Source: Jannaschia faecimaris (GTDB lineage: Bacteria; Pseudomonadota; Alphaproteobacteria; Rhodobacterales; Rhodobacteraceae). From it: a stretch of DNA of 64,000 nt. Each line of letters opens with the position of its first letter. Positions within the stretch are counted from its first letter, which is position 1. This document shows, piece by piece, positions 1 to 64,000 of this stretch. The notes under the pieces are model-generated. The model saw only the letters and a list, made by a program, of their open reading frames with translations. It made no database searches and was not told the DNA's origin. The stretch spans positions 1-64,000 of the forward strand of contig NZ_FNPX01000007.1 in NCBI RefSeq assembly GCF_900107415.1, given 5' to 3'. Both the position numbers and the translations under genes were made by a program.

Positions 1-3
1 AGG

Positions 4-23
4 GGGAAATTGTAACAATTCCC
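4..23. promoter_or_regulatory. Imperfect dyad upstream of glpK
   Basis: AATTGT (8-13) and ACAATT (15-20) form an inverted repeat around one A, extended by GGG (4-6) and CCC (21-23) with one bulged A. It could be an operator or the end of a terminator for a gene outside the window. No protein can be assigned to it. Confidence 0.25.
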
Positions 24-132
24 TCCTTCTCCGTTTCGGAAACACTCTGGGGGTGCGTGGGCAAAGACCCCGTCAGGGCGCGATTCAGGAATCGGTGGCT
101 TTCGCCATATGCGGGGCTGCGGCATGTGAAAC

Positions 133-157
133 CGAACGAAAGCGAACCAATGCGAAC
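133..157 (+). promoter_or_regulatory. Candidate GlpR/DeoR operator upstream of glpK
   Basis: Three CGAAC pentamers start at 133, 143 and 153, exactly one helical turn apart, about 65 bp before the glpK start. The same 10-bp periodic GTTCG/CGAAC pattern recurs upstream of glpD and of the glycerol transporter operon in this window. DeoR-family repressors such as GlpR are known to bind repeated half sites of this general type. The assignment is inference, and no glpR gene lies in the window. Confidence 0.5.
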
Positions 158-220
158 GCGCCGACCTTGCTCCGCGCGGCGTCCTCCGGCAAAAACGGCC
201 AAAGTCAGGGAGGCTTCGAC

Positions 221-1693
221 ATGACCTATATTCTCGCTATCGACCAAGGCACCACGTCCAGCCGCGCAATCCTGTTTGATGCGGACCTGAAGATCGCAGC
301 CACAGCGCAGCAGGAATTCACGCAGCATTTCCCGGACTCCGGCTGGGTTGAGCACGACGTTGACGACCTGTGGAACAGCGTTCAGCAGACGTGCCGGACC
401 GTACTGGACAAGCAGGGTATCACCGCGACCGACGTGGCGGGGATCGGGATCACCAACCAGCGCGAAACGACCGTTGTTTGGGACCGCGAGACAGGCACGC
501 CGGTGCATCGCGCCATCGTTTGGCAAGACCGCCGCACCGCCGCCTATTGCCGCGAGATGAAGTCACACGAGCCAATGGTCACCGCGCGCACCGGTTTGCT
601 GATGGATCCCTATTTCTCCTCGACCAAGCTGCGCTGGATCCTGGAGAACGTGGATGGTGCGCGCGCCAAGGCGGAGGCGGGCAAGCTGCTGTTCGGGACT
701 GTTGACAGCTACCTCATCTGGAAACTGACGGGCGGCCAGCGCCATGTCACCGATGCGACGAACGCGGCGCGCACGATGCTCTACAATATCCACGAGGGAC
801 GGTGGGACGCCGAGATATGCAAGCTGCTGAACGTTCCCATGGATATGCTGCCCGAAGTGCTGGACTGCGCGGCCGACTTTGGCACGACCGATCTTCTGGG
901 TGGGCAAACCCCTATTCTGGGCGTCGCGGGTGACCAGCAGGCGGCGACCGTGGGGCAGGCTTGCTTCGGCAAGGGCATGCTCAAATCCACCTATGGCACT
1001 GGATGTTTTGCGCTTCTGAATACGGGCGATACGCCGGTCACGTCCACCCATCGCCTTCTGGGTACGATCGCCTATCAGTTGGACGGCAAGCCGACCTATG
1101 CGCTGGAAGGGTCGATCTTCATCGCGGGGGCTGTGGTGCAATGGCTACGCGACGGTCTGGGCATCATTGGTCAGGCCTCCGACACGCAACCGCTTGCAGA
1201 CAAGGCGGACCCGCAACAGCGACTTTATCTTGTGCCCGCCTTCACTGGCCTTGGCGCGCCGCATTGGGATCCCGACGCGCGCGGCGCGATCTTCGGCCTG
1301 ACGCGTGGCTCCGGCCCGGCAGAATTCGCGCGTGCGGCACTGGAATCCGTCGGATACCAGACGCGCGACTTGCTGGAGGCGATGAAGGCTGATGTCGGGG
1401 ACTTGGGAAAGACCGTCCTTCGGGTCGATGGCGGGATGAGCGCATCCGATTGGTCCATGCAGTTTCTGTCCGACATCCTGGGCGCGCCGGTCGACCGGCC
1501 CGAAGTGCTCGAAACGACGGCCTTGGGTGCGGCGTGGCTGGCGGGCATGCGCGCCGGCGTCTATCCCGATCAGGCGGGATTTGCCGAGATGTGGGCCTTG
1601 GAAAAGCGGTTCGAGCCGAAGATGTCCGAGGACGAGCGCGCCACTCGCTATGCCGGATGGCAGGACGCGGTCAGTCGTACCCTGACGCGCTGA
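221..1693 (+). CDS. glpK: Glycerol kinase GlpK
   Basis: ATP-dependent phosphorylation of glycerol to sn-glycerol 3-phosphate in the cytoplasm, the first step after uptake. The 490-residue product begins [15 protein letters not shown], the phosphate-1 motif of the FGGY kinase family, and contains [24 protein letters not shown] and DGGMSASDW segments typical of glycerol kinases; the length is normal. The open frame extends upstream to 53, but the start at 221 is chosen because it follows AGGGAGG at 207-213 and matches the family N-terminus. It sits 20 kb from glpD and over 50 kb from the glycerol transporter, so the pathway is split; CGAAC repeats at 133-157 suggest common repression. It converges with the oxidase gene ending at 1706. 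Confidence 0.96.
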
Positions 1694-1705
1694 CGTCCGC
1701 GTTTC

Positions 1706-2848
1706 CTAGTTGGTGACGAGCCGCCCTTTCAAGTCATCCAGCGACGATGCCCCGATCTGGGTCATGTTCGCCACCATGTCCGCCGTCAGGATGTGGTGCA
1801 GGTGGTCGATCCCTCTGGGCCCTAACGCGGCGAGCGCGAAGTACCACGCCTTACCGAGGAAAACGAAATCCGCCCCGACGGCCAGCGCCCGCAGGATGTC
1901 GAGGCCGCCCTCGATGCCCGAACAATAGTAGACCGGCACACGCCCCGCCACACGCTCCGCCACCGGCTTCAAGGCGTCCAGCGCCGCGGGCCCTCCCTCG
2001 AACTGGCGGCCCGAGTGGTTGGACACCCAGATCGCGTCAACGCCCATGCCGATCAGCCGTTCTGCGTCTTTGGGGTCCTGTACGCCTTTGATAACTAGAG
2101 GACCGTCCCATTCGCCGCGGATTTCTTCAATATAGGACCAGTCGGGAAACCCCCGGATCAATCGGCCCGCATGTGTGAAGGCGTCGGCCCCGGTCCTGCC
2201 TTTTGTATAGCTGTTCGGGAAGACCATTTCGGGCTTGCCCTTCTTCGCCATGCCCATCGCCCAGGCGGGCGACGCGATGATCGACGCGACGATGCTGGGC
2301 GTCATCACCGGGGGCATCGACACGTGGGCGCGCCGCTGGCGTTCACGGCGGCTCTCGCCCGGAACATCCACCGTGACGACCAGCACGCGCCAACCGGATG
2401 CCTTGATCCGGGCCAGCATGTCGCGACGGATCTCGGGGTCATTGACGGGATAATGCTGATACCACCCCAGATCTCCGACGATTGGCCCGGTGTCTTCGGG
2501 GGTGGCGGCGGCGACCGTGCTTTGGCCGTAAGGCATGCGCAGGCGTGCGGCCCCCTCGGCCATCAGACGTTCGGCGTCGGGCCAGAGTACGCCGGCCATG
2601 CCGATCGGTGCGACACCGAAGGGGGCCGGGTTCGTATAGTCCAGCGTCGCGCGGCTCAGGTCTGGAGCGATCTCGCCCTGAAGGATAGCAGGGTGGAATT
2701 GCACGCCGTCCAATGCGGCGCGGTTCTGGCGCACCCCCATTTCGCGGCCTGTCCCGCTGTCTAGGTATTCGAACGCGAAATGCGGCATACGGCGCTTGGC
2801 ACGGGCGCGCAGATCGGAAAGGGCGGGGTGAGAAACATCGAGATCCAT
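1706..2848 (-). CDS. FMN-dependent alpha-hydroxy-acid oxidase/dehydrogenase
   Basis: Member of the FMN-dependent 2-hydroxy-acid dehydrogenase family (L-lactate dehydrogenase, glycolate oxidase, mandelate dehydrogenase), which oxidise an L-2-hydroxy acid to the 2-oxo acid. The 380-residue chain has FEYLDSGTG near the N-terminus, the FMN-binding APIGMAG, and the active-site stretch SNHSGRQFEG carrying the catalytic His and substrate-binding Arg; the usual SNHGGRQ has one Ser replacement. VIKGV precedes it with the expected Lys. The longer open frame (to 3073) overlaps the acetyltransferase and lacks family similarity, so the start MDLDVSHP at 2848 is used; its ribosome site is weak. Substrate cannot be told. 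Proximity to glpK does not prove a link to glycerol. Confidence 0.88.
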   Translation of the reverse strand: MDLDVSHPALSDLRARAKRRMPHFAFEYLDSGTGREMGVRQNRAALDGVQFHPAILQGEIAPDLSRATLDYTNPAPFGVAPIGMAGVLWPDAERLMAEGAARLRMPYGQSTVAAATPEDTGPIVGDLGWYQHYPVNDPEIRRDMLARIKASGWRVLVVTVDVPGESRRERQRRAHVSMPPVMTPSIVASIIASPAWAMGMAKKGKPEMVFPNSYTKGRTGADAFTHAGRLIRGFPDWSYIEEIRGEWDGPLVIKGVQDPKDAERLIGMGVDAIWVSNHSGRQFEGGPAALDALKPVAERVAGRVPVYYCSGIEGGLDILRALAVGADFVFLGKAWYFALAALGPRGIDHLHHILTADMVANMTQIGASSLDDLKGRLVTN

Positions 2849-2903
2849 GTCCCGATCGTCGCATGCGACGCGGATGTGGGCCAGCCCGGATATCAGTCTT
2901 GAT

Positions 2904-3431
2904 TCACGGTCGCCAAAGCAACGGATCGCACCACGGAGCAGGCAGATGTAGGGGGCCGTCCCCGAGAGCGGCGGCACCTTCCAGGCATCGGGATTGCCAG
3001 GCGGCGGCCCATTCCGAGGGCAGAGGGTAGGGCGGGACCACGCGATCCTCCGCCGCAAAACCGAAGCGTGCATAATAGCCCGGATCGCCCAGCACGAACA
3101 CCTGTCGTACGCCGTCTGCGGTCAGCCGGGAAAAGGCATCCTGTACCAGCGCGGTACCAATGCCCCGCCCCTGATGCTCAGGGTCTACCGCCAAGGGGGC
3201 GAGCAACGTCCCGTCGCGGTCGCCCTGTCCCGTCCCGCAACGCGTGAACAGGATGTGCCCGAAGATGCGCGACGATGGGGCCGCGACCAACGACATCACC
3301 GGCCAATCACCGGCCAGTAGCGCGATTAAGGTGCCCGTCAGATCCTCCTCGGGGAAGGCCCGGGCATAAAGCGCCATTAGGCCGGGCAGGTCCGCCGGAT
3401 CGGTCGGGCGAATGTCCGTAGAGGCGGTCAT
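2904..3431 (-). CDS. GNAT-family N-acetyltransferase
   Basis: A 175-residue GNAT acetyltransferase. The acetyl-CoA binding motif A is LAVDPEHQGRGIGTALVQ (V/I-x-x-x-x-Q-x-x-G-x-G/A) and the later GDPGYYARFGF is the characteristic YYxRFGF signature of the YhbS-like subgroup. The start MTASTDIRP at 3431 lies 4 bp after the quinone reductase stop at 3436, so the two are probably cotranscribed and translationally coupled. The open frame extends upstream but would overlap the whole end of its neighbour. The acetyl acceptor (small amine, antibiotic or protein) is not indicated by the sequence. Confidence 0.85.
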   Translation of the reverse strand: MTASTDIRPTDPADLPGLMALYARAFPEEDLTGTLIALLAGDWPVMSLVAAPSSRIFGHILFTRCGTGQGDRDGTLLAPLAVDPEHQGRGIGTALVQDAFSRLTADGVRQVFVLGDPGYYARFGFAAEDRVVPPYPLPSEWAAAWQSRCLEGAAALGDGPLHLPAPWCDPLLWRP

Positions 3432-3435
3432 GGCA

Positions 3436-4422
3436 TCATCGCACTCTGAGGACGATCTTGCCGATGTGATCACCAGCTTCCATCCGCATATGGGCCTTGG
3501 CGGCGTCGGCCAGATCGAAGACCTGATCCATGACCGGCCCGATGGTCCCAGCATCCAACAGCGGCCAGACCCTGTCCCGCAAAGATTGTGCGATGCGCGC
3601 CTTGGCCAGATCTGACTGGGGCCGCAGCGTCGATCCGGTCACCGTCAGGCGACGCACCATGACCTGTGCGAAATTTACCTCGGCCTTGGGTCCGGTCAGG
3701 AAGGCGATCTGCACCAGCCGTCCATCGTCGGCCAGCGCGCGCAGGTTGCGGTTGATGTAGTCGCCGCCGACCATGTCCAGGATCAGGTCCGCCCCGCCCG
3801 CGTCTGTCATGGTCTTTACCCAGTCGGTGTCGCGGTAATTGACCGCCTCGGCCCCCAAATCGGCGCAGACGGTTACCTTGCCGTCGGACCCGGCCGTGGC
3901 GAAGACGCGTGCGCCAAAGGTACGGGCCAGTTGGATTGCCGTGGTCCCGATACCCGACGTGCCGCCGTGAACGAGGAAGCGCTCGCCACCCTTCAGACCG
4001 CCCCGCTCGAACACGTTGGTCCAGACGGTGAAATACGTCTCGGGCAGGGCGGCAGCTTGCGCCATTTCCATGCCTTCGGGCACGCGCAGCGCATGGTCGG
4101 CGGGCGTAACCACATATTCCGCGTATCCGCCGCCTGGCAGCAGGGCGCAGACCTTGTCTCCCTCATGCCAGCGGCTCACGCCCGGGCCGGTGGCAACGAC
4201 CGTGCCCGAGCATTCGAGGCCGGGCAGGTCGCTCGCCCCCTTCGGCGGGTCATAGGCCCCCGCACGTTGCAACGCGTCGGGCCGGTTCACCCCTGCATGA
4301 TCGACCGCGATCAGGATCTGGCCGGGACCGGGCACAGGCACGGGGCGGGTCGTTTCCGTAAGCACGTCGGGGCCGCCGGGGCTCGATATCTCGATCGCGC
4401 GCATCGTGTCGGGGAGGGTCAT
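3436..4422 (-). CDS. NAD(P)H:quinone oxidoreductase, zeta-crystallin/PIG3 type
   Basis: Medium-chain dehydrogenase/reductase of the zinc-free quinone oxidoreductase group. Visible are the GroES-like N-terminal half (VDHAGVNRPDALQRAG, then LECSGTV), the nucleotide-binding HGGTSGIGTTAIQLA of the Rossmann half, and IAFLTGPKAEVNF typical of PIG3-like proteins. Length 328 residues is normal. Starts are possible at 4440 and 4422; 4422 is preferred because AGGAG stands six to seven bases before it. First gene of a pair with the acetyltransferase. Likely role: NADPH-dependent reduction of quinones or reactive enones; the natural substrate is unknown. Confidence 0.88.
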   Translation of the reverse strand: MTLPDTMRAIEISSPGGPDVLTETTRPVPVPGPGQILIAVDHAGVNRPDALQRAGAYDPPKGASDLPGLECSGTVVATGPGVSRWHEGDKVCALLPGGGYAEYVVTPADHALRVPEGMEMAQAAALPETYFTVWTNVFERGGLKGGERFLVHGGTSGIGTTAIQLARTFGARVFATAGSDGKVTVCADLGAEAVNYRDTDWVKTMTDAGGADLILDMVGGDYINRNLRALADDGRLVQIAFLTGPKAEVNFAQVMVRRLTVTGSTLRPQSDLAKARIAQSLRDRVWPLLDAGTIGPVMDQVFDLADAAKAHMRMEAGDHIGKIVLRVR

Positions 4423-4766
4423 CGCGGTCTCCTGCTGCATGCAAGACAGCTAGCAGGCCGGGATGGGAAAGGGCCAGTGCAGAAGGGCAGCTTAAATGAA
4501 CTCCACAAGGAGCCGGATCTCCAGGCCGTGGGCTGGTGGGCCATGCGGTTGCGGCTGATTGATCTGATCTGCGCGGAGCGGTACGCCTATGGGACGCTGC
4601 TCCGACTGGCGGCATGGGACCCAAAAACACCAATGCTCAGGACCGCACGACTGTCGGCTGTGGGCGGTTTAGGCATCTCAACCGGCGCTCTCAAGTTGGC
4701 GTCTGATCGCAGGTCTAGTTACCCTGCCACAATCTGACGCTACGCAGGCATCGAGAGGAAGAATTG
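4423..4766. other. Gene-poor stretch between quinone reductase and GFA-like pseudogene
   Basis: No convincing coding region. An open frame on the plus strand runs through 4490-4737, but it is the tail of a shadow frame and its product has no recognisable motif. The GC content starts to drop here compared with the genes before, continuing into the broken GFA-like gene. Confidence 0.5.
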
Positions 4767-5191
4767 ATGAACGATCTTACAGGGCGATGCTTTTGCGGCG
4801 CAGTCCACTGGAGGTCGGCACCTAGCATTCTGTGGCCGCGCTTTGTCATTGTGAGGATTGCAGGCGTGCAGCCTCTTCAGACTATGTGAGTTGGCTCGGG
4901 GTCAAGCGACAAACAATCGAATGGTCAGGCCCGCGAAAAGTATATCGCTCGTCAGCGCGAGTTGAACGAAGCTATTGTGGTGAATGTGGTTCCCCTTTGT
5001 CCTTCGAACCCGAGGTTTTTGCCGATGAAACCCATCTCTATGCCGCAACTCTAGATACTCCAGAAGTCTATCAGCCAACCGCGCATATTTTTTGGTCAGA
5101 ACGTCTTCCTTGGACTTGCGCAGGTGACAGTCTGCCCACCCATGAAAAAGGGCTGCAAGACGCCGCTGCGAAAGGCTCGAAACTTCTGTAG
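4767..5191 (+). pseudogene. GFA-family (CENP-V/GFA domain) protein, frameshifted
   Basis: The ATG at 4767 (after GAGAGGAAGAATTG) opens a frame giving MNDLTGRCFCGAVHW, the first zinc-binding CxC block of the GFA / CENP-V family. That frame ends early, while the rest of the family pattern (ALCHCEDCRRA, then CGECGSPLSFEPE) continues in a different frame from about 4832 to 5191. The two halves join if one base is missing between about 4825 and 4831. Family members are about 120-160 residues, and the joined product would be about 140. It is therefore a pseudogene, or a sequencing error. The GC content is lower than in neighbours, and an intact relative follows at 5447, suggesting an acquired or duplicated segment. 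Confidence 0.75.
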
Positions 5192-5446
5192 CAGTGCTTT
5201 GGTCTGTAGATACAAGCCGACAACGCTCAAGACAAAGATCTAGATGGTGCCGTTGGATAGAAGAAACTAGGGGTCGATTTCGTCCGCATTGCGCGCCCTC
5301 TACACAGCCCCCCGGTCCCCCAAACAACCACCTGCTACCTTCTTGATCGGCCATTCCGATGCGTGGGGAGCGCTTGGTTTCGGAGGTGTTTGATCAATCC
5401 ACGCAAGGGAGTAACAGTGCCCTATGTGATGCCCGGAGGTGCGACG

Positions 5447-5935
5447 ATGAAAAATGCCCAAGGTGGCTGCTTGTGCGGCAACGTCAGATACGAAACGCGG
5501 GGTCAGCCTGTCAAGGTAACCCTTTGTCATTGCAGGTTTTGTCAGCGTGCGACCGGCGGTGCTTACTTGGTGGAGCCGATCTTCGAGGCGCAGGCCTTCC
5601 GTCTGACGAAAGGCGTACCGAAGACATATACTCATGTCTCGGGAGGCAGCGGGAAAGAGGTTTTCGTCCATTTCTGCGACACCTGCGGAACAAAACTGTT
5701 CCTGCAGTTTGAACGCTTCGCCGATGCCGTAGGGGTCTACGGCGGGACATTCGATGATCCGAATTGGTTCGAACTGACGCCCGAGAACTCCAAGCACATC
5801 TTTCTAGGTGTGGCGCAGAGGGGCACGGTCATCCCGGCGCGCGTCGATACCTACAGCGAACACGCCTTCCGGACCGATGGAACACCAATCGCGCCGACTG
5901 TGTTTGATGCCCCACATGTCATTGAAAAGGAATAA
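5447..5935 (+). CDS. GFA-family (glutathione-dependent formaldehyde-activating-like) zinc protein
   Basis: A 162-residue member of the GFA / CENP-V zinc-binding fold. Zinc ligands are apparent: GGCLCGNVRYE near the N-terminus, LCHCRFCQRATGG about 20 residues later and HFCDTCGTKLF at about residue 78. The family was named for S-hydroxymethylglutathione synthase activity, but most members have no proven function, so glutathione or formaldehyde involvement is not claimed. The start at 5447 is chosen because GGAGG stands seven bases before it. A frameshifted relative lies 255 bp upstream. Convergent with bluB. Confidence 0.85.
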   Translation: MKNAQGGCLCGNVRYETRGQPVKVTLCHCRFCQRATGGAYLVEPIFEAQAFRLTKGVPKTYTHVSGGSGKEVFVHFCDTCGTKLFLQFERFADAVGVYGGTFDDPNWFELTPENSKHIFLGVAQRGTVIPARVDTYSEHAFRTDGTPIAPTVFDAPHVIEKE

Positions 5936-5953
5936 GCCGGTGATCACCGAGGC

Positions 5954-6643
<690 letters not shown>

Positions 6644-6666
6644 TCAGGCCCTTGTCGCAAGTCTCC

Positions 6667-7353
6667 TCAGGAAGGATCGCGCCAGTGACCCGGCAAGTCC
6701 GACCGAGCGCCGCGTACAGGTGCCTTGATCCGGTCAAGGATCATGTTCGGCCCTGCCATCAGCCGCGACAGGACCGGGGACTTGCGGACTTGGCCCTTCA
6801 CCTTCTCGATCTGCATGACGTTATCGATGCGCCGATCCAGAAAGTCCCACGTCTCCCGGTAGCCGTCCGAGGTGTCGCCCAGCCAATAAAGCACTGTCGC
6901 CGAATAGACGCCCGACAGCGTGCCGCGCTTGGTGTACCAGTTCACGTCGTCCGAGGTGTCGCCAAGCACATCCCAGATAGCGTCGGATGTCCCCCAAAGC
7001 GCACGCAACCCGTCGGCGGCGTGCATCGGCAGCGCAAAAAGCGTCACGCCTCGCCGAACGGCCTCGCGGTTCTCGCTGGCGATTTCGATCCGGGTGCGCA
7101 CGGCATGAGCCACCCGGTCGCGGAACCGCATCTCCGACAGGTCCTGTCCGCGAATCTGTGCGACCATCCTGTCGTCGCCCCGCGAATGAAAGGCGAAGGC
7201 GAGGTCCAGCGCACCGCGCGGGCAAGCGGCGCGGCCCTGCGCGGGCGTGACCTGCGCATCTTCAATCGCGGCGCGGAAAGTGGCTTCGGACCATCCGTCA
7301 AAAGCCACGTGGGGCAGCGCGGCGTCCAGCAAGCGGTCTTTCAGGTCGTTCAT
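6667..7353 (-). CDS. COQ9 family protein
   Basis: A 228-residue COQ9-family protein, an accessory factor in ubiquinone biosynthesis related to TetR folds that in mitochondria binds isoprenes and supports the COQ7 hydroxylase. Visible family marks are the TetR-like N-terminus (LLDAALPHVAFDGWS, then ATF), the central MHAADGLRALWGTSDAIWDVLGD segment and DVNWYTKRGTLSGVYSATVLYW, which is the family's most conserved stretch. GGAG stands six bases before the ATG at 7353. Divergent from rpsU, an arrangement common in Rhodobacterales (recalled, not searched). Confidence 0.9.
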   Translation of the reverse strand: MNDLKDRLLDAALPHVAFDGWSEATFRAAIEDAQVTPAQGRAACPRGALDLAFAFHSRGDDRMVAQIRGQDLSEMRFRDRVAHAVRTRIEIASENREAVRRGVTLFALPMHAADGLRALWGTSDAIWDVLGDTSDDVNWYTKRGTLSGVYSATVLYWLGDTSDGYRETWDFLDRRIDNVMQIEKVKGQVRKSPVLSRLMAGPNMILDRIKAPVRGARSDLPGHWRDPS

Positions 7354-7459
7354 GTCGCGCTCCGTGTTGGGGTCTCAGCGGGTGCTGGACAACATAGGGC
7401 CACGCTCCTATATGACCATCTCCTGCACGGATTTATCCGACCCACTCAAACTTAGAAAG

Positions 7460-7473
7460 GTGGTGAAAACCAC
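7460..7473 (+). promoter_or_regulatory. Hairpin with GAAA loop abutting the rpsU start codon
   Basis: GTGGT (7460-7464), loop GAAA (7465-7468) and ACCAC (7469-7473) form a 5-bp stem closed by a GNRA tetraloop, ending on the base before the rpsU ATG. The only purine-rich ribosome site, AAAGGTGG, runs into its 5' strand, so the hairpin should hide it. A translational control role is inference. Confidence 0.5.
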
Positions 7474-7680
7474 ATGCAGGTTAGCGTTCGCGATAACAAC
7501 GTCGATCAGGCCCTCCGGGCTCTGAAGAAGAAGTTGCAGCGCGAGGGTGTCTTCCGTGAAATGAAGCTCAAGCAACATTTCGAGAAGCCCTCCGAGAAGA
7601 AAGCACGCCAGAAGGCCGAGGCCGTCCGCCGTGCTCGTAAGCTCGCTCGCAAGAAGGCTCAGCGCGAAGGGATGATGTAA
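7474..7680 (+). CDS. rpsU: 30S ribosomal protein bS21
   Basis: Small basic ribosomal protein of the 30S subunit platform near the 3' end of 16S rRNA. The 68 residues match the alphaproteobacterial form: [20 protein letters not shown], then [14 protein letters not shown] and a Lys/Arg-rich tail ending in REGMM. The ORF is complete and followed by a clear intrinsic terminator at 7710-7741. A short hairpin directly abuts the ATG and may control initiation. Monocistronic, divergent from the COQ9-family gene. Confidence 0.98.
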
Positions 7681-7709
7681 GTCGCCCCACTGCCAAGCCG
7701 CAGAATAGA

Positions 7710-7741
7710 CCCCCGGATGCCGCAAGCGTCCGGGGGTTTTT
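7710..7741 (+). terminator. Intrinsic terminator of rpsU
   Basis: CCCCCGGA (7710-7717) pairs with TCCGGGGG (7729-7736) and is followed by a run of five T. It lies 30 bases after the rpsU stop. Confidence 0.92.
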
Positions 7742-7985
7742 CATTCTGCGGCCTGCAATCGCAGCGCGCCGGTGCCTGTTCGATCGGTCGATCAGCCGTG
7801 GGGTGGTTTCGTCGGCTGCAGTCCGTCTTGCAGCGGCAGGATGATCAAAACACGGTCGCGCCGCAGATGAAAAATCGTTTCGATGTTGATCGGAACGCGG
7901 ATGAATGGCTTTGGAAAACCTGCATCCATTGGCTGGGATCATGGCTCTGAATGCGTGCTCGTGCCAAGGCGATGCGGGACGCCGT

Positions 7986-8612
7986 TTATCCCTGAGTCGT
8001 CTCGAAACCGTCGTCGGTGATTCGCGCCACCGCCGGTCGCTCGGGCGAATGGGGGTCGACGGTATCGTCGAAGACTTTTTCTTCACGCACGCCCGGGACG
8101 GCTGAGAAATCCCGCATGATCTTGTCTGGATACCAGCGGCGATTGACTTGGTTAAAGCCAAGATCCCGCAAGATGCCCGAGACGACCTGCCCGCAGGTCG
8201 CCTTGCTTGCGGGACCATGTGACTGGACCATCTGTAGCGCCTGCTCGGCCACGTCCGGCGAAACCACGATCTCCTGGCTGACCATGTGATAGGTCGGGCG
8301 CGCGTGATAATCGATGTAGAACTCAAGCATGGTCGGCGTGATGCCAAAGATCACGTCACCACGTTCAGGCGCGGTCGGGTGGTGCCAGGTTCCGGCAGGA
8401 TCAAAGATCACCCGCTGGCTTCCGGAAATCATCAACGCGGAATGCCCCCCCGCGCCCGAGCGATTGTTGATCGCCGTCAGCAACGTTAGCGTCGTTGGCC
8501 CATCGGCCCGATATGCGCGCCGGTCCACTTCCGCCAACGGCGCATAGACGTTGTCCGCCCCGCAGGCCGCCAGCAGCGGCAACAGGAGCATCAGGGCAAT
8601 TGCGCGAACCAT
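7986..8612 (-). CDS. Lipoprotein with a possible permuted papain-like fold
   Basis: A 208-residue lipoprotein, start at 8612, with a hydrophobic leader and lipobox LLAAC (Cys17), so anchored to a membrane facing the periplasm. I do not recognise the family with certainty. GHSALMI (His57) followed by FDPAGTW and, about 80 residues later, ATCGQVVSGIL (Cys140) has the His-before-Cys order of permuted NlpC/P60-like (papain-fold) hydrolases; this is inference from motif order only. The gene follows the aa3 oxidase subunit IV gene by 5 bp and is probably cotranscribed. An ATG further upstream (8675) would remove the signal peptide position and is rejected. Confidence 0.7.
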   Translation of the reverse strand: MVRAIALMLLLPLLAACGADNVYAPLAEVDRRAYRADGPTTLTLLTAINNRSGAGGHSALMISGSQRVIFDPAGTWHHPTAPERGDVIFGITPTMLEFYIDYHARPTYHMVSQEIVVSPDVAEQALQMVQSHGPASKATCGQVVSGILRDLGFNQVNRRWYPDKIMRDFSAVPGVREEKVFDDTVDPHSPERPAVARITDDGFETTQG

Positions 8613-8617
8613 GGCGA

Positions 8618-8755
8618 TCAGGTCCGGAAGATAGCCAGGAAGATCAGGAGGCCGATGATCGCGATCACGGTCCATTTGGTGAAAGTCATGAAGCCGGCAA
8701 ATGTCTTTTCCTGCTCAGTCGTGTCCATGCTTCCGGGCTTATGTTCCTCGGCCAT
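8618..8755 (-). CDS. aa3-type cytochrome c oxidase subunit IV
   Basis: A 45-residue membrane protein: acidic N-terminus MAEEHKPGSMD, then EKTFAGFMTFTKW and one transmembrane helix (about residues 28-43, VIAIIGLLIFLAIF). This is the short bacterial aa3 cytochrome oxidase subunit IV known from Paracoccus and Rhodobacter, a single-helix accessory subunit of the respiratory complex that is not essential for catalysis there. AAAGGAACG lies a few bases before the ATG at 8755. The other oxidase subunits are not in this window. It is followed after 5 bp by the lipoprotein gene. Confidence 0.85.
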   Translation of the reverse strand: MAEEHKPGSMDTTEQEKTFAGFMTFTKWTVIAIIGLLIFLAIFRT

Positions 8756-8816
8756 GTAGCGTTCCTTTGGTCGAATAGAATGATCGATGCCCGTTTAGCG
8801 GATGCGCGGGGCGGTG

Positions 8817-9320
8817 TCACGATGCCGTGTTCGCCTCATTTACGGGTAAGTTATCGTCGCGTGGTTCGGCCTTGGGCGCATCTGCGGCCTCCAACGCGCG
8901 GGCCAGTCGAAATCCGATGCGCTCGGCCACCTCCTGACTGGGGGACTTTGCAACGGCGCGGAGCATGACGTTCAGTTGGCTCACGTGCTGGATCGCCTGC
9001 ATTGCCTCGCCATTTTCGTTCGTACCCGAAAACGTGACCAGATCGGGCGCGCTGAAGCCGATGCCCTGAATGCGCAGAACACCGGACGGACCGCCGGCAA
9101 AGCCCATACCCGTTACGTGATCATCATCAAGGCTGTCTTCAAAAGCTTTCAATTGAAGGATCACGCGCTGGAACGCCCATTCAGCCGGGCTCTTATCTTT
9201 GTTGCGGCTTACGGAGGCAGGCACCGGCACAGCATGGTCGCGCCCGTCGGCGCGCAAGTCGGCGCAGCGGTGCAGGGCGGCGGCCTCCATGGCATCAGCG
9301 GTCGTGTTGGGTTCGTTCAT
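8817..9320 (-). CDS. DUF6173 family protein
   Basis: A 167-residue cytoplasmic protein of unknown function. The central part, WAFQRVILQLKAFEDSLDDD followed by VLRIQGIGFSAPDLVTFSGT and IQHVSQLNVMLRAVAK, matches my memory of the DUF6173 family common in Rhodobacterales; I cannot confirm with a search. No signal peptide, no membrane segment and no catalytic motif are visible. An ATG four codons earlier (9332) is also possible; neither has a strong ribosome site. Adjacent genes do not suggest a role. Confidence 0.65.
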   Translation of the reverse strand: MNEPNTTADAMEAAALHRCADLRADGRDHAVPVPASVSRNKDKSPAEWAFQRVILQLKAFEDSLDDDHVTGMGFAGGPSGVLRIQGIGFSAPDLVTFSGTNENGEAMQAIQHVSQLNVMLRAVAKSPSQEVAERIGFRLARALEAADAPKAEPRDDNLPVNEANTAS

Positions 9321-9368
9321 AACGCATACCATGGGGTCAGAAGCCGTTCAGCACAACTCAACAACGCG

Positions 9369-10421
9369 TCAGATCGCGTGCCATATCCAGACGCCGTCGT
9401 CCCGTGTTGTGCGCCGCGCGCGCCCCGTCAGGTGCAAATGTTGCAGATGGGCGATGGCCTCGAAGAAGGCCAGGCCATAAAGGCTCTCGCCGATCGTGCG
9501 CTTGAAAAGCGGGGCAAAACACTCGCCGCCGGTTCGTGGCTCCGCCAGATGGGCGTGCAGACGATCCAGCGCGGTGACGTGGTTCTGTCGCAGACTGGCC
9601 ATGCGTGACGGCAGCCCGCGATATGGCAGTTTGTGCCCGGGCAGGACCAGGTGGCCGGGCCGTGCCAGCGGGGAGAGCCGGTCGCATGCGGCCAGCCAGT
9701 CGCCGATGGGGTCGGCGTTCGCCTCGGTCGGATAAAGACCCAGGTTCGGGGAAATCCCGGGCAGCAGTTGGTCGCCGCCCAGCACCAGGTCGCCGTCCAC
9801 CTCATACAGCACCGCATGTTCCACCGCGTGCCCGTCGCCCCGCGCAACCTGCCAGCTACGACCGCCCAGAGTGACCTCCTGCCCCTCCTGAATCCGGGTG
9901 TAACCGACGGGCAGGGGGGCCACGATGTCGGAAAAATTGAAAGGTCGTTCCTGCGCGCGCCGGGCCAGGATTTCAGGGTCCATGCCCCACTGCCGGCAGA
10001 ACTCCGACGTTTCGGGTGTCGGCAATGGTTGTTCGTCCAGCGTCAGCATCCGCGCCATCAGCCAGGCCGTCCGCGTCATCAAAAGCTCGACGCCTTGCCC
10101 TTGCAGCCATCCAGCCAGACCAACGTGATCGGGGTGATGATGCGTCACCAGAAGCCGAGTGATCGGCAAGCCGCCAAGTGGCCCTGCGCGCAGCCTGTCC
10201 AGAATCGCACGGGTCCGCTTGGTATCGAATCCTGTGTCCACCATGGCCCAGCCGTCAGCCTCCCGTAGAAAGAAGACGTTGACGTGGTCCAGCGCCATCG
10301 GCAGGGGCAGCCGCGCCCAAAGGACGCCTTCGGCTACCTCGATCGCGTCGCCTTCGGCGGGGGGCTCGGCCCATGGAAAGGTCAGTCCGACATTTCCGTC
10401 GGGCAGGTCACTATCTTTCAT
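9369..10421 (-). CDS. Metallo-beta-lactamase-fold hydrolase
   Basis: A 350-residue MBL-fold protein. The metal-binding signature THHHPDH is at residues 93-99, preceded by the usual VDTGF, and followed by GDGHAVEHAVL (third metal His), GGDQLLP (bridging Asp) and VLPGHKLPY (last His). The arrangement is of the thioesterase/lactonase-like MBL group (RNase J and class B lactamases differ). An additional C-terminal helical region, about residues 260-350, resembles the winged-helix of LACTB2-like proteins. It lies 64 bp downstream of the acyl-CoA dehydrogenase on the same strand, which fits a role in acyl-thioester or lactone hydrolysis, but the substrate is not shown. Confidence 0.85.
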   Translation of the reverse strand: MKDSDLPDGNVGLTFPWAEPPAEGDAIEVAEGVLWARLPLPMALDHVNVFFLREADGWAMVDTGFDTKRTRAILDRLRAGPLGGLPITRLLVTHHHPDHVGLAGWLQGQGVELLMTRTAWLMARMLTLDEQPLPTPETSEFCRQWGMDPEILARRAQERPFNFSDIVAPLPVGYTRIQEGQEVTLGGRSWQVARGDGHAVEHAVLYEVDGDLVLGGDQLLPGISPNLGLYPTEANADPIGDWLAACDRLSPLARPGHLVLPGHKLPYRGLPSRMASLRQNHVTALDRLHAHLAEPRTGGECFAPLFKRTIGESLYGLAFFEAIAHLQHLHLTGRARRTTRDDGVWIWHAI

Positions 10422-10485
10422 GCGGACCGTCCTTCCTCTTGCCGGAAATATCCCTGGGGGTGCGGCGGGGCTGGCCCCCTTGGCT

Positions 10486-12156
10486 TTAGGCTGCGATCAC
10501 GTCCGTGGAAACCGCGTAAAGTTCCGCGGCACCGGTCCGAGCCTTGGCCATCTCGGCCAAGGCCTCGGGGATCATGCGCCCGGCGGCATAGGTCGCCAGC
10601 GGCGCGCGGGTCGGATCGGCCTTCGCCGCTTTCAGGTGGTAATACGCCCCCAAGATTCGGGCAAAGGCGTTCAGGTAAGACACCGCCCCGGCGAACCGGT
10701 CCTGCATGTCCTGATCCAGCATCCACTTTGTCAGGGTGCGAAGATGCGATGCGGCGGCGCGCAGGTCTTCGTTCCCGAAGCCCTCGATCTCGTCGATCAG
10801 GGCGAAGGCTGCGACACCGCCGTCCATCAACTTGCGCCCCACCAGGTCCATCGCCTGAATGCCATTGGTGCCTTCGTAAATCGCGGTGACACGGACGTCG
10901 CGCAGGTATTGCGCGGCACCTGTCTCCTCCACGAAGCCCATGCCGCCGTGCACCTGGATTCCGTCGCCGGCGACCTTGATGCCGGTGTCGGTGCCGAACG
11001 CTTTGGCAATGGGCGTCAGGAATGCACCACGCGCCTTCCAGGCTGCGTCTCCGGTCGCCTTGGCCATATCGAGCGCCACGGCACAATCAAGCGCAATGGC
11101 CCGGACAGCAAAGGTGTCGGCCTTCATGCCCAGCACCATACGGCGCACGTCGGCGTGCTCCAATATGGTCCCGTCGCCGCCGGGCGTCTTGCCTTGTTTG
11201 CGGTCCATGGCATAGCCAATGGCGTGCTGCATTGCGGCCTCGGCCACGGAAAGGCCCTGTACGCCCACACCAAGACGGGCATTGTTCATCATGGTGAACA
11301 TCGCGGCCATGCCCTTGTGCGGCTCACCCACGAGCCAGCCGGTTGCACCATCGTACTGCATCACCGCCGTCGGGGAGCCGTGCAGGCCCAGCTTGTGCTC
11401 CAGGCTGACGACCTTCAGCGTGTTGGCCACGCCGGGGGTACCGTTTTCGTCCGGGATGCGCTTGGGCACCATGAACAGGCTGATGCCGCGCGTGCCTTCG
11501 GTCCCGTCGGGCAGGCGGGCAAGGACGAGGTGGCAGATGTTCTCGGAAAAATCGTTATCCCCCCAAGAGATATAGATTTTCTGACCCGTAACTGCATAGG
11601 TCCCGTCGCCATTGGGTTCGGCCTTGGTGCGCAGGGCACCGACGTCCGATCCGGCCTGCGCTTCGGTCAGGTTCATCGTGCCGCACCATTCGCCCGAGAT
11701 AAGCTTGGGGATATAGGTCTTCTGGATTTCGGGGGAGGCATGGGCCTCCAGCGCCTCGATCTGGCCCTGGGTCATCAGGGGATTCAGCTGCAGCGACAGG
11801 CAGGCCGAGCCCATCATTTCATTCACTGCCATGGTTAGTGCGATGGGAAGGCCCATCCCGCCATGCTCCGGATCGGCCGACATGCCCAGCCATCCGCCTT
11901 CGGCGATGGCCGCGAATCCATCGGCAAATCCGGGCGACGTGCGAACCACGCCGTTCTCCAGTGTCGCGGGATTCAAGTCGCCCGCGCGATTGAGAGGGGC
12001 CAGGATGTCTTCGCACATCTTGCCAGCCTCTTTCAGGATTGCTTCGACCATGTCGGGCGTTGCCTCGGCAAAGCGGTCGGTGGCCGCGACGCGGTCGAAC
12101 CCGACAACGTGATCGAGGACGAAACGCAATTCGGATACGGGTGCGCGATAGGGCAT
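10486..12156 (-). CDS. Acyl-CoA dehydrogenase, DmdC/large C-terminal-domain type
   Basis: FAD-dependent alpha,beta-dehydrogenation of an acyl-CoA. The 556-residue chain is longer than classical enzymes (about 380), with the extra C-terminal domain (PF12806-type) from about residue 460. Seen: MNLTEAQAGSDVGALRT (FAD/substrate loop), QKIYISWGDND, GDGIQVHGGMGF, and AIYEGTNGIQAMDLVGRK, whose Glu is the catalytic base. This architecture includes DmdC (3-methylmercaptopropionyl-CoA dehydrogenase of DMSP degradation), but many paralogues in roseobacters act on other acyl chains, and no dmdB or dmdD is beside it. GGGAGG precedes the start at 12156. Likely cotranscribed with the MBL-fold gene. Confidence 0.88.
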   Translation of the reverse strand: MPYRAPVSELRFVLDHVVGFDRVAATDRFAEATPDMVEAILKEAGKMCEDILAPLNRAGDLNPATLENGVVRTSPGFADGFAAIAEGGWLGMSADPEHGGMGLPIALTMAVNEMMGSACLSLQLNPLMTQGQIEALEAHASPEIQKTYIPKLISGEWCGTMNLTEAQAGSDVGALRTKAEPNGDGTYAVTGQKIYISWGDNDFSENICHLVLARLPDGTEGTRGISLFMVPKRIPDENGTPGVANTLKVVSLEHKLGLHGSPTAVMQYDGATGWLVGEPHKGMAAMFTMMNNARLGVGVQGLSVAEAAMQHAIGYAMDRKQGKTPGGDGTILEHADVRRMVLGMKADTFAVRAIALDCAVALDMAKATGDAAWKARGAFLTPIAKAFGTDTGIKVAGDGIQVHGGMGFVEETGAAQYLRDVRVTAIYEGTNGIQAMDLVGRKLMDGGVAAFALIDEIEGFGNEDLRAAASHLRTLTKWMLDQDMQDRFAGAVSYLNAFARILGAYYHLKAAKADPTRAPLATYAAGRMIPEALAEMAKARTGAAELYAVSTDVIAA

Positions 12157-12229
12157 GTGAAACCTCCCATTTCAGGATCCAGACCTGTAGGGGTCCTTCT
12201 GTTATCCGGAACTTAGGGCGTGGACGGGC

Positions 12230-13198
12230 ATGTCATCAACTGAAACACGACGTCACAGGGTGCAGGTTCTTGGCCCGCACCAGGTTGATGCGGCCGCTGA
12301 GACCCTGCGTGGGGGCGGACTTTTGGCTTTCCCGACCGAGACGGTCTATGGTTTGGGCGCTGATGCGACCAACGGTGAGGCAGTCGCCCGCATCTTTGCG
12401 GCCAAGGGGCGACCAAGCTTCAACCCGTTAATCGTGCACGTGGTGGACATCGCGGCAGCGGAAGAATTTGCCATGTTCGACGCCGCCGCGCGCGATCTGG
12501 CGATGCATTTCTGGCCCGGCCCTCTGACGCTGGTCTTGCCCCTGCGTAAGGGGCATCGGTTGTCGCCGCTGGTGACGGCAGGTCTGGACACGGTTGCGGT
12601 GCGTGTACCGGCGTCCCCGTTGGCGCGCGATTTGCTGGCGGCGGTCGGTGGGCCCGTGGCGGCCCCGTCGGCCAATCCATCTGGCCGCGTGTCGGCGACG
12701 CGGGCGGCGCATGTGGTCGACGGTCTGGGCGACCGGATCGACGGCGTGCTGGATGGCGGGCCTTGCGCGGTCGGGCTGGAATCGACGATTCTGCGGGCGA
12801 CGCCCCTGGCGCTGCTGCGCGAAGGTGGGCTGGCGGCGGAAGAAATAAAGGCATTGCTGGGGCGCACCCTGCCGCGCGATGTCACGCCGGGCAAGGTTCA
12901 GGCCCCAGGGCAATTGTCGTCCCACTATGCCCCGGGACGGCCGGTTCGCATGGGCGTGACGGTTGCAGATCCGACGGCGGTGTTGCTGGGCTTCGGCGAT
13001 ATCGCGGGGGACCTGAACCTGTCTCCCACCGGCGATATGGTCGAGGCGGCGGCCAACCTCTTTGACCATTTTCACGCGATTGATGCGCTGGCCGCGTCGC
13101 TGGGTAAGGTCCGGATCGACGTGGCCCCCGTACCGGAAACCGGTCTGGGTCGCGCGATCAATGACCGGCTGCGCCGCGCGGCGGCCCCGCGCCCTTGA
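12230..13198 (+). CDS. tsaC: L-threonylcarbamoyladenylate synthase (Sua5/YwlC type)
   Basis: Makes threonylcarbamoyl-AMP from threonine, bicarbonate and ATP for the t6A37 modification of ANN-decoding tRNAs. The YrdC core occupies about residues 15-205 with FPTETVYGLGADA, KGRPSFNPLIVH and APSANPSG; then comes the Sua5-specific C-terminal domain (GQLSSHYAP linker, about 215-322). At 322 residues it is the long Sua5 form, not the short TsaC. It is divergent from the acyl-CoA dehydrogenase and 52 bp before the DsbD-N protein. The ribosome site at 12230 is weak but no better start exists. Confidence 0.94.
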   Translation: MSSTETRRHRVQVLGPHQVDAAAETLRGGGLLAFPTETVYGLGADATNGEAVARIFAAKGRPSFNPLIVHVVDIAAAEEFAMFDAAARDLAMHFWPGPLTLVLPLRKGHRLSPLVTAGLDTVAVRVPASPLARDLLAAVGGPVAAPSANPSGRVSATRAAHVVDGLGDRIDGVLDGGPCAVGLESTILRATPLALLREGGLAAEEIKALLGRTLPRDVTPGKVQAPGQLSSHYAPGRPVRMGVTVADPTAVLLGFGDIAGDLNLSPTGDMVEAAANLFDHFHAIDALAASLGKVRIDVAPVPETGLGRAINDRLRRAAAPRP

Positions 13199-13250
13199 TG
13201 CCGTACTTATGCCGTAGCCGTGATTTCCATTGGTCAGGATCATCGCCTAA

Positions 13251-14060
13251 ATGATCCGGAAGATGCTGACATTCATTCGACTCCTGACATTTGCAGTGCT
13301 GCTTGGTGCCGTGGCCCCGGCGATGGCGCGCGCGCAGATCACCGATATGTCCCAGGTTATCTCGGTCGAAGTGTTGCCCGGCTGGCGGCGCGCTGACGGC
13401 ACTCATGTCGCAGGTTTGAGGTTCAGTCTGAAACGCGGCTGGAAGACCTATTGGCGCAGTGCCGGGGCGGCCGGTATTTCGCCGCAGATGGATTGGCGCG
13501 GGTCGCGCAACGTCCGGTCGGTAACGCCGGCCTGGCCAACGCCGTCGGTTTTCCGGCAAGGCGATGCGCTGTCCATCGGGTACGACCGGGACTTTATTCT
13601 GCCGCTTCTGATCGCGGCGGGCAATGGACCGGCGGAACTGCGCGGGCGCGTGGATATCGGTGTCTGCGCCGACATCTGCTTGCCGGCCCAGGTTGATGTC
13701 GCCGCAGTCCTGAATATCGGCGGACAGGAGGATCCTGGCATTCGCGCTGCGCTCGCCGACCGTCCGCGCCGGGTCGAGGCGCGGGCGAGATGCCTGCTGC
13801 GCCCGATCGCCAACGGGTTCGCGATTACAGGTCAGATCGAGGTGCCGTCGCAGGGGCGCGCCGAAGCCGTCGTGTTTGAGATGCCCGACCCGGATGTCTG
13901 GGTGACGGACGCACGGGTGACCCGGCGCGGCGGTCGTATCGATGCCTCCGCGCAGATGTTGAAGTCGGGAAACCGGTCGTTCGGCATCGACCGCAGCCAG
14001 ATGCGGATCACCGTCATCGGCAGCCGCGGCGCGGTCGAGGTGATGGGTTGCACGGGGTAA
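13251..14060 (+). CDS. Secreted DsbD N-terminal-domain protein
   Basis: A 269-residue exported protein with a signal peptide (about residues 1-28, ending AMARAQ). The core resembles the DsbD N-terminal / DsbC-like immunoglobulin-fold domain (PF11412): GWKTYWRSAG, and the paired cysteines of DIGVCADICLPAQ (Cys139, Cys143), which in DsbD pass electrons to periplasmic substrates. The membrane and thioredoxin domains of full DsbD are absent, so this is a stand-alone periplasmic thiol protein whose reductant must come from elsewhere. Only these two Cys, one at about residue 180 (ARCLL) and one near the C-terminus (GCTG) are present. It follows tsaC closely; a link is not obvious. Confidence 0.82.
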   Translation: MIRKMLTFIRLLTFAVLLGAVAPAMARAQITDMSQVISVEVLPGWRRADGTHVAGLRFSLKRGWKTYWRSAGAAGISPQMDWRGSRNVRSVTPAWPTPSVFRQGDALSIGYDRDFILPLLIAAGNGPAELRGRVDIGVCADICLPAQVDVAAVLNIGGQEDPGIRAALADRPRRVEARARCLLRPIANGFAITGQIEVPSQGRAEAVVFEMPDPDVWVTDARVTRRGGRIDASAQMLKSGNRSFGIDRSQMRITVIGSRGAVEVMGCTG

Positions 14061-14184
14061 GCGATTGCTCCGAATTTGCGCAATTCCCCGCCGACGTGGT
14101 CATAATGTCGCGAGTTTCACATCTTTCACTTGAAGACCGGGGCAAGCCGTTCCACCTTACGTAGTAGGAAGAAGGAGAGTTGAG

Positions 14185-14325
14185 ATGGCCGGAAAGCGGA
14201 GTGGCTTGCGCAAAGTGATCGACGCGGTGTCGGACCGTCTGTCTGAACTCCTTGGATCGTTGGCACCGCAACCCGATGCAATCCCGATCCCAGTACGTAA
14301 CGATGAACGGCATCGTCGCCGTTAA
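14185..14325 (+). CDS. Small basic hypothetical protein
   Basis: A 46-residue open frame with a strong ribosome site (AAGGAGAG, about six bases before ATG) and a clear terminator 25 bases after its stop, so it is likely a real transcription unit. The product starts MAGKRSGLRKVIDAV, continues with an amphipathic helix (SDRLSELLGSL) and ends in a His/Arg-rich tail. No family recognised; no membrane segment. It might be a small regulator or DNA/RNA-binding peptide, but that is only a guess from the charge. Confidence 0.6.
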   Translation: MAGKRSGLRKVIDAVSDRLSELLGSLAPQPDAIPIPVRNDERHRRR

Positions 14326-14349
14326 AACTCAGTGATTGAAATGACAATT

Positions 14350-14376
14350 GCCGCGTCCCCACAGGCGCGGCTTTTT
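14350..14376 (+). terminator. Intrinsic terminator after the small basic ORF
   Basis: GCCGCG (14350-14355) pairs with CGCGGC (14366-14371), followed directly by TTTTT. It ends the transcript containing the 46-residue ORF and probably also shields the Nudix gene on the other strand. Confidence 0.85.
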
Positions 14377-14419
14377 GTTGTGTGACGATCGACCGGGGAC
14401 GGCGAGTCTCAAGGTTGGA

Positions 14420-14884
14420 TCAGGAGGCGGCGCGACGCAGCATCGGACCGGCAACAGGCGTCTTCTTGGGCTTGACGATCAGCTGCGACAACATGTCGGC
14501 CAAGTCCGGCTCGTCGACCAGCTTGGCCGCCTCGGCGAGTGAGAACCACTTGCGCGTGCGCTGGCCCTTTTCCTTCCAATCGTTTTTCAGCTTTTCGACG
14601 ATCATCGGATAGACACGCACGCGGCAAGGCAGCGGCGTGCCGTCGTCCATAATCTTGTCATAGCTGTACGTGCCGAAAACCTCTCGCGCGATGTGGCCCT
14701 TGGCCCCAGCCTCCTCCAACGCTTCGATGGCGGCGGCGGCCCATGGCTTCACGTCTTTCATGGTCCAGCCCTTAGGCACGATCCAACGACCCGTGCCGCG
14801 GGATGTGATCATCAGGACTTCAACTTCGTCTCTATCGTTCCAACGCAGTGGAAGCGCCGCAATCTGCTCTTTGGTTTTTTTCAT
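14420..14884 (-). CDS. Nudix hydrolase
   Basis: A 154-residue Nudix protein. The Nudix box is present as PKGWTMKDVKPWAAAAIEALEEAGAKG; the essential E-x-x-E-E-x-G part is intact (EALEEAG), but the canonical Arg before it and the first Glu of the box are replaced, as in diphosphoinositol/diadenosine polyphosphate hydrolase-like (DIPP) members. WIVPKGW before the box supports that subgroup. The start MKKTKEQ at 14884 follows AAGGAG. Likely substrate: nucleoside polyphosphates or inositol pyrophosphates; not proven. Confidence 0.87.
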   Translation of the reverse strand: MKKTKEQIAALPLRWNDRDEVEVLMITSRGTGRWIVPKGWTMKDVKPWAAAAIEALEEAGAKGHIAREVFGTYSYDKIMDDGTPLPCRVRVYPMIVEKLKNDWKEKGQRTRKWFSLAEAAKLVDEPDLADMLSQLIVKPKKTPVAGPMLRRAAS

Positions 14885-14965
14885 TTCCGGCTCCTTGGCC
14901 CCCCAAGGTATCAGGCAGTGTGCCATATATGTGACTCGCGCGCAAATGAAGGGTCGGGCCGGGTC

Positions 14966-15637
14966 TCAGGAAAGTTCTTCGATTTGCTTCAAAGATGCAA
15001 TTTCGGCCCAAGGCGCGAAATCGTCGATCGGCGTCAGCTGATATCCACCCTTGACGTGGACGTAAGCGACCCGCGCCGCCTGCGCGGTTTTCCAGTCGGT
15101 AACGGAGTCGCCGACGTAAATTGCCTGATCCGGCGTTGCACCCAGATCCGCGATCACCCGCAGGAGCGGGGCTGGATCGGGTTTGCGCACCGGCAGGCTG
15201 TCGCCCCCCAAAACGGCATCGAACGGGCCAAGGCTCATCGCCCGGAGGATCGCACGGGTCGGGGCGACGGGTTTGTTGGTGCAGAGCCCCAGTTTCAAAC
15301 CGCGCGCGGCCAGGGCGCGCAGCCCATCTTTGGCCCCCGGATAGGCCGTCGTGCCGGTCATCGCGTATCGGTCATAATGTTCCATGAAGCGGGCGACAGC
15401 ATCCGGGTGAGCCGCCGGCGCGACCCCGGCCCAGAGCAGCGATCGCTCGACCAGCTTGGGCACGCCGTTGCCAATAAAACCGATCACGGTCGGCAGGTCG
15501 GGCTGCGGCAAATTCTGCTCGGCCAGCATAGCGCAGGCGGCCAAACGCAGGCCGGGTGCGCTGTCGATAAGGGTGCCGTCGAGGTCGAACACGACGGCGC
15601 GGATGGGTAGCGTCGGGGCAAGGGGTGTCAACTGCAC
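14966..15637 (-). CDS. gph: Phosphoglycolate phosphatase, HAD superfamily
   Basis: HAD-type phosphatase removing 2-phosphoglycolate (formed by RubisCO oxygenation or DNA-end repair). The 223-residue product has motif I VVFDLDGTLIDSAPGL, motif II CTNKP, and motif III/IV with KPDPAP and YVGDSVTDWKTA. No ATG stands at a sensible place; a GTG at 15637 after GCAGGTGCGCC is used, overlapping the cytochrome gene end by 10 bp. It is the last gene of the apparent iorA-iorB-cytochrome operon, probably by transcriptional accident. Confidence 0.87.
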   Translation of the reverse strand: MQLTPLAPTLPIRAVVFDLDGTLIDSAPGLRLAACAMLAEQNLPQPDLPTVIGFIGNGVPKLVERSLLWAGVAPAAHPDAVARFMEHYDRYAMTGTTAYPGAKDGLRALAARGLKLGLCTNKPVAPTRAILRAMSLGPFDAVLGGDSLPVRKPDPAPLLRVIADLGATPDQAIYVGDSVTDWKTAQAARVAYVHVKGGYQLTPIDDFAPWAEIASLKQIEELS

Positions 15638-16155
15638 GGCGCACCTGCGTCGGCCCAGGCGAGGATCGCGGCGGCTGCTTTCTCCGGCGTGCCGGGCGCG
15701 GGTTGCCGCCCCGGACCCGGTTCCCATCCCCAGATGACCAAGGGATCGTGGACGATATGATCGGCGACTTCGTCAAGGGTGCGCCCGCCATTGCGCTCCG
15801 GATCCTTGAGTTGTTCGCAGATCTCGGTCGGCGTGCGCGTGGCCCATTGCATCTCGGGTGGGGGCAGGGCCCAGCCTTCGGCCCCCGGCGCGCTGCCCTC
15901 CAGAACCCCGTTTTGTTCGCTGTGGCAGGTGGAGCAGGGCAGCGTCTCTATCCCCATTCGGCTCTCTCCGGCCTGCACGTGGTACCCGTGGTGCCTGGTT
16001 CCGCCCGTGTCGGTCGACCACAACGGGATACCATCGGCACCCACATGGCAATTGGCGCAACGCGGATGCAAAAGGACGTCCGCGATCGGATCGAACGTCT
16101 GCGCGGTAGCGGACGCGCCGAGAGTCAGTGCGGTCAGAAGGATCAACCTGTTCAT
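15628..16155 (-). CDS. Periplasmic diheme cytochrome c-like protein
   Basis: A 175-residue exported protein, signal peptide about residues 1-19 (ends ATAQ), with two CxxCH heme sites: CANCH at 33-37 and CSTCH at 74-78. Candidate axial Met or His residues follow (RMGIE, MQWAT). It overlaps the molybdopterin subunit gene by ATGA at 16152-16155, so translation is coupled; the natural reading is that it accepts electrons from the periplasmic molybdenum hydroxylase and passes them to the respiratory chain. I do not know a named family with certainty. Confidence 0.82.
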   Translation of the reverse strand: MNRLILLTALTLGASATAQTFDPIADVLLHPRCANCHVGADGIPLWSTDTGGTRHHGYHVQAGESRMGIETLPCSTCHSEQNGVLEGSAPGAEGWALPPPEMQWATRTPTEICEQLKDPERNGGRTLDEVADHIVHDPLVIWGWEPGPGRQPAPGTPEKAAAAILAWADAGAPCS

Positions 16156-18386
16156 GCGAAGGTCACTGTCTTGGAAAAGGGCATTTCGCGCAGGCGGGTG
16201 CCCGTCGCGGCAAAGATGGCGTTGGCCAGTGCCGGGGCGGCGGGCGGCAAACCCGGCTCGCCCGCTCCACGGATCGTGTCAAGCGTTTCCAGTGCGCGCA
16301 CTTTGATTTCAGGCGTCTGCCACAGTCGCATGCCCTCGTATTCGTGGTAGTTATTTTGCTGAATTGCTCGGTCTCGAAATGTGATCTGTGCATGCATCGC
16401 GTGACCAAGACCAAACAGTGCCCCGCCCGACAGTTGGCTCTCCAGGTTCACCGGGTCGAGCACGCGCCCCACGTCGGCCGCGATCCAGAGCTTGTCCAAC
16501 TTTATGCCTGCGGGGGTATCCGAAACTTCGATGATCTGTGCGCAGGGCACGCCGAAGGCAAAGGTGAACGCGACGCCCCTGCCTGTCCCGTCGCCCAGCG
16601 GCCCGGTCCATGATGCCATTTCGGCCACGGTCGCCAGAACGTTGCGCGACGGGGCATGGTGGATCAGGCGCAACCGCTCCTCCACAGGGTCGGCCCCGGC
16701 TTGGGTGATCAACTCATCCAAGAACGTCTCGAAGAAGAACCCGTTGTGGGAAGCTCCGACGGACCGCCAGGATGATACCCCGACCCCGGCAGGCACGCGG
16801 TAACCGGTGATCCGCCGGTCGGGGATGGCATAGGGCGCGTCCCAGGCGGCTGCAACGATGGCCACGTCGGGCCCCGCAGCGGGCAGTCCCGTGCGGCCGA
16901 TCTGGCTTTCGGTCACAGAATGGGCCGCGATCGACAGGTCCAGACTGCGCACCTGGCCCGCATCGGTCGTGCCGCGCCCGCGCGCGATTGCCATGGGGCG
17001 CAGGTATCCGTGGGTCATGTCCTGTTCACGGCTCAGCGTCAGGCGCACGGGCCGGCCCGTCACCTGCACGGCGATTTCGGCGGCCTGCTGGACCCAGAGG
17101 AAATCGAGCCGATGCCCGAAGCTGCCGCCCGACGGCTGGTTGTGGACCTTGACCGCCTCAGGGTCCTGGCCGGTGATCGCGGCCACGGCATCGCGTACGA
17201 AGATAGGCACCTGCGTGGCGGTCCAGACCTGCGTTTCCTCGGGCGTGTGGAGCACAGTGGCATTCGCCGGCTCCAACGGCGCGTGGTGCAGGAACGGCGC
17301 GCGGTATTCAGCGGTGAAGAGGTTGCCCGGCGCGTTATCCACGTCACCGTCGTCGGCAAATCGGCTGTCGCGCGCGTCGTCGGCGAAGGCGGCTGCATGG
17401 GCCTCCCACATCTCGTCCGAGGTGGCGGGGTGGCCGTCCAGGTCGCCCCACTCGATGTTGAGCGCGCGCGCGGCCTTCATCGCGCGCCAGGTGTTGTCGG
17501 CCAGAACGGCAAACCCGTCGGTAATTGGCACGATGTCCTCGACCCCGCGCATCTGGCGGGCAGCGGCGTCATCCATTGACACCACGCCCCCGCCCATCGC
17601 GGGGTTCGTGATGACGGTCGCATGGATCATGTTGTCCAGAACCAAATCTCCGCCATAGCGGAAGGTGCCGGTCGATTTTGCCACTATGTCGGTGCGCAGG
17701 AACGGTTTGCCCAGCCATTTCCAGTCTTCCGGAGCGCGTAAAGCGCTTTCGACCGGATCAAGCAAGGCGGCTTCCGCGGCCAGATCGGTGTAGGAGACCT
17801 CGTCCCCGTCCGGCAATATGACCGTGCCGTTCCGGGTGAGCAGCTCGGCGCGGGGCAGGGCGAAGCGGTTGGCGGCGGCTTGCTTCAGCGTCTCACGGGC
17901 GCTGGCCCCGGCGGCACGCAGGCGGTCATACATATCAGGTACGGTGGTGGAGCCGCCGGTGATGTTCAGGCCAAGGAACTTGCCCGCCGGGCCGCTTGCC
18001 GCGCGGCCGCTCCGCGAGACAAAACTCTCGTCCCAGGCGGCGAATGGCATCCCCTCGGCGGCAACCTTGCCATTGTAATAGGCCCCCGATGCTGGCCCGA
18101 AATCGGTGCGTACGGCCTGCGGATCGATATCCAGCTCCTCGGCTAGAAGATGGGTCTGGATCGACACCGCCCCCTGACCTACGTCTGACCGGGGCGTGAT
18201 CAGCGTCACGCCGTCGCCGTCGATGATGACATAGGGGTTCAGGGTGTAGCTACCCTGAGGCAGGTCGGCCAAGAGCGGGTTATCCACTGGCTTGCGCCAC
18301 GCATAGAAGCCGAAAGCGACGCCGCCCGCGACGGCGGCGGAGCCGATCAGGAACGTGCGGCGCGCGATTTTGCCCAAGGATGCCAT
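16152..18386 (-). CDS. iorB: Molybdopterin subunit of a xanthine dehydrogenase-family oxidoreductase (IorB-like)
   Basis: Large catalytic subunit of a two-subunit molybdenum hydroxylase of the isoquinoline 1-oxidoreductase / aldehyde dehydrogenase type. The 744-residue chain begins with a Tat signal (ARRTFLIGSAAVAGG), so it is exported folded, and shows the molybdopterin motifs GGSFGHRLDF, GVSSWRSVGASHN and, near the end, GALFGLGHAMHAQI. IorB-type subunits have this order and Tat leader. Start chosen at 18386 where TAATG links it to the iron-sulfur subunit; the longer frame to 18455 lies inside that gene. True substrate (N-heterocycle, aldehyde or nicotinate-like) cannot be read from sequence. 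Confidence 0.85.
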   Translation of the reverse strand: MASLGKIARRTFLIGSAAVAGGVAFGFYAWRKPVDNPLLADLPQGSYTLNPYVIIDGDGVTLITPRSDVGQGAVSIQTHLLAEELDIDPQAVRTDFGPASGAYYNGKVAAEGMPFAAWDESFVSRSGRAASGPAGKFLGLNITGGSTTVPDMYDRLRAAGASARETLKQAAANRFALPRAELLTRNGTVILPDGDEVSYTDLAAEAALLDPVESALRAPEDWKWLGKPFLRTDIVAKSTGTFRYGGDLVLDNMIHATVITNPAMGGGVVSMDDAAARQMRGVEDIVPITDGFAVLADNTWRAMKAARALNIEWGDLDGHPATSDEMWEAHAAAFADDARDSRFADDGDVDNAPGNLFTAEYRAPFLHHAPLEPANATVLHTPEETQVWTATQVPIFVRDAVAAITGQDPEAVKVHNQPSGGSFGHRLDFLWVQQAAEIAVQVTGRPVRLTLSREQDMTHGYLRPMAIARGRGTTDAGQVRSLDLSIAAHSVTESQIGRTGLPAAGPDVAIVAAAWDAPYAIPDRRITGYRVPAGVGVSSWRSVGASHNGFFFETFLDELITQAGADPVEERLRLIHHAPSRNVLATVAEMASWTGPLGDGTGRGVAFTFAFGVPCAQIIEVSDTPAGIKLDKLWIAADVGRVLDPVNLESQLSGGALFGLGHAMHAQITFRDRAIQQNNYHEYEGMRLWQTPEIKVRALETLDTIRGAGEPGLPPAAPALANAIFAATGTRLREMPFSKTVTFA

Positions 18387-18844
18387 TATGCCCCCTCCGC
18401 CTGAATGGCGCGGCGGATTGCGGCGCGGATGCGCGGGTAGCTGGCGCAGCGGCACAAGTTGCCGGACATCGCCGCGTCAATGTCCGCGTCGGTGGGCGTG
18501 GGGTTCAACGCCAGAAACGAGGCCGCCTGCATGATCTGACCCGACTGGCAGTAGCCACATTGTGCGACCTGCTCGTCGATCCAAGCCTGCTGGACCGGGT
18601 GGGTCGCGTCCGATGTGCCGAGGCCTTCAATCGTGGTGATCTCGGCCCCCTCGACCTCGCCCACGGTGATCTGGCAGGCGCGCACGGCAAGGCCATCCAG
18701 ATGCACGGTGCAGGCCCCACAGGCGGCGATGCCGCAACCGTACTTTGGGCCGTGAATGCCAAGTACGTCCCGAAGAAGCCACAGCAGCGGCATGTCAGGC
18801 TCAATATCAAGCTCCCGCTCGGTTCCGTCCACAGTCAGTTTCAT
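18386..18844 (-). CDS. iorA: [2Fe-2S] subunit of the molybdenum hydroxylase (IorA-like)
   Basis: A 152-residue small subunit with two 2Fe-2S clusters: the plant-ferredoxin type [11 protein letters not shown] plus a following single Cys (RACQI), and the C-terminal [10 protein letters not shown] and [10 protein letters not shown] pairs. This is the standard small subunit of xanthine dehydrogenase-family enzymes. The start MKLTVDG at 18844 fits the family; the frame goes back to 18886 without support. Its stop overlaps the iorB start. First gene of iorA-iorB-cytochrome (-gph). Confidence 0.9.
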
Positions 18845-18933
18845 ATGGGCCTCCGGTTCGTCGTTGGCTTTAAGGTACGCCTCCATTGGACTGGATCAAA
18901 CCGGTCAGTCCAGTTCCGTTGGGGCAATCAGAT

Positions 18934-19605
18934 CTACCAGAGCGCAAACGTTGGCCAGGCACCCAGTTCCTTGAAGAATTCCATGCCTTCCGCGAAAGGG
19001 ATCAGGCTAAGGAAGATCAGCGCATCACGCAGGTTGCGACGCAGGGTGGTCACGTCGAATGTGACCGTCGGAGCGGTCGAGAACCGGCCCAAGGCGGGCA
19101 GAATGCGTGGAACCCGTGCCGCGTATTCGTCGTAGGCCTGTCCGAAGATCGCACGCAGTTACCGCTCCTCCTTTGCGGCAATGTCCGACAAGATCAGGAA
19201 CACCGCACCGGTCAGCGCAACCGTCAGGATGATGCTTCCCAGCATCAGGCCAAAGCCCAGAACCGCCGTGGTCGATGCAAGATAGAGCGGATGACGGCAG
19301 ACCGAATAGGGGCCGTCTTGCATGACGACGGCGTTCTTGTGGCCGCCGATATATAGAATCGACCAGACCCGCCCGAGAACTCCGGCGATGACGAGCAGTA
19401 TACCGACCGACTCCAAGCCGTCCCGCAGGAATTCCCCGATCGGCGCGCCCGGCTCGGTGAAGATGATGAGGGGCAGACAGATCAGCATCGTCAGGCGCAG
19501 AAGCGCGATGCGGCGGAGTTGATCGGCGGGTTTGGTGGCGGTTGTGTCGGCCACTGCGGTCTCGTGCGTGAGGGCACTGTCGAACAACGGACTACAACCT
19601 AGCAT
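18934..19605 (-). pseudogene. Isoprenylcysteine carboxyl methyltransferase-like membrane protein, in-frame stop
   Basis: The frame from 19605 encodes a polytopic membrane protein (helices around LLRLTMLICLPLIIF, VGILLVIAGVLG and LTVALTGAVFLILS) with the ICMT/PEMT-type signature DGPYSVCRHPLYLAS. It stops at TAA 19159-19161, right after AAKEER, where family members continue with a conserved C-terminal segment. Reading through the TAA in the same frame gives LRAIFGQAYDEYAARVPRIL and a further 50 or so residues to TAG at 18934-18936, exactly what the family has. So one base change (for example TAT/TAC to TAA) truncated the gene, or the stop is read through, or it is a sequencing error. Divergent from the PhyH gene. 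Confidence 0.8.
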
Positions 19606-19665
19606 AAGACTTTGGAAGCGTCCCGGAGACTGGACGTGGGTCTGCAGGTCGGGCAGGTATCCGGC

Positions 19666-20463
19666 ATGGACCGTATCCCCACCGTACCCGCCCAGACAGC
19701 CGCCGATTTCGCCCGTGACGGGGCTGTGGTGTTGCGCGCGCTTTTTACCGATCACGTCGAGGCCCTTCGCGATGGGATCGCCCGGAACATGGCCGTGCCC
19801 GGCCCCCATGCTGCCGAAAACACGGTGGCGGGCGAGGCGGGGCGGTTCTTCGACGATTACGTCAACTGGTCGCGCATCCCGGAATTCGAAGCTGCCGCCC
19901 GCGATGCCTCTGTCGCCGGTGCTGCCGCCGCGCTTATGGGGGCGGATACGGTGCAACTTTTTCACGACCATGTGCTTGTGAAGGAGCCGGGCACGGCCCG
20001 GCCGACGCCCTGGCATCAGGACGGGCCTTATTACTTTGTCGGCGGGCGTCAAACGGTCAGTTTCTGGGTTCCGCTCGATCCCGTGCGCGACGCGACGCTA
20101 CGCCTGGTTGCGGGCTCGCACCTTTGGGAAAAGCCGGTTTTACCGACGCGTTGGCTGTCTGAGCAGGCATTCTTTACCGGGGATTACCTGCCCGTGCCGG
20201 ACCCGGACGCCGAAGGGATGCGCGTGCTGGAGTGGGAGATGGAGCCGGGCGATGCCGTGGCGTTCTCCTTCGACACGGTGCACGGGGCGCGGGGAAATAC
20301 GGCGACGGGCCGGCGGCGCGCGTTCTCGCTGCGCTACGTGGGCGATGATGCCCGGTATGTCGAACGCCCCGGCCCCACCTCGCCGCCCTTTCCGGGGCAC
20401 GGACATGCGCCGGGAGACCGGCTGCGCGAAGATTGGTTCCCGATTGTCTGGAGGACGACATGA
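19666..20463 (+). CDS. Phytanoyl-CoA dioxygenase (PhyH) family protein
   Basis: Non-heme Fe(II)/2-oxoglutarate-dependent oxygenase, 265 residues. Iron ligands are the HxD of PTPWHQDGPY (His117, Asp119) and His206 in FDTVHGARGN; the Arg of RRRAFSLRY about 12 residues later would bind 2-oxoglutarate. The start at 19666 follows GCAGGT; the frame to 19612 lies in the divergent promoter. It overlaps allE by ATGA (20460-20463), so the two are coupled. The substrate is unknown; coupling with a ureidoglycine enzyme hints at a nitrogenous compound, which is inference only. Confidence 0.88.
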   Translation: MDRIPTVPAQTAADFARDGAVVLRALFTDHVEALRDGIARNMAVPGPHAAENTVAGEAGRFFDDYVNWSRIPEFEAAARDASVAGAAAALMGADTVQLFHDHVLVKEPGTARPTPWHQDGPYYFVGGRQTVSFWVPLDPVRDATLRLVAGSHLWEKPVLPTRWLSEQAFFTGDYLPVPDPDAEGMRVLEWEMEPGDAVAFSFDTVHGARGNTATGRRRAFSLRYVGDDARYVERPGPTSPPFPGHGHAPGDRLREDWFPIVWRTT

Positions 20464-21284
20464 CCGAGAAACCCTGGGGCGGAGGGCTGCCCCCGCAAAC
20501 CGCGCTAATGACCGGCCGCGCCGTCTTTACTGAGGCATATGCCGTGATCCCGCGCGGCTGTCAGACAGACATCGTGACGTCCTTCCTGCCGGGGTGGACA
20601 GGCATGCGGATGTGGCTTTTGGCGCGACCAATGTCGGGATTTTCCGAGACGTTTTCGCACTACCTTGTGGAGTTGGAGGCCGGGGGCGGAAGTGATGCAC
20701 CCGAGGTGGACACGGCGGCGCAATCGATCCTCTATGTCGTGGATGGTACGCTGTCGCTGACGGTGGGAGGGGCAACGCACGCGATGGCCGCTGGCGGATA
20801 CGCCTATGTTCCCGCCGGGTCGGACTGGTCGCTGACCACCGATAAGGGCGCGCGCTTTCACTGGATCCGCAAGCGATGGATCGGCGCACCGGGTATCGAG
20901 AAGCCCACGCCCCTCGTGACGAACGAAGCCGAGGTCGTTCCAACCCCGATGCCCGACACCGAGGGCCGCTGGGCCACCACGCGCTTCGTGGACCCGGCCG
21001 ACCTGCGCCACGATTGCCACGTTACCATCGTCACCTTCGAGCCGGGCGGCCTGATCCCCTTCGAGGAGACGCATGTGATGGAGCATGGCCTGTTCGTTCT
21101 TGAGGGAAAGGCCGCCTACAGGCTCAACCGTGACTGGGTGGAGGTGGAGGCGGGCGATTACATGTGGCTGCGCGCCTTCTGCCCGCAGGCTTGCTATGCG
21201 GGCGGGCCGGGGCGGTTTCGATATCTGCTTTATAAAGACGTAAATCGCCATGCTGCATTGGGCGGTGTCTTGGGGCAGCGCTAG
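20460..21284 (+). CDS. allE: (S)-ureidoglycine aminohydrolase AllE
   Basis: Bicupin that releases ammonia from (S)-ureidoglycine to give (S)-ureidoglycolate in the purine/allantoin catabolic route. The 274 residues hold two cupin halves: first around LVELEAGGGSDAPE with LYVVDGTLSLTVGG, second around FEPGGLIPFEETHVMEHGLFVLEGKAAYRL, which has the Mn-binding Glu/His set and is the AllE signature. Ends KDVNRHAALG as in known AllE. No other allantoin genes are in view, so the pathway context is missing; only the urea transporter 2 kb downstream fits nitrogen recovery from purines. Confidence 0.9.
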   Translation: MTEKPWGGGLPPQTALMTGRAVFTEAYAVIPRGCQTDIVTSFLPGWTGMRMWLLARPMSGFSETFSHYLVELEAGGGSDAPEVDTAAQSILYVVDGTLSLTVGGATHAMAAGGYAYVPAGSDWSLTTDKGARFHWIRKRWIGAPGIEKPTPLVTNEAEVVPTPMPDTEGRWATTRFVDPADLRHDCHVTIVTFEPGGLIPFEETHVMEHGLFVLEGKAAYRLNRDWVEVEAGDYMWLRAFCPQACYAGGPGRFRYLLYKDVNRHAALGGVLGQR

Positions 21285-21389
21285 GGTCGCGCTTTGTACC
21301 TCGGTCTCCACCGGATCCGCGCCAATCGGTCGGAATTATGGGGCGTCGGCGTCTAGCGGGTTAGCCTGAATCGTGCTACGCGCAAAAAG

Positions 21390-21416
21390 GAACATTTAAA
21401 TGTTCGATTGAGTTCG
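21390..21416 (+). promoter_or_regulatory. Palindrome and tandem GTTCG repeats upstream of glpD
   Basis: GAACATTTAAATGTTC (21390-21405) is a perfect 16-bp palindrome resembling E. coli GlpR operators (TGTTCG / CGAACA half sites). It runs into two GTTCG pentamers at 21402 and 21412, 10 bp apart, with the start codon at 21443. Probable binding site of a GlpR-type repressor; inference from pattern and context. Confidence 0.6.
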
Positions 21417-21442
21417 CTTTAGCGAAGGCGAGGGGGGAGACG

Positions 21443-22996
21443 ATGCGAGAAACCTATGACCTGTTCATCATCGGTGGTGGCATAAACGGCTGCGGAATCG
21501 CGCGTGACGCGGTTGGCCGGGGTCTATCCGTGGGTCTGGCCGAGATGGGCGACCTTGCGGGTGCGACCTCCAGCTCCTCGACCAAGCTGTTCCATGGCGG
21601 GTTGCGATATCTAGAATATTGGGAAGTGCGCTTGGTGCGCGAGGCGCTTCGCGAGCGCGATATCCTGATCCGCAACATGCCGCACATCAGCTGGCCGCTT
21701 CGCTTCGTTCTTCCACTGTCGCCCGACATGCGGTTCGAGGGTGGTACGCCCACTTCGAAATTACTGGGCACAGTCATGCCGTGGCTGAAGGGGCGGCGGC
21801 CCGACTGGCTGATCCGGGCCGGTCTTGCCATGTATGACGGGCTGGCCAAATCGACGCTGCTGCCGGGTACGAAAACCATTTCGCTGGATGGCACCCCCGA
21901 GGGCGCGCCGTTGGAAGACAGGTTCCACAAGGCATTCGAGTATTCCGACGGCTGGGTCGAAGACTCCCGGCTTGTCGTGCTGAACGCGCGCGACGCAGCG
22001 AACCGGGGCGCGGACATCGCCGTGCGCACGCGCGTCGTTTCCGCCGAACGCGACGGCGACGAATGGTTGATCACGCTAGAGGGGGAGCGCACGGGTACCG
22101 TGCGCGCCAAGATGCTGGTGAACGCGGCCGGTCCATGGGTCGGCGATGTCATTCAAGGCGTCGTCCGGTCGAACGCCAAGGAGGGCGTAAGGCTGGTTCG
22201 CGGCTCGCACATCGTGACCAAGAAGCTGTTCGACCACGACAAATGCTATTTCTTCCAGGGAAAGGACGGGCGGATCATCTTCGCGATCCCCTATGAGTAC
22301 GACTACACGCTGATCGGGACGACCGACGCCGAGCATCACGACGTTCACGCCAAGCCCGTATGCACCCCCGATGAGCAGCGTTATCTGCTCGACTTTGCAA
22401 ACGGCTACTTCAAGCGCGATCTGACCGATGCCGATGTCGTCTGGACCTATTCGGGCGTCCGGCCACTGTACGACGACGGCGCGACATCGGCGACGGCAGC
22501 GACGCGCGACTATGTGCTGAAGGTCGATGCAACCGGCGCGCCGGTTCTCAACATCTTCGGCGGGAAGATCACGACATTCCGCAAGCTGGCGAATGCCGCG
22601 CTGGTCAAGATCGGGGATCATCTGACGATCACCGGCCCCTGGACCCACGACGCGCCTCTGCCGGGTGGCGATTTCCCCGTGGACGGCCAGCAGGCAGAGG
22701 TCGCCAAGTTGAAGGTGGCCTATCCTTTCCTGACGGATTGGTGGGCGCTGCGCCTTGTGCGGGCCTATGGAACGCAGGCGGCCGAGGTCTTGGGCGAAGC
22801 CAAAAGTGCGGCCGATCTGGGTCAGGACTTCGGTCACACCCTGACGGAATCGGAGGTCGTCTGGCAAATGGACCGCGAATGGGCACGTGCCGCCGAGGAC
22901 GTCCTGTGGCGGCGCACCAAGCTTGGCCTGAGAATGGACGCAGCGCAGGTCGCGGCGCTGGACGGCTTCATGGCTGGACGAGCCGTCTCCGACTGA
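21443..22996 (+). CDS. glpD: Glycerol-3-phosphate dehydrogenase, aerobic, GlpD
   Basis: Membrane-associated FAD enzyme oxidising sn-glycerol 3-phosphate to dihydroxyacetone phosphate and feeding electrons to ubiquinone. The 517-residue chain starts with the dinucleotide fold (DLFIIGGGINGCGIARDA), then ATSSSSTKLFHGGLRYLEY, IPYEYDYTLIGTTDAEH and YSGVRPLYDDGA, all GlpD hallmarks; FGGKITTFRKLA begins the C-terminal cap. The ribosome site GAGGGGGGAGACG precedes the ATG. Expressed alone, away from glpK and the transporter, behind an operator-like region at 21390-21416. Confidence 0.96.
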   Translation: MRETYDLFIIGGGINGCGIARDAVGRGLSVGLAEMGDLAGATSSSSTKLFHGGLRYLEYWEVRLVREALRERDILIRNMPHISWPLRFVLPLSPDMRFEGGTPTSKLLGTVMPWLKGRRPDWLIRAGLAMYDGLAKSTLLPGTKTISLDGTPEGAPLEDRFHKAFEYSDGWVEDSRLVVLNARDAANRGADIAVRTRVVSAERDGDEWLITLEGERTGTVRAKMLVNAAGPWVGDVIQGVVRSNAKEGVRLVRGSHIVTKKLFDHDKCYFFQGKDGRIIFAIPYEYDYTLIGTTDAEHHDVHAKPVCTPDEQRYLLDFANGYFKRDLTDADVVWTYSGVRPLYDDGATSATAATRDYVLKVDATGAPVLNIFGGKITTFRKLANAALVKIGDHLTITGPWTHDAPLPGGDFPVDGQQAEVAKLKVAYPFLTDWWALRLVRAYGTQAAEVLGEAKSAADLGQDFGHTLTESEVVWQMDREWARAAEDVLWRRTKLGLRMDAAQVAALDGFMAGRAVSD

Positions 22997-23251
22997 CACC
23001 TGTTCTAGGCGATGGCATTAAGGCGCACCGCGCGTTCCGCATCGTGCGGAATCCGGCCTTTTGGCGAGATGTCGTGGGGATTCGGCTGCCTGATTTCCCG
23101 TTTTTTGGATGGCGCATAAACAGGCATGTCAGGCGGAAGCTGCCACAAATGATTGCATTCAACTCCGCCATGCCAATGGAACAGGCACCGCGCTTGCTAC
23201 TTGTGCCACCCGCTCGCGAACGTCTCCCGGTCAAACGAGGGGATCTTATTT

Positions 23252-24529
23252 ATGACGTATCGTACTTTGCTTTTGGGCCTGCCGCTCCTGATGGCCTCCA
23301 CGGCTGCGCACGCGCAGGCCGACTGCCCTGTCAAGGTCGGTGTGCTGCACTCGCTGTCGGGCACGATGGCCATTTCCGAGACTACGCTGAAGGATACCGT
23401 CGAGATGCTGGTCGATCAGCAGAACGAGGCCGGTGGCCTTCTGGGATGCGAAGTCGAGGCCGTTGTGGTCGATCCGGCCTCCGACTGGCCGCTATTCGCC
23501 GAGAAAGCGCGCGAGCTGCTGACGGTCGAGGATGTCGATGTCATCTTCGGGTCGTGGACCTCCGTGTCGCGCAAATCGGCGCTGCCTGTGCTGGAGGAAC
23601 TCAACGGTTTGATGTTCTACCCCGTGCAGTACGAGGGTGAAGAAAGCTCCAAGAACGTTTTCTACACCGGAGCCGCTCCCAATCAGCAGGCGATTCCGGC
23701 GGTTGATTACTTCCTGGAGGAGCTGGGGGTCGAGCGGTTCGCCCTTCTTGGGACCGATTACGTCTATCCGCGTACCACGAACAACATCCTGGAATCCTAT
23801 CTGAAGTCCAAGGGAATCGCCGAAGAGGATATCTTCGTCAACTATACGCCCTTTGGTCACAGCGATTGGGCCACGATCGTCGGTGACGTGGTTGAGTTGT
23901 CGGAAGATGGACGCCAGGTCGGTGTGATCTCCACCATCAACGGTGACGCGAACATCGGTTTCTACAAGGAGTTGGCAGCCGCCGATATCTCCGCCGATGA
24001 CATCCCGGTCGTGGCCTTCTCGGTTGGTGAGGAAGAGCTGTCCGGCCTGGATACGTCCAATCTCGTGGGTCACCTAGCCGCCTGGAACTACTTCCAGTCC
24101 GCCGAAACTGACGCTAACGCCGAATTCATTGCCGCCTGGAAAGAGCGGATGGGCGAGGATCGCGTGACAAACGACCCGATGGAGGCACACTATATCGGCT
24201 TCAACATGTGGGTGAACGCCGTTGAAGCCGCCGGCACGACCGACGTCGACGCCGTGCGCGAAGCGATGTACGGGCAGGAATTCCCGAACCTGACCGGCGG
24301 CACCGCCGTGATGCTGCCCAACCACCACCTCGCCAAGCCTGTCCTGATCGGTGAGATCACCGCTGAAGGGCAGTTCGATATCGTCTCGCAAACCACCGAG
24401 GTCGAGGGCGATGCCTGGACTGACCACCTGCCGGAAAGCGCCAAGCTGACCTCTGACTGGCCGGGCCTGGGCTGCGGAATGTACGACACCGAGGCCGAGA
24501 CCTGCGTTCAGATCAAGTCGAACTACTGA
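23252..24529 (+). CDS. urtA: Urea ABC transporter, substrate-binding protein UrtA
   Basis: Periplasmic receptor of the high-affinity urea transporter. 425 residues with a signal peptide of about 23 residues (ending TAAHAQA). Diagnostic are VGVLHSLSGTMAISE, FGSWTSVSRKSALPV, LMFYPVQYEGEESS, YTGAAPNQQAIPA and GTDYVYPRTTN, which separate UrtA from amide or branched-chain amino acid receptors. Start at 23252 follows GAGGGGAT; the frame to 23153 has no support. First gene of urtABCDE; a hairpin follows its stop. Urea use would need urease, which is not in the window. Confidence 0.95.
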   Translation: MTYRTLLLGLPLLMASTAAHAQADCPVKVGVLHSLSGTMAISETTLKDTVEMLVDQQNEAGGLLGCEVEAVVVDPASDWPLFAEKARELLTVEDVDVIFGSWTSVSRKSALPVLEELNGLMFYPVQYEGEESSKNVFYTGAAPNQQAIPAVDYFLEELGVERFALLGTDYVYPRTTNNILESYLKSKGIAEEDIFVNYTPFGHSDWATIVGDVVELSEDGRQVGVISTINGDANIGFYKELAAADISADDIPVVAFSVGEEELSGLDTSNLVGHLAAWNYFQSAETDANAEFIAAWKERMGEDRVTNDPMEAHYIGFNMWVNAVEAAGTTDVDAVREAMYGQEFPNLTGGTAVMLPNHHLAKPVLIGEITAEGQFDIVSQTTEVEGDAWTDHLPESAKLTSDWPGLGCGMYDTEAETCVQIKSNY

Positions 24530-24544
24530 TCCGACCACCCCTGT

Positions 24545-24571
24545 CCCGGCCCGGATAATCTCCGGGCCGGG
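24545..24571 (+). other. Hairpin between urtA and urtB
   Basis: CCCGGCCCGG (24545-24554) and CCGGGCCGGG (24562-24571) form a perfect 10-bp GC stem with a 7-base loop, without a following T-run. Such elements after receptor genes usually protect the receptor mRNA or attenuate reading into the permease genes, giving excess binding protein. The role here is inference. Confidence 0.7.
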
Positions 24572-24597
24572 ATGCATTTGAATACCACGGGTCTGCC

Positions 24598-26541
24598 ATG
24601 AACTTCCTCCGCCTTCTTCTGCTCGCGATTTCGGTCGTGCTTCCCACGCTGGCGCAGGCGCAGGATGGCCCCATGCAGACGCTCCTGCAGACCCATGCCG
24701 CCGATATCGCTAAGCCATCACGGCGCACGATTCAGCCAGTTTTGGATGATCTTGCCGCCGGCGGACTGCCCGCGATGACCACCTTCCTTGAGGCCTGGGC
24801 CGATAAGGGCGTGGTCCAGCGGGACGAGGACGGATTGTTCTTTTACGGAGACCGGGAAGGCGACGTATACAATCTGCGCTCCGTCGAGGATGGAGCGGAG
24901 GCAGGGACTGTCGGGCGGCGTGACGCGACTGAGCTCAAGCCCAATGCGGGGGTGCGTAAACTGATTGCAACTACGCTGGTGCAGTTCCAGTTGAGTGACC
25001 CCGACCCGGATCGTCGCCGCGCCGCGCTTGACGCGCTGTCGCGTAACCCGACCCCCGACCTGCTGGCACCGTTGCGTGCCTCCATCGAAGGTGAGGAAGA
25101 CCGGGCCATCCGCAATCGCAAGGAAGCCCTGGACCGCCTGATCACCATACGCTTCGGCTCCGATCAGGCCGCCCGCCTGTTGGCCATCGATTGGATGGCA
25201 GACCAATTGTCACTGGAAGCGCGCGGGGCCCTCAATTCCGTGCTGACGACTGATACGCTGGTCGGGACGCCGCCCGAGGGCGCGAATGTCGCCCGTGTTC
25301 TGGAAATCGGCAAGGATATCACGGCCGAAGCGGCGCTGGATCTGCTGGCGGACGAGGATATCGTCCCTGACAATGTCACCCGCACGCAGCGGGATGCGGC
25401 GCTGGTTGCCAACATCGACGGCGGTACCGTCGCTGGCGTAGCGGTGGCCGACCTGAACACGGAAGAGGCGCGTTGGACGGCTTATTCCGCACTTGCGGAT
25501 GCGGCTCTTGCCCCGCCTCGCCCGCCGGTCGACGCGGTCGAAACCCTGTTGGCGGCGAACCCGATCACCGAGGTGTTCGACGAGCCCGATCCCGCAATCA
25601 CCGCCGCCGCAGCGACGGCGCTGTCCCAGGTCGATGCCCGCGTCGCCCGTGCGGAAGTTGCGGATCTGACAATCGATGCCGTCTCGCTCGCGTCGATCTA
25701 CTTTCTTGCCGCGATCGGCCTTGCCATCACGTTCGGTGTGATGGGCGTCATCAACATGGCCCACGGCGAGTTCATAATGATCGGGGCCTACACCGGCTAT
25801 GTCGTGCAGCAGATTGTTCCCGACTACACGCTGTCGCTCGTCATTGCATTGCCGCTTGCGTTCGTCGTCGCGGGGGTTGCGGGCGTCGTGTTGGAGCGGC
25901 TGGTCATCCGGCACCTGGCGCACCGCCCGCTTGAGACGCTGCTGGCGACATTTGGCATTTCGGTCGCTCTGCAACAGATATTCAAGAACATCTTCGGCAC
26001 ACAGGCCGTTCCCCTGACGTCGCCCGATTGGCTGGCCGGTGCCTGGGTTCTCAACGACGTGGTCGGCATCAGCTATATCCGCATCGCGATCTTTGTGCTG
26101 GCCGCACTCTTCCTCGCGCTGCTGGTCTTCATCCTCCGCCGCACGCGGCTTGGACTTGAGGTGCGGGCGGTTACGCAGAATCCGGGCATGGCCGCATCGC
26201 TTGGCATTGATCCGGACCGGGTGGGCATGGCGACCTTCGCGCTCGGCTCTGGCATCGCCGGTGTCGCAGGGGTCGCGATCGGCCTGTTCGCACAGGTCAC
26301 CAGCGAGATGGGTGCGGGCTACATCGTTCAAAGCTTCATGACGGTCGTGGTCGGTGGCGTCGGGTCGGTTTTCGGCACGCTTGCGGGGGCTGGGCTGATC
26401 GGTGGCCTGCAAAAGGGGATCGAGTGGCTGAACCCCTCGAACACGTTGGCGGCGCAGACCTACATGATCGTGTTCATCATCCTATTTATTCAGTTCCGAC
26501 CCCGCGGCATCGTCGCCCAGAAGGGGAGGTTCGTGCAGTGA
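24598..26541 (+). CDS. urtB: Urea ABC transporter permease UrtB
   Basis: Inner-membrane permease, LivH type, 647 residues. After a signal-like leader (ends LAQAQ) comes an extra soluble region of about 330 residues rich in helical repeats (for example LNPTPDLLAPLRASI-like units with RNRKEALDRL), then the membrane part from about residue 350 with GVMGVINMAHGEFIMIGAYTGY, LETLLATFGIS and the EAA-like AVTQNPGMAASLGID. The long N-terminal domain is normal for UrtB and absent from LivH. Stop overlaps the urtC start. Confidence 0.94.
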   Translation: MNFLRLLLLAISVVLPTLAQAQDGPMQTLLQTHAADIAKPSRRTIQPVLDDLAAGGLPAMTTFLEAWADKGVVQRDEDGLFFYGDREGDVYNLRSVEDGAEAGTVGRRDATELKPNAGVRKLIATTLVQFQLSDPDPDRRRAALDALSRNPTPDLLAPLRASIEGEEDRAIRNRKEALDRLITIRFGSDQAARLLAIDWMADQLSLEARGALNSVLTTDTLVGTPPEGANVARVLEIGKDITAEAALDLLADEDIVPDNVTRTQRDAALVANIDGGTVAGVAVADLNTEEARWTAYSALADAALAPPRPPVDAVETLLAANPITEVFDEPDPAITAAAATALSQVDARVARAEVADLTIDAVSLASIYFLAAIGLAITFGVMGVINMAHGEFIMIGAYTGYVVQQIVPDYTLSLVIALPLAFVVAGVAGVVLERLVIRHLAHRPLETLLATFGISVALQQIFKNIFGTQAVPLTSPDWLAGAWVLNDVVGISYIRIAIFVLAALFLALLVFILRRTRLGLEVRAVTQNPGMAASLGIDPDRVGMATFALGSGIAGVAGVAIGLFAQVTSEMGAGYIVQSFMTVVVGGVGSVFGTLAGAGLIGGLQKGIEWLNPSNTLAAQTYMIVFIILFIQFRPRGIVAQKGRFVQ

Positions 26542-27755
26542 GATCTTCTCTTCTCCGCCGGACCGACGTGCTGATCTTTCTGTGCGCGCTGTCGCTCGTC
26601 ACCGTGATCGCCACGCTTCTGGCGCAGGCGGGGCTGGTCTCGACCTCCTTTGTGAAGCTGCTGGGCAAGACGCTGTGCCTGTGCATTGCCGCGCTCGCCA
26701 TGGATCTCGTCTGGGGATTCACCGGCATCCTGTCGCTTGGGCACTTCGCCTTCTTCGGCATCGGCGGCTATGCCATCGGCATGTGGTTGATGTGGGACAG
26801 GACGGAGGCGATCGTGCTCGACACGCTGGCCCGCGCTCCGCTGCCCGCGACCCCGTTGGAAATCGAGGAGGCCATCGGCTCGCAGATATTCGGCGTCGTC
26901 GGCTCCTCGGAGGTGCCATGGCTTTGGGCGTTTGCCGGCTCATTGCCGCTGCAACTGGCGTTCGCGGTGCTGGTGCCGGGTCTCATCGCGCTGATCTTCG
27001 GCTGGCTGGCGTTTCGCAGCCGGGTCGTTGGCGTGTACCTGTCGATCCTGACGCAGGCGGGCACCTTGGCGCTGTCACTTTGGCTGTTCCAGAACGACAA
27101 CGGCCTGCGCGGCAATAACGGCCTGTCGGGGTTGCAGAACATTCCGGGCCTGACGGAGGTGCCGCAATCGGTTCTGTCGTTGTGGTTCCTCTGGGCCTCG
27201 GCCATCGCGTTGGGGTTGGCCTACCTTGTCGCGGCCTGGACGGTCTCGGGGCGCTTCGGCTCGGTTCTGCGCGGCATTCGCGACGACGAGGCGCGGGTGC
27301 GGTTTCTTGGCTACGAGGTTGAGCGCTACAAGCTCGCCATTTTCACCGGCACGGCCATGGCCTGCGGGACCGCCGGGGCGTTGTATTACCCGCAGGCCGG
27401 CATCGTGAACCCCGCAGAAATCGCGCCCATCGCGTCGATCTACTTGGCGGTCTGGGTCGCCATAGGCGGGCGCGGACGGCTGTACGGCGCGGTGATCGGT
27501 GCTGCGGTCGTGTCGCTCGCGTCCAGCTGGTTTACCGGCGGTGGCGCACCTGACATCGATCTGGGCTTCTACGAGATCAAGTGGACCGATTGGTGGCTGG
27601 TGTTGCTGGGCCTGTCCTTCGTGGCGGTCACGCTGTTCGCACCCAAAGGTTTGGGCGGTTTGGTCGATTTGTGGACCGAACGGCGCGCGTCGAAGCGGCA
27701 GGGTGACCTGGGCCCCGACCAAGGCGCGTTGCGCGCCGAGGAGGAAACGATATGA
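26538..27755 (+). CDS. urtC: Urea ABC transporter permease UrtC
   Basis: Second permease, LivM type, 405 residues with about nine membrane segments. Seen are MDLVWGFTGILSLGHFAFFGIGGYAIGM and the EAA-like IRDDEARVRFLGYEV loop that contacts the ATPases; the middle insertion (TEAIVLDTLARAPLPATP) is usual for UrtC. A GTG at 26538 is taken as start because it overlaps the urtB stop (GTGA) and follows AAGGGGAGG. Overlaps urtD by ATGA. Confidence 0.93.
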   Translation: MRSSLLRRTDVLIFLCALSLVTVIATLLAQAGLVSTSFVKLLGKTLCLCIAALAMDLVWGFTGILSLGHFAFFGIGGYAIGMWLMWDRTEAIVLDTLARAPLPATPLEIEEAIGSQIFGVVGSSEVPWLWAFAGSLPLQLAFAVLVPGLIALIFGWLAFRSRVVGVYLSILTQAGTLALSLWLFQNDNGLRGNNGLSGLQNIPGLTEVPQSVLSLWFLWASAIALGLAYLVAAWTVSGRFGSVLRGIRDDEARVRFLGYEVERYKLAIFTGTAMACGTAGALYYPQAGIVNPAEIAPIASIYLAVWVAIGGRGRLYGAVIGAAVVSLASSWFTGGGAPDIDLGFYEIKWTDWWLVLLGLSFVAVTLFAPKGLGGLVDLWTERRASKRQGDLGPDQGALRAEEETI

Positions 27756-28504
27756 GCGCGCTTCTGGAAGTCTCCGGCGTCTCCAAGAGCTTCGACAGCT
27801 TCAAGGCCATCGACAACCTGAGCTTTTCCGTGAACGAGCCCGAATTGCGCGCCATTATTGGCCCGAACGGTGCCGGCAAGACGACCTTCATGGACCTGGT
27901 GACCGGCAAGATCCGCCCGGACACGGGTTCCATCCGATACGGAGAATTGTCCCGCGACCTCACCAAGATGTCCGAGGCGCAGATCGCGCGGGCGGGCATC
28001 GGGCGCAAGTTCCAGAAACCCACCGTTTTCGAGGATCAGACCGTGGGCGAAAATCTGACGATGGCACTGGCCGCGCCCCGATCACCGTTCGCGGTCCTGT
28101 TCCGGCGGGTCGACGCGCGTGCAGCAGCGCGTGAAGCGGCGGCACGTGTGGGCCTGGAGGATCGGATGGGCACCCCCGCCGGGATCCTGTCCCATGGGCA
28201 GAAGCAATGGCTGGAAATCGGGATGTTGCTGGCACAAGAGCCGCGCCTGCTGCTGGTCGATGAACCCGCCGCTGGTATGACGAGCGCGGAGCGGGAGCGG
28301 ACGACCGAAATGCTGGTCGAAGCGGCCAAGACCCGCGCCGTTGTGGTGATCGAGCATGATATGGAGTTCGTGCGCCGCCTGAACTGCCGCGTGACCGTCC
28401 TGCACGAGGGGCACGCGCTGGCCGAAGGGTCGCTGGACCATGTTTGCGCCGATCCGCGCGTCATCGACGTTTACTTGGGGCGATCGGAGACGACCGATGC
28501 TTGA
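27752..28504 (+). CDS. urtD: Urea ABC transporter ATPase UrtD
   Basis: ATP-binding subunit, LivG type, 250 residues. Walker A GPNGAGKTT, Q-loop region FQKPTVFEDQTVGEN (typical of UrtD), signature variant LSHGQKQWLEIGM and Walker B LLLVDEPAAGM. The LSHGQ in place of LSGGQ is standard for UrtD proteins. Overlaps urtC (ATGA) and urtE (8 bp). Works with UrtE on the cytoplasmic face of UrtBC. Confidence 0.95.
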   Translation: MSALLEVSGVSKSFDSFKAIDNLSFSVNEPELRAIIGPNGAGKTTFMDLVTGKIRPDTGSIRYGELSRDLTKMSEAQIARAGIGRKFQKPTVFEDQTVGENLTMALAAPRSPFAVLFRRVDARAAAREAAARVGLEDRMGTPAGILSHGQKQWLEIGMLLAQEPRLLLVDEPAAGMTSAERERTTEMLVEAAKTRAVVVIEHDMEFVRRLNCRVTVLHEGHALAEGSLDHVCADPRVIDVYLGRSETTDA

Positions 28505-29186
28505 GGCGCGCGACATCACCCTTTTCTATGGTGGAAGTCAGATTTTGCATGGCATCGACCTGACGGCGAAACGGGGCCAGATTACCTGCGTGATGGGCCT
28601 GAACGGGACGGGTAAGACCTCCCTCCTAAAGGCGATGGCCGGGCGACACCCGATGCAGGGGACCGTCACGCTTGACGGAAAGCCACTGCCGCCGGGGGCC
28701 AAGGCGCGGGCGCAGGCGGGGATTGCCTATGTGCCGCAAGGGCGAGAGGTATTTCCGCAGCTGACGGTTGCCGAAAACCTGGCCACGGGCTTTGCCTGCC
28801 TACCCCGCGACGCGCGCCGCGTCCCGGAGGAGGTGTTCGACCTGTTTCCGGTCCTGCGCGACATGGCCGGGCGGCGGGGCGGCGACCTTTCGGGCGGGCA
28901 GCAGCAGCAACTTGCCATTGCCCGCGCGCTGGTGACGAAGCCGCGTGTCCTGCTTCTCGATGAGCCGACGGAAGGCATTCAGCCCAACATCATCGACCAG
29001 ATCGGCCACGTCATTCGCGGCCTGCGCGACGCGGGTGACATGGCCATCGTTCTGGTGGAGCAGCGTTTCGATTTCGCCTGGGGGCTGGCCGATCGGATCG
29101 TCGCCCTGCGCCGGGGGGCGGTGTTGCGCGACGAGGCGCGGGGCGAGGCTGACCGGGCCGCAATCCTTGCGGATGTTTCCGTCTGA
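28497..29186 (+). CDS. urtE: Urea ABC transporter ATPase UrtE
   Basis: Second ATPase, LivF type, 229 residues: Walker A GLNGTGKTS, IAYVPQGREVFPQLTV, signature LSGGQQQQLAIARA, Walker B LLLDEPTEGIQPNII. The GTGKTS variant of Walker A is usual for UrtE. Start at 28497 overlaps the urtD end. Last gene of the transporter operon; it ends 3 bp from the convergent aldo/keto reductase, and no terminator is visible between them. Confidence 0.95.
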   Translation: MLEARDITLFYGGSQILHGIDLTAKRGQITCVMGLNGTGKTSLLKAMAGRHPMQGTVTLDGKPLPPGAKARAQAGIAYVPQGREVFPQLTVAENLATGFACLPRDARRVPEEVFDLFPVLRDMAGRRGGDLSGGQQQQLAIARALVTKPRVLLLDEPTEGIQPNIIDQIGHVIRGLRDAGDMAIVLVEQRFDFAWGLADRIVALRRGAVLRDEARGEADRAAILADVSV

Positions 29187-29189
29187 CGC

Positions 29190-30215
29190 TCAGACGGGCG
29201 CGTCCTGTCTGATCAGATCCTCGCGCTTCAACTCCGCCCAAAGGTCGGCGGGAATGTCGGCGGCCGCGGCCCGCAGGTTGCCTTCGGATTCCGCACGACT
29301 CTGGCCACCGGGGATGACCGACAGCGTTGCCGGGTGCAGCAACGGAAACTGAAACGCCGCATCGACCAGGCGCGTGCCGTGGGCGTGGCATATCGCTTCG
29401 ATCCGTCCGACACGGGCTTTCACCTCAGGCCCGGCAAGATCGTAGTTGTAGTAGCTGCCATCCACCGGCCCTGTGGCGAGGATGCCCGAATTGTATGGGC
29501 CACCCGTGATAATCCCGACGCCGCGCGCCTCGCAGAGCGGCAGGAAGGACGTCAGTGCCTCCTGCTCTAACAACGTGTAACGCCCCGCCATCAGGAAGAT
29601 GTCGAAATCGCCGCGCTGGAGCAACTGTTCGCAGACTTCCCATTCGTTCACACCGGCCCCGAAGGCTTTGATCGTGCCGTCCAGCCGCAGCCGCTCCAGC
29701 GCGTGGTATCCACCGGCCATCAACTGATCGACCTTGGCGTTCACGTTCTGACGCGATCCCTGATTGGGAACGTCGATGTCATGGGCAAACAGCATGTCGA
29801 GCCGGTCAACGCCCAGCCGCTCCAGGCTGAACTCGACTGAACGCATGACGCCGTCATAGCTGTAGTCGTAGACCTCCTTGCGGGCGGGCACCTCAAACCA
29901 CTTGCCGATGCCGTCGCGGGTCGCTTCGGTCGCGGGCTTCAGGATGCGGCCTACCTTGCTGGACAGCACGTACTCATCACGCGGCTTGTCGCGCAGGAAG
30001 CGGTTGAGACGCGTTTCGGACAGGCCGAACCCATAGAGCGGTGCCGTATCGAAATAGCGTACACCCCCATCCCAGGCAGATTGCAGCGTCGCCTGTGCCT
30101 CGTCGTCCGTGATCGCGCGGTAGAGATTGCCCAGCGGCGCGGTGCCGAAACCCAGTTCCGTGACCGTAAGGCCGTTGTTTTGCAGTCGATCCCAGTGGCG
30201 TGTCTTGAGGGGCAT
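29190..30215 (-). CDS. Aldo/keto reductase (sugar/pyridoxal dehydrogenase type)
   Basis: NAD(P)-dependent oxidoreductase of the aldo/keto reductase superfamily, 341 residues. The catalytic tetrad is in place: Asp56 and Tyr61 (FDTAPLYGFGLSE), Lys87 (LSSKVGR) and His145 (LFAHDID). The sequence style (APLGNLY, GVMRSVEFSLERLG, FGAGVNEWE) is that of the L-fucose / D-threo-aldose / pyridoxal 4-dehydrogenase group. It follows the SHMT-family gene by 18 bp with AAAGG as ribosome site, so they probably act together. The nearby FucU and ribokinase genes make a sugar substrate plausible; pyridoxal cannot be excluded. Confidence 0.88.
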   Translation of the reverse strand: MPLKTRHWDRLQNNGLTVTELGFGTAPLGNLYRAITDDEAQATLQSAWDGGVRYFDTAPLYGFGLSETRLNRFLRDKPRDEYVLSSKVGRILKPATEATRDGIGKWFEVPARKEVYDYSYDGVMRSVEFSLERLGVDRLDMLFAHDIDVPNQGSRQNVNAKVDQLMAGGYHALERLRLDGTIKAFGAGVNEWEVCEQLLQRGDFDIFLMAGRYTLLEQEALTSFLPLCEARGVGIITGGPYNSGILATGPVDGSYYNYDLAGPEVKARVGRIEAICHAHGTRLVDAAFQFPLLHPATLSVIPGGQSRAESEGNLRAAAADIPADLWAELKREDLIRQDAPV

Positions 30216-30233
30216 GGCGGGCCTTTCGATATG

Positions 30234-31517
30234 TCAGTCGCAGAATCGCGTCTCGGTGAAGCGTGTGCGCAGGGCCCGGACTTCGGGCCGGATCTTCTCC
30301 GGCTCCTCCCGCAGGGCGCGCGCGAAGAGCGACATCATCGCAGGCGCGTCCGCCGGTGTCACGCCGCGCCGCGTCAGTTCGGGCGTGCCCAGTCGCAGTC
30401 CGTTCAGGTCGCCCGAAATTTCGGGCAGGGGAAGGCCGATACCGCAGGTCAGGAAGCCCGCGCGTTCAAGCCGCCGCGCAGCGGCCTGCCCGCCACCGAG
30501 GGCGCGCGCATCAAGGGCGAATTGATGGCTCCGGGTGCCACGATAAACAGTCAGACCCTCTGCCGTGGCCGCGTCCGACAGGGCGGTGGCAAGTGCTACC
30601 ATCGCGCTGGCGTAGTCTTCTCCATGAGTGCGCCAGTCCTGCAAGGTTACGCCAAGGGCGGCGGTTTTCCCGGCGTCGAAATTGGCGGTCAGACCGGGGA
30701 AGACCACGGCTTCAACCCGCCGCGCAACGTCCGCGTCATTCGTGACAATCAACCCGCCCGCCGGACCGCCCAGTGATTTGTAAGTACTCATGGTCATTAC
30801 GTGCGCACCCAGCGTCAACGGGTTTTCCCACTTGCGCCCCGCGATCATCCCGCACAGATGCGCCGCATCGAACATCAGGTGCGCGCCGACGGCATCGGCG
30901 ATCCGGCGCACCTCCTCGACAGGGTGCGGGAAAAGGTTGAGCGACTGGCCCAACGTGATGATCCGGGGGCGCACCCGTTTGGCCAGATCGCGCAGGCTAT
31001 CGACGTCGACGGTGTAGCCGTCCGCGTCGACCGGCGCCTCGAAGATGTTCAGCCCGTAGAGTCCCGCACAGCCCGCCCCGTGGTGCGTGACATGGCCACC
31101 GATGCTTGCTGGCGGAACGATCACAGCGTCGCCCGGCTTGGCCAGTGCCATGAAGACCATCAGGTTGGCGATGGCACCGGACGGGACCCGCGCCTCGGCA
31201 TGGGTCGCGTCGAACACGGCACAGGCCAGCCGGTGGGTGATCGTTTCGATCTCCTCGATCTCGGACAGGCCCATCTCGTACTTGTCGCCCGGATAGCCAA
31301 GCGAGGGTCGCGCGCCGATCCCTGACGATAACAGCGCCTCGGCCCGCGGGTTCATCACGTTGGTCGCGGGGTTCAGGTTGAACGCGGTGTCGTGGGTGAC
31401 AGTGGCGGCGTGGGCCAGCGCCTCGATCCGTGCGCTGGGGTCGCGGCCCAGCGGGATCGCATCGATCCTCTTCTGCACAGCGTCGCTGAGCCAGGGGCGG
31501 GGGGCGAGGTCGGTCAT
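30234..31517 (-). CDS. SHMT-family PLP enzyme, atypical
   Basis: PLP-dependent fold-type I enzyme of the serine hydroxymethyltransferase family, 427 residues. Recognisable are SLGYPGDKYEMGLSEIE, IGGHVTHHGAG, FDAAHLCGMIAG and the Schiff-base region MSTYKSLGGPAGG with Lys247. It differs from genuine GlyA: the SEN motif whose Glu acts in folate-dependent catalysis aligns with ATN (residues 51-53), and THKTLRGPRGG is STYKSLGGPAGG. A related aldol or transaldol reaction (2-methylserine, threonine-like substrates) is therefore more likely than housekeeping glycine/serine exchange. AAAGGAGAT precedes the ATG. Divergent LysR gene, downstream aldo/keto reductase. Confidence 0.82.
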   Translation of the reverse strand: MTDLAPRPWLSDAVQKRIDAIPLGRDPSARIEALAHAATVTHDTAFNLNPATNVMNPRAEALLSSGIGARPSLGYPGDKYEMGLSEIEEIETITHRLACAVFDATHAEARVPSGAIANLMVFMALAKPGDAVIVPPASIGGHVTHHGAGCAGLYGLNIFEAPVDADGYTVDVDSLRDLAKRVRPRIITLGQSLNLFPHPVEEVRRIADAVGAHLMFDAAHLCGMIAGRKWENPLTLGAHVMTMSTYKSLGGPAGGLIVTNDADVARRVEAVVFPGLTANFDAGKTAALGVTLQDWRTHGEDYASAMVALATALSDAATAEGLTVYRGTRSHQFALDARALGGGQAAARRLERAGFLTCGIGLPLPEISGDLNGLRLGTPELTRRGVTPADAPAMMSLFARALREEPEKIRPEVRALRTRFTETRFCD

Positions 31518-31572
31518 GCGTATCTCCTTTGGTGGTCTTGTCGCGCCGGCGCGGGCTTGCGGTCAATTCAGG

Positions 31573-31582
31573 TTTCATGAAA
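31573..31582. promoter_or_regulatory. Candidate LysR-type operator
   Basis: TTTCATGAAA is a perfect 10-bp palindrome, extended outward by CAG(G) and CTG, in the 94-bp gap between the divergent SHMT-family and LysR genes. LysR regulators usually bind such dyads in divergent promoters; specificity is inferred from position. Confidence 0.4.
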
Positions 31583-31611
31583 CTGAGGGTCAGGAAATCT
31601 GAAGGTGTATC

Positions 31612-32451
31612 ATGGCCGTTCGTCCCGCTCGCGCGCCCGACCTGCCGATGACGGCGCTGCGGGCGCTGGAGTCTGCCGCGCGTCTGGGTGGATTTGCCCC
31701 GGCGGCGGCGGAACTGGGTGTCACGCCCGCCGCGATCACCGCGCAGATCAAGGGGTTGGAAGCGCGACTGGGGCTGAGCCTGTTTACCCGCGAAGTCAGG
31801 GGCGTGCGCCTGACCGAGGCCGGCACGAGGGTTCTGCCGAGCCTTACCGCCGCCTTCGATGCAATGGATTCCGCGCAGACCGCCCTGCGTCAGGAGGCGG
31901 CCCCGCTCTCCCTGACCATCGCGACATTGCCATCGGTCGCCCAACTTTGGTTACGGCCGCGCCTGGCCGCGCTGGAGGCGGCGATGCCCGGCCTGGCCGT
32001 GTCGATCACCGCTATGGAGGCCGCGCCCACGACCCGGCGGGAGACGGCGGACATCGCTCTGTTCTTCGGCCCCGGCGGGCGCGATGTGCTGGTTCCGGTC
32101 GCACCGTCGGGGCGAACGGACCTTCCGCGCCTGTCGGATGCAACCTGGGCCGGAGACTGGACCGTCTGGCAGCGCGCTCTGCCGGGCGAGGCTCTGCCCG
32201 GACGCGGAGCCGGTGCGGTGCACTCGCTCTATGCGCTTGCGGTCGAGGATGCGCTGTCGGGACGCGGCGTACTGATGGCGCGACTGTCCTTGGTGGAGTC
32301 CTTTTTGGCCGAGGGTCGGTTGGAGGAGGTCGGGTCCCGTGTCCAGCTTAACCAGGGCATGCAGGTGACAGTGCTCGGATCGTCTACGGTGGCGCGACGC
32401 GTGGCGCGGCAGATTTCGGCATGGATTGCGGAGCAGAGAGGCCACGGCTAG
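31612..32451 (+). CDS. LysR-family transcriptional regulator
   Basis: A 279-residue LysR regulator. N-terminal winged helix at about residues 12-70 (LESAARLGGFAPAAAELGVT, then LFTREVRGVRLTEAG), then a substrate-binding domain that is closest in style to GcvA (DIALFFGPGG). Start at 31612 follows GAAGGTG. It is divergent from the SHMT-family / aldo-keto reductase pair and likely controls it; the following SGNH-FucU-ribokinase genes could be read from the same direction. Confidence 0.9.
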   Translation: MAVRPARAPDLPMTALRALESAARLGGFAPAAAELGVTPAAITAQIKGLEARLGLSLFTREVRGVRLTEAGTRVLPSLTAAFDAMDSAQTALRQEAAPLSLTIATLPSVAQLWLRPRLAALEAAMPGLAVSITAMEAAPTTRRETADIALFFGPGGRDVLVPVAPSGRTDLPRLSDATWAGDWTVWQRALPGEALPGRGAGAVHSLYALAVEDALSGRGVLMARLSLVESFLAEGRLEEVGSRVQLNQGMQVTVLGSSTVARRVARQISAWIAEQRGHG

Positions 32452-32473
32452 CGTGCCACGAAGGGGGAACGGG

Positions 32474-33112
32474 ATGACGATACTGGTTTTCGGCGACAGC
32501 AACAGCCACGGGACGATGCCGCTTGCGAAGCTGGGGGGCGTTGACCGCCATCCGAAATCCGCGCGCTGGCCCGATGTCATGGCGCAGGCGCTGGAACTTG
32601 AGGTCGTTTCCGAGGGGCATCCGGGACGAACAACGGTGCACGACGACCCGATAGACGGGGCGTTCAAGAACGGGATGCGGGCACTGCCCGCGATCCTTGA
32701 GAGTCACCGCCCGCTTGAGCTGGTGATCATCATGCTGGGCACGAATGACTGCAAGGCGCGGTTCGGGCTGCGGGGTTGGGATATTGCCGCAGGCGTCGGC
32801 AAACTGGCGCAGGTGGTTCAGGCGTCCAACGCGGGGCCGGGCGGTGACGCGCCGCGTGTCATGCTCGTGGCCCCGGTGCCCGTCGAGGAGTCGGGCGTCC
32901 TGGCCGAGATGTTCCAGGGCGGGCGGGCCCGGTCCCGCGCCATCGCGCCCGCCTTGCGGGACGAAGCGGCGCGGCTTGGGTGTGCCTTTTTCGATGCAGG
33001 CCGCGTCGCACATGTCGACATCATGGACGGTGTGCATATGGACGCGGCGGCGCAGGCGACACTCGGGCTGGCCATGGCGGATGCCGTGGCACTCGTGATG
33101 AAGGGGGAATGA
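32474..33112 (+). CDS. SGNH/GDSL-family hydrolase
   Basis: A 212-residue esterase of the SGNH superfamily, cytoplasmic (no signal). Block I VFGDSNSHG carries the nucleophile Ser, block III MLGTNDCK the Asn, and the C-terminal DGVHMDAAAQ the catalytic Asp and His. Similar to arylesterases/acyl-CoA thioesterase TesA relatives. It ends 1 bp before the FucU/RbsD gene and belongs to the sugar operon, so deacylation of a sugar or sugar ester is a reasonable guess. Confidence 0.87.
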   Translation: MTILVFGDSNSHGTMPLAKLGGVDRHPKSARWPDVMAQALELEVVSEGHPGRTTVHDDPIDGAFKNGMRALPAILESHRPLELVIIMLGTNDCKARFGLRGWDIAAGVGKLAQVVQASNAGPGGDAPRVMLVAPVPVEESGVLAEMFQGGRARSRAIAPALRDEAARLGCAFFDAGRVAHVDIMDGVHMDAAAQATLGLAMADAVALVMKGE

Positions 33113-33113
33113 G

Positions 33114-33572
33114 ATGTTGATCGGATTGCACCCGGCCCTGAACGCCGACGTGCTGCATGCGCTGCGTGCGATGGGGCACGGCGATACGCTGGTGCTGGTG
33201 GACACGAATTTTCCGGCGGACAGCCTGGGCCGTGGTACGGTCTATGGCAGATCGCTTTTGATGGAGAATATCGACACGCGCGCCGCGATGGACGCGATCC
33301 TGTCCGTGTTCCCGCTGGACACGTTTGTCGACGACTTCGCCGCGACCATGGCCGTGGTCGGGCATGCAGAGGCGGTGCCTCAAGTGCATGTTGACGCGCA
33401 GGATGCCCTGTCGGCAGTGGGTGAGACGCGCCGGATCCCGGCGGTTGAGCGATTTGCGTTCTACGAGCTCGCGAAACAGGCCTATGTTCTGATCCAGACG
33501 GGGGAGCGCCGCCCCTATGGCAACGTCATGCTTCGCAAGGGCATCGTTGGCCCGGATGGGAGGGCTGGGTAA
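33114..33572 (+). CDS. RbsD/FucU family sugar mutarotase
   Basis: A 152-residue member of the RbsD/FucU family, which interconvert anomers of ribose or fucose. Marks: IGLHPALNADVLHALRAMGHGD (catalytic His in GHGD), VDTNFPA, and at the C-terminus YGNVMLRKG. These are nearer to FucU than to RbsD (ANFP, YGCFILTKG). Stop and ribokinase start overlap (TAATG). A substrate other than fucose cannot be ruled out. Confidence 0.88.
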   Translation: MLIGLHPALNADVLHALRAMGHGDTLVLVDTNFPADSLGRGTVYGRSLLMENIDTRAAMDAILSVFPLDTFVDDFAATMAVVGHAEAVPQVHVDAQDALSAVGETRRIPAVERFAFYELAKQAYVLIQTGERRPYGNVMLRKGIVGPDGRAG

Positions 33573-34483
33573 TGGGGCACGTTGCGATCCTTGGCGTTTT
33601 TGTCGCCGACACAACCTTCAACGCCGACCGTCAACCCCGGATGGGTGAGACGATCCTGGGCAACTCCTTCACCCTCGGGCCGGGGGGCAAAGGCTCGAAT
33701 CAGGCAGTTGCGGCGGGTCGCGCGGGGGGGGAGGCGCATTTCGTCGCGCGGATCGGGCGCGATGCGTTCGGTGACATGGCGCGCAAGGTCTGGGCTGAGG
33801 CGGGCGTCACGCCTGCGGTCATCGACTCGGACGAGGCGACGGGGGCCGCGATGATCTTCATCGAGGCCGGGTCGGGCGACAACGCCATCATCGTGGTCCC
33901 CGGTGCCGCTGGCGGCATCACCCCCGCGGATGTGGAGGCGCGGGCCGACGTGATCGGCGGTGCCTCGGTGTTCATCACCCAGTTGGAACAGCCGATGGAC
34001 GCTGCGATGCGCGGGCTGGAGATCGCACGGGAGGGGGGGGCGGCGACAATCCTGAATCCGGCTCCGGCGGCAGAACTGCCTGAGGGGATGCTGTCCCTAT
34101 GCGACTACATCACCCCGAATGAGACCGAGGCCGAGGCCCTTTCCGGGATTGCAGTGCGCGATTTGACATCAGCCCGCGCAGCGGCGGATGCGCTCTTGGC
34201 TATGGGGGTCGCCAAGGCGGTGATCGTGACCTTGGGTGCGCAGGGCGTACTCTATCATGACCGTGACCGGTCAGTGCCGGTCCCGGCGATCACGGCGGGC
34301 CCGGTGGTCGAGACGACGGGCGCGGGTGACGCCTTCAACGGGGCATTTGCGACCGGCCTGGCCGAGGGGATGGACCCAGTCGCGGCGGCGCGGTTCGGAT
34401 GCGCCTGTGCTGGTCTGTCGGTGACACGGCCCGGTGCTGCGGCGTCCATGCCGACGCGGGCGGAGATCGACAAGCTGCTGTAG
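33572..34483 (+). CDS. rbsK: Ribokinase, PfkB family
   Basis: Phosphorylates D-ribose (or a related sugar) at O5. 303 residues: GPGGKGSNQAVAAGR (sugar-binding signature), FVARIGRDAFGDMA, and the anion-hole motif ETTGAGDAFNGAFA with the catalytic Asp. Third gene of SGNH-FucU-rbsK. The first residues (GHVAILGVFVADTTF) lack the usual GSINMD, so the sugar specificity may differ from ribose; ribokinases of the same length in roseobacters sit in mixed sugar loci. Confidence 0.87.
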   Translation: MGHVAILGVFVADTTFNADRQPRMGETILGNSFTLGPGGKGSNQAVAAGRAGGEAHFVARIGRDAFGDMARKVWAEAGVTPAVIDSDEATGAAMIFIEAGSGDNAIIVVPGAAGGITPADVEARADVIGGASVFITQLEQPMDAAMRGLEIAREGGAATILNPAPAAELPEGMLSLCDYITPNETEAEALSGIAVRDLTSARAAADALLAMGVAKAVIVTLGAQGVLYHDRDRSVPVPAITAGPVVETTGAGDAFNGAFATGLAEGMDPVAAARFGCACAGLSVTRPGAAASMPTRAEIDKLL

Positions 34484-34491
34484 GGGGCGGA

Positions 34492-35052
34492 TCAGCGTCC
34501 AGCCTGCCACTCGGCCACGGCGTCGAGCGGATAGAGCAGCATCAGGATGTTCAACGCCAGCCCGTCGCGGATGATCAGGACCGTCGTTGCCTCAAACAGG
34601 AGGATAAGAGCGACGGTTGCCCAGACCGGCAGTTTCGATGCCAGCCAGAATCCGACCATCATTGCCCCGATATCGGCCACCGCGTTAAGGACGCTGTCCC
34701 CGTAGTAATCGAGTGAGATCGTCACCGCGCGGTAGCGTTCGATGACTGCGTCAGAATTCTCTACCAGTTCCCATAGGGCCTCCACCGCCGTCGCGATGGC
34801 CATTCGCCAACCAAAGGAAAGCTGCGGCATAACCATCCAGAGCAGGCCGAAAAACACAAAGCCGTGGATGACGTGCGACGGCGTATACCAGTCACTGAGG
34901 TGTTGGGAGTTCTCGGAGCTGACAACCGTGCCGTGCCAGAGTTTGACGTAACCACACTCGCAGATGGGCGCACGCCCGATCCACAGAAGCCATGCGGCGG
35001 ACGCCAAGACCATCGCGGCGGCCAGGACATATGGGAGGCGGTTTTTAGTCAT
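34492..35052 (-). CDS. DUF2585 / UPF0314 membrane protein
   Basis: A 186-residue membrane protein of unknown function. Four to five hydrophobic segments, with the conserved CECGYVKLWHG and SENSQHLSDWYTPSHVIHGFVFF blocks followed by LWELVENSDAVIERYR, which I recall as the UPF0314/DUF2585 family. The long frame to 35466 is a shadow of the ROK gene; the start MTKNRLPY at 35052 fits family members. No known role; convergent with rbsK. Confidence 0.83.
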   Translation of the reverse strand: MTKNRLPYVLAAAMVLASAAWLLWIGRAPICECGYVKLWHGTVVSSENSQHLSDWYTPSHVIHGFVFFGLLWMVMPQLSFGWRMAIATAVEALWELVENSDAVIERYRAVTISLDYYGDSVLNAVADIGAMMVGFWLASKLPVWATVALILLFEATTVLIIRDGLALNILMLLYPLDAVAEWQAGR

Positions 35053-35132
35053 CGCACCAAGGGGGCACAGCCGCGATGATCCGTCCAGAGCGATCTTGCG
35101 GGGCGTGGTGCCTTTGCGCATTGAGCGCGGTG

Positions 35133-36329
35133 TCAGCCCGCGGCCAGACCCGAGTTCATGTCCAGAAGGAACTGCGATGAAATGGGCCCGCTGGCGGCAC
35201 CGACCGCCCGCGCGCCAAGGCCGATTGTGCCGACTTCGATCCGGGGCGGAATCAGGCCGCGCGTGTCCTGATTGGCCAGATAGCGACGAATCCGATCGGC
35301 CAATTCGATGCGGATCTCTGACGGGAATGCTCCGTCGATCAGGATCGCCTCGAAATCGATCACGGCGCAGATCGATAGGCAGGCGCGGGCCAACTCCTGC
35401 GCGATCTGACCCAGCCAGGTATCGACATGGCGGGAAATGTTGCTCCAATCTTGGGGCTGCGCCCAAAGGGCAGACGGGCTGATGTCGGATTCGCGTAATC
35501 GCTTTTCCAGAAGATGGATTGAGGCGGTGTCGACCAGTTGAAGGCTTTCTCCATTCGGTCCCATGGTCGGGAGTGAGCCAAGCGCGCCTGCATTGCCCAA
35601 TCGCCCCTCGTAGACCGAGTGATTGAGAACCACACCGCCGCCGACATAGGCCCCGACGAAGAAGTAGGCGTAGTCTCGAAACTCCTTGCCGCGCCCGAAT
35701 ACCTGTTCCGCCTGACAGGCTGCGGTGGCGTCGTTCGCGATCGAGGCGGGCAACCCGGTAAGTGCGCTGGCCCGCCGGACAATGTCGATGCCAGACCAGG
35801 TTTTGAACGGGCCGCCGCTGCGGACTGTCTCCCGGTCGTCCTGCAGCTCGAAGGGGGCGGCGACGCCAATGCCGCAGATCCGTGACAGTTGAGCCGACGT
35901 CAGGCCGGCCGAAATCGCCGATGTGGCGTTGTCGAGAAAGGCGAACACTTCGCCGGGGTCTGGTCTTGTATAGGTCACGACCCTAGAGGCGCGGGTCTCT
36001 CCGCTCAGGTCGATCAGCACCAATTCCGCTGAGCGGCGCCCGATTTTGAGGCCCCAGGACAGGGCCCCATCCGGGGACAACCGCATCGGAAGGGACGGTT
36101 TACCGACCTTCCCGCGCACCGGCTCTCCGCGTTCAAGAAGGCCGTCCGACTCCAGCCGTTTCAGGATCGCCGAAACCGTCGGCGGCGACAGCCCGGCACG
36201 CCGCGACAGATCGCTTGCAGGAAGAGAGCCATGGCGCAGGAGCAACGAAAGAAGCAGTCTTTCGTTGTGGTTTCTCACACCCTTCTGGCTCAGCCCGGTC
36301 GAGATTGTTCTGACGACGCTATTGCTCAT
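35133..36329 (-). CDS. ROK-family transcriptional regulator (FrcR/NagC-like)
   Basis: A 398-residue ROK repressor. Winged helix at about residues 18-70 (NERLLLSLLLRHG, then LSPPTVSAILKRLESDGL), then the ATPase-like ROK domain with GIGVAAPFEL and VGAYVGGGVVLN; the zinc-binding CxCGxxGC cluster of NagC is absent. Divergent from frcBCA with a 180-bp gap holding a TTAGTTAG dyad; in Sinorhizobium the homologous frcR regulates frcBCAK. Therefore likely sugar-responsive repressor of frcBCA; this is inference from arrangement. Confidence 0.87.
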   Translation of the reverse strand: MSNSVVRTISTGLSQKGVRNHNERLLLSLLLRHGSLPASDLSRRAGLSPPTVSAILKRLESDGLLERGEPVRGKVGKPSLPMRLSPDGALSWGLKIGRRSAELVLIDLSGETRASRVVTYTRPDPGEVFAFLDNATSAISAGLTSAQLSRICGIGVAAPFELQDDRETVRSGGPFKTWSGIDIVRRASALTGLPASIANDATAACQAEQVFGRGKEFRDYAYFFVGAYVGGGVVLNHSVYEGRLGNAGALGSLPTMGPNGESLQLVDTASIHLLEKRLRESDISPSALWAQPQDWSNISRHVDTWLGQIAQELARACLSICAVIDFEAILIDGAFPSEIRIELADRIRRYLANQDTRGLIPPRIEVGTIGLGARAVGAASGPISSQFLLDMNSGLAAG

Positions 36330-36375
36330 GCACTTCCTTCAATGGGACGCATAAATCCTATCTAGCTGTGCTACC

Positions 36376-36400
36376 TTAGTTAGTAAAGAAACCTAATTAA
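36376..36400. promoter_or_regulatory. Candidate ROK operator upstream of frcB
   Basis: TTAGTTAG (36376-36383), 9-base spacer, CTAATTAA (36393-36400): inverted repeat with one mismatch in eight. AT-rich island in a GC-rich region, between the divergent ROK and frcB genes, and just ahead of a TTGACA (36405-36410). ROK regulators bind such AT-rich dyads. Confidence 0.55.
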
Positions 36401-36509
36401 TTAATTGACACAGTGTCGGCAGGCTGGCAGGAAATGGCCCACAGGACGGCGATTCCAACACGGCCATGCCGCTGCGACCGTTCAGTTTTACGTTCTAGGG
36501 AGGAACACC

Positions 36510-37529
36510 ATGAACAAGCTTCTTATCTGCTCCACTGCTGCCATTGCCTTTTCGGGGGGTGCGGCCCTTGCCGATGCACATGGCACTTCGGCGTGCCTGA
36601 TTACCAAGACGGACACCAACCCGTTCTTCGTCAAGATGCGTGAAGGTGCGGAAGCTGCCGCCGCCGAGAATAACATCACGCTGCGCTCCTATGCGGGTAA
36701 GATCGACGGGGACCACGAGACCCAGGTCGCCGCCATTGAGACCTGCATCGCTGATGGCGCATCGGGCATCCTGATCACCGCATCCGACACCTCTTCCATC
36801 GTCGGTGCCGTAAGCCAGGCCCGCGACGCCGGTCTGTTGGTTATCGCGCTGGACACACCGCTTGATCCCATCGATGCCGCCGACGCGACATTCGCCACCG
36901 ACAACTTTCTGGCCGGTGAGCTGATCGGCCAGTGGGCCGCAGCGTCGCTGGGCGATGAGGCCGCGAACGCGAAAATCGCTATGCTCGACCTCGCCGTCAG
37001 CCAGCCCACCGTCGGCGTGCTGCGCGACCAGGGCTTCCTGCAGGGCTTCGGTATCGACCTTGCCGATCCGAACGTGAACGGCGACGAGGACGACCCCCGT
37101 ATCGTCGGCAACGACGTCACCGCCGGCAACGAGGAAGGCGGGCGTCGCGCGATGGAGAACTTGTTGGCCGTCGATCCCGAGATCAACGTCGTCTATACCA
37201 TCAACGAACCCGCCGCCGCCGGTGCCTACGAGGCGCTGCGCTCCATTGGCCGGGAAAACGACGTGCTGATCGTTTCGGTCGATGGCGGTTGCCCCGGGGT
37301 GGCCAACATCGAAGACGGTGTGATCGGTGCCACCTCGCAGCAGTATCCCCTGCTGATGGCGTCGATGGGTATCGAGGCGATTGCCGCCTTCGCCGCCGAC
37401 GGCACCATGCCTGAGCCGACCGAGGGCAAGGATTTCACCGACACCGGTGTCGCCTTGGTTACGGATCAGCCAGTTGATGGCGTCGAGAGCATCTCGGTGG
37501 CCGAGGGTAAGGAACTCTGCTGGGGCTAA
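36510..37529 (+). CDS. frcB: Sugar ABC transporter, substrate-binding protein (FrcB-like)
   Basis: Periplasmic binding protein type 1, 339 residues, signal peptide ending GGAALADA. Contains [51 protein letters not shown] and a C-terminal VATSQQYP-like [16 protein letters not shown], resembling FrcB of rhizobia (fructose/ribose/mannose). GGGAGGAACACC precedes the ATG at 36510. First gene of frcBCA. The exact sugar is uncertain; the neighbouring ribokinase suggests ribose or fructose. Confidence 0.87.
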
Positions 37530-37558
37530 TCGCCTCATTTCATGATATGGAATCGACA

Positions 37559-37581
37559 GGGCGGTCGCATCGCGGTCGCCC
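37559..37581 (+). other. Hairpin between frcB and frcC
   Basis: GGGCG (37559-37563) pairs with CGCCC (37577-37581) and inner CGC with GCG, separated by a short internal loop. As between urtA and urtB, it sits between receptor and permease genes and may raise receptor yield. Weak. Confidence 0.35.
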
Positions 37582-37608
37582 CGTCTGGCAGACGTGGGAG
37601 AGGGCACC

Positions 37609-38691
37609 ATGACGACGGATTCGGATAACTACGAAGGCGCAAGCAACAGGGTCGAGGCTGTTGCCCAGTTCGAGGATAAACGCCGGGGGTTCATGGCCAA
37701 GGTGCAACACGCGCTGCACGTCAATCCCGCGCTTGTCCCGCTGTTCGTGCTGCTGACGTCCATTCTCGTCTTCGGCCTTCTGCTGGGTTCGCGTTTCTTC
37801 AGCCCGTTCGCGATGACGCTGATCCTGCAACAGGTGCAAATCGTCGGGATCGTGGCCGCAGCCCAGAGCCTTGTCATTCTGACTGCCGGCATCGACCTGA
37901 GCGTGGGTGCTATTGCGGTCATCTCCTCGGTTATTATGGGGCAGTTCACGTTCCGGTACGGCATCCCGGTCGGCCTGTCGGTGGCGCTGGGCCTGGCATT
38001 CGGCACGGCTATCGGTGCACTCAACGGTTGGCTGGTATCGCGGATGAAGCTTCCGCCCTTCATCGTCACGCTGGGCATGTGGCAGATTGTTCTTGCCGCG
38101 AATTTCCTTTATTCCGCTAACGAAACCATCCGCAGTCAGGAAATCGAGGCCGAGGCCCCGCTGCTGCAATTCCTTGGCACGACCTTCAAGATCGGTGCTG
38201 ACGCAGACGGACGGGGCGGGGCGACGTTTACGTACGGCGTGATTGCGATGGTCCTAATCGTGGTCATACTGGCCTATACACTGCGCCAAACGGCTTGGGG
38301 GCGTCATGTCTACGCTGTGGGAGACGACCCGGAAGCGGCGCAGCTGTCCGGCGTGAACGTCAACCGCACCCTGATTTCTGTCTACGCGCTGACCGGGTTC
38401 ATCTGTGCGATCGCAGGCTGGGCACTCATCGGCCGGATCGGTAGCGTCAGCCCCACGTCTGGTCAGCTTCTCAACATCGAAAGCATCACGGCCGTGGTGA
38501 TTGGCGGCATCTCTCTCTTCGGTGGGCGCGGGTCGATCATGGGCACGTTCTTCGGGGCCCTGATCGTCGGCGTCTTTACCTTGGGGCTGCGCTTGGCCGG
38601 GGCGGATGCGCAATGGACATACCTTCTGATCGGTGTCCTGATCATTGCCGCCGTCGCGGTTGACCAATGGATTAGAAAGGTGTCGGCATGA
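37609..38691 (+). CDS. frcC: Sugar ABC transporter permease (FrcC-like)
   Basis: A 360-residue RbsC/FrcC-type permease with eight to ten transmembrane segments. Recognisable: SLVILTAGIDLSVGAIAV near the substrate channel and the EAA-like AVGDDPEAAQLSGVNVNRT, FGGRGSIMGTFFGALI. An N-terminal cytoplasmic tail of about 40 residues precedes the first helix, as in FrcC. Overlaps frcA by ATGA. Confidence 0.9.
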   Translation: MTTDSDNYEGASNRVEAVAQFEDKRRGFMAKVQHALHVNPALVPLFVLLTSILVFGLLLGSRFFSPFAMTLILQQVQIVGIVAAAQSLVILTAGIDLSVGAIAVISSVIMGQFTFRYGIPVGLSVALGLAFGTAIGALNGWLVSRMKLPPFIVTLGMWQIVLAANFLYSANETIRSQEIEAEAPLLQFLGTTFKIGADADGRGGATFTYGVIAMVLIVVILAYTLRQTAWGRHVYAVGDDPEAAQLSGVNVNRTLISVYALTGFICAIAGWALIGRIGSVSPTSGQLLNIESITAVVIGGISLFGGRGSIMGTFFGALIVGVFTLGLRLAGADAQWTYLLIGVLIIAAVAVDQWIRKVSA

Positions 38692-39458
38692 GCAATCCAA
38701 TCCTTCAGGCCCGGGGCCTCGTTAAGCGTTATGGTCGAGTTACCGCGCTGGATGACTGCGACTTCGACCTGCACGCAGGCGAGATCGTGGCCGTCATCGG
38801 TGACAACGGGGCGGGCAAGTCGTCGCTGATCAAGGCGATGTCTGGTGCGGTCGTCCCCGATGCAGGGGAAATCCTTCTGGAAGGTAAACCGGTTCGTTTC
38901 AACACTCCCAACGATGCGAGGGCCGAAGGGATCGAGACGGTTTACCAGACGCTTGCCATGTCGCCCGCCTTGTCGATCGCGGACAACATGTTCATGGGCC
39001 GGGAACTGCGAAAGCCCGGTTGGCGCGGGTCCGTTCTGCGACAGCTCGACCGCGCGAAGATGGAGCAGGTCGCACGCGACAAGCTGTCGGATTTGGGACT
39101 GATGACAATTCAGAATATCAACCAGGCGGTTGAAACCCTTTCTGGCGGACAACGGCAGGGTGTGGCGGTGGCCCGCGCTGCGGCATTCGGCTCAAAAGTC
39201 ATCATCTTGGACGAACCGACAGCCGCGCTTGGCGTCAAGGAGTCTCGCCGGGTGCTGGAACTCATCCTGGATGTGCGGTCCCGAGGAATTCCCATCGTGC
39301 TGATTTCGCACAACATGCCCCATGTCTTCGAGGTGGCGGACCGGATTCACGTACATCGGCTCGGCAAGCGGCTGTGTGTGATTGACCCCAAGGACTACAC
39401 CATGTCCGACGCGGTGGCCTTCATGACTGGTGCCAAGGACGCCCCCTTGGCTGCCTGA
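38688..39458 (+). CDS. frcA: Sugar ABC transporter ATPase (FrcA-like)
   Basis: A 256-residue single-domain ATPase: Walker A GDNGAGKSSLIKAMSG, signature ETLSGGQRQGVAVARA, Walker B VIILDEPTAALG, switch ISHNMPHV. RbsA and most carbohydrate ATPases of this class have two such domains (about 500 residues); the single-domain form is that of FrcA. Last gene before the gene-poor region that leads to the chemotaxis cluster. Confidence 0.92.
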   Translation: MSNPILQARGLVKRYGRVTALDDCDFDLHAGEIVAVIGDNGAGKSSLIKAMSGAVVPDAGEILLEGKPVRFNTPNDARAEGIETVYQTLAMSPALSIADNMFMGRELRKPGWRGSVLRQLDRAKMEQVARDKLSDLGLMTIQNINQAVETLSGGQRQGVAVARAAAFGSKVIILDEPTAALGVKESRRVLELILDVRSRGIPIVLISHNMPHVFEVADRIHVHRLGKRLCVIDPKDYTMSDAVAFMTGAKDAPLAA

Positions 39459-40692
39459 CTTTTCGGCATCGGAAAAATCCCTTTCGGTCCCGAAGCGGTC
39501 GGAGTTGGGTTTCAGATTCGGCTCTGGATCGAATTTCTTGTCATGTGATTGGTAGGCTGCGATGCTGGTGCGGCAAACGAAGTTGGCAATGAGGCGCGAG
39601 GACAATTGCAAGTTATGCGGGGAGGATTGTTTGATCCTGCATTGCCCCGTGCCCGAATGCTCCTGATGTACTCGCGTGAAGTCACACGACTTGGCACTAC
39701 TCCGGGTCGGGACGCGACGGCTCCGAAGTCCCACTTTCCCCGGCAGAACCCCTTTGCCGGTCCGCGACTGGATGGATGGCCGCGCCAGCAGTACGCGACA
39801 CAGGCAGTGTCTAATTCTTTGCTGATCCGGAGGCAGACACTGCGGGTCGCTTCCCACCTCCTGTTCAACTTTGTGCGAGGAAGAGCCAAGACCGGGCCCT
39901 GAAAGGCCGTTGAAGACTGGTGCATATAGAGCCGAGATGCGCTTTCAAAAAACCCTGAAACGTGTTGGACAGTCCACTCTTGGAGGGGCAACTCGAACTT
40001 CGTCTGGTCACGTCAGTACTCCGTAACAATTCTTGTTGTGGCATGTGCCCTAAGACGGAGCTTATGATACTTGGGGCCTGGCTTGGGCATGATCCGGATG
40101 ACAGGCTGCGCGAATTCGACCAACTGCGCTCGCTTGGATGTGAACCTGCCCGATGGTCCGGCGTTTCTCCGCTTCGGCGCCTTTTTCGATGGGACCCACG
40201 CCGATGGTCTGGCCAGCCCGGCAGTTCAGTCCGCCCGATCTGGTTCGCGGGTGGCGGTATGCCTGCCGCAGAGCGGGTCCCATCGGGCCAAGGATCACGG
40301 CTTCCGTCCGCCACGTCTTTTGTGCCGCGCTAAAAGTGGACACTGCGCCTGTAACTGGATCAGCTTGAAACTGAGAAATCTCGTGACCTATCGTTTGGTC
40401 GTCTTCGCCTCCCAGGCAAGCGACTGGACCTGATCCGCTGTGAGCGTTGGGCATATGCACGAGCCATACGGTCCGTAGCCCCCAACCCTCGCTGAGCGCG
40501 ACTGGCGAAAAGCGCACAACCAGTTCCGCGCGCCTCCTCTCTTTGATTTGGGCCCGGGCTCGTTTCCGCATGTTCGGAGTAACTCGACCAACGCCGAAAG
40601 CCAAAGGTTGACGCGATGAACCAAGACCTCCTGAAGTGTACCTAATTGATCTCTTGATCGGCGGCCAGATCAGTGCTGCGCGAACTGTCATG
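39459..40692. other. Gene-poor region at the left edge of the chemotaxis cluster
   Basis: Over 1.2 kb without a convincing gene. Several frames of 60-240 codons are open on both strands, but none has a good start, a recognised motif or codon bias like the neighbours. Possible decayed mobile or coding DNA; I see no inverted-repeat pair or transposase motif that would prove it. A T/A-rich small stem (TTTTC / GAAAA) follows frcA. Confidence 0.6.
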
Positions 40693-42387
40693 TTATGCGG
40701 CTGCATTTTTTTCAAAGAGCTCATGGTCATCAATATCTTCGGAATCCTCCATGTTGCCATCACCGATATCAAAGAATGAGATGACATCGTTCAGTTGCAA
40801 AGACTGTCCAGCTAGCATGCGAGAAGTCTCTGCGCTTTCGTTCGCTGAAGTCGCATTTTGCTGAATGACCCGGTCAAGTTCGCGGATTGCCTGGTTAATC
40901 TGATCCGCCCCCACATTTTGTTCTCGCGTTGAAGCAGAAATCTCGGCCACCAAGTCCGCGGTTCGCTGGATGTTCGGGACCAACGTTTGCAGCATGCGCC
41001 CGGCTTCCCCTGAGACTTCGATGGTTTCACCGGAAAGTGACCCGATCTCGGCGGCAGCATCCTGGCTGCGTTCTGCAAGCTTGCGAACTTCGGAAGCTAC
41101 GACCGCGAAGCCCCGACCGTGTTGTCCCGCCCGGGCGGCCTCTACAGCCGCATTCAGAGCGAGGAGGTCCGTTTGCCGTGCAATTTCCTGGATCACGTTG
41201 ATTTTTTCGGCGATCGTCCGCATGGCGCGTACCGCGCGCTCGACAGCCTCGCCCGAAACACGAGCATCGCTCGCGGACTGATTTGCAATCTTCTCTGTCT
41301 GCCCGGCATTATCGGCGGCCTGCCGAATATTTGCGGTCATCTCCTCGATGGACGCCGATGCTTCCTCTGCTGCTGCCGCCTGCTCAGTAGAGCCTGCTGA
41401 AAGCTGCGCGGCTGTGCGGGACATCAATTCTGCCGTTTCCGATACGCTCTCGGCACTGCGCGCCGCATTTGCGATTACCCTGCGGATGCGGGACGCCATG
41501 TCGCGAAGGGCAATACCAAGGCGATCGGATTCTGACCGCGGTTCGACCGATACAGTCAAGTCACCTGATGATATCTGCTCTGCCGCCAGGCTCATTGCGC
41601 GCAAATCCGACGTCATGGCCGCCATCTCACGAAGCAGAGCCCCGATTTCGTCGTTTCGGCGAGCCTCGATTTCGATGTCGAGATTTCCCCGTGCAACCTC
41701 GCGGACGACGCGAACGGCCTCGTCAAGGGCGGCACCGGCAGATCGGGCCGCAACAAATGTGATGATCGACGCGAGCGCAATTGCCACAAGGGCCAAGAAA
41801 CCCTTGTGTTTCGCATACGCCCACCATGCTTTAGCCAGCCCGCTACTGCTGACACCAATATAGAGAATCCCTTCGACCTCGCCCGTTCGTTTTCCATATA
41901 TTGGGAAAAACTCCGTCTTGTAGTCGACTCCAAGAACGGTTGCCTCGCCTTCAAAAATCTCACCGGCACTGACCGCTGCATGAATTTCGCTTGTCTTGTC
42001 CAGGGCCGTTCCAATTGCTCGTTCACCGTCGACGGTGAGAATGTTGGTTGACCGGCGGACAAATTCACCCTGTTCCCTGTCAAGGACGAAGACAGTAGAT
42101 TTTTCGCCGGTTATCGCGCCGATTTCGTCCATCAATTCGTGGTTCAGAAACATTGGCGGAAGGGTCCATTCGATCCGTTCCAAATTCCCATCGTCACCGA
42201 TTGTCAAACTGACCGAGTCTTTTCCGAGTTCGATAACCGAGGCTGCCACTCGCATACTGCCATGCAGTTTTTCCGTAGTCGCCTCTGTTCGTTTTTCCCA
42301 TAATTCAGTCCCGATAATCAAACCGGCCGTGCCGAACGCGACAGCTATAGTGAGAACTATCGCCTTATACTTTAACGAAAACGCCAT
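40693..42387 (-). CDS. Methyl-accepting chemotaxis protein, membrane type with Cache-like sensor
   Basis: A 564-residue chemoreceptor. TM1 at about residues 8-29, periplasmic sensor of about 150 residues with Cache-type features ([38 protein letters not shown]), TM2 at about 185-207, HAMP ([20 protein letters not shown]), then signalling domain with the tip [21 protein letters not shown] and [13 protein letters not shown]. The tail is acidic ([14 protein letters not shown]). Start at 42387 after AGAGGTCC. It is divergent from the che operon and supplies a likely input. Ligand unknown. Confidence 0.9.
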
Positions 42388-42563
42388 TCCACGGACCTCT
42401 TTCCATGACATACTAGCCGACCGTTTAGACGGCGGGATGGGCGAGTTGTGCGGGTATTATCCTAAGATTGAGTGAAGCGAGGCGGAAAAAAATCGTTCCG
42501 CAATAAGAATATGGAAAGGTTTGCCCTTTAGACCGGCTTGGAGACTTGGACGGGAAGAGCCAC

Positions 42564-42875
42564 ATGACAGACCGCGGACAATCCGGCTGCACGCTTGCAG
42601 AAGAAGCATCGAACCCGCACCGGGTATTCGATCTCAGCAGAGATCTTTCCTTAGACGGCGCGACAGAGTTGCTCCCATTGCTTGAAGCTTGGATATCAGA
42701 AGCCCCAAAGGGTGCACATCTGGAGTTCCGACTTCCGTCGCTCGTCAGTTCAGTGGCCGTGCAATTGGCCGTCGCTGCGCAGCGCTCAGCAATTGAACGT
42801 GGCTTGGCGGCACGGGTTACGGTTTCCGACCCGGTGGGGCCGCGGCTTTTCACTGAGAGGGAACCCGCAGCATGA
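42564..42875 (+). CDS. STAS-like domain protein of the chemotaxis operon
   Basis: A 103-residue protein with the size, alpha/beta pattern and location of STAS-domain proteins that begin some alphaproteobacterial che operons (VFDLSRDLSLDGATELLPLLE, then LPSLVSSVAVQLAVAAQRSA). The phospho-acceptor Ser region is diverged, so the STAS call is moderate. Start MTDRGQSG at 42564 after GGAAGAG. Overlaps cheA by ATGA (42872-42875). Possibly a scaffold or phospho-switch in the array. Confidence 0.6.
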   Translation: MTDRGQSGCTLAEEASNPHRVFDLSRDLSLDGATELLPLLEAWISEAPKGAHLEFRLPSLVSSVAVQLAVAAQRSAIERGLAARVTVSDPVGPRLFTEREPAA

Positions 42876-44857
42876 ACGATTTCCCAACCGACACCTTTGT
42901 GGCGGAAACGCTTGAAGGGCTGGAGGCGATCGAAAGCCTACTACTTCGGTTCGAGGACTCACCGAACGCTGCCCTGGTGGATGATCTGTTTCGGACGATG
43001 CACACGATCAAGGGGTCGGGTGCGATGTTTGGATACGACGCGCTTGCGCGCTTCACGCACCTTTTCGAAAATGCATTCGAGCTTGTACGCGGTGGTGAAC
43101 TGCCGCTTGACCGTGTCCTCATCGATTTGTCACTCGCGGCACGTGACCACATGGCGGAGCTTCTAAACCACAACGGCGATCCAGCCCGGCTAGTTGAAAT
43201 CGAGACGTCGGACAGTGCAAGAAATCTTGAACGCCAGATCGCAGGATTCGTGAAGTCAGGGGCCCCTGGCCCCGAGCGGGGACATCCTGTCGCACCGGTA
43301 AAGCATTTTGCGTCAAGCCGAACCGTGAGAATTCGATACGCGCCAGCGAGTGAAAGTTTTAGATTTGGCGCTCGTCCAAACCTTCTCCTCGAAGAATTGT
43401 ACAGCTTGGGCAATGTCGACTTGAGTTGCGACGCAACAGCTGTTCCCTGTCTGGCGAAGATTGATCCGCAGGCAAGTTATCTTGTCTGGAACGTTCAGCT
43501 GAAGACCGATCGTCTTCTCGAAGATATTAGGGAAATCTTCGTTTTTGTGGATGAAGCAGAGTTCTCGATCACTGACGAAAATGGCATACTTTTAGGACCC
43601 GTTATGTCGGGCAAGGATGAGAACGTTGTGGGCGATGCCCTGCCAATTGAACGGGCCGCCTCCGACAAATCGAGAGCGAACGTTCCGTCGTTGCGAATTC
43701 CGGCTACCCGTCTGGATGACCTCATGGACCAACTCGGGGAACTCGTGATCGCGCAGGCCAAGCTGGCGAGTCTGGCGGTTGGATCGTCTGACCCTGCTCT
43801 GAACTCCGTCTCCGAAGAGGTCAATCGCCTGATTGCCGGGTTGCGCGAATCTGCACTCTCAATGCGGATGCTTCCCATAGAAATAGCATTTGGAAAATTC
43901 CGCCGGATCGTACGGTCCCTTGCAGATGATCTAGGTAAGAATATACGCCTTGTCACTGAAGGCGGACAGACAGAACTTGACAAGAACGTTATTGACGGGC
44001 TGACAGAACCTCTGGTTCACATGATCCGCAACGCGATAGATCATGGGATTGAGTGTAGGGCCGAGCGTATCGCTGCGGGTAAGTCCGAAGAGGCGACAGT
44101 TGCATTGGTTGCGCGCCAGTCCGGAGGCGAAGTCCTGATCAGTGTCAGTGACGACGGTGGGGGTCTTAACGAGAGTACGATCCGAACGCGTGCTGTTGAG
44201 CGCGGGCTTATCGGACCCGATGAGATACTTGCGCCAGAAGAGCTTCACCAGATGATCTTCGAACCTGCGTTCTCTACGGCACAAACCGTATCGAACGTAT
44301 CGGGCCGCGGCGTTGGTATGGATGCGGTTCGAAAGGTCGTTGCCGATTTGCGAGGTGCAATCGATATTCGCACAGGTTTGGGTGTCGGGACGTCGATTAC
44401 GCTACGTCTGCCGGTGACCTTGGCGATCATTGACGGGCTCCTGGTCAGGGTAGGCGACGGCGTTTTCGTTGTCCCGCTCTCGGCGGTCCATGAATGCGTT
44501 GAATTGAACAATCTCGACTATGACCGGGCAAGCGGAAGGACACTCCTGAAAATTCGGGATGAACTCGTTCCGTTTGTCAAACTTGACCGCGCCTTTGGCA
44601 AGCAGTCAGAGGATGGGACAAGACGACGTGTCGTGATCGTCAATGATCAGCGGCTCCGGGTCGGCCTCGTTGTGGATGACGTGATTGGACAGCATCAAAC
44701 CGTTATCAAGACCTTCAGTCGGTTCCACCGCAATATTCCGGGGTTCGCTGGCAGCACGATTCTAGGCGATGGCCAGGTTGCTCTCATCCTCGACCCGCCG
44801 GCGTTGCTTCGGTCGATCGCCGAAGACCAAGTCGCCGGCGTGTTCGATGCTGCTTGA
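42872..44857 (+). CDS. cheA: Chemotaxis histidine kinase CheA
   Basis: Autophosphorylating kinase of the receptor array, 661 residues. P1/HPt with MHTIKGSGAMF (phospho-His44), a P2-like middle domain at about 150-235 (IRYAPASESFRFG), P3 dimerisation helices (LDDLMDQLGELVIAQ), P4 ATPase with N-box LVHMIRNAIDHGIE (Asn387), G1 SVSDDGGGL and G2 GRGVGMDAVRKV, and the CheW-like P5 from about 515. All catalytic elements are present. Overlaps the STAS-like gene, and cheW follows 17 bp later. Target regulators: CheY and CheB of this cluster. Confidence 0.95.
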   Translation: MNDFPTDTFVAETLEGLEAIESLLLRFEDSPNAALVDDLFRTMHTIKGSGAMFGYDALARFTHLFENAFELVRGGELPLDRVLIDLSLAARDHMAELLNHNGDPARLVEIETSDSARNLERQIAGFVKSGAPGPERGHPVAPVKHFASSRTVRIRYAPASESFRFGARPNLLLEELYSLGNVDLSCDATAVPCLAKIDPQASYLVWNVQLKTDRLLEDIREIFVFVDEAEFSITDENGILLGPVMSGKDENVVGDALPIERAASDKSRANVPSLRIPATRLDDLMDQLGELVIAQAKLASLAVGSSDPALNSVSEEVNRLIAGLRESALSMRMLPIEIAFGKFRRIVRSLADDLGKNIRLVTEGGQTELDKNVIDGLTEPLVHMIRNAIDHGIECRAERIAAGKSEEATVALVARQSGGEVLISVSDDGGGLNESTIRTRAVERGLIGPDEILAPEELHQMIFEPAFSTAQTVSNVSGRGVGMDAVRKVVADLRGAIDIRTGLGVGTSITLRLPVTLAIIDGLLVRVGDGVFVVPLSAVHECVELNNLDYDRASGRTLLKIRDELVPFVKLDRAFGKQSEDGTRRRVVIVNDQRLRVGLVVDDVIGQHQTVIKTFSRFHRNIPGFAGSTILGDGQVALILDPPALLRSIAEDQVAGVFDAA

Positions 44858-44874
44858 TTGAAAGAAGCAAAGCC

Positions 44875-45375
44875 ATGTTTCCAGCCCGTAGCGAATCTGC
44901 CACGCCAAAAGAAAACCGAAACGAGGCCCTAACTGAACGAAGCAAGATGCTCCTTACATTTCGTCTAAACGAAGAGCGATTCGCCCTTCGTGTCGATTAC
45001 GTAAATGAGATTCTTGACCCCATCCAACAGACTCCGGTGCCCCGTGCATCGGTCTATGTTCCGGCTTTAATTAATGTGCGCGGTTCGATCGTACCACTGT
45101 TCGATATTCGCCAGCGTCTGGGAATTTCCAGATCGGAGACTGTAGCCGCCGCACGGACCGTTGTACTCGACCTTGATCTCGGAGGAGAACCTACGCGGCT
45201 CGCAATCCCAGTGGATGCGGTCGAGAATGTGCTTGAGAGCGATCCAACTTCAATTGTACCGATCCCGGATTTGGGAACGCTCTGGCCGCCGGAACTAATT
45301 GAGGGTGTCCTACATCATGATGATGACATCGTCGTATTGTTCGATGCCGTGGCCTTGTTCTCAGTCGAGACCTAA
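44875..45375 (+). CDS. cheW: Chemotaxis coupling protein CheW (first copy)
   Basis: SH3-like coupling protein linking receptors and CheA, 166 residues. Seen: LTFRLNEERFALRVDYVNEILD, VPALINVRGSIVPLFDIRQRLG (the conserved NxRGxxxPxxD block) and VDAVENVLESD. Start at 44875; a TTG at 44854 overlapping the cheA stop is also possible. A second, more diverged cheW follows after the receptor gene. Confidence 0.92.
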   Translation: MFPARSESATPKENRNEALTERSKMLLTFRLNEERFALRVDYVNEILDPIQQTPVPRASVYVPALINVRGSIVPLFDIRQRLGISRSETVAAARTVVLDLDLGGEPTRLAIPVDAVENVLESDPTSIVPIPDLGTLWPPELIEGVLHHDDDIVVLFDAVALFSVET

Positions 45376-45414
45376 GCCGTCAGCTTCGCGTGTGCCTCTT
45401 AAAGGGAACTTGAA

Positions 45415-47676
45415 ATGCGCATCTCGATCGAAAAAAAGGCTCTGATTTTCTTCATGGGAATCGGGGCGGCGTTTGGCCTTGCAGCCCTCTTGGTATTCCA
45501 GAATTTTGAGCGGCAAGCGGTCCAATGGTCCAAGGCGGCGGAACAGGAAGAGGTCGCTCTAACTACAAGTTTTGAACTGTTGACAGCAGTCGCTGCAGCT
45601 GCCGTCGCTTACGAAAGTATAATTCGCGCCGCGACAGATGCGGATGTCGAGGATCTCGCGATCCAAATCGAGCATCAATCAGCCACTATGATGGAGGCCA
45701 TAAGCAAACTGCAGGGCCTGGCGAGGCCGGGCGGTAGGGACCAAAGCGACGTAATGTTTAACAAGGTTCACAGCTTTGCTGAAGCTCTCCGGCAGGCCGT
45801 TGTACAAGCTCGGAAAAGTTCCGCCCTCCGAGTCGACTTTAGTTCGGCGAGTCGCGCGGCTTGGGACGAGGCTGATGCGGCGCTTGTCACGCTAGTTGAA
45901 GATGCCGGCTCGCTTGAAGAGGGTCTCCGTAATCGGATTTTCACACTAGGGACAGCAATCAGCCATTTCATTGACAGTGCTAGAAATATCGAAAGGGCAA
46001 TGTTGAAATCTACCGACCCCGAGACGAATGATGCGCTCGCAACTGCCCACTCAGACATCCTTCACGAATTGACACTTTCAATCTCTCGCTTGAATAGAAT
46101 GGTTTCGCTGGTAGATCCGAATGCGGCGAGGGTTCTCTTACCCATTTTTCGCGAAATACCAGACGCGAGCAGACGGTTTGTTAGAATTTTAGGTGCGAAT
46201 ACCACGATGATGCTGGATGCAGATATAGTTTCCGCGCATCACGAGGCGCTTGCATTAATTGATCAGATGTCGCGTGCAGTCACTGCCGCTATCGCCAAAG
46301 AGCGGGAGGCCAGGAATAAAGGCACCGGGAGAGCTATAAGCGCCGTGACGGCGCTTGCTGGCGTTGCGATGAGCATGGGTCTCGGTGCCGCGCTCTGGAT
46401 TATCGTGCGCGTCACTCGAGGCCTTGCCCGCGCGATTGCCGTTAGCAGAGACTTGGCCGACGGCAACGTGTCCAGTCCTAAAGACTATGCGGAATTTCGG
46501 CGTGGCGAGATTGGAATACTTTTAGAAGAACTCTTCCGAGTGCGGTCGAATCTAAAGCAGGCGGCTGCCATTGCTTCAAGCATTACCGCTGGCGATCTCT
46601 CCGTTGAGCACAGCCCTCGAAATTCTGATGACACGCTTGGACTGGCGCTTCGGGATATGTTGGACAAACTACGTCCCGCCACAAAGAACTCTGTCCAATG
46701 TTCACATAGAATGATTGAGGGGGCAGAAAGGCTTTTGACTTTAACAAGGCAGTTGAAAGAAGATACTGATTGGAAGGTGGCCGTAATTCAGGATGCTTCT
46801 GGTTCATGTGCTGAACTGATGGATGAAAATCTTATACCGAATGAAAATGGCAGACGAAATCAGCAGGCCATAAAACAGTTGTCCTCCCGGTTCCAAGAGG
46901 GCGAGCAGGCAATGGGCGACGCGGTGATTGCAATTCGAGAAATGGCACGTAAAATCGACTCCTTCAAAGAGGTCGCACGTCAAACTGACCTATTGGCCCT
47001 GAACGCAGCAGTGGAAGCGGCGCGGGCCGGTGAGCACGGTTTCGGTTTTGCAGTAGTCGCTTCTGAAGTGCGAAAATTGGCAGAACGCAGTCAAGTTTCC
47101 GCGTCCGAGATATCTGGGCTGGCGCAGAGTACCGTAGGACTTGGCGAGCGAGCCAATGAAATGCTAGCGGAACTTATCCCTGACATCCAACGAACCGCAG
47201 ATCTCGCCTTGGGGCTTTCGGCTTCGGCCTCTGAACGGGCGGTGGGCGCAGGCCAAGTCAAAGAAGCGATCGCTAAACTTGCCCAGGAAACCCAGACCCG
47301 CGCGAATTCTACGGACGAAAGCGTGGCGGCGGCAGTGTATCTTGTGACGCAGGCCAAAGCGCTTCGGAATATGCTTGGGGAGTTCGATCCTGGAGTTAAG
47401 GGCGAAATTGCCGTTTCGGGTGATGCCGTCAGCCCTGCCCGGCAGGTTAGAGAAAAGCCGCTGAACCGGCCGCGCAAATCTGTTTTAGGAGAATCTAAAA
47501 CTGCGCCGTCGCAGATCATAAATGCAAAAGTCTCGGAATCTAAAGTCCTCGATAACGCAACCAATCGTAATCAATTGCGTTCTGGCCTGCGCGCGGAGGA
47601 CGCAACGGTCATCGGTGGTGTGGCTCTGGATCTCGGTCTGGAAGTTTCTGACAGCGATTTTGAACGCTACGTTTGA
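45415..47676 (+). CDS. Methyl-accepting chemotaxis protein with diverged signalling arm
   Basis: A 753-residue receptor-like protein, two TM segments (about 10-28 and 300-325), a long helical periplasmic domain between them (about 30-300), a HAMP region ([18 protein letters not shown]) and a signalling part with the tip [21 protein letters not shown] and [14 protein letters not shown]. The descending helix before the tip is poor in the usual Glu/Gln methylation pattern and contains irregular stretches ([18 protein letters not shown]), so adaptation may differ. AAAGGGAAC precedes the ATG. GC content is low (29 of 60 in 46201-46260 by hand count). Confidence 0.85.
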
Positions 47677-47687
47677 AGCAAGCGCCG

Positions 47688-48302
47688 ATGCCTAGCGATT
47701 TGCCAATCAAGAACAGGATGATGAACATGCAGCGTCAAGCAACTGCGTTGAAAAACGCATTGATACCATGGGATCCGCTCTCGGATATCGGCCAAGTCGA
47801 AGGCATAAATCCGATTATCTCAGAGGGGGAGGCGCGTGCCTTTCTGATCTTTAAGCTAAGTGGTCATTGGCTTGCATGTGACGTTGCTCAGGTGAGGGAA
47901 ATCTTGGCCGAACAGACGGTGACCCCGTTGCCGAAGACTCCTTCTGAAATAGAGGGCATGATCGATGTCCGCGGCAGCGGGATTGCAGTCGTTGATTTGG
48001 CCCGCCATTTGGGTTTCCCCCCGGCGGGGCGGGGGACTGTGACCCGAATTATCGTTTTCGAGGCGAACACGGATAAAGGATCCCCGATCCCGATTGGCGT
48101 TCGCACAGACGAGGTGCGGGACGTTCTGGTGTTGGGCGCTGGCGAGATTGAAATGGCCCCGCAAACGTTGGGATCATGGGATCGTAGAGCGGTGATGGGC
48201 GTGGCGCGGATCGACAACAAGATTGTGATCGTGATGGACATGCGGGCCGTGTTTGAAAACGCCTCCCCATCGATCGACGCGGACTTGTTCGACTTTGTAT
48301 GA
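47688..48302 (+). CDS. cheW: Chemotaxis coupling protein CheW (second copy)
   Basis: A 204-residue CheW-like protein, longer than usual (about 160) because of an N-terminal extension of about 40 residues. CheW core: FLIFKLSGHWLACDVAQVREIL, EGMIDVRGSGIAVVDLARHLG and VRTDEVRDVLVLG. NxRG is replaced by DVRG. Starts at 47673 (TTG, overlapping the receptor stop), 47688 or 47718 are possible. Overlaps cheR (ATGA at 48299-48302). Confidence 0.85.
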   Translation: MPSDLPIKNRMMNMQRQATALKNALIPWDPLSDIGQVEGINPIISEGEARAFLIFKLSGHWLACDVAQVREILAEQTVTPLPKTPSEIEGMIDVRGSGIAVVDLARHLGFPPAGRGTVTRIIVFEANTDKGSPIPIGVRTDEVRDVLVLGAGEIEMAPQTLGSWDRRAVMGVARIDNKIVIVMDMRAVFENASPSIDADLFDFV

Positions 48303-49192
48303 GTGGGAAAGCGCAAAGGGAGTCGCCATTGCGGCCCGGCGACGTGTCAACGTCCGACATCAATTATCCAACAGAAAGAGAAGCACGGGTCATTGTTGAA
48401 GTCGCGCATCGTGCCGCTGGGCTGCACCTTGATCCGCGCCGAATTGAGTTCCTTCACCAGCGTCTTGCCCGGCAGGTGGCCACTATGGGCCAGACAAAAT
48501 TTTCCAGCTATTGCAGGCTTTTGGAAATGTCCGGGATGGGGGGGGCAGAGATCCGGTCTTTCGTCGAGGCGCTGACAACCCATACGACCTCATTTTTTCG
48601 GGAGCAGCCACACTTCGATTGGCTCGGTCGGACCGGCTGGGCTGATCTGATCGAGCGCGGGGCGGGGCGAGACTGGCCTCTCGTGGTTTGGAGCGCAGCC
48701 TGCTCAAGTGGACAGGAACTCTACAGCGCGATGATTTCCCTCATTGAGCACTCGGACGAGATTGGCACGCCTGTTCGTATGGAAGGGCTCGGAACCGATA
48801 TCTCTACCCGAATCCTGCAGAACGCGCGGACTGCGGTCTATCCACGGGCAGATGTCCGCGGTTTGGATGAGGCGCGGCACCGGCGGTTTCTGATGCGTGC
48901 CAAGGACGGATCCGATCGATTTCGCCTCACGCCAGAGTTACGCAATCTTTGCCGTTGGTCTTACGCCAACCTGACGAATTTGGTCAGTGACGGCCCGCCG
49001 CAAGCTGATGTCATAATGCTGCGCAACGTTTTGATCTATTTCGATCCGTCGACGCAGGTTCAGGTTGTGGATGCTCTGGTCCGACGATTGCTACCCGGCG
49101 GCATCCTATTGACAGGGCATACAGAATCTCTGCGAAGCAGGCATAGCGGATTGCTTGCGATCGGATCGTCGATCTATCGAAAGGAATTCTGA
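48299..49192 (+). CDS. cheR: Chemotaxis methyltransferase CheR
   Basis: SAM-dependent methyltransferase adding methyl groups to receptor glutamates. 297 residues: N-terminal helical domain ([17 protein letters not shown]), [18 protein letters not shown] motif [18 protein letters not shown] and [10 protein letters not shown]. No fused TPR. Overlaps the cheW stop and ends 4 bp before cheB; together they form the adaptation pair. No CheD is in the cluster. Confidence 0.93.
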
Positions 49193-49196
49193 AGCC

Positions 49197-50258
49197 ATGG
49201 GGCGTATTAAAGTCTTGATCGTGGATGACAGTGCCGCAGTTCGCGAAGCAATGTCAGCCCTTGTGCGAAGCGCTCCGGATCTGGAGGTCATGGCGACGGC
49301 GGCTGACCCAATCCGGGCCGCCGAGTTAATCCGTAAGCAGGTGCCGGACGTCATTACACTTGATGTGGAAATGCCGCGAATGGATGGGATCACATTTTTG
49401 CGCCGCCTGATGAGCCAGTACCCGATCCCTGTCTTGATGTGTTCGTCACTGGTAGAGCCGAATTCTCAGACACTGCACGAAGCTTTGGCCGCAGGTGCGG
49501 TCGATGTCATCTGCAAGCCGCAGTTGGGCGTCAAGGGGTTCCTGAATGAAAGCCGGATCGAGATTTGCGATGCGATCCGTGCCGCGGCCAGTGCGCGTCA
49601 AGTTCGTGTTCCTTCTGTGAAGGCGCAGCCGCGACATTCCCCCGATGATGTTCTTGCCGCACCTGGTCGCTATGCGATGACAAAGACAACCGAAAAGGTC
49701 GTAGCGGTCGGCGCTTCCACAGGTGGAACGGAAGCATTGCGGTTTCTTCTTGAGTCGATGCCGCTGAATTCCCCTCCGATCGTGATTGTCCAGCATATGC
49801 CAGAGGCTTTTACGCGCGCGTTTGCGAAACGGCTCGACAGTGTTTGCCAGATCACTGTCAAGGAGGCCGAAACGGGCGATCGGCTCCTGCGGGGGCAGGC
49901 CTTGATCGCACCCGGCGGACACCACCTCATCGTTACACGGCACGGGGCCCAATATCAGGTGGAGGTCCGCGATGGGCCGCTGGTCTCTCGCCATCGGCCG
50001 TCAGTTGACGTTCTTTTTCGATCTGTTGCGCGGGCCGCGGGATCGAACGCGGTGGGTGTTATCATGACGGGAATGGGCGATGACGGGGCCATCGGACTTG
50101 GAGAAATGCACCAAGCTGGAGCGTGCACCCTAGGTCAGGACGAAGCGACCTCGGTTGTCTATGGTATGCCCCGCGTTGCATTCGAGCGCGGGGCCGTAGA
50201 TAAGCAGCTGCCGCTTGATGGGCTCCCCGCCGGTATTTTGCGCGCCGCCGGCCCCTGA
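49197..50258 (+). CDS. cheB: Chemotaxis response regulator protein-glutamate methylesterase CheB
   Basis: A 353-residue CheB: receiver domain ([10 protein letters not shown], phospho-Asp56 in [13 protein letters not shown]), linker, and methylesterase domain with catalytic Ser174 (GASTGG), His200 (VQHMP) and Asp296 (MTGMGDDG). Activated by CheA phosphorylation to remove methyl groups. Start at 49197. Ends 25 bp before the convergent cheY. Confidence 0.95.
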
Positions 50259-50283
50259 CAGGGGTGTCAACAGCGCGTCGCGC

Positions 50284-50649
50284 CTAGCCCAGAAGCTTCC
50301 GGGTCACTGCAATAAGTTTGTTGGCGTCAAAGGGCTTGTTTATCCATCCGGTTGCCCCGGCAGCTTTGCTTTGGGCCTTCATTTCCGGCGCGCTTTCGGT
50401 CGTGAGCAGGACGATTGGCGTCCCGTCACCGATCTTGTCCGCGCGAACCTTTGTAATGAAAGTCAGTCCATCCATAATCGGCATGTTGAGGTCCGTAATC
50501 ACGAGGTCGGGCTTTTGATCGCGCATCCGGTCATAGCCTTCCGCGCCGTTTTCTGCCCCGATCACCCGAAATCCTTCGGGCTCAAGCGTGAATGCGACCA
50601 TGTCTCGGACGGCCTTGCTGTCGTCGATGGTAAGAATTGTTTTTGCCAT
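50284..50649 (-). CDS. cheY: Single-domain response regulator CheY
   Basis: A 121-residue receiver: acidic pocket TIDDSKAVRD (Asp9, Asp10), phospho-Asp53 (ITDLNMPIMDG), Thr83/84 and Lys105 (INKPFDA). Diffusible output regulator that in flagellated bacteria binds FliM. It is transcribed against cheB and away from the 548-residue receptor-like protein at 50839, whose tail may bind it. No motor genes in the window, so the target is unknown. Confidence 0.95.
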   Translation of the reverse strand: MAKTILTIDDSKAVRDMVAFTLEPEGFRVIGAENGAEGYDRMRDQKPDLVITDLNMPIMDGLTFITKVRADKIGDGTPIVLLTTESAPEMKAQSKAAGATGWINKPFDANKLIAVTRKLLG

Positions 50650-50838
50650 TTGCTTTCCCGCTGCCGGTGGAATGCGCGCCGAAGGCGCAGTTCAGTTGCT
50701 CTCCACGACCTACATCGATTTGATGAATAAAGGGTGGAGACCGTAGTTGCCGCCCCACCGGGATAAAGACCGATTTTTAGCGTGTTCTTAAGACCTGAAG
50801 GGCAGAAGGGGCTCATACCTCGCTGCCTTGGAGTTTCA

Positions 50839-52485
50839 ATGTCCTCATCGCTTGCCCAATTCGACCCGTCGGCACAGTCCTACGCTGGAAATGGGCTGAC
50901 GCAGGCAATGGTCGGTGAGGGCATCGCTGCATTTTCCGAGATTACGACCGGGCTGATGGAAATCCGAACGTTGCAAGCGAAGATGACGGATAATCTCGCG
51001 GCCTTCTCGACACTTGTCAGGCAGGGGACTGAAGACGATGGTGCCGGTGCCGAAGACCAGATCAAGGAGGTCGAGGCCCGCATGACAGGAGTAATTCGGG
51101 CGCTCAAAGACATCGTCGAGGGAAGTCGGAGTGCCAAGGATCGCCGAGACGCGATGGAAGCGGAGCGGAGCCTTCAGATGATCCTGCAAGTCAGTCGAAC
51201 CCTTGGTCCCGTGATAACGCTGGCTCGTACGATCTCGGCGTCGGTCAAGACTGGCCGGTTTGAGGTTTACCTAGCTGATCTCGGCGAGATTGCGGATCGA
51301 ATTGAAACGGTTGTCGGTGCTGTTGTTGACGAACTCTCGACTTTGGACCGACGGCGTGGACGTGTTGAAAACAGCTGCGACGCCGCAGCTGGGGGGCTGC
51401 AGGGGTCTCTGCCGTTCATGTCGCAACAACGTGCCGAGATAGCAAAGCTGAGTGCGACAGAAATCGATCTCGCCCGTGATATCGATTTGCGGGCGGCGGC
51501 GCTGTCTCAACAATGTGGCGTACACTTAAAGGCATTTATCGTTGTCATCCAGTTCTCTGATCGAATGGCCCAACGGTTGGATCATCTCAAGCAGATTTGC
51601 GACTGTAATCTTCCGGGGCTGAATCGGCTTCGGCGAGGTCAAGCAAGTGATATCGCGAGTGACATTCGTGATACCCGGGCCGAACTTAGGGCGATCATAG
51701 AAGGGCTTACAACTGCGGCCAGAGGGAGTGCGGACCTGTTCTCTTCGGGGGAGATTGCCGGAACCATTGAACAGAGCATGAACCGGCAAGCTGACATGAT
51801 AGACACGATAGGCGAACGCCTTGCGGCAACGGAACTAGCATTTCAGGATGCCAGGCTAGACGTGAAGGCCCTTGCGTTGTCAGATGCGGCGGTCACCCGT
51901 GGCCTTGATAGCATCAAGAGCGCATCTCGCGATATTCGGACTGTCAGTATCAACTCCGCTCTGATGGCGTCTCAATCGGGCACCACTGCAAAGGCTCAAG
52001 TCGTTCTGTCCGCAGAGGTTCAGGAGATCGCGAAGAACTCCGTTCGGGCCACGATCGGCGGGAGTGCTGCCCTCGAACGCCTGACGTCGCGGAGCATCCG
52101 TAGACAGGAAGCATTTCTTGCGCAGGGCGAGGCTCTCGCTCTTTCCATGGAAAACATTCGGAGCGGGCGGTCCGATTGTGGTAGACGGCTGACTGTCTTG
52201 TTCGATCTTCAAGAAAAGGCCGGCGAGGAAACCCGCGTCCTTCTCGGTAAGCTTTCCGCAGTCGTGGAAGATACAACCCGGCTCAATGTGATCTTGGCCG
52301 AACTCGATGCGCTCGCGGCGCTTCCGGACGACGATGCTCCGCCGGCTGAGGACCTGATTGACTGGGCTTGGGCGCTTTATACGATGGACCAAGAGCGTGC
52401 CGTTCACGCGGCGCTCTACAGCACACCGGAAGGGCATTCTTCATCGGCACCCGAGGGCGATGACATCGATGATCTTCTATTCTAG
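50839..52485 (+). CDS. Soluble receptor-like protein with CheZ-like motif and CheY-docking-like tail
   Basis: A 548-residue, largely helical protein without signal or transmembrane segments; not assignable to a named family by me. Three things can be seen. (1) QFSDRMAQRLDHL at 238-250, where F239-x-D241-x3-Q245 has the same spacing as the CheZ catalytic F-Q-D-L-T-G-Q. (2) A degenerate receptor hairpin at about 365-401 (IRTVSINSALMASQS, then LSAEVQEIAKNSVRAT). (3) An acidic C-terminal tail EGDDIDDLLF preceded by a linker, similar to CheZ and FliM CheY-binding peptides. The upstream neighbour is cheY, divergent. A CheY phosphatase or sink fused to a receptor-like scaffold is a hypothesis. Start at 50839 after CTTGGAG. 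Confidence 0.6.
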   Translation: MSSSLAQFDPSAQSYAGNGLTQAMVGEGIAAFSEITTGLMEIRTLQAKMTDNLAAFSTLVRQGTEDDGAGAEDQIKEVEARMTGVIRALKDIVEGSRSAKDRRDAMEAERSLQMILQVSRTLGPVITLARTISASVKTGRFEVYLADLGEIADRIETVVGAVVDELSTLDRRRGRVENSCDAAAGGLQGSLPFMSQQRAEIAKLSATEIDLARDIDLRAAALSQQCGVHLKAFIVVIQFSDRMAQRLDHLKQICDCNLPGLNRLRRGQASDIASDIRDTRAELRAIIEGLTTAARGSADLFSSGEIAGTIEQSMNRQADMIDTIGERLAATELAFQDARLDVKALALSDAAVTRGLDSIKSASRDIRTVSINSALMASQSGTTAKAQVVLSAEVQEIAKNSVRATIGGSAALERLTSRSIRRQEAFLAQGEALALSMENIRSGRSDCGRRLTVLFDLQEKAGEETRVLLGKLSAVVEDTTRLNVILAELDALAALPDDDAPPAEDLIDWAWALYTMDQERAVHAALYSTPEGHSSSAPEGDDIDDLLF

Positions 52486-53064
52486 CGTCGATGCAAAAAT
52501 GTGCTTCAAGGCACCGATCCGCCGCCATCACCCAAGGAGAGAACACCTCAATAATAGCGCAACGGCTTCCCTCGCAAAGGGCCGTGAACCGCACGTTTCT
52601 TGCTTCGCGCTGCTTTATTTGGTTCACTTCAAGATAGAATACGATGTTGACCGCCTCCAACTCAAGCGAGGTGCTAGGCCCGTTTAGCGCGTTACTCCAC
52701 GAGCCCTCGGATGTGCGAGCACTATTTCCCATGGAACGGTCGCATTCCTGATGTGCGTCTCCACCGAGAATCCTAACTTAAATCCCGTCTGCACGGGTTC
52801 GGCCAATTTTTGACCGGCTGGCTGACCGGCTGACGTCATGACGGCGGAAGGGGGCCGTCATCTTGGTACCCAGACGATGACGCGCGTTGATGATGACGCA
52901 GCGTGCTTCGCGCGTGGAGCTTTGGGGCAACGGGTTCTATGGTTGGCGCTTCAGACGAAAGCGCGCTGACCTCTGATCAGTCGCGAAGGCGTCGTGCAAC
53001 TGGTGCGTGGGTCGACGCTGCCGATTTTAACTGACTGAAAGTGCGCAGGTGTGCCCGCGAAGGG
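52486..53064. other. Gene-poor region at the right edge of the chemotaxis cluster
   Basis: About 580 bp without a credible gene. Contains a direct repeat TGACCGGCTG at 52811 and 52823, the palindrome TGACGTCA at 52831, and a hairpin ATGACGGC / GCCGTCAT (52838-52861, 8-base loop). The frames on both strands are short and motif-free. It separates the chemotaxis cluster from glpV. Confidence 0.6.
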
Positions 53065-53088
53065 GCGGGGCCGGCGAACCGGCCCCGC
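53065..53088 (-). terminator. Hairpin downstream of glpV
   Basis: GCGGGGCCGG (53065-53074), loop CGAA, CCGGCCCCGC (53079-53088): a perfect 10-bp stem ending 8 bases after the glpV stop on the minus strand. No T-run follows, so it may act as RNA 3' end protection or Rho-assisted stop. Confidence 0.6.
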
Positions 53089-53095
53089 GTCTGGC

Positions 53096-54811
53096 TTAGT
53101 TCCAGGACTGGATGAGCTCATCGTAGGAGATGGTCATCGGCTCTTCGTCCTCGTTCTCCAGCTTGGCATAGGGCGCACCCGGCTGTTCGAACCAGTACTC
53201 GGCGTCCTGCTCTTCGTTCAGGACGGGTCCTAGGTCACCTTGGACACCAGCCCGCTCAAGACGCTCAAGCACGCGCTCCTGATCGGCACAGAGTGAATCC
53301 AGCGCCTCCTGCGGGGATTTTGCACCGGACATTGCGTCGCCAATGTTCTGCCACCACAGCTGAGCCAGCTTCGGGTAGTCGGGCACGTTCGTCCCGGTCG
53401 GCGACCACTGAACGCGGGCGGGCGAGCGGTAGAACTCGACCAGACCACCTAGTTTGTCGGCACGCTCCGTGAAGGACTCGTGCTGGATCGTCGACTCGCG
53501 GATGAAGGTCAGACCCACTTGGGACTTCTTCACGTCCACCGTCTTGGACACGACGAACTGGGCATAGAGCCATGCGGCTTGCGCCCGGTCGACAGGGGTA
53601 GACTTCATCAGCGTCCAGGACCCTGCGTCCTGGTAACCGACCTTCTGTCCCTCTTTCCAGTAGACGCCGTGCGGGGATGGGGCCATGCGCCACTTGGGCG
53701 TGCCGTCCTCGTTCATCACGGGCAGACCGGGCTTCACCGTGTCGGCCGTGAAGGCGGTATACCAGAACATCTGCTGGGCGATGTTGCCTTGCGCGGGGAT
53801 CGGGCCGGCTTCGCCGAAGGTCATGCCGGCTGCGGTGGGCGGCGAGTACTTGTTGAGCCACTCGATCGCCTTGGTCACGGCATAGACGGCCGCGGGTGAG
53901 TTGGTCGCACCACCGCGTGCCACGCAGGAGCCGGTGGGCTGCGAGTTCTCGTTTACGCGGATGCCCCATTCGTCGACGGGCAGGCCGTTCGGTTCACCCA
54001 CGTCGCCCATTCCGGCCATGGACATCCATGCGTCGGTGTAACGCCAGCCGAGCGACGGATCCTTCTTGCCGTAGTCCATGTTGCCGAAGACTTCACCTTC
54101 GACGCCCAGACGGCTCAGGTCACGGCCGGTGAAGAACTCGGCTATGTCCTCGTAGGCGGACCAGTTCACCGGAACGCCCAGTTCGTAGCCGTACTTCTCC
54201 TGGAAGTCGGCCTTGTTCTGCTCGTCGTTGAACCAGTCGTACCGGAACCAGTAAAGGTTCGCGAACTGCTGGGTCGGCAGCTGGTAGAGCTTGCCGTCCG
54301 GCCCGGTCGTGAAGCTGGTGCCGATGAAGTCGGCGACGTCCAGCGTGGGCAGGGTCACGGCGGCACCTTCGCCAGCCATCCAGTCGGTGAGGTTACGTAC
54401 CTGCTGGTAGCGCCAGTGGGTGCCGATCAGGTCCGAGTCGTTGACGTAGGCGTCGTAGATGTTCTCGCCCGACTGCATCTGGGTCTGAAGCTTCTCGACG
54501 ACATCGCCCTCGCCGATCAGGTCATGTGTGACCTGGATGCCGGTGATCGCGGTGAAGGCCGGGGCCAGGACCTGCGATTCATACTCGTGCGTGGTGATCG
54601 TTTCCGACACGACGTTGATCGACATGCCCGCGTAAGGTGCTGCGGCATCGACGAAGAACTGCATTTCGGCTTCTTGTGCGGCGCGGTCGATCGAGGACAT
54701 ATCGCCGATCTCCGAGTCGAGGAACGCGCGTGCCGCGTCCATGTCGGCAAAGGCTGGCGCGCCGAACAGCGCAAGCCCTAATGCCGTGGTTGTGGTAAAG
54801 ATCTTGTTCAT
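53096..54811 (-). CDS. glpV: Glycerol ABC transporter, substrate-binding protein GlpV
   Basis: Periplasmic binding protein of the high-affinity glycerol ABC transporter first described in Rhizobium leguminosarum. 571 residues, signal peptide of 22 residues (FGAPAFADM), then the long extracytoplasmic fold with YDAYVNDSDLIGTHWRYQQ, QLPTQQFANLYWFRYDW and WSPTGTNVPDYPKLAQLWW. Much longer than maltose- or UgpB-type receptors (about 430), as for GlpV. AAGGGAGGAAAGAC precedes the ATG. Last gene of glpSTPQUV, in the known order. Confidence 0.9.
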   Translation of the reverse strand: MNKIFTTTTALGLALFGAPAFADMDAARAFLDSEIGDMSSIDRAAQEAEMQFFVDAAAPYAGMSINVVSETITTHEYESQVLAPAFTAITGIQVTHDLIGEGDVVEKLQTQMQSGENIYDAYVNDSDLIGTHWRYQQVRNLTDWMAGEGAAVTLPTLDVADFIGTSFTTGPDGKLYQLPTQQFANLYWFRYDWFNDEQNKADFQEKYGYELGVPVNWSAYEDIAEFFTGRDLSRLGVEGEVFGNMDYGKKDPSLGWRYTDAWMSMAGMGDVGEPNGLPVDEWGIRVNENSQPTGSCVARGGATNSPAAVYAVTKAIEWLNKYSPPTAAGMTFGEAGPIPAQGNIAQQMFWYTAFTADTVKPGLPVMNEDGTPKWRMAPSPHGVYWKEGQKVGYQDAGSWTLMKSTPVDRAQAAWLYAQFVVSKTVDVKKSQVGLTFIRESTIQHESFTERADKLGGLVEFYRSPARVQWSPTGTNVPDYPKLAQLWWQNIGDAMSGAKSPQEALDSLCADQERVLERLERAGVQGDLGPVLNEEQDAEYWFEQPGAPYAKLENEDEEPMTISYDELIQSWN

Positions 54812-54844
54812 GTCTTTCCTCCCTTGGTGACAATTATTGGCGCG

Positions 54845-55120
54845 TCAGACCCAGCGGAACACCGCTGCGGCGTAGACGGCACAGACGACCAGCGCGCCCA
54901 GTTGGGGCAGTCCGCTGAGACCGAGCCAGGCCAGGTTAATAAAGGCCGAGCCCAGAAGCGTGATGAACAACCTGTCACCCCGCGTCGTTTCGATCCGGAG
55001 AATGCCGGTCCGCGGCGTCTCCGGGAATTTGATCGCAAGCACTGTGAAAACCAGCAGGATGCCCGCGATGATGATAAAGAAGAGCGCTGTGGGCCAAGTC
55101 CAGGCCATCCAGTCAAGCAT
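54845..55120 (-). CDS. glpU: GlpU, small DUF2160 membrane protein
   Basis: A 91-residue membrane protein with two or three helices (WPTALFFIIIAGILLVFTVLAI, and GALVVCAVYAAAVF) of the DUF2160 family, always encoded between glpQ and glpV in these transporters. Reported as part of the locus; its molecular role is not known. The position between glpQ and glpV is the main evidence for the name. Confidence 0.83.
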   Translation of the reverse strand: MLDWMAWTWPTALFFIIIAGILLVFTVLAIKFPETPRTGILRIETTRGDRLFITLLGSAFINLAWLGLSGLPQLGALVVCAVYAAAVFRWV

Positions 55121-55132
55121 GGTCAGTTCTCC

Positions 55133-56022
55133 TCAGACGCGGCCCAGGGCGAAGCCCTTGGCGATGTAGTTGCGCACGAAATAGATGACGAGTGCGCCGG
55201 GCAGGATCGTCAGCACCCCCGCGGCGGCCAGCACACCCCAGTCGACGCCCGATGCCCCCACGGTGCGGGTCATGGTCGCCGCGATTGGCTTGGCATCGAC
55301 GGCTGTCAAAGTGCGCGATAACAATAGTTCAACCCATGAGAACATGAAGGCGAAAAACGCAGCGACGCCGATCCCGCTCGCGATCAGGGGCATGAATATG
55401 CGGATGAAGAAGCGCGGGAAGGAGTAGCCGTCGATATAGGCTGTCTCGTCGATTTCCTTAGGCACGCCGCGCATGAACCCTTCCAGGATCCACACGGCCA
55501 GCGGAACGTTGAATAGGCAATGCGCCAGCGCGACCGCGATGTGCGTGTCGAACAGGCCGACCGAGGAATAGAGTTGAAAGAACGGCAGCGCGAAGACGGC
55601 TGGCGGGGCCATCCGATTGGTCAGCAGCCAGAAAAACAGATGCTTGTCGCCCATGAAGCTGTAGCGGCTGAACGCATAGGCAGCGGGCAAAGCCACGACC
55701 AGCGTGATCGTGACGTTCATCGTCACGTAGATCATCGAGTTGATGTAGCCCATGTACCAGCTGGGGTCCGTCAGGATCGTACGGTAGTTCTCCAGCGTCA
55801 GGTCATTCGGCCAGAGCGTGAAGGACGAGAGGATTTCCGTGTTCGTCTTGAGCGACATGTTCAGCAGCCAGTAAAGCGGCAGCAGAAGGAACAGCAGATA
55901 GAGTCCCATCACCACGGCCGAGCCGCTGGGCCGGAACTGGCGGCGCGTGCGCGCGCGCGGCACGGAGGCGGTCATCTTGCCGGGCAGTGAAGCCGCGCCG
56001 GGAGCCTGTGCGGTATCGGACA

Positions 56023-56023
<1 letters not shown>
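55133..56023 (-). CDS. glpQ: Glycerol ABC transporter permease GlpQ
   Basis: A 296-residue MalG-type permease. Six transmembrane segments and the EAA loop EGFMRGVPKEIDETAYIDGYS. ATGA overlap with glpP (56023). It follows glpP in the same order as in Rhizobium. Do not confuse with the glycerophosphodiesterase also called GlpQ. Confidence 0.9.
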
Positions 56024-56891
<868 letters not shown>

Positions 56892-56895
<4 letters not shown>

Positions 56896-57977
56896 GCCGC
56901 TTCCCCCTCGGGCTTGATGCGCCAGCTATCGGCGTAAACGTTGACGCCCTCGGGGTCGAAAGTGATGCGGTTGGCGTCCGCAGGGATTTCCTCGCTTTCG
57001 CCTATGATGATGTTCACTTCTGTCCCGAAGACATCCGCGCGAACAATCTTGTGGCGACCGACATCTTCCACACGTTTCACGCGCGCCGGCAACCCGGCAT
57101 CGCCCGTGGTCAGGCGTGTGAATTCAGGGCGAACGCCGACTTCGATCTTGCCGCCGGGCGTTCCGAATCCCCGTCCGAGATCAACCTGTGTACCGCTGAT
57201 CACGGCGCTGGTCCCCGAAAGCGTCGCGTCGAGCACATTCATGCCAGGCGAGCCGATAAAATAGCCAACGAAGGTATGCTCGGGTCGCTCGAACAGCTCC
57301 TGCGGCGTGCCCATCTGCACGACGCGACCGTCGTACATCACGACCACCTTGTCCGCGAAGGTCAGTGCCTCGGTCTGGTCATGGGTGACGTAGATCATCG
57401 TGTGGCCGAACTCGTGGTGCAGCGATTTCAACTGCGTGCGCAACTCCCATTTCATATGCGGGTCGATCACGGTCAGCGGCTCGTCGAACAGCAGCGCGTT
57501 CACGTCCTCGCGCACCATGCCGCGTCCCAGCGAGATCTTCTGCTTGGCATCCGCTGTCAGGCCGCGCGCCTTGCGGTTCAGCATGTCCTCCATGCCGATC
57601 ATCGCCGCGATCTGGTTCACGCGATCCTTCACATATGCTGCATCCGCACCCCGGTTGCGAAGCGGGAAGGCAAGGTTATCGCGCACGGTCATCGTGTCGT
57701 AGACGACGGGAAACTGGAAAACTTGGGCGATATTGCGCTGCGCCGTCGGAGCGTCGGTCACGTCCTTGCCGTCGAACAGGATGCGCCCCTGGCTGGGGTG
57801 CAAAAGGCCGGAGATGATGTTGAGCAACGTGGACTTGCCACAGCCGGAGGCTCCGAGAAGTGCATAGGCCTCCCCATCGCGCCAGTCATGGTTCAACTCC
57901 TTGAGGGCGAAATCGTCCTCTCTGCTTGGATTAGGCAGGTAGGAGTGTGCAAGGTTGTCGAGGGTGATCTTGGCCAT
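56892..57977 (-). CDS. glpT: Glycerol ABC transporter ATPase GlpT
   Basis: Second ATPase of the transporter, 361 residues: Walker A GASGCGKSTLLNIISG, Walker B ALLFDEPLTVID, H-loop YVTHDQTEALT and a MalK-like C-terminal regulatory domain (EVGVRPEF, TOBE). The signature region is RGLTADAKQKISLGRGM in place of LSGGQ, an oddity known for this pair. Start at 57977 fits the family; the frame to 58064 lies in glpS. Not the GlpT antiporter of E. coli. Confidence 0.88.
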
Positions 57978-57987
57978 GTCGTTCCCC

Positions 57988-59076
57988 TCAGGCTGCTGCG
58001 GCGTAAGCGGCAGGCGCGACCAGCGCCCCGCTCTCTGCGAAGATATAGACGTGGGCCGGGTCAAGGTAGGCCTCCACCTGGCTGCCCAGCGTCAGGTTGC
58101 GTACCCCATGAATCAGCCCGACCCAACGTTCACCTTCGTGGTCGAGGTGCACAAAGGTCTCGGACCCGGTGATTTCGGTGACTGCGAGTTTCGTCTTGAA
58201 TTCCAGCGCGGTCTCAACGTGACGCGACAGCTCCAGGTGATTGGGGCGGAAGCCGGCCATGTAGGACCCGTCGGGAACCTGCGCCAAGGCATCCGTCGCC
58301 GGTGCGGTCTGGTTGTTGCTGAAGAGGAGCATGCCGTCTGATTTGCGGATATTCATGAAGTTCATGGGTGGGTCTGAAAACACGCGCGCAGTCGTGGCGT
58401 CCACCGGCTTGCGATAGACCGAAGGCGTTGGCCCGAACTGCGTCACCCGGCCTTCCCAAAGTGTGGCGACATTCCCGCCAAGCAGCAGTGCCTCCTCGGG
58501 TTCGGTCGTCGCGTAGACGAAGATGGAGCCTGCTTCCTCGAAGATCTTGGGAATCTCGGCGCGAAGTTCCTCGCGCAGTTTGTAGTCCAGGTTCGCCAGC
58601 GGCTCGTCCAGCAGGACAAGTCCGGCGTCCTTGACCAGCGCGCGCGCAAGGGCGCACCGCTGCTGTTGGCCACCGGACAACTCCAACGGTTTGCGGTCCA
58701 GCATTCCGCCAAGCTGCATCAGCTCCGCGGCCTTGCGGACCGACGCGTCGATCTCGTCCCTAGACTGGCCCAGCAGGCGCATGGGGCTGGCAATGTTGTC
58801 GTAGACGGTCATCGAAGGGTAGTTAATAAACTGCTGATAGACCATCGCGACGCCACGGTCCTGCACGCGCATACCGGTCACGTCGTCACCGTTCCATATA
58901 ACGCGACCGGTGTTCGGGACATCAAGCCCCGCCATCAGGCGCATCAGGGACGTCTTGCCCGAAAGCGTAGGGCCCAGCAGAACGTTCATCGTCCCTGGCT
59001 GCAACGTCAGGTCGGTCGGATGGATATGAACCTGACCATCGACCGCTTTTGACACGCCCTCGAACACCAATGACAT
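57988..59076 (-). CDS. glpS: Glycerol ABC transporter ATPase GlpS
   Basis: First ATPase, 362 residues: Walker A region LLGPTLSGKTSLMRLMAG (GPTLSGKT, a variant), signature LSGGQQQRCALARALV, Walker B VLLDEPLANLD, then a MalK-like regulatory domain. Partner of GlpT; together they are a heterodimer. Start at 59076 after GGGGAGAGAAGC; the longer frame to 59151 is not supported. First gene of the operon, behind operator-like repeats at 59242-59256 and 59404-59418. Confidence 0.88.
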   Translation of the reverse strand: MSLVFEGVSKAVDGQVHIHPTDLTLQPGTMNVLLGPTLSGKTSLMRLMAGLDVPNTGRVIWNGDDVTGMRVQDRGVAMVYQQFINYPSMTVYDNIASPMRLLGQSRDEIDASVRKAAELMQLGGMLDRKPLELSGGQQQRCALARALVKDAGLVLLDEPLANLDYKLREELRAEIPKIFEEAGSIFVYATTEPEEALLLGGNVATLWEGRVTQFGPTPSVYRKPVDATTARVFSDPPMNFMNIRKSDGMLLFSNNQTAPATDALAQVPDGSYMAGFRPNHLELSRHVETALEFKTKLAVTEITGSETFVHLDHEGERWVGLIHGVRNLTLGSQVEAYLDPAHVYIFAESGALVAPAAYAAAA

Positions 59077-59560
59077 TTGAGCTTCTCTCCCCGATGAGTC
59101 GTTCCGGACGCCACGTCCCATAAACTCCGACGTTTCTGGACTTGCACACAAAGTGCATCACGCTAAGCGTATGACAACGTCGCCTCCCAGCACCCTCGTC
59201 GCGGAGACAATACCATATTCTGAAACCTGTCAATTACGAACTTTCGTTTGTGTTCGTAATCGCGGTGTTCGCAAGTCTGACAAGGCGAGCGTGGAAGCTG
59301 AACAAATGAAGTGCGGTTGGCTGACATTTAAGCGCTTTGGGTCGCTGATCTGTGAGCCGTTGGTTTCGTTTTTAGATATCCCCTCGCACAATCGGAGCAA
59401 AAGCGAATTAAAACGAACATTTGACCGCGTGGGGTGACATCGGGTGAACTATCCCGGTGCGCGATACGGCCCAGCAACTGCGCGCGATTCACCCCGCGTT
59501 GACGTTCGATGGCTTCTGACGCATCTTCATGCCGCGCTGCAGCATTGCCCGGAGGATTCC
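59077..59560. other. Divergent intergenic region between glpS and the ParA gene
   Basis: About 480 bp without a gene. It carries the operator-like repeats described above and presumably the promoters of glpS (minus) and parA (plus). The centre is relatively AT-rich compared with the flanks. No RNA gene is recognised. Confidence 0.6.
59242..59422 (-). promoter_or_regulatory. Candidate GlpR/DeoR operators upstream of glpS
   Basis: Two 10-bp spaced pairs: TTTCG at 59242 and GTTCG at 59252 (another GTTCG at 59267), and CGAAT at 59404 and CGAAC at 59414, the last continuing to CGAACATTT as in the glpD palindrome half. They lie 165-345 bp before the glpS start. Same pattern as upstream of glpK and glpD. 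Confidence 0.5.
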
Positions 59561-60199
59561 ATGGCGACAATTATTACCATCGCACAGCAGAAGGGCGGGT
59601 CGGGCAAAACGACGTTCACCGCGCACGTCGCCTGTGAACTTGCGGCGCGGGGGCACCGGGTTGCGCTGTTGGATGTCGATCCGCAGGGGTCTCTCGGGCG
59701 TTGGTTCATGACCCGCTATGAACGCGCGGATGGATTGAAGGGCGATATCACGTTTTCAACATCGTCGGCTTGGGGCGTCACGTTTGAATGCTCCAAGTAC
59801 AAGGACGACTACGATTTCATCCTTATCGACACACCCCCCAAGATCGACAGCGACCTGAAGCCCGCGCTGCGGATCGCGGACCTGGTGCTGGTTCCGGTCT
59901 CTGCCTCCGAGGTTGACCTGTGGGCGACGGAGGGCGTGCTGGAGCTGGCCGCGCGCGAGAATAAACGCCCACTGGTCGTCCTGAACCGGGCGCGGACAGG
60001 GACAAAGCTTTCCACAAAAATTTTGGAGGCCCTGTCAGGGCTGGAGGCGGGCGCGGCAAAAACTGTCCTCGCTCAGCGCGTCGCTTATGCCGAGTCACTG
60101 GGTCAGGGGCAGGGAGTCTGCGAGTTTCCGGGGGGCAAGGCCGCAGCGGAGGAAGTTGGCCGGCTTACAGACGAACTTCTGGCCCTGCTGGATACCTGA
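59561..60199 (+). CDS. ParA/MinD-type ATPase
   Basis: A 212-residue deviant Walker ATPase: KGGSGKTTFTAHVACELA (signature Lys11 and catalytic Lys16), LLDVDPQGSLGRW (Walker A'), and DFILIDTPPK (Walker B). No ParB partner or parS site is seen near. Start at 59561 after GGAGG. Such short orphan ParAs position cargo like chemoreceptor clusters (PpfA in Rhodobacter), carboxysomes or capsule machinery; proximity to kps genes on one side and a che cluster 8 kb away leaves both open. The gene converges with kpsC. Confidence 0.85.
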   Translation: MATIITIAQQKGGSGKTTFTAHVACELAARGHRVALLDVDPQGSLGRWFMTRYERADGLKGDITFSTSSAWGVTFECSKYKDDYDFILIDTPPKIDSDLKPALRIADLVLVPVSASEVDLWATEGVLELAARENKRPLVVLNRARTGTKLSTKILEALSGLEAGAAKTVLAQRVAYAESLGQGQGVCEFPGGKAAAEEVGRLTDELLALLDT

Positions 60200-60205
60200 A
60201 TCACA

Positions 60206-62197
60206 TCATCGCCAAAGATGCGCATAGGAGGCGAAGACGCCCTGTGCCTTGGCCAAAAGGCGATTGCCAGGACCTAGCGATGGCATCGGGCCGTGCGCTA
60301 GACGGTGCACAATGGCTTCTGGCGGGGCGGCGGTGCCGATGACCGGGTCGAAATATCTCGGATATTCAATGAGAACGGCGTGGATCAGCGCGTCCAGAGA
60401 CGGGCGCGCGGCACGCCGCCGGGCCGGTGTGCGGCCAAGATCCTTGGTCAGGCCCCAACCGGCATAGAACGGTGCACCCAGCGTGATGACGGGCGTTTCT
60501 CGCAACAGGCCTTCGAACCCCAGCAGCGAGGTCATCGTCCAGATGGTGCTGGCCCTTTCGATCAGGGCGATGGGGTCGGCGTGTGATGCCACAAGGTCGG
60601 CATCCGCAGCAGAAATGTGCCCGTTGCGCAGGCCCGCCTCCACGTCGGGATGCGGCTTATAGACGATGAAGGCGTCGGGGTTTGCCTTTCGCACAGCGGA
60701 CAGCAGTGAATTGTTATCAGCTACTTCAGTGGCCCCCAGTCGGATCGACGCATCATCTGCAACCTGTCCCGGAACAAGAACGATATCTCCGGCAGGCAGC
60801 TCGGGCATCGCCCGGTCCAAGTTATATTTCGACAGGCGTTCGGCGACCACGGCGGCCCGCAATCTTGCCGCGCGGATCAGGGCGTCGGGGGGCAATCTGC
60901 TGGCGGCGACAATCGCGTCTTCCAAGTCTGACGGGCGGGTGGGGTCGAAGTACATGCCCTTGCTGTCCAGCACGAGCGACAGTGGCGGGATCAGGTCGGC
61001 ACCCAGCCCGCGGGAGCGTAGAAAGCCGTCTTCCAAACGGGTGACGGGCGGGTGATCCACGGGTGATCCACGTCCGACGTCGTCGATGACATCCGCCGCG
61101 CCCCAGACCAGCGGGTGCCGCGCCGGGTCGGGGCTGTAGCTCACCCGGTGCGATAGGAACCGGCGCAGCGGCGCGCGCTTCCACAGGCGCATGTCGGGTG
61201 CGGACCAGCCGTCACGATCTTCGCGCCAGGCCCGCGCCCGCGCCTCAAGGATGCGCACCACATCAACGGGGTCGCAAAGGCAGTCGCGATGGGGGTCGTA
61301 CCATTTCGGATAGAGGACCATCGTTCCCGCAAACAGCTGAACCCGCGTCAGCTTGCGGTGGCGGCGGTCCAGCGGGTTGCGGTCGTCATCCAGGCCCCAG
61401 CCGGAGTAGAATGGCTGTCCGAAGGTTATGGGCCGGTGTCCGTGCAGGATTGCTTCGAACCCCATCTGGCTGCTGACGGTGTAGACCTTCACGGCCCCTT
61501 GCAGAAGTTTTGCTGGCGGCAGGGGCCGGGTCTCCAGTGCCGCCCCGAAGATCGCGTCGGCATCGGAGTAATGCCCCTCGCGATGACCCTGGGTGGTTTC
61601 GGGATGGGTCTTGATGACGATGCGTGCGCCGGGGTTTTCCTCGCGGGCGATCAGGAGCATTTCGCGGAAGGTGCTCTCGCTCGCCCCGCCCAGGCGGATC
61701 GAGGCGTCGCCCCGCGTCTGATCCACGACAAGGACATAACCGGGTGCGGGCGCATCAAGGTCGCATTGGGTGGCCGCGTATTTCGTGACGCCGGACCGGG
61801 CCCATTCCTCCATCAATAGCCGCGTACGCCCGATCAGGTCGCCGTCGTCGAAATCATGCGTCGCCAGTATGGTTTCCAGATCGGACGGCGTCCTGCTGTC
61901 GAAGTATGCGGCGCGTCTGTCGATGGTCAGAGACATGGTCGGTTCCCGGTCACGACCGGGATGGAGCGAGCGCAGGAAGCCGTCTTCGAAGCGAAGGATC
62001 GGCGCATTATAGCGGGTTGCGACGGCCTCGGCCCGCGCGCTGGTTCCGGCATGGCCCCAGGCGGCGACCCACTCGCCGGCGCGGGGCAGACCCGGACGTA
62101 AATTGATACCGGCCAGCCACGCGATACGGCGAATGCGCCGGTTGAAGAACCCGCCCGAGACGAAGCGCGCCGTCAGCGGCGTCTCGGGCGGGGTCAT
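60206..62197 (-). CDS. kpsC: Capsule Kdo-transferase KpsC
   Basis: Builds the poly-Kdo linker on the phosphatidylglycerol acceptor of ABC-transporter-dependent capsules. 663 residues with two tandem glycosyltransferase modules: first at about 1-340 (FEDGFLRS at 70-77, GDASIRLG, KTHPE), second at about 355-650 (LEDGFLRS at 388-395, DDASIRLG, KPHPD). This duplication is the KpsC pattern (retaining beta-Kdo transferases GT99 and GT107). Converges with parA, 6 bp between stops; start 2 bp from the wza-like gene stop. Confidence 0.92.
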   Translation of the reverse strand: MTPPETPLTARFVSGGFFNRRIRRIAWLAGINLRPGLPRAGEWVAAWGHAGTSARAEAVATRYNAPILRFEDGFLRSLHPGRDREPTMSLTIDRRAAYFDSRTPSDLETILATHDFDDGDLIGRTRLLMEEWARSGVTKYAATQCDLDAPAPGYVLVVDQTRGDASIRLGGASESTFREMLLIAREENPGARIVIKTHPETTQGHREGHYSDADAIFGAALETRPLPPAKLLQGAVKVYTVSSQMGFEAILHGHRPITFGQPFYSGWGLDDDRNPLDRRHRKLTRVQLFAGTMVLYPKWYDPHRDCLCDPVDVVRILEARARAWREDRDGWSAPDMRLWKRAPLRRFLSHRVSYSPDPARHPLVWGAADVIDDVGRGSPVDHPPVTRLEDGFLRSRGLGADLIPPLSLVLDSKGMYFDPTRPSDLEDAIVAASRLPPDALIRAARLRAAVVAERLSKYNLDRAMPELPAGDIVLVPGQVADDASIRLGATEVADNNSLLSAVRKANPDAFIVYKPHPDVEAGLRNGHISAADADLVASHADPIALIERASTIWTMTSLLGFEGLLRETPVITLGAPFYAGWGLTKDLGRTPARRRAARPSLDALIHAVLIEYPRYFDPVIGTAAPPEAIVHRLAHGPMPSLGPGNRLLAKAQGVFASYAHLWR

Positions 62198-62198
62198 G

Positions 62199-63338
62199 TC
62201 AGTTTACGCCGACGGTGCCGGCTGCCGATGTGATCTGACCCAGCGAGCCGAAGACGGCGGCGACCGACCGGTTCCAGGCCACGATCGGCGCTTCGGTGAC
62301 GTAGATCGTATCGCCGTCCCGGATCACGAAGTCGCGGGCGTCGAACATCCCGTTGGGTTCGGTCAGGTCGAGGACATAGACGACCCGCTGTGTTCCGATC
62401 AGGTCATCACGGCCCATCAGGGTCCGCGCGATTTCCTCGGGTTCGTTGCGGAAGACGAAGACGCCCGTGGGGTTCGCCAGCATCGGGTTCAGGCCGCCGA
62501 CCTGGGCCAGTGCCTCGATCGCGGTGATGATTTCGGTCTGAAACTCCAGTCGGGTCTGGGCACCGGTCGCCCCGAGTACGGAAAATGCGCGCGTATCCTC
62601 TTCCACGAAAATGGTGTCGCCATTGCGCAGGGCGATATCCATGCCTGGGTTCTTGAACAGGTCAGACAGATAGGCGGTTTCGGTTCGGTTGCCGCGCTTG
62701 ACGTTGACCAGCGCGATGTCGGGCGGGATGGCCACGCCCCCGGCGGCGGCGATCATGCCGGTCAGGGTGCGGGTGGGGCGTTCGATCGGGAAGACGCCTT
62801 GGCTACTGGTGCCGCCTACGACATTGACGGTTGCACCGTCGCCGGCCAACCGCCGCACGACGACTTGTGGGTCCGGCGTCTGCTCGTCCAGGCGGCGCGT
62901 GATCAGCTGGCGCAGGGCCTCGGGCGTCTGGCCGGCGGCGCGCAGACGGCCCGCGTAGGGGATGAAGATCATGCCGGACGCGTCGACCTGCACTTCGTCG
63001 ATCAGCGAGGCGGAGGCCCCCGCGTTGGTCAGAAGACCGTCCTCGACGTTTTCGTAAATGATCAGGCCAAGCGTGTCGCCGGGTCGAATCGTGTCCGCCC
63101 CCAGTACGCCCGCATGGCGAAATTCGCTGCTGAAGCCCAGGGCGGGGGTGATGGCGGTGGCCGCGGTGACGCGCGGGTTCACGCTGACGATGAAGGCATC
63201 GCCGCCGTTCATCACGCTGCCCTGGAATATTTCGCGTTTGTTAGGACCGGACCGGGGCAGCGTCCCGCAGGATGCCACCAGGGTCACGGCCAGAAACAAG
63301 GCGAGAGATCTCGCCATCCGGGTTGCCTGTTTGCTCAC
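62199..63338 (-). CDS. Polysaccharide export outer-membrane lipoprotein (KpsD/Wza family)
   Basis: A 379-residue outer-membrane polysaccharide export protein. N-terminal signal with lipobox LVASC, then the PES domain (IRPGDTLGLIIYENV) and two to three SLBB-type repeats (VNVVGGTSSQGVFPIERP, AFSVLGATGAQTRL, RNGDTIFVEED). GTG at 63338 after AAAGG is taken as start; ATG at 63317 is the alternative. It lies between kpsS and kpsC, so it probably forms the exit channel of the same capsule. Confidence 0.88.
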   Translation of the reverse strand: MSKQATRMARSLALFLAVTLVASCGTLPRSGPNKREIFQGSVMNGGDAFIVSVNPRVTAATAITPALGFSSEFRHAGVLGADTIRPGDTLGLIIYENVEDGLLTNAGASASLIDEVQVDASGMIFIPYAGRLRAAGQTPEALRQLITRRLDEQTPDPQVVVRRLAGDGATVNVVGGTSSQGVFPIERPTRTLTGMIAAAGGVAIPPDIALVNVKRGNRTETAYLSDLFKNPGMDIALRNGDTIFVEEDTRAFSVLGATGAQTRLEFQTEIITAIEALAQVGGLNPMLANPTGVFVFRNEPEEIARTLMGRDDLIGTQRVVYVLDLTEPNGMFDARDFVIRDGDTIYVTEAPIVAWNRSVAAVFGSLGQITSAAGTVGVN

Positions 63339-63420
63339 GTGCTCTGCCTTTCGCTGTGCCTTTCGGTCCTCTTGTGGGGGTTGTCCCCCATCCGGGTCCT
63401 TGGGCTTCGGGTAGTGTGCC

Positions 63421-64000
63421 CTATCCGGACACGAGTTTCAAATTCTGCCGGGGCGCGGGTTTGCCCATCGCCAGCCGGTCGTAAGGGTCTAGGTCGGACA
63501 ACATCATGTCGACCACCTGGCGCAGGAGTTGTCGTCTCCCGCGCGCAGAATAGAAACCGCCGGCGACCTGGCTGGTCTCCAGCAGGTAGTGGCGGTAGTC
63601 GCGATACGCCCGGCTGTCGGGGCGCTGCGGGTCGGCGAAGAACTCGGCCACGGGTTGGTCGCTGACGAACTGCGGCTTGTCATAGACCGACCGGCCCAAC
63701 GCCTTGACCGGCAAGCCGCGCCAAAGTGCCTGCTGGGCGGCGGTGGAATTGACCGTGACGGCGCTGCGCGCTTCGTTCATCAGCCCGGCCAGCTTGCCGC
63801 CGCGCAGGTAATGGACGCGACCGTCCAGCCCGTATTCCCGCACCAGTTGCCGGATCGTCGCCATGACCGGCGCGCGTCCGTCCTCCAAGGGGTGGGCCTT
63901 GAGAACAAGGTGATGATGCGTCGGAGCTCCCTTGGCGAAGGCTTCGACGACCTCCTCCAGGAATTCGATCATCGACGCGTAGGGCGAGTGCGCGCGGAAG
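63421..64000 (-). CDS. kpsS: Capsule Kdo-transferase KpsS (C-terminal part, cut by window end)
   Basis: C-terminal 192 codons of a KpsS-type enzyme, which adds the first Kdo to lyso-phosphatidylglycerol in capsule export. The frame continues past the window edge: the bases before the internal Met read FRAHSPYAS, a KpsS family block. Further marks are LVLKAHPLEDGR, LVREYGLDGRVHYLRGG and VTVNSTAAQQALWRGLPVKALG. First gene upstream of the wza-like lipoprotein and kpsC. The remaining KpsM/T/E genes are not in view. Confidence 0.82.
   Translation of the reverse strand, partial: FRAHSPYASMIEFLEEVVEAFAKGAPTHHHLVLKAHPLEDGRAPVMATIRQLVREYGLDGRVHYLRGGKLAGLMNEARSAVTVNSTAAQQALWRGLPVKALGRSVYDKPQFVSDQPVAEFFADPQRPDSRAYRDYRHYLLETSQVAGGFYSARGRRQLLRQVVDMMLSDLDPYDRLAMGKPAPRQNLKLVSG

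Follow-up and report, generated by a model that had tools for sequence, protein, structure and literature searches.

The window, by which we mean the whole 64,000-nucleotide stretch analysed here, carries a chemotaxis locus in which a cheA-cheW-mcp-cheW-cheR-cheB run and a cheY gene on the opposite strand are followed by a gene encoding a 548-residue protein (Table 1), whose reading frame opens with an ATG at position 50839 and closes with a TAG at 52483-52485. An earlier note on this DNA had described the protein as carrying a CheZ-type motif at residues 238-250, ending in EGDDIDDLLF and lacking a membrane segment; motif and tail were confirmed on the open reading frame, and the highest 19-residue hydropathy mean (1.39) likewise gave no indication of a membrane segment. 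The CheY encoded next to it, its likely substrate, retains the equivalents of D57, N59, T87, E89 and K109, with tryptophan at the Y106 position, and we take these five conserved residues to be those expected of a CheZ substrate. The GC content of the chemotaxis stretch (positions 40000-52000) is 0.54-0.58, against 0.60-0.66 in the rest of the window, and the protein family is patchy within the genus (5 of 20 genomes, the source genome included), features that together hint at an acquired or old genomic island.

Table 1. Genes of the chemotaxis locus in the window and segments of the 548-residue protein.
Feature	Position	Strand	Basis or remark
cheA (Hpt, dimerisation, HATPase, CheW)	42872..44857	+	
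cheW (first)	44854..45375	+	true start within ORF uncertain
methyl-accepting chemotaxis protein, 753 aa	45415..47676	+	PF00015, E 4e-25
cheW (second)	47673..48302	+	
cheR	48299..49192	+	
cheB	49197..50258	+	
cheY, 121 aa, divergent neighbour, likely substrate	50284..50649	-	
Divergent intergenic region between cheY and the family gene, 189 bp	50650..50838	.	same divergent pair in relatives
Soluble 548-aa protein, predicted CheY-P phosphatase on a receptor scaffold	50839..52485	+	ORF, hydropathy, homologues
Receptor-like half 1, residues ~1-263, motif helix at its end	50839..51627	+	hhalign with short-family profile; boundary approximate
CheZ-type motif QFSDRMAQRLDHL, residues 238-250	51550..51588	+	alignment A3, alignment with CheZ
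Receptor-like half 2, residues ~264-500, degenerate hairpin around N372	51628..52338	+	hhalign; boundary approximate
Conserved box YTMDQERAVH	52378..52407	+	Y514, E519, R520 and H523 invariant in A3
Acidic-hydrophobic C-terminal tail EGDDIDDLLF, CheY-docking-like	52453..52482	+	CheZ-tail profile, link to motif

Pfam and NCBIfam scans of the protein, as well as a sequence search of the PDB, returned nothing significant. At E<=1, Pfam gave no match to the chemoreceptor signalling domain (PF00015), to HAMP or to the CheC/CheX/FliY families, and CheZ (PF04344) was not among the matches; NCBIfam WXG100 gave a weak match (E 0.15). Receptors without a membrane anchor exist, and the lack of an anchor or of HAMP is not decisive. 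PF04344 had no match at E<=10 in the source genome either, and an ordinary CheZ identity was rejected on the absence of this family from both the protein and its genome.

Homologues and the conserved D-x3-Q pair

A single-sequence search over 60 genomes matched one congener (E 6e-4), a two-sequence profile accounted for the five matching genomes among the 20 of the genus, and a five-sequence profile reached 30 of 295 genomes of the bacterial family at E<=1e-3, a large share of these matches being weak. Searches of plasmids by tblastn, with the 548-residue protein and also with one relative, yielded nothing useful, and none of the 55 stretches that fitted the pattern in a single-protein scan of contigs was confirmed. 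Using profile score (E<1e-15) with no motif filter, we assembled an alignment of the 548-residue protein and 19 homologues, hereafter A3, whose members share 13-29% identity with it. Across these 20 sequences nine columns are invariant: Q238, D241, Q245, R246, N372, Y514, E519, R520 and H523. D241 and Q245 are identical in 20 of 20 members of a set chosen without the motif, and in an alignment of the N-terminal half (A5, first 274 residues) Q238, D241, Q245 and R246 are the sole invariant columns. A second set (A6) of 22 sequences, comprising the 548-residue protein and 21 of 23 loci from a contig scan whose patterns included the motif (L081 and L086 being left out as near duplicates), keeps D and Q in 22 of 22. 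The pair that the earlier note had singled out beforehand, and whose lack of conservation would have spoken against its proposal, is thus conserved in both sets and among the few invariant positions of A3.

The bare pattern F-x-D-x3-Q is found seven times in 292 Che and flagellar ORFs that are neither receptors nor CheZ, or 0.04 times per 548 residues, so that at this length its presence proves nothing alone; the extended form QF-x-D-x3-QR has no match in the same 292 ORFs. What speaks against a chance likeness of the short motif, and led us to reject it, is its invariance in homologues picked by profile score.

Across the class, matches of the full-length A3 profile were mostly confined to the receptor part, and for this reason the N-terminal half was used in the class search. 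The A5 profile matched 42 of 385 class genomes at E<=1e-3, and many of the better matches proved to be a second, shorter protein. This short form, represented by 17 distinct motif-bearing members of 353-535 residues, runs from a receptor hairpin (intact in most) through QFQDxxxQR to an acidic tail of the type ..IELF, with [IV]-[ED]-L-F at the end in 15 of the 17. Its members were kept by the motif, so that conservation of the motif within the short form holds by construction and is not evidence; 26 further long-form ORFs (21 without duplicates) were also motif-filtered, and the 20 sequences of A3 constitute the unfiltered set. In the long form, which includes the 548-residue protein, two receptor-like halves are present, with the motif after the first and the tail at the end. 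The degenerate receptor hairpin that had been noticed in the sequence at the outset was borne out, and is accompanied by a second receptor-like half.

PF00015, the chemoreceptor signalling domain, fits all six short-form members scanned (E 1e-16 to 1e-30), and for three long-form relatives it gave only sub-threshold matches (E 6e-6 to 2e-5). For 15 of the 17 members of the short form, 115 residues separate the motif Asp from the tip Asn that precedes it, and an N-A-[RK] tip 115 residues ahead of the motif was recognised by eye in 5 of 41 long members. In hhalign comparisons, the short-form profile aligned with long-form half 1 (98.7%, E 2e-16) as well as with half 2 (99.1%, E 5e-19), the two halves aligned with each other (94.9%, E 4e-8; an alternative register, of the kind usual for coiled coils, reached 54%), and ordinary receptors aligned with half 2 (98.1%, E 1e-13). 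Because each half of the long form aligns with the short form, a tandem duplication seems the best reading of the long protein, with the motif retained in half 1 and the tail placed behind half 2. Within half 2 the tip asparagine, N372, is kept in 20 of 20 and 22 of 22 sequences, and at position 376, which corresponds to the receptor-tip glutamate, Glu does not occur in any sequence of either set (0 of 20, 0 of 22). We take this glutamate to be the trimer and CheW contact residue of receptors; because it is absent, ordinary coupling of the long form to CheA and CheW appears unlikely. The long form departs from chemoreceptors in the loss of the tip glutamate, and the 548-residue protein further in giving no PF00015 match and having no predicted membrane segment. 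As invariant as the D/Q pair in the long form is the box YTMxxERxVH; similar boxes occur in some short-form members, and members outside the class show YVMxxQRRxH.

The C-terminal tail and its link to the motif

Scored against a profile of 25 CheZ tails, EGDDIDDLLF reaches 20.6, as high as genuine CheZ tails; the tail of E. coli CheZ, itself in the profile, scores 15.1. Values of at least 6 were obtained for 24 of 68 family ORFs and also for 13 of 105 motif-less receptors, and close CheZ-type tails are a minority in the family, many relatives having looser ones. The association of tail and motif was counted by a tail rule fixed beforehand, in a pool of ORFs that the searches had enriched for the motif and left unselected for the tail. 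The 173 receptor-like ORFs divide into 63 with motif and tail, 5 with the motif without the tail, none with the tail without the motif, and 105 with neither (104 of them complete), so that the tail is present in 63 of 68 motif-bearing ORFs and in 0 of 104 complete motif-less ones. Since related sequences are not independent, the ORFs were also grouped at 50% identity, which left 46, 5, 0 and 49 in the same four classes. Elsewhere, three of 317 other Che and flagellar ORFs passed the rule, two of them being CheZ.

A further check used a DNA pattern of the short-form motif alone on 349 genomes of the phylum, 29 of which matched (a reversed control pattern matched 5 of 349). Of the 30 places found, 22 are out of frame or in unrelated ORFs and eight lie in frame in family-type ORFs; seven of these ORFs match receptors and one is a contig-edge fragment, one was known from earlier searches, and six come from outside the class. 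All eight end in I-x-[LF]-F. The putative CheY-docking tail to which the earlier note drew attention is thus linked to the motif across the family. It is the motif and the docking-like tail together that set the family apart from ordinary receptors.

Two further observations concern C-termini of this type. A second receptor in the window (40693-42411, minus strand, 572 aa) has an acidic C-terminus partly like the CheZ tail, and the motif is absent from it. The alphaproteobacterial CheZ tails collected here (L123-L147, SQxDIDALL) closely resemble the FliM N-terminal peptide. A search for the docking peptide on the source genome's own FliM found no PF02154 match anywhere in the genome; FlhA, FlhB, FliI, FliF, FliN and FliP were found, the flagellar region lying on contig C12 around 442000-480000, and FliM may be divergent or missing. 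A PilT search gave two matches, both below the cut-off.

A tail that accompanies the motif across the family would also suit a non-catalytic docking protein or sink for CheY-P, in which the tail binds, the scaffold localises or buffers, and D and Q merely form a binding surface, with the YTM..ER.VH box as a further conserved surface. Such a protein, however, needs no invariance of exactly the two catalytic residues of CheZ in a CheZ-like helix context, and we consider it unlikely.

Likeness to CheZ and to ordinary receptors

For comparison with CheZ we collected 26 sequences, namely 25 loci from 115 genomes of the class and E. coli CheZ; in these the motif is mostly [AS]CxFQDITGQRxxKVV and the tail mostly SQxDIDALL. 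Against this set hhalign returned 88.1% (E 3e-6) for the short form, 55.8% (E 1e-4) for long-form half 1 and 37.4% (E 3.5e-4) for the whole long form. The controls gave 3.2% for ordinary receptors and 1.0% for long-form half 2 against CheZ, and 1.2% (short form) and 10.5% (long form) against reversed CheZ; the whole long form therefore stands only moderately above its reversed control, at 37.4% versus 10.5%. The register places D on D and Q on Q of CheZ (27-row CheZ alignment, one row spurious). When about 20 motif residues were masked, hhalign to CheZ dropped to 2.2% and 1.6%, and since masking the motif abolishes the signal, full-length CheZ homology was not supported. At the level of these profiles, the likeness to CheZ is restricted to the segment of the catalytic helix, with the short form showing it most clearly.

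PF04344 was not among the matches at E<=1 of nine relatives of the 548-residue protein, NCBIfam Phos_CheZ matched one short-form relative weakly (E 0.006), and the short-form relative L220 matched a CheZ model built from the collected sequences (E 2e-6). The HHpred-type comparison that the earlier note had proposed yielded profile similarity at the catalytic helix, together with no PF04344 match and no similarity beyond about 20 residues. Sequence features in common with CheZ (PF04344, e.g. that of Azorhizobium caulinodans) are the D-x3-Q pair, set in F-[Q/S]-D-x-x-x-Q-R on a predicted solvent-exposed side of a helix, and a C-terminal tail of the type D-x-[IV]-D-x-L-L. The family differs from CheZ in its receptor-like scaffold (ORFs of 353 to ~730 aa, against 187-362 aa for the collected CheZ ORFs), in the two receptor-like halves of the long form, in the YTM..ER.VH box and in the lack of similarity outside the motif.

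The exposure of the pair was assessed from heptad phase. Measured from the hydrophobic face, D and Q lie at 113/165 deg in the long form (n=41), 100/151 deg in the short form (n=17) and 107/158 deg in CheZ (n=26), with a significant 3.5-residue periodicity in all three (p 0.0010, 0.0038 and 0.0008, respectively) that is not significant in any of them at period 3.6. By this measure D and Q would face solvent in the long form, in the short form and in CheZ. D241 and Q245, whose burial had been raised beforehand as a concern, are thus placed on a solvent-facing side at angles near those of CheZ, a trait that they have in common with the corresponding receptor element: the Q-x2-D-x3-Q-Q element of ordinary receptors has a heptad phase of 91/142 deg (n=57). 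With the receptors' element so similar, an exposed D-x3-Q is necessary, not sufficient, for a CheZ-like role.

This similarity also speaks for regarding the motif as a structural relic of the receptors' own Q-x2-D-x3-Q-Q, free of catalysis, in a degenerate receptor that modulates the array. The halves of the long form are receptor-like, and hhalign aligns the D-x3-Q-Q element of ordinary receptors with the family motif, across a 22-residue gap. Yet the spacing from tip to motif is 115 residues in 15 of the 17 members of the short form, whereas it is 93 in ordinary receptors (the 13 of 66 in which it could be measured); ordinary receptors fail to match CheZ, as the 3.2% above records, and none of the 104 complete ones has the tail; and the Arg at +5 and, mostly, the Phe at -2 are CheZ-like, not receptor-like. 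We rank the relic behind a docking protein or sink, as improbable.

Genomic setting and proposed role

The genomic setting of relatives was surveyed for 65 distinct family genes, all motif-bearing, on 70 stretches from which the window was excluded. A core che gene is present in the stretch for 56 of the 65, within 500 bp for 52, and nearest to the family gene is cheY in 23 cases and cheB in 27; the remaining nine, two of which lie at contig starts, lack a core che gene in the sequence read. When the 70 stretches were searched with a CheZ profile, no CheZ gene emerged, and the only match was the family protein L220. Of the 20 stretches that the searches in genus and family had supplied, the gene is divergent from cheY in 11, follows cheB in five and has no che genes around it in four. 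The family gene therefore sits in che loci, and such a neighbourhood would fit a plain receptor too. In relatives such as L151-L155 cheY heads a cheA..cheB operon divergent from the family gene; in the window, by contrast, cheY is a solitary minus-strand gene flanked by cheB and the family gene. On the Methylobacterium plasmid pMOC3, the family gene encodes MQFQDRAKQR and the tail DLDGIDLF and points away from a STAS gene and a response-regulator gene. The response-regulator and family genes have a STAS-domain gene between them both on the Shinella plasmid p2 (L239 8257-10674) and on pMOC3 (L240 4783-7026), and STAS gene, response regulator and family gene perhaps form a mobile module.

The frequency of cheB as nearest core che gene (27 of 65) might suggest an adaptation or array-assembly accessory that binds CheB, CheR, CheD or CheA instead of CheY, but cheY is nearest in 23 of 65 and motif and tail resemble the CheY-binding parts of CheZ, which makes such an accessory very improbable.

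The expectation, stated in the earlier note, that CheZ would be missing from this group stood for the present genome and fell for the class, PF04344 being present in 43 of 115 sampled class genomes. Several genomes hold CheZ plus a short-form member (e.g. G036, G353, G370 and G395), and because they carry both, the family is not a simple genome-level replacement of CheZ.

Taken together, the invariant, exposed D-x3-Q in a CheZ-like helix, the tail, the receptor scaffold and the che locus lead us to propose that the 548-residue protein uses a chemoreceptor scaffold to act as a CheY-P phosphatase in the manner of CheZ, a reading to which we assign a probability of roughly 0.6. The proposal of a receptor-scaffold CheY-P phosphatase or sink made at the outset is thus favoured by the D/Q pair, tail, exposure, scaffold and locus, whereas the restriction of the CheZ likeness to about 20 residues, the 37% versus 10.5% of the long form and the receptors' own D-x3-Q weigh against it. 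The protein would work like CheZ, and by profile it is no CheZ.

In the proposed mechanism, the tail would catch CheY-P at the surface that also binds the CheZ and FliM peptides, whereupon Asp241 and Gln245 would insert into the active site of CheY and accelerate hydrolysis, as D165 and Q169 do in Azorhizobium CheZ; in the accessible part of a report on that protein, the authors call the two residues critical for phosphatase activity (PMC7750401). The receptor-like coiled coil would place the phosphatase at or near the signalling array. Most short-form members, with an apparently intact tip, could sit in the array, and the long 548-residue protein, with both hairpins degenerate, would more likely be a soluble or loosely attached off-switch.

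Extending the phosphatase reading beyond the locus, we tentatively suggest, with somewhat less than even odds, an undescribed class of off-switches: chemoreceptor-derived CheY-P phosphatases across Proteobacteria, in which the short form would bear the motif on an intact hairpin and could be in the array, the long form would be a tandem duplication that left the array, and a receptor of this kind may be the ancestor of CheZ or have its catalytic helix in common with it. In the open-access literature, outside which most subscription papers lie, we came across no account of receptor-like proteins that combine a CheZ motif with a docking tail. The CheC/CheX/FliY phosphatases serve the same purpose, CheY-P removal, and differ in fold family and motif. 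The nearest published precedent that we found appears to be CheT of Sinorhizobium meliloti, a chemotaxis protein unlike known ones in sequence and with a DXXXQ motif, which, according to the accessible text of the report, speeds the dephosphorylation of one CheY (PMC12654446). CheT has the DXXXQ in common with the present family and is set apart by its description, which, as far as that text goes, is not of a receptor-like protein (PMC12654446).

How the CheY-P signal is ended in bacteria without CheZ, CheC or CheX is an unsettled question; according to the accessible part of one survey, among 871 genomes whose single CheA bears a CheY-like domain, 811 lack known chemosensory phosphatases (PMC10782961). 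If the family members are phosphatases, they would represent an added off-switch in Rhodobacteraceae and other Proteobacteria, would mean that signal termination can be built into receptor-type proteins, and would offer a testable idea on the origin of the CheZ catalytic helix. A phosphatase role would also account for proteins now annotated as receptors, as hypothetical or as type VII secretion targets: the public annotations of the homologues read 'chemotaxis protein', 'methyl-accepting chemotaxis protein', 'hypothetical protein' and 'type VII secretion target'; this last label, given to the family member at L239 8950-10674, looks like a misannotation.
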